A stretch of DNA of 20,278 bases from a virus. The notes below the pieces were generated by a model. That model worked only from the letters and a program-made list of their open reading frames with translations. It made no database searches and was not told where the DNA came from. Where the stretch lies: the IMG/VR virus record IMGVR_UViG_3300027631_000175, positions 1 through 20,278 of that record, one strand, 5' to 3'. The stretch's first letter is position 1. The number at the start of each line of letters is the position of its first letter. This document shows positions 1-20,278 of the stretch, piece by piece. The translations under genes and the position numbers were made by a program.

Positions 1-1812
1 ACCAGAAGGGGTACTAGATGGGTTCGAAAGTAAAGACTTCGCTTTGGCTACGTTAGTTATAATTTGAACTATACCGCTAGCAAATTGTGCAATACCCGCA
101 CCACCACCAGTAACCGCATTCGCTGGGTTTGCTTGTGACATAGCAACTAACGAACTAATAGCTTTTGCCGTGTCGATACCGATTTGAACTAACGCGCTAG
201 CTTTGTTGAACTTTTCTAGTTTCTTCTGGTCTTTAATGAACATGCCACCAATAGCAGTAATGCCGTTAGCTATGTCGTTAGCAAACATTATTTTAGCGTC
301 GCGTTCGTTCTTAGCTTTTTCAACTCCTTCAAGTCTTAGCTTTTCGTCTTCGTCTGCAAACTTTTTATTTTGTTCGGCTTGCTTAACTTTATATTCCGCT
401 TCGATATTTGTAGCGTCCGCGCCGTATTGACTTGCGTCTGCTAGTAATTGTTCGTAATGGTATTTTAAATCTTGGCGTTCTTTTTCGCGTGCTGTTAATC
501 CAGCTTGGTAATTAATCTCTTCTAGTTCAAGTTGTTTTTCTTCCTTCGCTTTTTCGTAGGCTTTCAGTTCTTCATTTAGTTTTAACTGGTGTGCTTTGTC
601 AGCGTCTACTATTTTTTGATTAGCTACTTCGAGTTCTGCTAGTTCTTGCTGTGTATACAACGCTTTTAATTTTGCGCGTTCTTCTTTTGTTAATTTGTCG
701 TTAGTTAACAAGTCAGCTTGTAACCTTACATACTTTTCGTTAGTTATTGCTTCTTCGCGTTTAGCGTCGTCTTCTATTAAAGCTAGTTCTATGTCTTTAA
801 TTGTGCGCTGTGCGTCTATTCTATTCTTTGCGTACTCTTTTGCTTTTTCCGCATTTTTGCTAGCGTTTTCCGCGTTCTTTTGCGCTTGTTCGTTTGCGTC
901 TTGTATAGCTATTAACTTGCGGTCATTTACGCCAGATTGAATAATTTTCTTTTCGGCTTCGATTTGTTCGCGTAGTTTCTTACGTTTTTCCGCATTGTCT
1001 TTGCTAGCTATCTTTTGCAAAGCGTTCAATTCTTTTTGCGAGTTATGAATACGTCCTTTACCTTCTTTTTCTAGGGCTTTACTCTTTGCTATTTCTAGCT
1101 GTGTCGTGTCTTTTCCGTTAGCTTTTGCTTTGCTTATTTCAAAGTCGTACGCGCTCCCTATTTTTTCACTACGTTTTTTACTAGATTCTTGTACTTTGTC
1201 GTTAGCCTTACCGATTTTTTTAGCGTTGTCTTCTGCTTCGTACGTTGTTAAACCCATCCAGTCAGTCAAGTCTTTAAAACCTTGAATTAACATATTAATC
1301 GGAATCATTAAAGTCTGTAAAACTTTGTCAAGTACACCGATTTTATTTAAGAATAAACCGATAGCAACTACGATTGCAGTAATAACCGCCGTAATTATAA
1401 AGATAGGGTTTGCCATTATCTGTAAACCTAGCTTCACGAACGCACCGCCGACGTTCTTAACGACACCGCCTAAGCCTTTTAATGCGCCCGTAATGTCTGA
1501 CTTACTAATTTTACCTAAGTTACTGGCGAATACCTTAGACTTTTCGCTAGCTTCTTCGAAGTCTAAAGACATTAAACTAGACTGAATACCGCTAAAACTA
1601 TTACTAATTTGTTCAAACTTAGACCCACTAGCAAACACGTTAACAGCGTCGTTAGCGTCTTTGATTTTGTCCGAAAGTTCACCAGCTTTTTTAGCTAGGG
1701 CTTCCATTTGTGCGGGGTCTGTAGCGTTTGCTATTTCCGCTTTTAAAGCCCTTAGCTCGGACTTCATCGAGCCGACGCCCGTAAGTTTTAATGGTATCGT
1801 TACTTCATTCAT
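1..1812 (-). CDS. Tail tape measure protein (3' end beyond window)
   Basis: The first 604 residues of a protein that stays open to the left edge; it starts at ATG 1812 (MNEVTIPLKLTGVG), 14 bases after the preceding tail gene. The leader AATATAGTT touches the ATG. The layout is that of tape measure proteins: a short N-terminal domain, a hydrophobic stretch at about residues 120-158 (PIFIITAVITAIVVAIGLFL), then a long lysine/glutamate-rich coiled coil at about 190-500, then an alanine/glycine-rich segment with two hydrophobic parts (ALVQIGIDTAKAISSLVA and GIAQFASGIVQIITNVAKA). Family knowledge: the tape measure sets tail length and helps DNA pass into the cell through the membrane. Its presence implies a long tail, but contractile and non-contractile tails cannot be told apart here. 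The visible end resembles the C-terminal part of flavobacterial phage tape measures, so little may be missing; that last point is inference. Confidence 0.85.
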   Translation of the reverse strand, partial: MNEVTIPLKLTGVGSMKSELRALKAEIANATDPAQMEALAKKAGELSDKIKDANDAVNVFASGSKFEQISNSFSGIQSSLMSLDFEEASEKSKVFASNLGKISKSDITGALKGLGGVVKNVGGAFVKLGLQIMANPIFIITAVITAIVVAIGLFLNKIGVLDKVLQTLMIPINMLIQGFKDLTDWMGLTTYEAEDNAKKIGKANDKVQESSKKRSEKIGSAYDFEISKAKANGKDTTQLEIAKSKALEKEGKGRIHNSQKELNALQKIASKDNAEKRKKLREQIEAEKKIIQSGVNDRKLIAIQDANEQAQKNAENASKNAEKAKEYAKNRIDAQRTIKDIELALIEDDAKREEAITNEKYVRLQADLLTNDKLTKEERAKLKALYTQQELAELEVANQKIVDADKAHQLKLNEELKAYEKAKEEKQLELEEINYQAGLTAREKERQDLKYHYEQLLADASQYGADATNIEAEYKVKQAEQNKKFADEDEKLRLEGVEKAKNERDAKIMFANDIANGITAIGGMFIKDQKKLEKFNKASALVQIGIDTAKAISSLVAMSQANPANAVTGGGAGIAQFASGIVQIITNVAKAKSLLSNPSSTPSG

Positions 1813-1826
1813 AACTATATTATATT

Positions 1827-4664
1827 CTAGTAAGTTCTAATTTCTAAGCTAGTGTTATTTAAAACGTTGTCTTGGTGTGAATGTCCGCTAGTTCGACAAG
1901 TAACGATAACTACATTTCCGTCCGTGTTTATGTATGCACTAGTTAAGTAGTCATGTTCTACGTTGTTAATCATTACGTAGGTAGTTGAAAAGTCGTAAGG
2001 CGTTAATGGTGTACCTAAGTATTCACCAGAAGCCGTCCTAGTCCATACAATTAAATCACCGCTAAACACTACAGCCGTAGGCGCGCTAGTTCCCGTTTGT
2101 GTCATGTTAGCTACATAGCCACTTTTCGCAACTCTTACGCCGTTAATTCTAGGGGTTATTAATCCGTCTTCGTTTAACGTATTATCGTCACCTATTACAA
2201 TCCCTCGAACACCTTGCGAAATGCTGTTACGTGTGCCATAAACAGCCACGTTAGAACCTTCAAGAATTACGTTGCCAGTATTCATAGCAGAAGAACGTAC
2301 CGACATTAAAGCCGTGTTTGTTGTCGTACTTGGTGCTGGGTTTCCCGTGTTCGTTTGGAAAGGCGCTAAGTCTATTTCTGTATCTATACTGATTAGTTCG
2401 ACCTTAGTAAGTTGGTTTAAGTTGGCGTTGTAATCAATGACCTTGTTAATATTCCACCAGCTGTTATCGATACGGATTTTGTCGTTTAGCTTTAGTCTGT
2501 TTATGTCGCCTTCGTTTAAATAGAAGTATGCGGTTAACATTTTACCGACGTTAATTTGATTGATTGTACGACGCCAGTATAGATTCCACAAGTTGTTATT
2601 AGTTAACGTTAATGGATTGTAATAGTAAAAGTCACACGTACCGAAGTTAATGTCAAACGTTGGTGTGTTCGCATCGTCGAAGTGGGTAATAGCTGGGTAA
2701 GTGGTTATGTTAAAAGTACCAGCCGTTCCACTACTAATTAAATCCCACGCACCGCATGGCTGTTCGCCTCCATCTAATAAGATACGGATATTTGTTTTAG
2801 GCGTTTGTCCGTTAATCATTGGAACGATTGCGCCAAAAGTAGTTCTAGTAATCGGAGTCGGACTAAAAATAAGTTCTTTCGTGTCTACGTCGCGTACATA
2901 CTCGCTATCGAAAATATATTCTAGTTGCCCGTAAATTTCGTCCACACTTTGTTTATATAAAACGTTCGGGTCGTCGCTGTCTTCTTTGTAAGTTAATATT
3001 AATCTTTTGTTTGACACGTCTGGTAAAAACTCTAAGTTTTGTTCGCGGTCTTTTGCTAGCTTATAAGTCCAGTCTTTTGTCGTCCCGTCGTCGTAGTATT
3101 CGTCGCGGTGGTTTAAGATAATGTTATTCGGTTGCGATGGGTCTACGTCGGCAAATAAATTGTACATTAAAAATATAGACTTAACGAAGTCCGCTTGTTT
3201 AATCTTTTGCGGTACGTATTCGTTCATATTTAAAAAGCCACCAATAACAGCCGTATTGCTATTAGGCATTATTTCCATTTTAATATCGATAACATCTATA
3301 TTAACGTCGACCCTTGAAGCTACAATAGAAGAAGTTGCCCAACCTACTGGAAAGTTAGCAATAATGTTTTCTATTCCTAATTTGACTTTAAGTAAGTCAC
3401 CAGTTAAAATAGAACTAGAAGGCGAAGTTATAACCGTGTTTGCATACGTTGAACTATAAGACGTTCCGCTAGGTATGTAATCGTTAACTTGTATAGTTGT
3501 AAGCTGTGCATTTGTACCACCTACGCCATTGTGATTAGCGTTTAAATATGGAACAAAATAAAACGTTCCAGGTGCTGTAGTAAAACCTAGATTTTGAAAT
3601 GGTCTAACTGGTGAAGCCGAATAGTTTTCGTATTTAAGTCTGTATGTTATGTTAAATCTAAACTCGTAGGATTGTGAAGCTAACGGGTCTGTGTCCGTTG
3701 GTGCTGTGTAAATTCCCGTCGTAGGATTAAAGATGTTTTGGTCGTCTAGCGTTTCTGTCCAGTTCGTAATAAAGTTTGAATAGTAAACAAAAGACCCGTT
3801 TGTAGATTGTGGCTGTGCGGTTGTAAATACTTTTTCAGCTAAGACTTTATAGTCTGTCCAGTCTACAGCGTTTTCGTCGCCGTTGTATGGTATTAACAAC
3901 TTGTCAAAGTTTGCATCTGTTAAACCCGCCCAAGAATAAGTATAGCCAGCGTTACTAAATATGCGGTCGAAATAAAGTTTAGCATATATAGCGGGCTTCA
4001 TTTGTCGCATATGGTATTCGTTCCCGTTTGTTTCGTAAGGAAGAACGTATTTAAACCCGTCTGCTATGGTATTGTCAAAAGTGGAAACTATATAGTCCGA
4101 CGTTTGAAAGTGGTCTAGGTCTGAAAAGTCTATGTCGGATATTTCCGCGCTATTCATTGTACTAAATAGTTCCGCTTTCGTGTCCTTTATAATTACTTCG
4201 TAGTTAACAATTTGTTCGTGTGCGTCGGTAAGTTGCTGTTTGTTTACGTTCATTAATTGCAACAAAGCATTATCTAAAATGACTACGTTGTTTTGTACTA
4301 CTTGACACCTTGTTAACTTAGATAAGTCGAACGTACCCGCTTCGATATTTACGTCGTAGTAATGGTTTAATAGTTGGTTATTGTTATCCGTTCCAGGTAG
4401 TACGATAGTCTTTGAAAACGTACCGCTACGCTTTGATATGTCGCGTATGTCGCCTACTGAAAAGTTAAGCGGAAAGGCTACGTCTTGACGTACTTCTAAA
4501 ACACCGCCGTAGTTTTCTGTAGCACCTAGCGACTTCAAGAAACTATTTAAACACGCGCCAGCTTCGAACGTACCGACACCCGCTAAGACGCGGTCTTCGA
4601 ATGTCGTTAAAGTTTGTTGTACTTCGTTGTTTCCTTGTAGTATTATTTTTACTATGTTAACCAT
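1827..4664 (-). CDS. Large tail structural protein, probably baseplate/tail-tip
   Basis: A 945-residue protein starting at ATG 4664, overlapping the end of the upstream tail gene by 8 bases. The N-terminal part has a segment I recognise from Bacteroidetes phage tail proteins, GDIRDISKRSGTFSKTI at about residues 72-88. A long beta-rich, Asn/Thr/Tyr-rich middle follows, with WTYKLAKDREQNLEFLP around 535-550. The C-terminal third has an IGDDNTLNEDG-type stretch near residue 840 that looks like a turn-rich beta-helix, as in fibre-like or receptor-facing regions. There is no signal peptide or membrane segment. Its place immediately before the tape measure supports a tail role. The exact part (distal tail, hub or fibre) cannot be fixed from sequence alone. 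Confidence 0.7.
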   Translation of the reverse strand: MVNIVKIILQGNNEVQQTLTTFEDRVLAGVGTFEAGACLNSFLKSLGATENYGGVLEVRQDVAFPLNFSVGDIRDISKRSGTFSKTIVLPGTDNNNQLLNHYYDVNIEAGTFDLSKLTRCQVVQNNVVILDNALLQLMNVNKQQLTDAHEQIVNYEVIIKDTKAELFSTMNSAEISDIDFSDLDHFQTSDYIVSTFDNTIADGFKYVLPYETNGNEYHMRQMKPAIYAKLYFDRIFSNAGYTYSWAGLTDANFDKLLIPYNGDENAVDWTDYKVLAEKVFTTAQPQSTNGSFVYYSNFITNWTETLDDQNIFNPTTGIYTAPTDTDPLASQSYEFRFNITYRLKYENYSASPVRPFQNLGFTTAPGTFYFVPYLNANHNGVGGTNAQLTTIQVNDYIPSGTSYSSTYANTVITSPSSSILTGDLLKVKLGIENIIANFPVGWATSSIVASRVDVNIDVIDIKMEIMPNSNTAVIGGFLNMNEYVPQKIKQADFVKSIFLMYNLFADVDPSQPNNIILNHRDEYYDDGTTKDWTYKLAKDREQNLEFLPDVSNKRLILTYKEDSDDPNVLYKQSVDEIYGQLEYIFDSEYVRDVDTKELIFSPTPITRTTFGAIVPMINGQTPKTNIRILLDGGEQPCGAWDLISSGTAGTFNITTYPAITHFDDANTPTFDINFGTCDFYYYNPLTLTNNNLWNLYWRRTINQINVGKMLTAYFYLNEGDINRLKLNDKIRIDNSWWNINKVIDYNANLNQLTKVELISIDTEIDLAPFQTNTGNPAPSTTTNTALMSVRSSAMNTGNVILEGSNVAVYGTRNSISQGVRGIVIGDDNTLNEDGLITPRINGVRVAKSGYVANMTQTGTSAPTAVVFSGDLIVWTRTASGEYLGTPLTPYDFSTTYVMINNVEHDYLTSAYINTDGNVVIVTCRTSGHSHQDNVLNNTSLEIRTY

Positions 4665-6090
4665 TTACGTTATTGTTATTTGCTAGTTTAACTACAATAG
4701 ATTGTTTAATAAGATTCTTGTTACGTTGCTTGAAAACTTCGTAGGAGTTCGTTTGAACGATACACGGGACGTAAGCTGTTGAGGTCGCTACGATTCCATC
4801 TATACAAGAATAAGATACTTTTTTGATGAACGTTTGAGGTGAACTAATTAACTCGTTAAAGTAAGCTGACATTTGTTCGTTTAGCCAGTTCGTGTTTAGT
4901 TCGATTGTGTTTGTAACATTTATGTTAAACGTATTAAATCCGAACTCGTCTAGCTTGTAAGTCCAGCCACCACCAGTAACATAACCTTTAACGTCTTTGT
5001 TAAACTCGTCGCGTGTAATTTCCCCACGTTCGTAGCTTTTAAGTTGGAAAGCAAAGCTAGAAAATGAACCTAAGCGGTCTAAGAAGCAAATATGGTACTC
5101 TTCGTTCAAAGTTCTTTTGTCGATGTTCACGCGGTATTTGATAGACTTTTGCCCGCTGTCTTCGTACCAAAATTCGTAGTAGGTTGTGTCGTCTTTGATT
5201 AGTGGCAACGTTCCAGAAACAGCCGTAAGCGTTCCATAGTTGTTAGCACCAACGGCAATTTGAGTTATCGAATCGTTACTAACTACAGACTTAGAAAATA
5301 GTTCGCCGTCGTTATTCTCAAAGTATATCTTTTTACCTAGTCGCGGTCTAGCGTTTAGCCATATGTCTTGTCCTAACGTTGAATAGAATTCAGTCTTTGG
5401 CTGGTTCGTTAGCCATAGCTTCGTGTTTGCGTTTAGGTTGTAATTGTCGTCGTCGAACGTTGGAAATTCGCCCCAAGTGAACGCGCCGTTAAATACTCTA
5501 AAATTATCAAATGACGTAATGTCGCTAGTAATTACTTTGCGGTTATCCGCGTAGTTTACTATGCCGTTCATGTCTACGTCTGTTATCGACGTGAAAGGTA
5601 CGTTTACTTCGAACCAAGTAGACGAAGAAGCCGTAACAGAATGCAAGCCCTCAAGTAATGGGTTTGCCGTACCGCCATCGTCTTGTGTTATGTTTATTTG
5701 GTCGCCTACGTTAAAGATGTTAGCAACGTTCACACGTGTAATAGTTCCGCTCAAAGTTAAAGCCGACGTGTAAGTAATTTCGTATAGGTACTCTTCACCT
5801 ACAGAAACGCTGTAATTGAAAAAAGAATTTACCGCGGGGGTGTCCGTTGTTATCGTCGGGTCAAAGTCCCAACTAACGTAGCTACTTAGAAACTTAGATA
5901 GTTCAAGTTCGCCGTATCCAGTCGTAAAGGTAGGAACGATTCTAAACGAACCTAGTAAGGTCGCGCCGTTGTAAACTTGGTAAATGTAACGAAAGCCCGT
6001 ATTGTTCTTGTTCGTGCTGTTTACGATAAACTTAATAGGGTTGAAAGCTGGTGTAAACTTTTGGGGGTTTGCTATTATTGTCTGTGCCAT
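4657..6090 (-). CDS. Tail structural protein, beta-rich
   Basis: A 477-residue protein that starts at ATG 6090 (MAQTIIANPQKFTPAFNPIKF), 29 bases after the large terminase stop, with the leader AATATAGTC touching the ATG. It is rich in Thr, Asn, Tyr and Phe, lacks membrane or signal segments, and reads as beta-sandwich material of the kind seen in phage tail and baseplate proteins. The segment GGGWTYKLDEFGFNTFNINV near residue 370 resembles parts of other flavobacterial phage structural proteins. It overlaps the next tail gene by 8 bases, suggesting the two products are made together and may touch in the virion. It has no portal or capsid hallmark that I can see, although a portal would be the usual gene at this spot. 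The structural role is inference from position and composition. Confidence 0.6.
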   Translation of the reverse strand: MAQTIIANPQKFTPAFNPIKFIVNSTNKNNTGFRYIYQVYNGATLLGSFRIVPTFTTGYGELELSKFLSSYVSWDFDPTITTDTPAVNSFFNYSVSVGEEYLYEITYTSALTLSGTITRVNVANIFNVGDQINITQDDGGTANPLLEGLHSVTASSSTWFEVNVPFTSITDVDMNGIVNYADNRKVITSDITSFDNFRVFNGAFTWGEFPTFDDDNYNLNANTKLWLTNQPKTEFYSTLGQDIWLNARPRLGKKIYFENNDGELFSKSVVSNDSITQIAVGANNYGTLTAVSGTLPLIKDDTTYYEFWYEDSGQKSIKYRVNIDKRTLNEEYHICFLDRLGSFSSFAFQLKSYERGEITRDEFNKDVKGYVTGGGWTYKLDEFGFNTFNINVTNTIELNTNWLNEQMSAYFNELISSPQTFIKKVSYSCIDGIVATSTAYVPCIVQTNSYEVFKQRNKNLIKQSIVVKLANNNNVNG

Positions 6091-6119
6091 GACTATATTA
6101 AATTTCTTTTTTGTTTAGG

Positions 6120-7271
6120 TTAGAACGCGTAATAGGCGTCGTCCGTAAAGTATTGTTCTTTTATGTATGCAACGCCGTAACGTGTGGCGTCCATAGCATC
6201 GTCCCAAAGTTTAACTGGTTCGTCTAGTATCTGGTCGCCTATCTTTTTCCATTTGTAGTTTTGGTATTCCTTCTTTAAGCCTTCGTGTTCCATGCAGAAT
6301 ATTCCGAATGTCTTTACGTTGTCGATACCCTTCTTAACAGACTTGTTAGCGTTAATCACGTTGTATCCGTTATTATTTAGTTCGGCTATTATTTCGGGTC
6401 GTGCGTAGTCGGCTACGATGTCGGCGTTCTTTTCTATGTTAAGTTGAGCAAAGCGGTCTAGTAGGTCGGACGTCGTTAGGTAGCTTTCGTAAATGACGGG
6501 TTCTATAAAGATGTCCTTTTCATGCCAGTATATCCGCATTAACGCGTTGGGGTGGTTATAACCAAAGTCAAGCCCGTATATAAATTGTGTGAAGCGTGCG
6601 GGTCTGTGTGGTAAGAATGTCCAATTAGAATATATGTTCGACTTACTGATAGCCTTTTCACCTAGTGCGTAGATTTGGTACAACGCTTCGTCGGTACGTT
6701 TAAGGTCTTCTATTTGGGTCTTTATGGATTCTGGTAAGAACGGGTTGTCTTTGTATGTAGACTTAATTAGTATGCTTTCGTTTTTTGGTAGGTCGTATAG
6801 CCAGCTGTTCGAGTCCGACGGGTTGTAATCAAATATCAACTTAGATTCGGTACGCATATTCAATTGCGTGAAGTCGTCGTAGTATAGTTCGTTCGCTTCA
6901 TTACACCATGCTAAATGTCGTTTACGTCCTCGTATCTTTTGCTCGTCGTCTACGCTAAAGAATTCTACTATCGACCCGTTGTTGAATGAGTAGATATGTT
7001 CGCTCATGTTATGGCTTGACTTTTCGTATATGCCAGCATCTTTAAGAACTTCTAAGAAGTCACGCATAGCTGTAGCCCGTAACGCTGGGAATGTCTTACG
7101 AATGATGGAAACGACCACGCCTTTGTTCTGTAGGCAATAGACCAAAATAAGCTGGCAAAGTGAGTAGGTCTTACTTGAACGCGAACCCCCCTCGTTAATG
7201 ATAAAACGCGCCTCGTTATTGTAAAGCGCGTCGTAGTTCTTTTCGAAGACAACCGTACTTTTTAAATCCAT
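6120..7271 (-). CDS. terL: Terminase large subunit
   Basis: The ATPase and nuclease that cuts and packages phage DNA at the portal. The 383 residues contain both expected domains. The N-terminal ATPase has Walker A GGSRSSKT at 28-35 and a Walker B/catalytic region HLAWCNEANEL at 119-129 with E125 as the likely catalytic base. The C-terminal RNase H-like nuclease has acidic residues in LDFG (D235), VADYA (D288) and WDDAMDATRYG (D357/D358/D361). This is the Terminase_3/PBSX-type family; the length is slightly below its usual 400-450, but the motif set is complete. The start ATG overlaps the previous stop as TAATG. The gene sits one small gene after the small subunit. Unusually, tail genes follow it rather than portal and capsid genes. 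Confidence 0.95.
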   Translation of the reverse strand: MDLKSTVVFEKNYDALYNNEARFIINEGGSRSSKTYSLCQLILVYCLQNKGVVVSIIRKTFPALRATAMRDFLEVLKDAGIYEKSSHNMSEHIYSFNNGSIVEFFSVDDEQKIRGRKRHLAWCNEANELYYDDFTQLNMRTESKLIFDYNPSDSNSWLYDLPKNESILIKSTYKDNPFLPESIKTQIEDLKRTDEALYQIYALGEKAISKSNIYSNWTFLPHRPARFTQFIYGLDFGYNHPNALMRIYWHEKDIFIEPVIYESYLTTSDLLDRFAQLNIEKNADIVADYARPEIIAELNNNGYNVINANKSVKKGIDNVKTFGIFCMEHEGLKKEYQNYKWKKIGDQILDEPVKLWDDAMDATRYGVAYIKEQYFTDDAYYAF

Positions 7272-7459
7272 TATTGTGCAATTTCTACTTTTACTAATTC
7301 AACAGCCCAACCCATAGGATAAAACGCTACTAGTAAACGCGAGCAATCCTTAACGTATATAGTTATGCCAGTTTCATCTTTGCAAGTCCTAACATTTGTG
7401 AACGTGTTTTCGTATGTTGTATAGTCTGGGCGTGTTATTTTAAAAGTAACCTTTTCCAT
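7271..7459 (-). CDS. Small protein between the terminase subunits
   Basis: A 62-residue protein, MEKVTFKITRPDYTTYENTF at its start, with no family I recognise. It looks like a small single-domain beta/alpha protein: alternating hydrophobic residues, two cysteines (in RTCKDE and KDCSRL) and no membrane segment. It is joined at both ends by one-base TAATG overlaps, to the small terminase upstream and the large terminase downstream, so it is probably translated by re-initiation along with the packaging genes. A role in packaging is possible only by position. The continuous coupling on both sides makes it a real gene. Confidence 0.7.
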   Translation of the reverse strand: MEKVTFKITRPDYTTYENTFTNVRTCKDETGITIYVKDCSRLLVAFYPMGWAVELVKVEIAQ

Positions 7460-7890
7460 TAGTCTAGTTCTTTTGTATCTGGTCTGATAATGCTAATCTT
7501 AATTTCGTTTATCGCTTCGCCGTTTGTAGTTACGTCCGTCTTTTCGGTTAGGTTGTTTAGTCTTTGGGTAATGGACGGGTTGTATTGACCGACCATGCCA
7601 CCTTCGATTTGGTCTTGACGGATTGACTTCTTTATACGTTGGCAGATGGTGCAATACTCGTCGTACGCTTGATTCGTATTTCTGAAATAATGTTCTATTG
7701 TTACCCCTTGTTCGTATCCGTATACTTCGAAGCCTTCTAACGTTAGGGGTACTCTTAACGCTTCTTGGACTACTTTACCGCTTTGTAGGGCTTTGTCTAT
7801 TAGTCTTGGGTTGCTTTGTACTTTATCCTTGTAGGCTTCGAACATTTCCCATAGTATTTCGGGTGTCTTTATGTATTTAGGCTTTGCCAT
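7459..7890 (-). CDS. terS: Terminase small subunit
   Basis: The DNA-recognition partner of the large terminase. The 143 residues match small terminases of Bacteroidetes phages: an N-terminal KTPEILWEMFEAYKD segment, a central region with YRFRNTN-like aromatic/polar helices (seen here as HYFRNTNQAYDEYCTIC), and the distinctive stretch EGGMVGQYNPSITQRLNNL at about residues 97-115 followed by TEKTDV. Family knowledge: the small subunit forms a ring that binds the packaging site and controls large-subunit activity. It starts at ATG 7890, overlapping the upstream gene by 14 bases, and ends in a TAATG junction with a small gene before terL. The position next to terL supports the call. Confidence 0.88.
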   Translation of the reverse strand: MAKPKYIKTPEILWEMFEAYKDKVQSNPRLIDKALQSGKVVQEALRVPLTLEGFEVYGYEQGVTIEHYFRNTNQAYDEYCTICQRIKKSIRQDQIEGGMVGQYNPSITQRLNNLTEKTDVTTNGEAINEIKISIIRPDTKELD

Positions 7891-8068
7891 GTTTCGTGTT
7901 TTTGAAGTGGTTTAAGAATTCGTCTTCATCTATTTCCTCTAGACATAGTAGCCCGTCCGCATTTGTTAGGTAAGCTATGTAATGAAAGCCTTCGCGTTCT
8001 AAGTAGTCTGTAATCTTCTTACTGGCTTCTAGCATTTCTTTTCCGTAGTCTAGTAGATAGTATCTCAT
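7877..8068 (-). CDS. Small conserved-looking phage protein
   Basis: A 63-residue protein starting MRYYLLDYGKEMLEASKKI. The frame is open upstream to another ATG at 8140, but I chose ATG 8068 because it forms an ATGA junction with the stop of the preceding gene and avoids a 76-base overlap. The protein is mostly helical with an acidic tail region (LCLEEIDEDEFLNHF) and carries no catalytic motif, signal or membrane segment that I recognise. It overlaps terS by 14 bases. Position suggests an accessory role near the packaging genes, but nothing in the sequence proves one. Confidence 0.65.
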   Translation of the reverse strand: MRYYLLDYGKEMLEASKKITDYLEREGFHYIAYLTNADGLLCLEEIDEDEFLNHFKNTKHGKA

Positions 8069-8247
8069 TTCTTTTTTTTGAACGTGTTTTTGTAGATACT
8101 CATTGCCTCGCGTGAGTGAGTTTCCCAAGTGTGTATACATACGGCGTATCTTTGTTTTTCGTCTGGGTGCGTATCTATAGACTCAAGGTCTTTCATGCAC
8201 CTATTTAGGAACGTTTGTTTTTGTTCTCCTTTTACTGGCTGTGGCAT
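8065..8247 (-). CDS. Small 'MPxPxxGE...RC...AVC' motif phage protein
   Basis: A 60-residue protein beginning MPQPVKGEQKQTFLNRC and continuing DEKQRYAVCIHTW. This matches a short pattern that I recognise from many unrelated phages: MPxPxxGEs, about five residues, F..RC, an acidic/proline spacer, then Q..AVC and an aromatic residue. Two spaced cysteines (RC and VC) are kept. The pattern's function is unknown to me; it is often found near structural or packaging genes, as here. The motif begins at the first Met, so the long start is right even though it overlaps the upstream gene by 47 bases. The C-terminus is lysine-rich and ends in an ATGA junction. Confidence 0.72.
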   Translation of the reverse strand: MPQPVKGEQKQTFLNRCMKDLESIDTHPDEKQRYAVCIHTWETHSREAMSIYKNTFKKKK

Positions 8248-8491
8248 TTGGTTTTTGTCTTACTGGTTTTTTAATAACTTCTTTTTCCGTGTTTACGTCG
8301 GCTTGTAGTTCTTCGTCGATTCCTTTGTAACTGATTGTCACGTTTTCAGCTTCGAAAATGTACCCTAAACCTATCGTCTGGTAGTGCTTAAATTGTGCGG
8401 GGTGGATTTTGTCTACTTCTACTCTACGTTGTCCTAGTACACTATCGTAAGTAATGATAGTTTTACCTTTGTATTCTTCTTTAATTTTCAT
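8201..8491 (-). CDS. Small basic-tailed protein of unknown function
   Basis: A 96-residue protein starting MKIKEEYKGKTIITYDSVLG. Residues 1-60 look like a compact beta-rich domain with FKHYQTIGLGYIFE near 34-47. The last 30 residues are charged and Lys/Arg-rich (RQKPNATASKRRTKT), likely disordered and able to contact nucleic acid or another phage protein. It starts 11 bases inside the preceding small membrane-protein gene and overlaps the next by 47. I recognise no family. The upstream and downstream overlaps place it within the late transcription unit. Confidence 0.65.
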   Translation of the reverse strand: MKIKEEYKGKTIITYDSVLGQRRVEVDKIHPAQFKHYQTIGLGYIFEAENVTISYKGIDEELQADVNTEKEVIKKPVRQKPNATASKRRTKTNVPK

Positions 8492-8645
8492 TTTGTTCGT
8501 TTTTTAGTTCGCTTCCTATTGCTTTGATTATAATAAGTACGCCAAACATTCGCAAAGCTACTTCGTAACCACCTAGACAGATTACACCGCCTATAGTGAA
8601 TAATACTATACGCGAAAGGGCGTCCGCTATTTCATTCGTTTTCAT
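8481..8645 (-). CDS. Small membrane protein (54 aa)
   Basis: A short gene of 54 residues starting MKTNEIADALSRIV. It has a hydrophobic stretch at about residues 13-29 (VLFTIGGVICLGG region) and a second at about 33-42 (MFGVLIIIKAIG), so it is probably membrane-associated, with a polar Asn/Glu-rich tail. Evidence for being real: its ATG at 8645 lies 14 bases inside the sigma-like gene, its stop overlaps the next start by 11 bases, and it carries the same AATATAGTT leader just before the ATG as the tape measure gene. Without it there would be an uncovered gap in an otherwise continuous operon. Holin is conceivable but not supported by any specific motif. Confidence 0.6.
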   Translation of the reverse strand: MKTNEIADALSRIVLFTIGGVICLGGYEVALRMFGVLIIIKAIGSELKNEQNEN

Positions 8646-9186
8646 AACTATATTGAATTTGACGTATTCTATGTTTAATGTCTTTGATAATGTAGTGTGC
8701 TGACGTTACTGGAATATTAAAGTGTTTGGCTAGGCTTCGCGCTGTGTTAAATCCTTTGTCGAAATACGCTTCGAATTTAGCTTTATCCAGTATGTCCGTT
8801 ATTTGGTGGCGATATATCTCTACAAACGCCCTTTGATTGTTAAACCTATTTTCTATTTCTATTTTACGCGTTACTTCGTCGTCGTCTTCTATGTCAGTCG
8901 CTAGGTATTCTACGCTTTTAATGTCGTCTTGTTTATGGCTTGTAGACGTATCCCAAATAATTTGACATTTGATTGTATTAAGTAGATAGCTTTTTACGCT
9001 GTTTTCGTCCGTGTTTTCGGTGTCTATTGTTAAGACGTGTAAGTAAGCGTTATTAATGCACGTGTCCGCGTCTAACATTGAATACCTAATATTCTTATAG
9101 CTGTGGTAATTGGTTAGAATGTAGTTCGTGTAAAGCCTAACTTCGTCGTAGTTTTCGCTTATGTATTTGTCAAGCGTTTTCTTCAT
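8632..9186 (-). CDS. Sigma-factor-like transcription regulator
   Basis: A 184-residue protein with the layout of a small RNA polymerase sigma factor. The N-terminal half looks like region 2: DADTCINNAYLHVLTID around 39-55 and SVKSYLLNTIKCQIIWDTS around 63-81, where sigma-70 family proteins bind core polymerase and the -10 element. An acidic linker follows (DIEDDDEV, about 97-104). The C-terminal part has a helix-turn-helix, NTARSLAKHFNIPVTSAHYI at about 147-166, as in region 4. It lies near the front of the late operon, after the -7 element and before terminase and tail genes, as expected for a late-gene activator. It could also be a non-sigma DNA-binding regulator; residue-level conservation is weak. 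The start overlaps the upstream gene by 17 bases. Confidence 0.65.
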   Translation of the reverse strand: MKKTLDKYISENYDEVRLYTNYILTNYHSYKNIRYSMLDADTCINNAYLHVLTIDTENTDENSVKSYLLNTIKCQIIWDTSTSHKQDDIKSVEYLATDIEDDDEVTRKIEIENRFNNQRAFVEIYRHQITDILDKAKFEAYFDKGFNTARSLAKHFNIPVTSAHYIIKDIKHRIRQIQYSYENE

Positions 9187-9373
9187 ACCATTCTAGGAAT
9201 TTAGCAAACCATTTTTTACGTTTGTCTGGGTGGCAGAAACATTCGTTATCACGTACGCCCGTTTCCTTTACTTTAATCGTTTGAAGTTTACGCAAGTGTA
9301 ATTTACTTAATCGTTCGGGGTTTATTTCCGATAGTAATTTGTTTATTTCTAGTATTCCAGTTTGCCCAAGCAT
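9170..9373 (-). CDS. Small protein with NECFC motif
   Basis: A 67-residue protein starting MLGQTGILEINKLLSEINP. The frame allows an earlier ATG at 9394 (adding MFFYFRY), but I prefer 9373: it gives a shorter overlap (25 rather than 46 bases) with the membrane-protein gene, and the LEINKLLSEINPERLSKLH segment begins right after. The central part RKLQTIKVKETGVRDNECFC, ending in two close cysteines, then WFAKFLEWYEE, resembles a small family I have seen in flavobacterial phages with no known function. It overlaps the sigma-like gene by 17 bases, so the two may be co-translated. Confidence 0.65.
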   Translation of the reverse strand: MLGQTGILEINKLLSEINPERLSKLHLRKLQTIKVKETGVRDNECFCHPDKRKKWFAKFLEWYEENA

Positions 9374-9600
9374 ATATCTAAAATAAAAGAACACAAACTA
9401 ACGACGCAAGCCGTAAAGAAACTACCAGTACAGAATAACGTTAACCAAAATCCAACGCATTTAGGACAACCCAACGCCGAATGAAGTGTAATTGAAAGGC
9501 TATTGATAGGTAACAGACTAAAAATATAGTCAAAAGCCATTTGTAAAGGCTCGAACTTAACGACCCACCATGTAAAGGCTATTAAAAAAATATAATTCAT
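9349..9600 (-). CDS. Small membrane protein with CPKCVGFW motif
   Basis: An 83-residue, very hydrophobic protein with about three membrane segments: MNYIFLIAFTWWVV at the N-terminus, a middle one around FDYIFSLLPIN, and GFWLTLFCTGSFFTACVV then CSFILDICL at the C-terminus. GCPKCVGFW at about residues 44-52 is a recognisable cysteine motif of small membrane proteins in phages and bacteria (DUF1360-like). It is the first gene after the terminator at 9665-9690 and a TAnnTTTG -7 element, so it seems to open the late transcription unit. A lysis or envelope role is possible but unproven. Confidence 0.7.
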   Translation of the reverse strand: MNYIFLIAFTWWVVKFEPLQMAFDYIFSLLPINSLSITLHSALGCPKCVGFWLTLFCTGSFFTACVVSLCSFILDICLGKLEY

Positions 9601-9615
9601 TGGTTAAATTTTAAT

Positions 9616-9623
9616 CAAACTTA
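9616..9623 (-). promoter_or_regulatory. Candidate -7 element of the late-region promoter
   Basis: The minus strand reads TAAGTTTG, an exact match to the Bacteroidetes -7 consensus TAnnTTTG, 15 bases before the ATG at 9600 and downstream of a terminator. No clear -33 TTTG/TTG is found at the usual 19-21 base distance, so it may depend on an activator or be weak. Confidence 0.4.
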
Positions 9624-9664
9624 CGATGAAAATCTAAACACTACTTTAAAAAGTTATTAACAAC

Positions 9665-9690
9665 AAAAAAGCCACCCGTTAAGATGGCTT
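9665..9690 (-). terminator. Intrinsic terminator after the small-gene cassette region
   Basis: On the minus strand AAGCCATC, a six-base loop TTAACG, and GGTGGCTT form an eight-pair stem (one T-G wobble), followed at once by a T run (the last two T of the stem are part of it). It lies 40 bases after the stop of the helix-turn-helix gene and separates that unit from the late region. Confidence 0.8.
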
Positions 9691-9729
9691 AAAAAAGAAT
9701 CTATTGCAGTTCTTATGGTATGCGTTAGA

Positions 9730-9930
9730 TTACATTTGTTCTCGTAATAAGTATTCGTCTAGTTTTATGGCGGTGTTTAGACTTACGTCGTTTCCTTGTA
9801 GAAATTTATCAATCTGGTACTGGTGAAATTTACCCGTACGTGTTTTGATTTCTGTTACAATTTGGTTACGTGTTTTCGTCCTTAACACTTCCTTTAACTT
9901 ATTACGTAAGTCTGTGTCGTTTACGTACAT
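9730..9930 (-). CDS. Small helix-turn-helix DNA-binding protein
   Basis: A 66-residue protein starting MYVNDTDLRNKLKEVLRTKT. The second half, KFHQYQIDKFLQGNDVSLNT followed by AIKLDEYLLRE, reads as a Cro/CI-type helix-turn-helix: a helix, a turn at the G-N position, then a recognition-like helix. It is highly charged and has no membrane or catalytic signs. It starts one base after the stop of the SSB-like gene and is the last gene before the terminator at 9665-9690. Family knowledge of such small proteins suggests transcription control; which promoter it would bind cannot be read here. Candidate targets are the dyads in 18840-19000, but that link is speculation. Confidence 0.65.
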   Translation of the reverse strand: MYVNDTDLRNKLKEVLRTKTRNQIVTEIKTRTGKFHQYQIDKFLQGNDVSLNTAIKLDEYLLREQM

Positions 9931-9931
9931 A

Positions 9932-10165
9932 TTAAAAAGGTAAGTCGTCTATATCTATTTTGCTAATTGGTTCGCTTGTTACTGGCGGTACGTAAGGCTC
10001 GCTAAATGAAGCCGACATGAACGACCCGTTTTTACCTTGTTTAACCCATAACGCAATTTCCATTTCTTTGCCGTTTACGTTTACTTTCCCTCGATAGTCT
10101 GGGTGTGTGTCCTTAGTCTTTTTGTCGTTCTTAAAGATTGCACCCGAATTTAACTTGTTTTCCAT
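9932..10165 (-). CDS. DUF736-like protein with SSB-type acidic tail
   Basis: A 77-residue protein. Residues 5-55 (NSGAIFKNDKKTKDTHPDYR then GKVNVNGKEMEIALWVKQGK and GSFMSASFSEP) match the pattern of the DUF736 family of small plasmid/phage proteins. A proline-rich linker follows (EPYVPPVTSEP), and the protein ends KIDIDDLPF. That end closely resembles the acidic tip (DDDIPF) by which single-stranded-DNA-binding proteins recruit replication and repair partners. I infer a small ssDNA-binding or replication-linked protein. There is no full-length SSB in the window, so this protein could fill that role. Location in the early/middle region agrees. Confidence 0.65.
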   Translation of the reverse strand: MENKLNSGAIFKNDKKTKDTHPDYRGKVNVNGKEMEIALWVKQGKNGSFMSASFSEPYVPPVTSEPISKIDIDDLPF

Positions 10166-10188
10166 TGTATATTTATTTAATTGTTTAC

Positions 10189-10302
10189 TTAAAATGTGCC
10201 TTTGAATATCTGTGATACTATTGCAGTTCCTACTATTGCTATCATTCCTAAAACTAGGAACATTACAATTATTGCTAGTGTTTTTTCTTTAATTCTTATC
10301 AT
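10189..10302 (-). CDS. Very small membrane protein (37 aa)
   Basis: A 37-residue frame, MIRIKEKTLAIIVMFLVLGM then IAIVGTAIVSQIFKGTF, with a single strong membrane helix at about residues 8-30 and a basic N-terminus (positive inside). Its ATG overlaps the stop of a six-codon mini-frame (10302-10322) in a TAATG junction, and that mini-frame begins at one copy of the shared 17-base start sequence. Typical of small single-pass phage membrane proteins; function unknown. Confidence 0.5.
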   Translation of the reverse strand: MIRIKEKTLAIIVMFLVLGMIAIVGTAIVSQIFKGTF

Positions 10303-10322
10303 TATTGGTTTGGTTTTTTCAT
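10302..10322 (-). other. Six-codon mini-frame MKKPNQ
   Basis: Starts in a shared 17-base start sequence and stops in a TAATG junction with the 37-residue membrane protein. Like the frame at 11490-11516, it could be a cassette remnant or a coupling leader. Confidence 0.3.
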
Positions 10323-10456
10323 TGTTCTTGTTGTTTAGGTTTAGGTAATATTCCGTCTTTAATTAACTTGTTCCACTCTATTCTTTCTTGGTGCTTTCCT
10401 AAGTAGTAGGAAATAAATGCTACCAAAACAAATGATGTTATAATTAATGCTGTCAT
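10319..10456 (-). CDS. Very small membrane-anchored protein (45 aa)
   Basis: A 45-residue frame starting MTALIITSFVLVAFISYYLG, a single N-terminal membrane helix or uncleaved anchor, followed by a charged tail HQERIEWNKLIKDG and an end KPKQQEQ. Its ATG sits at a copy of the 17-base start-associated sequence and its own last codons (KQQEQ plus stop) are the next copy. The repeated junctions argue that it is a true gene despite its size. Function unknown. Confidence 0.55.
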   Translation of the reverse strand: MTALIITSFVLVAFISYYLGKHQERIEWNKLIKDGILPKPKQQEQ

Positions 10457-10468
10457 TGTTCTTGTTGG

Positions 10469-10660
10469 TTAAAGGTTAGTTGGGTTTTCATCGTCATTTT
10501 CGGGTTTAATAGATTCAAGAAATACCCATACAAAAAAATAAATTAGCGCTACACCCATAGCGAAAAAGGTAGTCCATCCTACCATTGGTATTAACACCAT
10601 TAATACCAAATAAATACATATTAAAAAGGTAATAATAGATGTTATTAAATGTGTTCTCAT
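10469..10660 (-). CDS. Small two-helix membrane protein
   Basis: A 63-residue protein starting MRTHLITSIITFLICIYLVL. Two membrane helices are clear, at about 5-29 and 32-52 (FFAMGVALIYFFVWVFLESI), and the C-terminus is acidic (KPENDDENPTNL). The start is marked by a one-mismatch copy of the shared 17-base sequence. Size and two-helix topology fit a holin, but phage genomes have many such proteins, the gene is not beside a lytic enzyme, and no endolysin is in the window, so I leave the function open. Confidence 0.6.
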   Translation of the reverse strand: MRTHLITSIITFLICIYLVLMVLIPMVGWTTFFAMGVALIYFFVWVFLESIKPENDDENPTNL

Positions 10661-10679
10661 TGTTATTGTTGTTTAAAGG

Positions 10680-10925
10680 TTAATAACAACCAAACATTTT
10701 AAAATATTCAGATTCAGCAATCCATTCATTTGTTATTTTATTTCTATAACCATCATAGATACTTGAATTTGTTTCTGAAATCCAATTTTTTTTAGCGTTT
10801 GTGTCTTCTAATGTCGGCTCTAATGTCTGCTCTAATTCATTAATATATCTTAAAACGCTAATTGGTGTTGTCATATAATCTTCTTCGGCATTTTGCTTGA
10901 AGTAATCTAAGTCTTTTTCTTTCAT
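10680..10925 (-). CDS. Small phage protein of unknown function
   Basis: An 81-residue soluble protein starting MKEKDLDYFKQNAEEDYMTT, followed by PISVLRYINELEQ, a combination I associate with small flavobacterial phage proteins of no known function. The middle is acidic (EQTLEPTLEDTN) and the C-terminal half is rich in Asn, Tyr and Trp. It has no motif pointing to an activity. The ATG lies in a shared 17-base start sequence and forms an ATGA junction with the upstream stop. It belongs to the CG-poor small-gene cassette region. Confidence 0.65.
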   Translation of the reverse strand: MKEKDLDYFKQNAEEDYMTTPISVLRYINELEQTLEPTLEDTNAKKNWISETNSSIYDGYRNKITNEWIAESEYFKMFGCY

Positions 10926-11131
10926 TGTTCTTGTTGTTTAGTTAGTTCGTGTTTTACTTGTTCCCAATATTCAATACTTTGTGGGGCTGTGCAATCAAAT
11001 GTTTTTATTATTTCATCAACTGCAATAAGAGAGGCTTGTTTTGCGTTTTTTATTCTGCTCTTTCTACTGCTGTACCATAAACATTCGTAATACATTTGAT
11101 ATAAATCTTTTGCTCTTTCTACTGCTGTCAT
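10922..11131 (-). CDS. Small helical phage protein of unknown function
   Basis: A 69-residue, mostly helical protein starting MTAVERAKDLYQMYYECLWY. The pattern of AK(D/E)L at the start, A..A.IAVDEII in the middle (ASLIAVDEIIKTF) and YWEQVKHEL near the end is one I know from many short phage proteins without known function. It ends KQQEQ, encoded by the shared 17-base sequence that also holds the next gene's start, so stop and start are joined as ATGA. Its own start sits in another copy. Confidence 0.68.
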   Translation of the reverse strand: MTAVERAKDLYQMYYECLWYSSRKSRIKNAKQASLIAVDEIIKTFDCTAPQSIEYWEQVKHELTKQQEQ

Positions 11132-11493
11132 TGTTCTTGTTGTTTAATTGTTAGTTCTTCTCCAGTGAGTGCGAAGTAAAGGTTTTGAAGTTGGTGAACG
11201 TATTGAATGTTAATATTTTTCTCAATACCAAGTATATTCCATTTATTACTTTTATCTATCGGAGGATTTAGGTAAATTGAAAAACGTGGATTTTTCATAT
11301 CATACAAAACTGAAGACAATACATCTCTTTTACTAAATCCAAACTTCAACAACCATTCTTCGGTTAGTGGGATAGGTTTTACTTGATTATGTGGTTCTTT
11401 TACAATATAAGTAATTGCTTCTAAATCTATTCTATTTACTTTACCTAAAGTGTCATAAAAATAATTGCCTATTCGTAATTCACTTGCTTTCAT
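11128..11493 (-). CDS. Conserved 'LRIGNY/YVHQLQNLYFALTGEEL' phage protein
   Basis: A 121-residue protein starting MKASELRIGNYFYDTLGKV. It matches a small family common in Bacteroidetes phages and prophages: an N-terminal LRIGNY segment, a central PIPLTEEWLLKFGF (about 40-53), and a C-terminal YVHQLQNLYFALTGEEL (about 98-114). Function is unknown. Conserved hydrophobic and aromatic positions suggest a compact fold, possibly an SH3-like N-terminal barrel plus helices, which is inference. It ends in KQQEQ through the shared 17-base element and begins at another copy. I am confident that it is a gene. Confidence 0.75.
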   Translation of the reverse strand: MKASELRIGNYFYDTLGKVNRIDLEAITYIVKEPHNQVKPIPLTEEWLLKFGFSKRDVLSSVLYDMKNPRFSIYLNPPIDKSNKWNILGIEKNINIQYVHQLQNLYFALTGEELTIKQQEQ

Positions 11494-11516
11494 TGTTCTT
11501 GTTGTTTAGTTATCAT
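11490..11516 (-). other. Eight-codon mini-frame MITKQQEQ
   Basis: A short frame, ATG 11516 to TGA 11490, whose last five codons are the shared 17-base start sequence of the 121-residue gene, joined as ATGA. It looks like the tail of a lost cassette gene, or a leader that feeds ribosomes to the next start. It is too short to call as a protein. Confidence 0.35.
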
Positions 11517-11548
11517 TTCTATTTACGATATGTGGTAAAAATTGCCAC

Positions 11549-11758
11549 TTATTCTTGTTCGATTGTTCCATCTCTGTAATGGGTTGTTACTTGACTAAAC
11601 TCTACACTGTCATCCACTATCTCAAGGTGTCCGCTGAATACATATCCAATTGCTTTCAAAAGTCCTTCAATCATTTGTAACACTTCGTCAAGGTCTACGT
11701 CATTGTGTGGAACTTCGTGTGTTATTGTATGGTTGTATTGTTCTATTACTATTTTCAT
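11549..11758 (-). CDS. Small acidic phage protein of unknown function
   Basis: A 69-residue acidic protein starting MKIVIEQYNHTITHEVPHND, then VDLDEVLQMIEGLLKAIGYV and a beta-like end (GHLEIVDDSVEF). The pattern of a short beta pair, a central helix with LxxxEGLLxAxGY, and a final strand is one I associate with small Bacteroidetes phage proteins of unknown role. There is a 6-base gap after the preceding MazG-like gene. The 41 bases after its stop hold only the mini-frame at 11490-11516 and a weak five-pair hairpin with no T run. Confidence 0.65.
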   Translation of the reverse strand: MKIVIEQYNHTITHEVPHNDVDLDEVLQMIEGLLKAIGYVFSGHLEIVDDSVEFSQVTTHYRDGTIEQE

Positions 11759-11764
11759 CCGTCT

Positions 11765-11998
11765 TTATTTAGGCATTGTTCTACTTAAATTCTTGCTTTT
11801 ATATTCGTCTTTCAGTCGTTCCAAGTAAAGCACAAAGTCCATAGCTTCCTCCTGTGCGTGTGTAAGCCATTGTAACGTATCTAAATCAGTTCTTTCTAGC
11901 GTTGTTTTATACTTAGCTATTCCAACTTGCGAACGTTCGCTGAATCGACTAAGAACACGCAGAACAATTTTATCCTCTATTTTCTGATTCATATTCAT
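11765..11998 (-). CDS. MazG/dATP-pyrophosphohydrolase-like small protein
   Basis: A 77-residue helical protein. RSQVGIAKYKTTLERTDLDT (about 22-41) followed by LQWLTHAQEEAMDFVLYLER (about 42-61) carries an EExxD motif in a helix, as in the all-alpha NTP pyrophosphohydrolases (MazG, PRA-PH). Family knowledge: these bind magnesium through acidic residues of paired helices and split nucleoside triphosphates; such small phage versions may clean the nucleotide pool or lower (p)ppGpp signalling. Only one EExxD helix is seen, so a complete active site would need a dimer, and activity is uncertain. The start (ATG 11998, or Met3 at 11992) overlaps the end of the GIY-YIG gene by 29 bases. Confidence 0.55.
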   Translation of the reverse strand: MNMNQKIEDKIVLRVLSRFSERSQVGIAKYKTTLERTDLDTLQWLTHAQEEAMDFVLYLERLKDEYKSKNLSRTMPK

Positions 11999-12374
11999 TT
12001 TTTAGTTTTTTAATTTGATATATAGCTTCATCTGCTGATATTTTAAACCATTCGTTATTTTCTGTTCCATAAGTTTCAAAAAAATATCTTTCAATTAAAA
12101 TTGGATTATCTACTCTTGTACAAAAAATAGCTTCATAATCTCTTAATGGAGATGATACATTATAATTTTTAAGTCTTTTTGCAACATCTATTGCTCTACC
12201 TATTTTCACCCAACCATTCCAAGCGGGATTTATTATAACATATATCCATCCTTTATAAGGCATAGACTTGTATCTATCTCTGTAATATTTTTTATGTTTT
12301 TCTCTTACACATTGTAAGCAATAACTATGTCTTTCAACAGCAGTTTCTTCTTTACATAAAATACATTGTTTCAT
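11970..12374 (-). CDS. GIY-YIG/T5orf172-type endonuclease-like protein with zinc ribbon
   Basis: A 134-residue protein starting MKQCILCKEETAVERHSYC. An earlier in-frame ATG exists at 12410, but ATG 12374 forms an ATGA junction with the upstream stop and starts right before the zinc motif, so I prefer it. Cysteines C4, C7, C19 and C22 form a small zinc-ribbon. The second part, GWIYVIINPAWNGWVKIGRA (about 42-61), DVAKRLKNYN and IERYFFETYG (about 94-103), is the T5orf172/MUG113 form of the GIY-YIG fold. Such proteins often are free-standing mobile or homing nucleases. The gene is strikingly poor in CG pairs (two in 12001-12370) compared with the upstream YqaJ gene, a sign of separate origin. Confidence 0.78.
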   Translation of the reverse strand: MKQCILCKEETAVERHSYCLQCVREKHKKYYRDRYKSMPYKGWIYVIINPAWNGWVKIGRAIDVAKRLKNYNVSSPLRDYEAIFCTRVDNPILIERYFFETYGTENNEWFKISADEAIYQIKKLKNEYESENRG

Positions 12375-13051
12375 AAGAAATTGATTAAGGTGTTGTAATA
12401 CTCTCGGCAAAGCTCTACCTGTTCTTTGATTGCTTCTATTACTTGTTCGTCTTTTTCTACTTTGAATACTTTTACACGTCGGTTATCTGGTATGTGGTCA
12501 AAGTTATGGCGTTTCTGTACTTCGTCGCGTAGGTCTAGACTTTCTTCTAGTAGGTTAGCGTTCCAGTGTGCGCGTCTTACTTCGTCTTCTACCATGTCTG
12601 CGGGTGTGTTTACCAAACAATAGCACAATAACGATTCGGTTTTGCCCGTAAGTTCCATGTAGCCTTGCAACTGGTAGTAATAATCCTTTGTAGGTATTTC
12701 CGTAGCAAAAAACGGAAAGGTAGTAGCGTCCCAAGAACTTTTAACGTCTAATAAAATAGCGTCCGTGTTTACGTCGGGTGTACCAGTCATGAAGTCATTA
12801 CTAAAATGCTCTTCGTTTTTCCATATAAAGCCTAAATCTAGAATGTCAGATACTAAATTGATAGCTTCGTCTTCTACTAGGATACCTTTGTCCGTGTAAC
12901 GGCTGTAAAATTGCTTTTTAATTCCGTACTTGTTTTGGATAACTTGTTCTTCTATGTATGTCTTTGCGGTTTGGCTTAACAATTCCCCCTTAGTTCGGGG
13001 GTTTGTCATTATCTTACCTATTGCTGAACATCTAATTTTAAAAGCATTCAT
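12371..13051 (-). CDS. YqaJ/lambda-exonuclease-like recombination nuclease
   Basis: A 226-residue nuclease of the PD-(D/E)XK class. The order of motifs is that of YqaJ/lambda Red exonuclease: IRCSAIGKIMTNP at the start (about 6-18), GILVEDEAI with E60, MTGTPDVN (D93), ILLDVKSSW with D102 and K104 as the metal-binding and catalytic pair, and YYYQLQGYM (Q127, Q129). Family knowledge: it degrades one strand of DNA ends to leave single strands for the partner annealing protein. That partner, ERF, is encoded immediately upstream and the genes share ATGA. Its end shares ATGA with the GIY-YIG gene. Confidence 0.87.
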   Translation of the reverse strand: MNAFKIRCSAIGKIMTNPRTKGELLSQTAKTYIEEQVIQNKYGIKKQFYSRYTDKGILVEDEAINLVSDILDLGFIWKNEEHFSNDFMTGTPDVNTDAILLDVKSSWDATTFPFFATEIPTKDYYYQLQGYMELTGKTESLLCYCLVNTPADMVEDEVRRAHWNANLLEESLDLRDEVQKRHNFDHIPDNRRVKVFKVEKDEQVIEAIKEQVELCREYYNTLINFL

Positions 13052-13557
13052 AACGCGTTAATTAAATCGGTTTGACCTTCTGTTAAAGTGAACTTTGCTT
13101 CTAGTTCGGCACGTGTATAGTTACCAGCGTTAATAGCTTCTACGGCTTTTTGAAAACGTTTAGCGTCAATCGTAGGTAATTTAGTTACTTGTTCACCACT
13201 TGCGTCCGTGTCTTTGTCGGTTACTAGTCCTAACATAGAACTGATAGCGTAACGACGTACGTAAGTAATAGCAGACCCCATAACTTGAAAGTCATTCATT
13301 CCTTTTAAAGCTACGTTTTGTGGTATTGCCGTAGTGCTTTCGATTGTTTCGCCACTTTCCACATGAAATAAACACGTAACTAAATTAGTGTCGTTAATCA
13401 ACTGAGTGAATCCTAGTCCGTGTTTTTTTAGTAATGGATTAATAACGCTAAAAATTTTCGGTAAGTCCGAATAGGAATATCCGTAGCCTTGCGTCGCCTT
13501 GTGAATTACTGGTACTTCTTGTTGGAATGTTGCCAACGCTTTAAATAAATTTTTCAT
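13048..13557 (-). CDS. erf: ERF-family single-strand annealing protein
   Basis: A 169-residue protein starting MKNLFKALATFQQEVPVIHK. The ERF family motif GSAITYVRRYAISSMLGL, followed by acidic DKDTDASG, lies at about 94-121; FTQLINDT and IPQNVALKGMNDFQVMGSAI are also typical. The frame extends to a TTG at 13581, but that codon falls in a TAnnTTTG -7 element, so I chose ATG 13557. Family knowledge: ERF anneals complementary single strands during phage recombination and circularisation. It works with the exonuclease coded directly downstream (ATGA junction). The C-terminal 40 residues look like a small helical tail and are less conserved. Confidence 0.88.
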   Translation of the reverse strand: MKNLFKALATFQQEVPVIHKATQGYGYSYSDLPKIFSVINPLLKKHGLGFTQLINDTNLVTCLFHVESGETIESTTAIPQNVALKGMNDFQVMGSAITYVRRYAISSMLGLVTDKDTDASGEQVTKLPTIDAKRFQKAVEAINAGNYTRAELEAKFTLTEGQTDLINAL

Positions 13558-13578
13558 GTTAAATAAGTTTTGTTTAGA

Positions 13579-13586
13579 CAAAGATA
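13579..13586 (-). promoter_or_regulatory. Candidate -7 element before erf
   Basis: The minus strand reads TATCTTTG, an exact TAnnTTTG match, 21 bases before ATG 13557 and only a few bases after the NinG stop. No good -33 element is visible at the expected distance. It would let the ERF/YqaJ pair be expressed apart from the upstream operon. Confidence 0.4.
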
Positions 13587-13592
13587 TAATAT

Positions 13593-14108
13593 TTATTCTA
13601 ATTCACGCACTTTTATTTTATATTTTTCTATAATATTTTTCAGTTCGTCAATAGTCCATTTTTTCGTAACGTGCGCCCGTTCTTGTAGTTCAAGTAGCTT
13701 TTGCGCTCCGATTTTTTTCTGTATGCCTATCTGGTAGTTTAGTAAGTTACCACTTAAGAAGGTGTTGCACGCTTCACATTGTAAGTGTACGTTGTCTTCA
13801 TCAAAGCGAACGTTTGAATGACCCCCAGAACTAAAATAGTGGCCCGCGTTCTTTTTCTTTGGTGGCTGTTGACACGAAACACACGTCAAACCATTGTCGC
13901 GAAGTCTTATATACTTGTTAAAGATTGTTTGCGCTTCTTTAAGCCAGTCTTGTGTCGTTTTTAGGTCGTTTTTCATTCGTGTTTTTGTTTCCTTCCATTG
14001 CTTTACCTTGACTTCTTCGACAAAGGCTTTAATACATTCGTCTTTTAAACAATACTTGTGATTGAATCGGATAGGTTCGAACTTGTCTTTACAATTTTTA
14101 CAGCGCAT
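13593..14108 (-). CDS. ninG: NinG/Rap-like recombination endonuclease
   Basis: A 171-residue protein of the lambda NinG (Rap) family. It has an N-terminal zinc site, CKNC at 3-6 with C20 and C25, a long basic helix (KQWKETKTRMKNDLKTTQDW), and a second zinc/HNH-like region with CVSC at 76-79, AGHYFSSGGHSNVRF at 88-102 and CEACN at 111-115. Family knowledge: Rap is a structure-specific nuclease that acts on recombination joints such as Holliday junctions and D-loops. The 11-base overlap with the methyltransferase gene and proximity to ERF and YqaJ agree with a recombination module. Length is usual for the family and all cysteine pairs are present. Confidence 0.88.
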   Translation of the reverse strand: MRCKNCKDKFEPIRFNHKYCLKDECIKAFVEEVKVKQWKETKTRMKNDLKTTQDWLKEAQTIFNKYIRLRDNGLTCVSCQQPPKKKNAGHYFSSGGHSNVRFDEDNVHLQCEACNTFLSGNLLNYQIGIQKKIGAQKLLELQERAHVTKKWTIDELKNIIEKYKIKVRELE

Positions 14109-14766
14109 CTTGACTCAAAATATAGTTAGACCATTGTGTAGCCATGGCGTTAGCTATTCCGTCAAAGGTTTTACTTCTTAACGTTCGACGTTCTGCGGGG
14201 GTTTTAGCTTTTTTAAGTGCTTCAAAGTACCATTTAGGCTGTTTCTTAAGTTGTCCTTTATGGCTAACGAATTCTATAAACTCGCCTTTTCCTACGATAT
14301 TAGTAGGGACTAAATTAGGTAATTTAAATAACCAAAGACAAGTACTTTTTTGCGCTTCGTCGCCAAATTGCCACGGCTGTATTATTTGATTTGGTTTTCT
14401 TATTCCAGTGCTTATAACTGAAATAGGATTTTCAATAGCTTTGTATTTTATTTGCGCATTCATTAATTGACCTACAAATTCTAAGGCTTCTTCCTGGTCT
14501 TTGTGTCTTTGTTCGTTTTTAGTTCCGTCTTTATTGTAAAGCCATCTAGCACCGCTTACAGCTAAAAATGTACACGGCGGGTGCGCTATCATTAAATCCC
14601 AGCCCATATCAATTACTTCGAACACGTCTTGTTGATAATGCCATTCGGGGTGTCCACCACTACAAGGTAATAAATCACAGCTGAATGCTTCATGACCTAA
14701 TTTTCTAAACGCTTTTGTTACAGCTTGGCTTTCTTCGCAAGCTATTAATACTCTTAACTTTCTCAT
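14098..14766 (-). CDS. Phage cytosine DNA methyltransferase-like protein
   Basis: A 222-residue protein with the shape of a compact C5-cytosine methyltransferase. The N-terminal LRVLIACEESQAVTKAFRKL (about 4-23) corresponds to the AdoMet-binding motif I; SCDLLPCSGGHPEWHYQQD (29-47) to the acidic motif II region; AHPPCTFLAVSGARW (61-75) holds the catalytic PPC with C65; IENPISV (111-117) corresponds to the ENV motif, here ENP. The target-recognition region is short and the family's final helices are present (FDGIANAMATQW). Such phage proteins are often annotated as cytosine methyltransferases and may protect DNA from restriction; activity and target site cannot be told. The start overlaps the upstream stop as TAATG. 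Confidence 0.78.
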   Translation of the reverse strand: MRKLRVLIACEESQAVTKAFRKLGHEAFSCDLLPCSGGHPEWHYQQDVFEVIDMGWDLMIAHPPCTFLAVSGARWLYNKDGTKNEQRHKDQEEALEFVGQLMNAQIKYKAIENPISVISTGIRKPNQIIQPWQFGDEAQKSTCLWLFKLPNLVPTNIVGKGEFIEFVSHKGQLKKQPKWYFEALKKAKTPAERRTLRSKTFDGIANAMATQWSNYILSQDAL

Positions 14767-15023
14767 TAGTCGAATTTTATTGTTTCTTTAATCCAGTTTC
14801 TAAACTCTAGCTGTAAATCAATCTGTTGTTTAAATATTTCTTCGCGGTTTGCTTCGTTAGTATTCAAAAGTCGGCTGTCTACCTTGCGTATTTCGTCTGC
14901 TAGTATGTTAGCTTTACGCTTTAAGTCTTGTTTGAAGACGAACTGGTCGTTAAGGTCTTCGATGAAGTCTGCTAGTACTGGTAATACAGCGGACAAAGTT
15001 ACGAGTTTGTGGTTTTTAGTCAT
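14766..15023 (-). CDS. Small helical protein of unknown function
   Basis: An 85-residue helical protein starting MTKNHKLVTLSAVLPVLADF. A hydrophobic first helix (about 8-20) is followed by heptad-like helices rich in Asp, Glu, Lys and Leu (LNDQFVFKQDLKRKANILAD and on). It likely forms a coiled coil or a helical bundle and could bind a partner in the replication set. No enzyme motif is visible. It is joined to the coiled-coil gene upstream by ATGA and to the methyltransferase downstream by TAATG. Confidence 0.65.
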   Translation of the reverse strand: MTKNHKLVTLSAVLPVLADFIEDLNDQFVFKQDLKRKANILADEIRKVDSRLLNTNEANREEIFKQQIDLQLEFRNWIKETIKFD

Positions 15024-15316
15024 AAGTCTAAGTTTTTGTATTTGTTTTCGTTTTCTAAATCTTTAATCTTTTCTTTTAGGTGTCCGTTTATTTTCATTGC
15101 GTAGTTTATTTCGCGTCCTATCATGCGCATTTCCATTTCTAGGTCGTAGATTGTCTTTTCTATTTCTGTTAAGTCTAGTTCTACGTCGTGCGCGCCTTGT
15201 ATAAATGCGGTGGCGTTTGGTTTCTTTGCTTCTAGGTCTTCACGTGTTAGTCTAATCCGTGTTTTTATACTTTGTAGTTTGCTCTTAACAAGTAAAAGCT
15301 GTAAGGCTATGTCCAT
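15020..15316 (-). CDS. Coiled-coil protein of unknown function
   Basis: A 98-residue protein starting MDIALQLLLVKSKLQSIKTR. Apart from a short central break (AKKPNATAFIQGAHD, about 30-44), nearly all of it is predicted by eye to be helical with leucine/isoleucine heptads; the C-terminal part (EIEKTIYDLEMEMRMIGREI and GHLKEKIKDLENENKYKN) is a clear coiled coil. It follows the helicase gene by a one-base TAATG overlap. Position next to helicase and initiator suggests a replication accessory or loader role, but there is no direct evidence. Confidence 0.65.
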   Translation of the reverse strand: MDIALQLLLVKSKLQSIKTRIRLTREDLEAKKPNATAFIQGAHDVELDLTEIEKTIYDLEMEMRMIGREINYAMKINGHLKEKIKDLENENKYKNLDL

Positions 15317-16281
15317 TATTGCATTGATTTTAATTTGTGTCCTAAATTGGTTAGTATTTTTACTTCTTCTTTTATCGGTGCGCCGTAAATCTTTTCGTAA
15401 ACGTTAGGTGCTTTTGTAATTTGTTCAAAGTAACTTAAACGTTCTTTATCAAACCAGATTTCAATTTTACCGATGTTTCCGTTTGAACGTGGCTTTATCT
15501 TATTAAAGTAAATTTCAGCTAGGTTAAAGGTTGGGTCTTCGCGGTGTACGGTTATCATGCACTTACCAGAATTAAACCATTCCGAACCACCTTTTAAATC
15601 GTATGGACTAGGTGGGTTACGTTTTCCGTTTTCCTTTTCCGTTAGTTTTGGGTGAATAATTGTATGTAAATGCAACCCGTTGTCTTCTGCTATTTGGTTT
15701 CTGTAAGGTAAAACGTATTCCAAGTATTGCGCATAACCGCCATAGTCATTGTAGGGGTGGTTTAAATCTTTCCAGCTATCAATAGAAGCCGTATGTAGTT
15801 CGTCTTTTTTTTGTATTTCTACAGACATATCCCAAAATTGAACGGGTGTTAACTTAGCTTTAATGTCAGCACGTGTCAAAACTTTAAAATGCTGAATAAC
15901 CCAGTCAATAGCTTGTGTGATTTCACTATCTTTAATTACGTTGCGGTCATCTGGATTAAAACTTTTACCCGTCTTTTTGTGGATTAAGTCCGCTATTATT
16001 TCTACGTTATTTCCAACGTCTGGAAAATATACTAAATGTTTCCACCCGTAAAACTTTGAAGTGTTCATCAAACATTCCATTAATACTTGTGTTTTACCGC
16101 TCATTGGAAAACCAGTCCAATCCGTGCAATTACCTAAAGACATAGAGTAATGTTCGTGTAGTGACTTAAAACCTAAATATTTTCCTTTTTGGTTATAATT
16201 GTCGCGGTGTTTAAATAAGTCCGTTATTACGTCGCCAGCTTCTGTTATTTTAAATCCGTTTAACTCCATGGTGCTTTCCAT
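15316..16281 (-). CDS. DnaB-type replicative helicase / RecA-like ATPase
   Basis: A 321-residue ATPase. Walker A TGFPMSGKT lies at 56-64 (K63, T64) after a short N-terminal domain; ELHTASIDSWKDLN at about 161-174 holds the Walker B aspartate D168; HLHTIIHPKL (about 204-213) and KGGSEWFNSGKCMITVHR fit the sensor and arginine-finger regions of DnaB/Twinkle-like enzymes. There is no primase domain or DnaB-like N-terminal domain, so it is a short phage helicase that unwinds DNA at the fork. It follows the initiator gene with a 22-base overlap; ATG 16269 (Met5) is an alternative start with a 10-base overlap. I am sure of the RecA-like ATPase class and fairly sure of helicase function. Confidence 0.8.
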   Translation of the reverse strand: MESTMELNGFKITEAGDVITDLFKHRDNYNQKGKYLGFKSLHEHYSMSLGNCTDWTGFPMSGKTQVLMECLMNTSKFYGWKHLVYFPDVGNNVEIIADLIHKKTGKSFNPDDRNVIKDSEITQAIDWVIQHFKVLTRADIKAKLTPVQFWDMSVEIQKKDELHTASIDSWKDLNHPYNDYGGYAQYLEYVLPYRNQIAEDNGLHLHTIIHPKLTEKENGKRNPPSPYDLKGGSEWFNSGKCMITVHREDPTFNLAEIYFNKIKPRSNGNIGKIEIWFDKERLSYFEQITKAPNVYEKIYGAPIKEEVKILTNLGHKLKSMQ

Positions 16282-16892
16282 TTTTTAGGTTCGTTTACTT
16301 CTTGTATCGTTTGTACTTTATCCCAGAACAAACCTTGCCATCCATTTTCAATAGAATTATTAATTACGTATTTGCATTGTTCGTTTGAATAGCTTTCCAT
16401 CTTTTTTAAAATAGTGTTTATGGTAGCTTGACTTAATGCCTTACGAATTGATTTTCTGTAGTCAATCCAAGAATCTAAAATTACTTCTTTTTCATTCTTT
16501 TCTTTCTTATCATTCTTGTTTGTTGTTGATGGTTTGTTAGTCGTTTGTTGATTGTTTGTTAATGGCTTGTTAGTAGTTTCGTTTTCATCTTGGTAACATT
16601 CATATTTACAGATAGTTACTATAGTAAATTGGCTTGTTGATTTTAGTTCAATTTCGTTTGTCTTTTCTAACTTTTTTAAAATGGTTCTAATCTGCTGAAT
16701 ACTGATTCCAGTAGCGTTAGAAATGTTACCCAAAGACGAAATAAATTGACCTCGTTTAACATCGTTACCTTGCCATTTAGCGTCTTTATGGTTCGCTTTA
16801 ATTAGCATATACAAAAACAAATGTACTGCTTCGGACTTATTAAACCATTCCCAGTCTAAAAACTTTCTATGTATTTTAATCCAACCGCTCAT
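16260..16892 (-). CDS. Phage replication initiator (replisome organizer), winged-helix
   Basis: A 210-residue protein of the modular phage initiator type. Residues 1-95 form a winged-helix DNA-binding domain: GWIKIHRKFLDWEWFNKSEA at 3-22, then GQFISSLGNISNATGISIQQ at 48-67. A linker of Thr, Asn and Lys follows (about 103-137), partly repeated as TTNKP and TNKP units. The C-terminal domain (140-210) with KMESYSNEQCKYVINNSIEN and GWQGLFW resembles helicase-recruiting ends of such proteins. Family knowledge: proteins such as lambda O bind repeats that lie inside their own gene and bring the helicase; here the helicase gene follows directly. The linker DNA carries an 11-base repeat described separately. 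It overlaps the upstream gene by 17 bases. Confidence 0.78.
   Translation of the reverse strand: MSGWIKIHRKFLDWEWFNKSEAVHLFLYMLIKANHKDAKWQGNDVKRGQFISSLGNISNATGISIQQIRTILKKLEKTNEIELKSTSQFTIVTICKYECYQDENETTNKPLTNNQQTTNKPSTTNKNDKKEKNEKEVILDSWIDYRKSIRKALSQATINTILKKMESYSNEQCKYVINNSIENGWQGLFWDKVQTIQEVNEPKKWKAPWS
16518..16582. repeat. Iteron-like 11-base repeats, candidate replication origin
   Basis: On the plus strand GTTTGTT occurs at 16518, 16532, 16543 and 16554, with near-copies GCTTGTT at 16565 and GTTTCGT at 16576. The last five are spaced exactly 11 bases, about one helical turn. Longer paired copies ATGGTTTGTTAGTCGTTT (16529-16546) and ATGGCTTGTTAGTAGTTT (16562-16579) lie 33 bases apart. 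They sit in the linker of the initiator gene, next to a purine-rich, AT-rich tract at 16483-16517, as in the lambda origin inside gene O. An 11-base period does not fit codons, which favours DNA-level selection. Confidence 0.55.
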
Positions 16893-17058
16893 TTCTAAAA
16901 CTTTCTAGTGCTTTAATAACTGTAAACGCTTGTTTGTCATCTATACAAACAGTTCTTGAATCTTCTCCTACAAATATTTCAAAGCAAATAAATTCACCAT
17001 TTGAAATAATCATTTTGTCTTTACTAGTGTATTGACATTCTAAATAAATTTCACTCAT
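16876..17058 (-). CDS. Small protein of unknown function at head of replication operon
   Basis: A 60-residue protein starting MSEIYLECQYTSKDKMIISN, acidic and apparently beta-rich, with ISNGEFICFEIFVGE and a short helical end (AFTVIKALESFRNE). I recognise no family. It begins 18 bases after the T run of the terminator-like structure at 17076-17130, so it is the first gene read if transcription passes that structure. It overlaps the initiator by 17 bases, supporting translation coupling to replication genes. Confidence 0.6.
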   Translation of the reverse strand: MSEIYLECQYTSKDKMIISNGEFICFEIFVGEDSRTVCIDDKQAFTVIKALESFRNERLD

Positions 17059-17075
17059 TTTATTAATTTTTAGGT

Positions 17076-17130
17076 AAAAAAAAACCCTCGCAAATCCGCT
17101 GGAGTCTCACGTCAGCTTCATTACAAGGGT
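17076..17130 (-). terminator. Intrinsic terminator before the replication operon
   Basis: A seven-pair stem ACCCTTG/CGAGGGT (one T-G wobble) encloses a 33-base loop that has its own GCTG/CAGC stem. Nine T follow on the minus strand at 17084-17076. It lies between the DnaA-like gene and the 60-residue gene. Confidence 0.65.
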
Positions 17131-17172
17131 AAATAATTCCTTTAGGTTAACTATGTTTGAGACTCTAACCTT
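17076..17172 (-). ncRNA. Putative small structured RNA or attenuator ending in a terminator
   Basis: After the -7 element at 17175-17182, the minus strand begins GGTTAGAGTCTCA and holds several pairings. GGTTA/TAACC (17166-17170 with 17145-17149) closes a first hairpin. GAGTCTCA (17158-17165) can instead pair fully with TGAGACTC (17102-17109). ACCCTTG/CGAGGGT (17124-17130 with 17084-17090) closes a larger hairpin containing GCTG/CAGC, followed by a run of nine T. It has the parts of a stand-alone RNA of about 95 bases, or of an attenuator ahead of the replication genes. No tRNA fold fits: the outer stem encloses only 33 bases. Confidence 0.5.
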
Positions 17173-17174
17173 TA

Positions 17175-17182
17175 CAAATGTA
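17175..17182 (-). promoter_or_regulatory. Candidate -7 element of the small-RNA/replication promoter
   Basis: The minus strand reads TACATTTG, an exact TAnnTTTG match, 11 bases after the stop of the DnaA-like gene and just before the structured region. No clear -33 is present; AATATAGT lies directly before it, the same octamer seen before three late-gene starts. Confidence 0.4.
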
Positions 17183-17193
17183 ACTATATTACT

Positions 17194-17592
17194 TTAATAG
17201 CTGTCATTGTTTCCGTATTTATTTTCTTTAATTCGTTCTTTAATCAACTTAAGTTCGTACGTACTGATGCAATTCAAAATGTCTTCTTCAAGGTTGCGAT
17301 ATTCTGGTGTATACTTTGTGCCTTCAAACGCTTTTAAATATTCTTGAATTTGATTAATGTATACTTGGTCTTTACTTTGGTTTAAATAAAAATGTACCAT
17401 ATTAGACCAGTATAAAACGGTTGGGTGTGTTACATTAAACCTATTGCCTATTTCTTGAAATGTCATTAATAGCTGGTTACGCATTACGTACATTAAATAC
17501 GCTCGTTTATACACTATTTCGCGTTGTCGTGTTTTTCTGTCTAGTCGGTCGCGTTCTGTAAAGAATTTGACTTTGTCTATTATTTCGTTCAT
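17194..17592 (-). CDS. Stand-alone DnaA domain IV-like DNA-binding protein
   Basis: A 132-residue protein starting MNEIIDKVKFFTERDRLDRK. The middle part, QREIVYKRAYLMYVMRNQLL (about 23-42) followed by MTFQEIGNRFNVTHPTVLYW (about 43-62), has the pattern of DnaA domain IV: a basic helix, then LxxIGxxFxxxHxTVL, the part of DnaA that reads DnaA boxes. The AAA+ ATPase region is absent, so it cannot be a full initiator. It could bind the phage or host origin, take part in initiator loading, or act as a repressor at DnaA-like boxes. The gene forms an ATGA junction with the small gene upstream and ends 11 bases before a -7 element. Confidence 0.68.
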   Translation of the reverse strand: MNEIIDKVKFFTERDRLDRKTRQREIVYKRAYLMYVMRNQLLMTFQEIGNRFNVTHPTVLYWSNMVHFYLNQSKDQVYINQIQEYLKAFEGTKYTPEYRNLEEDILNCISTYELKLIKERIKENKYGNNDSY

Positions 17593-17735
17593 ATCGTTTC
17601 AATTTTAAACGTACCCATGTTAAAACGTCCGCTTTCGATTAAGTCCCACTTTTTGTAGTGTGCCAAGTTCTTAGAATTAAATATCCATTCTTGGATTGTA
17701 GTTAATCCAATTGTGTAAGTTAGTTTGTATTTCAT
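17589..17735 (-). CDS. Very small protein (48 aa)
   Basis: A 48-residue frame starting MKYKLTYTIGLTTIQEWIFN and ending GTFKIETI, likely a small mixed alpha/beta protein with several aromatic residues. I recognise no family. It is linked by ATGA at both ends, to the 81-residue gene upstream and the DnaA-like gene downstream. Such exact double coupling over 147 bases, filling what would otherwise be a gap, supports a real gene. Confidence 0.6.
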   Translation of the reverse strand: MKYKLTYTIGLTTIQEWIFNSKNLAHYKKWDLIESGRFNMGTFKIETI

Positions 17736-17977
17736 TTTTCGTATTTTTCGTTATAATATTCAATAGGTTCTTTCATAAAATGACCTTCTTCTAAATCATC
17801 TATTTTAGCTAAATCGTAACCTTCATTACTTCCTAAATCGTAAGCTAACATTATATGTTCTTTTTCTCTGTCTATTAAAAGCAAATCAATTAATTCCAAT
17901 AACTGTTCTTTAGTATAACTTTTTTGCATCATATCATTTTCAATGAAATTTCTAAATGCTTTTATCGGTGTTTTCAT
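17732..17977 (-). CDS. Small acidic protein of unknown function
   Basis: An 81-residue acidic protein starting MKTPIKAFRNFIENDMMQKS. It has a helical first part with KEQLLELIDLLLIDREKEH and an acidic, Tyr-rich end (YDLAKIDDLEEGHFMKEPIE). I recognise no family and see no enzyme motif. It is coupled by ATGA to the 42-residue gene upstream and to the 48-residue gene downstream. Position among early genes, far from structural genes, suggests a host-interaction or replication accessory role, which is inference only. Confidence 0.62.
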   Translation of the reverse strand: MKTPIKAFRNFIENDMMQKSYTKEQLLELIDLLLIDREKEHIMLAYDLGSNEGYDLAKIDDLEEGHFMKEPIEYYNEKYEK

Positions 17978-18102
17978 AAGGTTTGATTAAATTTTATTTC
18001 ACAAATTCTTCTGTAAAGGTCTTCGTTAAATGTCCCTCTAATATGTTCGTGTTGGTTCTTCGTCGTCCAGAAGCGAACCATTCTTTGTAGTTTAAATACC
18101 AT
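17974..18102 (-). CDS. Very small basic protein (42 aa)
   Basis: A 42-residue frame starting MVFKLQRMVRFWTTKNQHEH and ending EIKFNQTL. It is strongly basic (many Arg and Lys), so nucleic-acid contact is possible. It overlaps the upstream gene by 11 bases and joins the downstream gene by ATGA. I recognise no family. Reality is supported by coupling and by the absence of any other gene in the stretch. Confidence 0.55.
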   Translation of the reverse strand: MVFKLQRMVRFWTTKNQHEHIRGTFNEDLYRRICEIKFNQTL

Positions 18103-18433
18103 AATACGTAAAATCAAATTCGTTTCTATCTAAATATTGCTGACGTTCCAAAGCCTCGTTATAAAGCCAAAGAGAATTATTTCTAAACTCTTTTACAGCT
18201 TCTTGTATAAATTCCGTGTACTCGGGCGTAATTTTAATCGTTCCCGTTTCGTCCGTTGTGCTGTGGAAAAACGTACCATGTAAAGGATTGATATTAAAGT
18301 CAAGGTAAGTCCCGTTATATTCGTCGTCTAGCCATTCAAAATCGCATACAAGCGTGTAATAGTAGTCGCCTAAAACGTATTCAATTTCCATTTTAAAAGG
18401 TGACATTGTGTAGTCTGTTATTTCAAAGTTCAT
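18092..18433 (-). CDS. Soluble protein of unknown function (113 aa)
   Basis: A 113-residue acidic protein starting MNFEITDYTMSPFKMEIEYV. The first two thirds are rich in Tyr, Phe, Asp and Thr and look like beta strands (GDYYYTLVCDFEWLDDEYNG). The last third is helical (TEFIQEAVKEFRNNSLWLYN) and ends in a Tyr-rich tail. No signal, membrane or catalytic motif is seen and I recognise no family. It starts one base after the 64-residue membrane-protein stop and overlaps the 42-residue gene by 11 bases. Confidence 0.62.
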   Translation of the reverse strand: MNFEITDYTMSPFKMEIEYVLGDYYYTLVCDFEWLDDEYNGTYLDFNINPLHGTFFHSTTDETGTIKITPEYTEFIQEAVKEFRNNSLWLYNEALERQQYLDRNEFDFTYYGI

Positions 18434-18434
18434 C

Positions 18435-18629
18435 TTATTTGTTTTTAGTGATTAATTCTCCGTATTTTTCTAGTACTGGGCTTTGTACGTGTACTGGTAT
18501 GTCTTCGATTATTTTATCCGCTTTAATGTAGTTCGGTCTAGTTGCTATAAAGAATACCATAACAGCTAAGAATAAAGCTACGGGCAATAATAAATCTAAT
18601 AACTCGTTTTGTTTTTGTGTAGTTTTCAT
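18435..18629 (-). CDS. Small membrane-anchored protein
   Basis: A 64-residue protein starting MKTTQKQNELLDLLLPVALF. A single membrane helix spans about 11-29 (LDLLLPVALFLAVMVFFIA). A polar C-terminal part of about 35 residues (RPNYIKADKIIEDIPVHVQS) would lie on one side of the membrane. It forms an ATGA junction with the upstream gene. Function is unknown; small early membrane proteins of phages often affect host physiology or superinfection, but this is general knowledge and not shown by this sequence. Confidence 0.62.
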   Translation of the reverse strand: MKTTQKQNELLDLLLPVALFLAVMVFFIATRPNYIKADKIIEDIPVHVQSPVLEKYGELITKNK

Positions 18630-18790
18630 GCTTCTAAAGTTTTTAATAAATTGTTAATAACCGCCCAACGTGTAACCGCTGAATCTGTAATAGGGTCGTT
18701 AGCCCCTAACTTTTCTAAACACTTTTGAACTTCATTGTACAATTCATGTTCTTGTGCTTTGATAATGTTAATCATTTCGATTGCTTTCAT
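18626..18790 (-). CDS. First small gene of the early operon (54 aa)
   Basis: A 54-residue helical protein starting MKAIEMINIIKAQEHELYNE and ending WAVINNLLKTLEA. It is amphipathic, with one cysteine (VQKCLEKLGAN), and has no motif that I recognise. The ATG at 18790 lies 34 bases after a TAnnTTTG -7 element (18825-18832), so it is the leading gene of the 18790-17194 operon. Its stop overlaps the next start as ATGA. Confidence 0.6.
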   Translation of the reverse strand: MKAIEMINIIKAQEHELYNEVQKCLEKLGANDPITDSAVTRWAVINNLLKTLEA

Positions 18791-18824
18791 AGTAATTAAA
18801 TTAAGTTTCTGAATTAGTTATATG

Positions 18825-18832
18825 CAAATATA
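18825..18832 (-). promoter_or_regulatory. Candidate early promoter -7 element
   Basis: The minus strand reads TATATTTG, an exact TAnnTTTG match, followed 34 bases later by the first ATG of the operon. The -33 position holds only GTTC, and overlaps a small dyad AGTT-ATG-AACT (18846-18856), which could be an operator. Confidence 0.5.
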
Positions 18833-18925
18833 AAGATAAGGTTTCAGTTATGAACTATTTTTTTTCACTTATTTACAAAATATTTTTTATTTTATCTCGA
18901 AAGCCTTTATTTTACTAGGAAAAAA

Positions 18926-18984
18926 TTTATACCCGATAGGGTGCTAATGTAAAGGAAATGTATTTATTTATACCCGATAAGGTG
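18926..18984. repeat. Two operator-like direct repeats
   Basis: TTTATACCCGATAGGGTG at 18926-18943 and TTTATACCCGATAAGGTG at 18967-18984 differ at one base and lie 41 bases apart, about four helical turns. The first has a perfect dyad ACCC-GATA-GGGT; in the second the dyad shrinks to ACC/GGT. They lie upstream of the early promoter element and look like sites for a dimeric DNA-binding protein. Confidence 0.5.
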
Positions 18985-19069
18985 TAAAGTGTTTTAAACC
19001 GCACAATGATTTGTGTTTTTATTCATTATATAGGACTTTCTACCATTAAGTGTATTTAAACGCACATTA

Positions 19070-19134
19070 TAAGGGTATAGCCATAAAAAAAGGGCTACCA
19101 AATAAGGGTATAGCCATAAAAAAAGGGCTACCAA
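19070..19134. repeat. Tandem 32-base perfect duplication
   Basis: Positions 19070-19101 and 19103-19134 are identical over 32 bases (starting TAAGGGTATAGCC and ending GGGCTACCAA), giving a 33-base period. Each unit carries one A7 run and both halves of terminator stems, so the duplication doubles the terminator. Confidence 0.9.
19085..19115 (-). terminator. Terminator B, second copy in tandem
   Basis: On the minus strand GGCTATACC and GGTAGCC pair with a two-base bulge around CTTATTT, followed by C and seven T. It lies just downstream of terminator A and was made by the 33-base duplication. Confidence 0.65.
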
Positions 19135-19148
19135 CGTTATGGCAACCC
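19118..19148 (-). terminator. Terminator A after the metallophosphoesterase gene
   Basis: On the minus strand GGGTTGCC and GGTAGCCC form an eight-pair stem with two wobbles around the loop ATAACGTT, followed by seven T. It lies about 40 bases past the stop codon at 19191. Confidence 0.8.
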
Positions 19149-19190
19149 TTTTTATAATACAAAAACTAATTTAACTGGTGTAAATATAGG

Positions 19191-20249
19191 CTAAAAATAG
19201 AACTCGTTAATACTTTTTTGTTCTTTTCCGTAATTAAAATGAATAAATCCGCTTTTACCTAGCTGAAAGTTAGTCATTACCCAGTTACTAGACGGGCTAA
19301 ATGCGGGGTAATTGTAATACTTAAACACGTCCGAACTAGAAGAGTCGAATAAGTATAAATGTGAATCGCCTTTTTCAAAGATTATTTCGTAGCCTTTATT
19401 TAAAAGTTGGTTCGTGTTTAGATAGCCGACTATTTTGTTAATCTGGTTAGCGTCAATCTTCGGACGAAAACCGAACTTTAAGTTATGCGTATCTTTTCCA
19501 TGTGTCGTAACGAAACAATAGTTACCAATAAACTCATGGTCAATAAACGAAGTTTGATTTGTAACCTCTACATTTTTTAGGTCGCGTTCGACATAAGTTT
19601 TAAAGAACTGATTAACGAAGTATGCAAAATCACCGCTGTGATTATCGTTACAGATATTCTTAACGTATATTTTATCGTAGTACGGCGAAAGTTGAGTAAT
19701 TAACATCGTCTTAAATAAGAAACCTACGTCGAACGCTTTTTGGTTACTCATGTTTTGAGGCAATGAATGACCGCCCCTTGTAGTTTGTCCGTTAAAGCCG
19801 TCTAAATAATCGCCTAAATCTAGTATATGTAGTACGTTACTATTCTGTTTAGCCAAAGTATAGCTAATCATTTTTTCCAAACGTTCAAAAAGTATGTCTT
19901 CGTTCCATTCTGACGGGTATAAACTACGCCCTTTATCGCTAGAATCCATTCCGATATGAACATCTGTAAAAACTAGCTTGTCGAATTCACCTTCGTATTG
20001 CGTGCGCTTTACTTTTTCCGTGTTTAGTTTGGGTGCGTTTTCTAGTAGCTTAACAAAGTCTATTTCTAAGTCTTGACCGCTGTTAAAGTTTGGGTTCTTA
20101 AAGAATAAACTAGCGTCTTTTGTTTTTAACCAGCCGTGCTTTACGTCTTTGTCGTCTAATCCTAAGCTGTTAGCTTCGCGTTTAATGGCGCGGAATTGTT
20201 TAACCACGTCGAATTCTTCATGGCTTATTCTAGGTCGAAAATTACCCAT
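19191..20249 (-). CDS. Calcineurin-like metallophosphoesterase
   Basis: A 352-residue protein with the metal-site motifs of the calcineurin-like phosphoesterase superfamily in order: FTDVHIGM with D96 and H98, ILDLGDYLDGF with D144/D147, NDNHSGD with N203 and H204 (usual GNH), TTHGKD with H250, and KGDSHLY with H297 (usual GxxH). The N-terminal 85 residues are a separate part with VKHGWLKTKDASLFFKNP, which I have seen in phage versions of this family. Family knowledge: members cut phosphodiesters with two metal ions, including DNA nucleases like SbcD/Mre11, so a phage DNA-processing nuclease is likely, but the substrate is not shown. It ends at the tandem terminators, and its start may overlap an upstream gene by 8 bases. 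Confidence 0.8.
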   Translation of the reverse strand: MGNFRPRISHEEFDVVKQFRAIKREANSLGLDDKDVKHGWLKTKDASLFFKNPNFNSGQDLEIDFVKLLENAPKLNTEKVKRTQYEGEFDKLVFTDVHIGMDSSDKGRSLYPSEWNEDILFERLEKMISYTLAKQNSNVLHILDLGDYLDGFNGQTTRGGHSLPQNMSNQKAFDVGFLFKTMLITQLSPYYDKIYVKNICNDNHSGDFAYFVNQFFKTYVERDLKNVEVTNQTSFIDHEFIGNYCFVTTHGKDTHNLKFGFRPKIDANQINKIVGYLNTNQLLNKGYEIIFEKGDSHLYLFDSSSSDVFKYYNYPAFSPSSNWVMTNFQLGKSGFIHFNYGKEQKSINEFYF

Positions 20250-20278
20250 ATTTTAAAGTTTGGTAAGAAGTTGTAACC
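20242..20278 (-). CDS. Possible 3' end of an upstream gene
   Basis: One minus-strand frame reads VTTSYQTLKYG and stops at a TAA that overlaps the metallophosphoesterase start by 8 bases, the same kind of overlap as at the tail genes. A second frame ends earlier (LQLLTKL). With only 37 bases visible, neither can be proved. Confidence 0.25.
   Translation of the reverse strand, partial: VTTSYQTLKYG

Follow-up and report, generated by a model that had tools for sequence, protein, structure and literature searches.

A 19-nt joint that probably links stop codon, start codon and recombination site in small-gene arrays of phages likely to infect Bacteroidota

The window analysed here is a virus record in its own right, with 20,278 bases. 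On its minus strand, a series of small genes is bordered by copies of nearly the same short sequence, which raises the question of what keeps this sequence constant between genes for unrelated proteins. The preliminary description had placed a 17-base repeat before six consecutive starts, with at most one mismatch, and proposed that it could recruit ribosomes and serve as a homology hook for swapping gene cassettes. We consider it probable that the element is a translation start/stop adaptor that doubles as a short-homology recombination site.

The minus strand carries all six copies, of which four are exact and two differ by a single base, and there is no seventh site in the window with three or fewer mismatches to the 17-mer core (AAACAACAAGAACAATG). 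Dinucleotide shuffles of the window gave 0.26 matches on average and never more than 2, versus the six real copies. Of 208 distinct exact copies elsewhere (among the matches listed), 92% have a T immediately before the 17-mer and 97% have an A immediately behind the ATG. Therefore, the repeat was confirmed but its length was revised to 19 nt, TAAACAACAAGAACAATGA, and this unit is hereafter designated the joint. The array and its surroundings contain the following features.

13048–13581, minus strand: Erf-family single-strand annealing protein, candidate recombinase (PF04404, 3.2e-27)
12371–13051, minus strand: recombination exonuclease (phrog_5715, 5.7e-59)
11509–11548, minus strand: leader of the array, containing GTGGCAATTTTTACCAC and conserved in other phages ahead of their first joint
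11490–11508, minus strand: joint 1, exact TAAACAACAAGAACAATGA
11128–11493, minus strand: cassette gene 1, 121 aa, C-terminus KQQEQ-stop, phrog_10066 (unknown function)
11128–11146, minus strand: joint 2, an exact copy at the left boundary of the cassette absent from contig L104
10941–11146, minus strand: 206-bp cassette (joint 2 with the 69-aa gene) that L104, otherwise identical, lacks
10922–11131, minus strand: cassette gene 2, 69 aa, C-terminus KQQEQ-stop, phrog_21441 (unknown function)
10922–10940, minus strand: joint 3, an exact copy at the right boundary of the cassette absent from L104
10680–10925, minus strand: cassette gene 3, 81 aa, no family match, TAA stop 19 nt before the next ATG
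10657–10675, minus strand: joint 4, TAAACAACAATAACAATGA, one mismatch, with TTAACCTT just before it
10469–10660, minus strand: cassette gene 4, 63 aa, hydrophobic, its stop being the TAA of joint 5
10453–10471, minus strand: joint 5, TAACCAACAAGAACAATGA, one mismatch
10319–10456, minus strand: cassette gene 5, 45 aa, hydrophobic N-terminus, C-terminus KQQEQ-stop, phrog_36655
10319–10337, minus strand: joint 6, exact, its ATG opening an ORF of no more than 6 codons, which run on into the start of the next gene
10189–10302, minus strand: 37-aa membrane-like gene after the array, family 28, which in some relatives starts directly at a joint
9932–10165, minus strand: single-strand DNA-binding (SSB) protein-like gene downstream of the array (phrog_18154, 1.7e-14)

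Read as mRNA, the joint carries a TAA in frame with its ATG and a TGA that overlaps the ATG in the next frame. In the TGA frame it encodes KQQEQ-stop, and a frequent box upstream of the joint, TAACCTT, supplies a stop in the third frame. Among the matches listed, 115 of the 257 contexts before this joint use the TGA as their stop and 45 use the TAA. The window uses all three positions: the TGA for the 121-, 69- and 45-aa genes, the TAA 12 nt before the ATG for the 63-aa gene, and the TAA 19 nt before the ATG for the 81-aa gene. The preceding gene ends within the joint or immediately ahead of it, and the next begins at the joint's ATG; the element thus closes one gene and opens the next. As had been described, several copies (11129, 10923 and 10320) double as a KQQEQ-stop coding end, and the window's five proteins share nothing but their ends. 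The claim of six gene starts stands for the five copies that lead plausible genes, but not for the sixth, whose ATG opens the 6-codon ORF only.

The joint is widespread in viral DNA. We found at least 223 exact copies in at least 120 IMG/VR stretches, often two to five per locus, and about nine-tenths of the copies with a readable end open a frame of at least 30 codons (among the matches listed). These totals from viral scans are lower bounds, further joint types could be missed, and all relatives compared are metagenomic contigs of uncultivated viruses. Copies lie at gene borders in many relatives and in unrelated phages. In relatives chosen by their terminase (TerL) and not by the motif, 38 copies are exact, and 7, 2 and 4 copies have one, two and three mismatches, respectively. 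Among the matches listed, cultured phages have no full-length joint; the matches in Flavobacterium BAL314 span only the ATG end of the joint and the start of a KTAVEWL-like gene. The host of the window phage is likely a member of Bacteroidota, because the distant matches of its terminase include many phages of Bacteroides and Flavobacterium. In cellular genomes (one genome for each of 84,980 species), the 19-mer occurs at 12 places, once per locus, and these scattered matches rule out a host consensus as its source. Two codon-permuted 17-mers of the same composition and a similar A pattern were found in 28 and 12 stretches, nearly all as single copies, and together with the shuffles they rule out chance in A-rich DNA.

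In relatives that lack the first joint, a second joint, TAAATCAGAATAAG-ATG, occupies the same hotspot. It was found in at least 120 viral stretches and, among the matches listed, lies with the first joint on one stretch in about ten loci. It follows a similar plan with one TAA 11 nt and another 1 nt before the ATG; the 1-nt stop is used in 120 and the 11-nt stop in 31 of 215 contexts (among the matches listed). Of the 49 multi-member cassette families, 24 were found behind both joint types (among the matches listed), so that the joint is a property of the junction and not of the gene. Two further candidates, AACAAGCCAAAGAA-ATG and TAAACGGCAAAGAA-ATG, were ruled out as joints, being internal coding stretches (QAKEM and the SSB-like gene). 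Separately, AAAATAATATAGTT-ATG or AATACAATATAGGT-ATG precedes genes dispersed along the genomes of relatives, with three to four copies per locus (L181, L183, L186, L194, L196 and L228; L243, L253 and L256); these elements may be a late promoter or a start element.

Translation initiation in F. johnsoniae is promoted by A at −3, −6, −12 and −13 (PMC6847099). Both joint types have A at all of these positions and no Shine-Dalgarno sequence, and three internal joints tested as RNA were unstructured (0 kcal/mol). A ribosome-recruiting leader would thus be consistent with the published Flavobacterium data, and we infer that joints may enhance translation. If the joint were a start signal only, the initiation preferences of the host would have driven many genes to one leader, with recombination being incidental. 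The A pattern agrees with this explanation, as does the finding that one-mismatch copies vary mostly at the non-A positions −2, −5, −8, −11 and −15 and hardly at −3, −6, −12 and −13; moreover, five Bacteroidota genome matches of the 19-mer are located at gene starts. However, the non-A positions are also fixed, in more than 170 distinct contexts, the permuted versions are far rarer, cellular genomes scarcely use the 19-mer, and two dissimilar joints serve the identical job. A start signal by itself therefore appears unlikely to account for the joint.

Many arrays are headed by additional conserved elements. A leader before the first joint, AAGGATAAGGGGTAAAAATTGCCACATATCTAAACACGAAATGTAAAC, is conserved in L012, L023, L061, L106 and about 50 other loci, and that of the window (11509–11548, minus strand) is the form with its core reversed, GTGGCAATTTTTACCAC; it may serve the array as a promoter or operator. 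A candidate structured RNA of approximately 100 nt that separates the leader from the first joint (L197:2491–2593, L207:6113–6215, L018:2739–2841, L015:5666–5768 and seven more) ends in a terminator-like stem and a T-run, with compensatory changes in 8 of 19 predicted pairs and no match in Rfam. A second conserved RNA-like segment of 70 nt, AAGGGATAGGCGCAACAACTCC...GACGAGC-T run, occurs at the same place in L205:6026–6098, L198:6199–6271, L006:6945–7017 and others, and also upstream of a tRNA in L290; it has no Rfam match, and no covariation has been seen so far.

The joint might instead be the binding site of an RNA or protein regulator of early genes, encoded by phage or host, with recombination as a by-product. 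Its near-invariance exceeds the needs of translation, and the conserved leader and candidate structured RNAs at the head of many arrays would suit such regulation. On the other hand, the internal joints tested are without structure, no candidate regulator was identified, and both joint types are found in one hotspot and, in some cases, within a single genome. We regard this explanation as rather improbable.

Conserved protein ends were considered as a further source of the repeat, through tandem duplication of one family with the C-terminus NETFKQQEQ or NETFKSE and the N-terminus MKTAVEWL. Proteins with ends of this kind do occur in one family of 89 members, and the boxes upstream of joints often encode ETFK. 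However, the 429 cassette proteins behind either joint fall into approximately 175 families, 126 of them singletons (among the matches listed), preceding genes end in different joint frames (TGA at −4, TAA at 12 or 19), and the window's five proteins are unrelated. The 175 families largely refute duplication of a single family as the full explanation and indicate that the sequence is maintained as DNA or RNA, not through one conserved protein; we find it improbable that protein ends account for the joint, although they may be its origin. Some small proteins vary at the N-terminus but have in common a C-terminal part, EQAKEMEKEQI...EQYYNETFK-SE or -QQEQ, that ends in the joint (L022, L242, L273, L309 and others). 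They likely belong to the largest cassette family, with 89 members, which is a possible origin of the joint. As for cassette functions, PADLOC found no convincing defence genes, with one weak CARF match, among 75 proteins (half of the representatives scanned).

Among relatives, a conserved frame (Erf, exonuclease, variable genes and SSB-like gene) holds zero to six joint-headed genes in differing order. When the 206 bp from joint to joint (10941–11146) are removed, the window is exactly identical to L104 over the whole 7,077 bp of the latter, and the two sites have precisely the 19-mer in common as a repeat. Because common assemblers use words longer than 19 bases, a simple assembly collapse at L104 is unlikely. 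Further joint-to-joint length differences with homology on both sides were found (e.g. L111/L082 and L037/L092). In addition, single cassettes of 128–336 bp that are bounded by joints and 96–100% identical recur in different phages whose flanking sequences are unrelated, among them the 173-kb contig behind L013 and the 30-kb phage L187. The joint state requires 12 changes on the TerL tree of 46 rows and differs even among identical TerL proteins.

Alignment breakpoints concentrate at the motif. Of the BLAST breakpoints in arrays, 13.6% and 14.9% lie within 5 bp of a joint edge versus 2.2% expected (6- to 7-fold). At non-joint gene starts, 0.62 left and 0.24 right alignment ends were counted per start within 2 kb, versus 1.02 and 0.77 at joints. 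Gene starts in these phages are generally breakpoints, and joints are hotter (1.6- to 3-fold) but not unique. Cassettes are gained, lost and shared exactly at joints, and the clean difference from L104 and the cassettes common to phages with unrelated flanks bear out the earlier proposal of a homology hook. Neither outcome that the preliminary description had named as refuting, a lack of the motif at gene borders of relatives or tandem duplication of a single gene, was observed. As a separate observation, gene-sized length differences elsewhere in these phages are likewise flanked by repeats of 10–44 bp, often with a start codon (e.g. L205/L106, L209/L202 and L190/L195); start-site repeats in general may be exchange points.

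In the window, the Erf and exonuclease genes are directly upstream of the array region and the SSB-like gene is downstream. In other loci, exonuclease (28) and Erf (21) are the commonest upstream neighbours among 88 proteins sampled, and Erf is present in all 11 records of the window's phage family. The Erf/Exo pair of phage D3 equals lambda Red in recombination and far outperforms RecA on diverged sequences (PMC3945230), and RecET can act on 5–13 bp at low frequency (PMC2327257). Given this gene context and the behaviour of these systems, annealing at joints, which we infer to be carried out by Erf, would be the most economical account in this phage family. Five larger joint-bearing phages are without a recognisable Erf and must use some other recombination agent. 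Integron-like site-specific recombination through a dedicated integrase would fit the ordered small-gene arrays with a leader and the precise cassette loss, but it is highly improbable, as the 16 joint-bearing records, which may be incomplete, contain no tyrosine or serine recombinase (PF00589, PF00239) and the internal joints tested show no fold.

In our proposed mechanism, the 19-mer would be a gene-junction adaptor of tailed phages probably infecting Bacteroidota. In the mRNA, it would close the preceding frame through the TAA, or through the TGA overlapping the ATG, and provide an A-rich, unstructured, non-Shine-Dalgarno start to the next gene. In the DNA, its copies would act as direct repeats of 19 bp, and short-homology recombination at them would delete, insert or swap whole cassettes, each made up of joint and ORF; in the window's phage family, this would likely be done by the Erf annealing protein, exonuclease and SSB-like protein that the phage itself encodes on either side of the array. 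With stop and start both in the joint, a recombinant would leave both neighbouring genes intact and translatable, and this would allow a common pool of small accessory genes to circulate among unrelated phages. Exchangeability itself may be under selection, although a 19-bp repeat need not have been selected for exchange just because deletions occur between its copies.

Taken further, the system may be a phage counterpart of the integron, in which unrelated Bacteroidota phages share one small-gene pool through at least two universal joints (stop, start and recombination site), with exchangeability selected and the phage annealing machinery as the engine; this wider reading is put forward tentatively. 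It touches the old open question of whether mosaicism arises from recombination targeted to conserved boundaries or from random illegitimate events (PMC3233612, PMC2327257). The joint is a nearly invariant boundary sequence with hundreds of copies and a natural single-cassette change in otherwise identical DNA, and the question thereby becomes testable with reads and simple reporters. The two short strings also provide a search handle for accessory genes, mostly of unknown function, in a large group of uncultivated phages, and the joint is a candidate start element for expression in Bacteroidota.

In the open-access literature searched, we found no description of this element, and it was compared with four known systems. 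Like the lambdoid boundary sequences (Susskind and Botstein 1978; Clark et al. 2001, cited in PMC3233612 and PMC2327257), at which modules are exchanged by homologous recombination, the joint is a short conserved sequence at gene junctions where modules are exchanged, probably by the same route, and module breakpoints fall at it with the 1.6- to 3-fold excess over non-joint starts. In contrast to those sequences, a single 19-mer repeats through tandem arrays, includes start and stop codons, and is common to phages of about 30 to 170 kb.

The start-associated sequences (SAS) of cluster K phages, in the available portion of PMC3203893, are repeated asymmetric sequences that adjoin starts of unrelated non-structural genes, mostly in one orientation, sometimes with the upstream stop inside, and are nearly absent from the host. 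The joint shares all of this, and its likeness to SAS in logic, noted in the preliminary description, is upheld; membership is not, since in that portion the SAS consensus is GGGATAGGAGCCC with a Shine-Dalgarno core, whereas the joint has another sequence without such a core and abuts and includes the ATG. Cassette exchange is not reported for SAS in the same portion, unlike for the joint.

The PeSLs of T4-type phages (Arbiol 2010; Comeau 2014, cited in PMC4503421) are repeated intergenic elements tied, like the joint, to gene shuffling between related phages. They are described there as promoter-terminator composites, with a stem-loop and an early promoter in each intergenic copy, whereas the joint yielded neither a promoter nor a terminator, and its three internal copies tested as RNA showed no structure; in a scan for the sigma-70 type only, sigma-70-like sites at joints did not exceed shuffles.

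With integron gene cassettes, the joints share arrays of small ORFs, each ORF having its own recombination site, and the gain or loss of ORF and site as a precise unit. In contrast to integrons, no tyrosine integrase was found in the 16 joint-bearing records (possibly incomplete), the internal joints tested have no attC-like structure, and the start codon is itself part of the site. Because the tested defining features of SAS, PeSLs and integrons are lacking, the joint is not classed with them. It would work like lambdoid boundaries by function, SAS by position, PeSLs by genome habit and integrons by array logic, and it is best called a boundary sequence of a new form that would unite site, stop and start.
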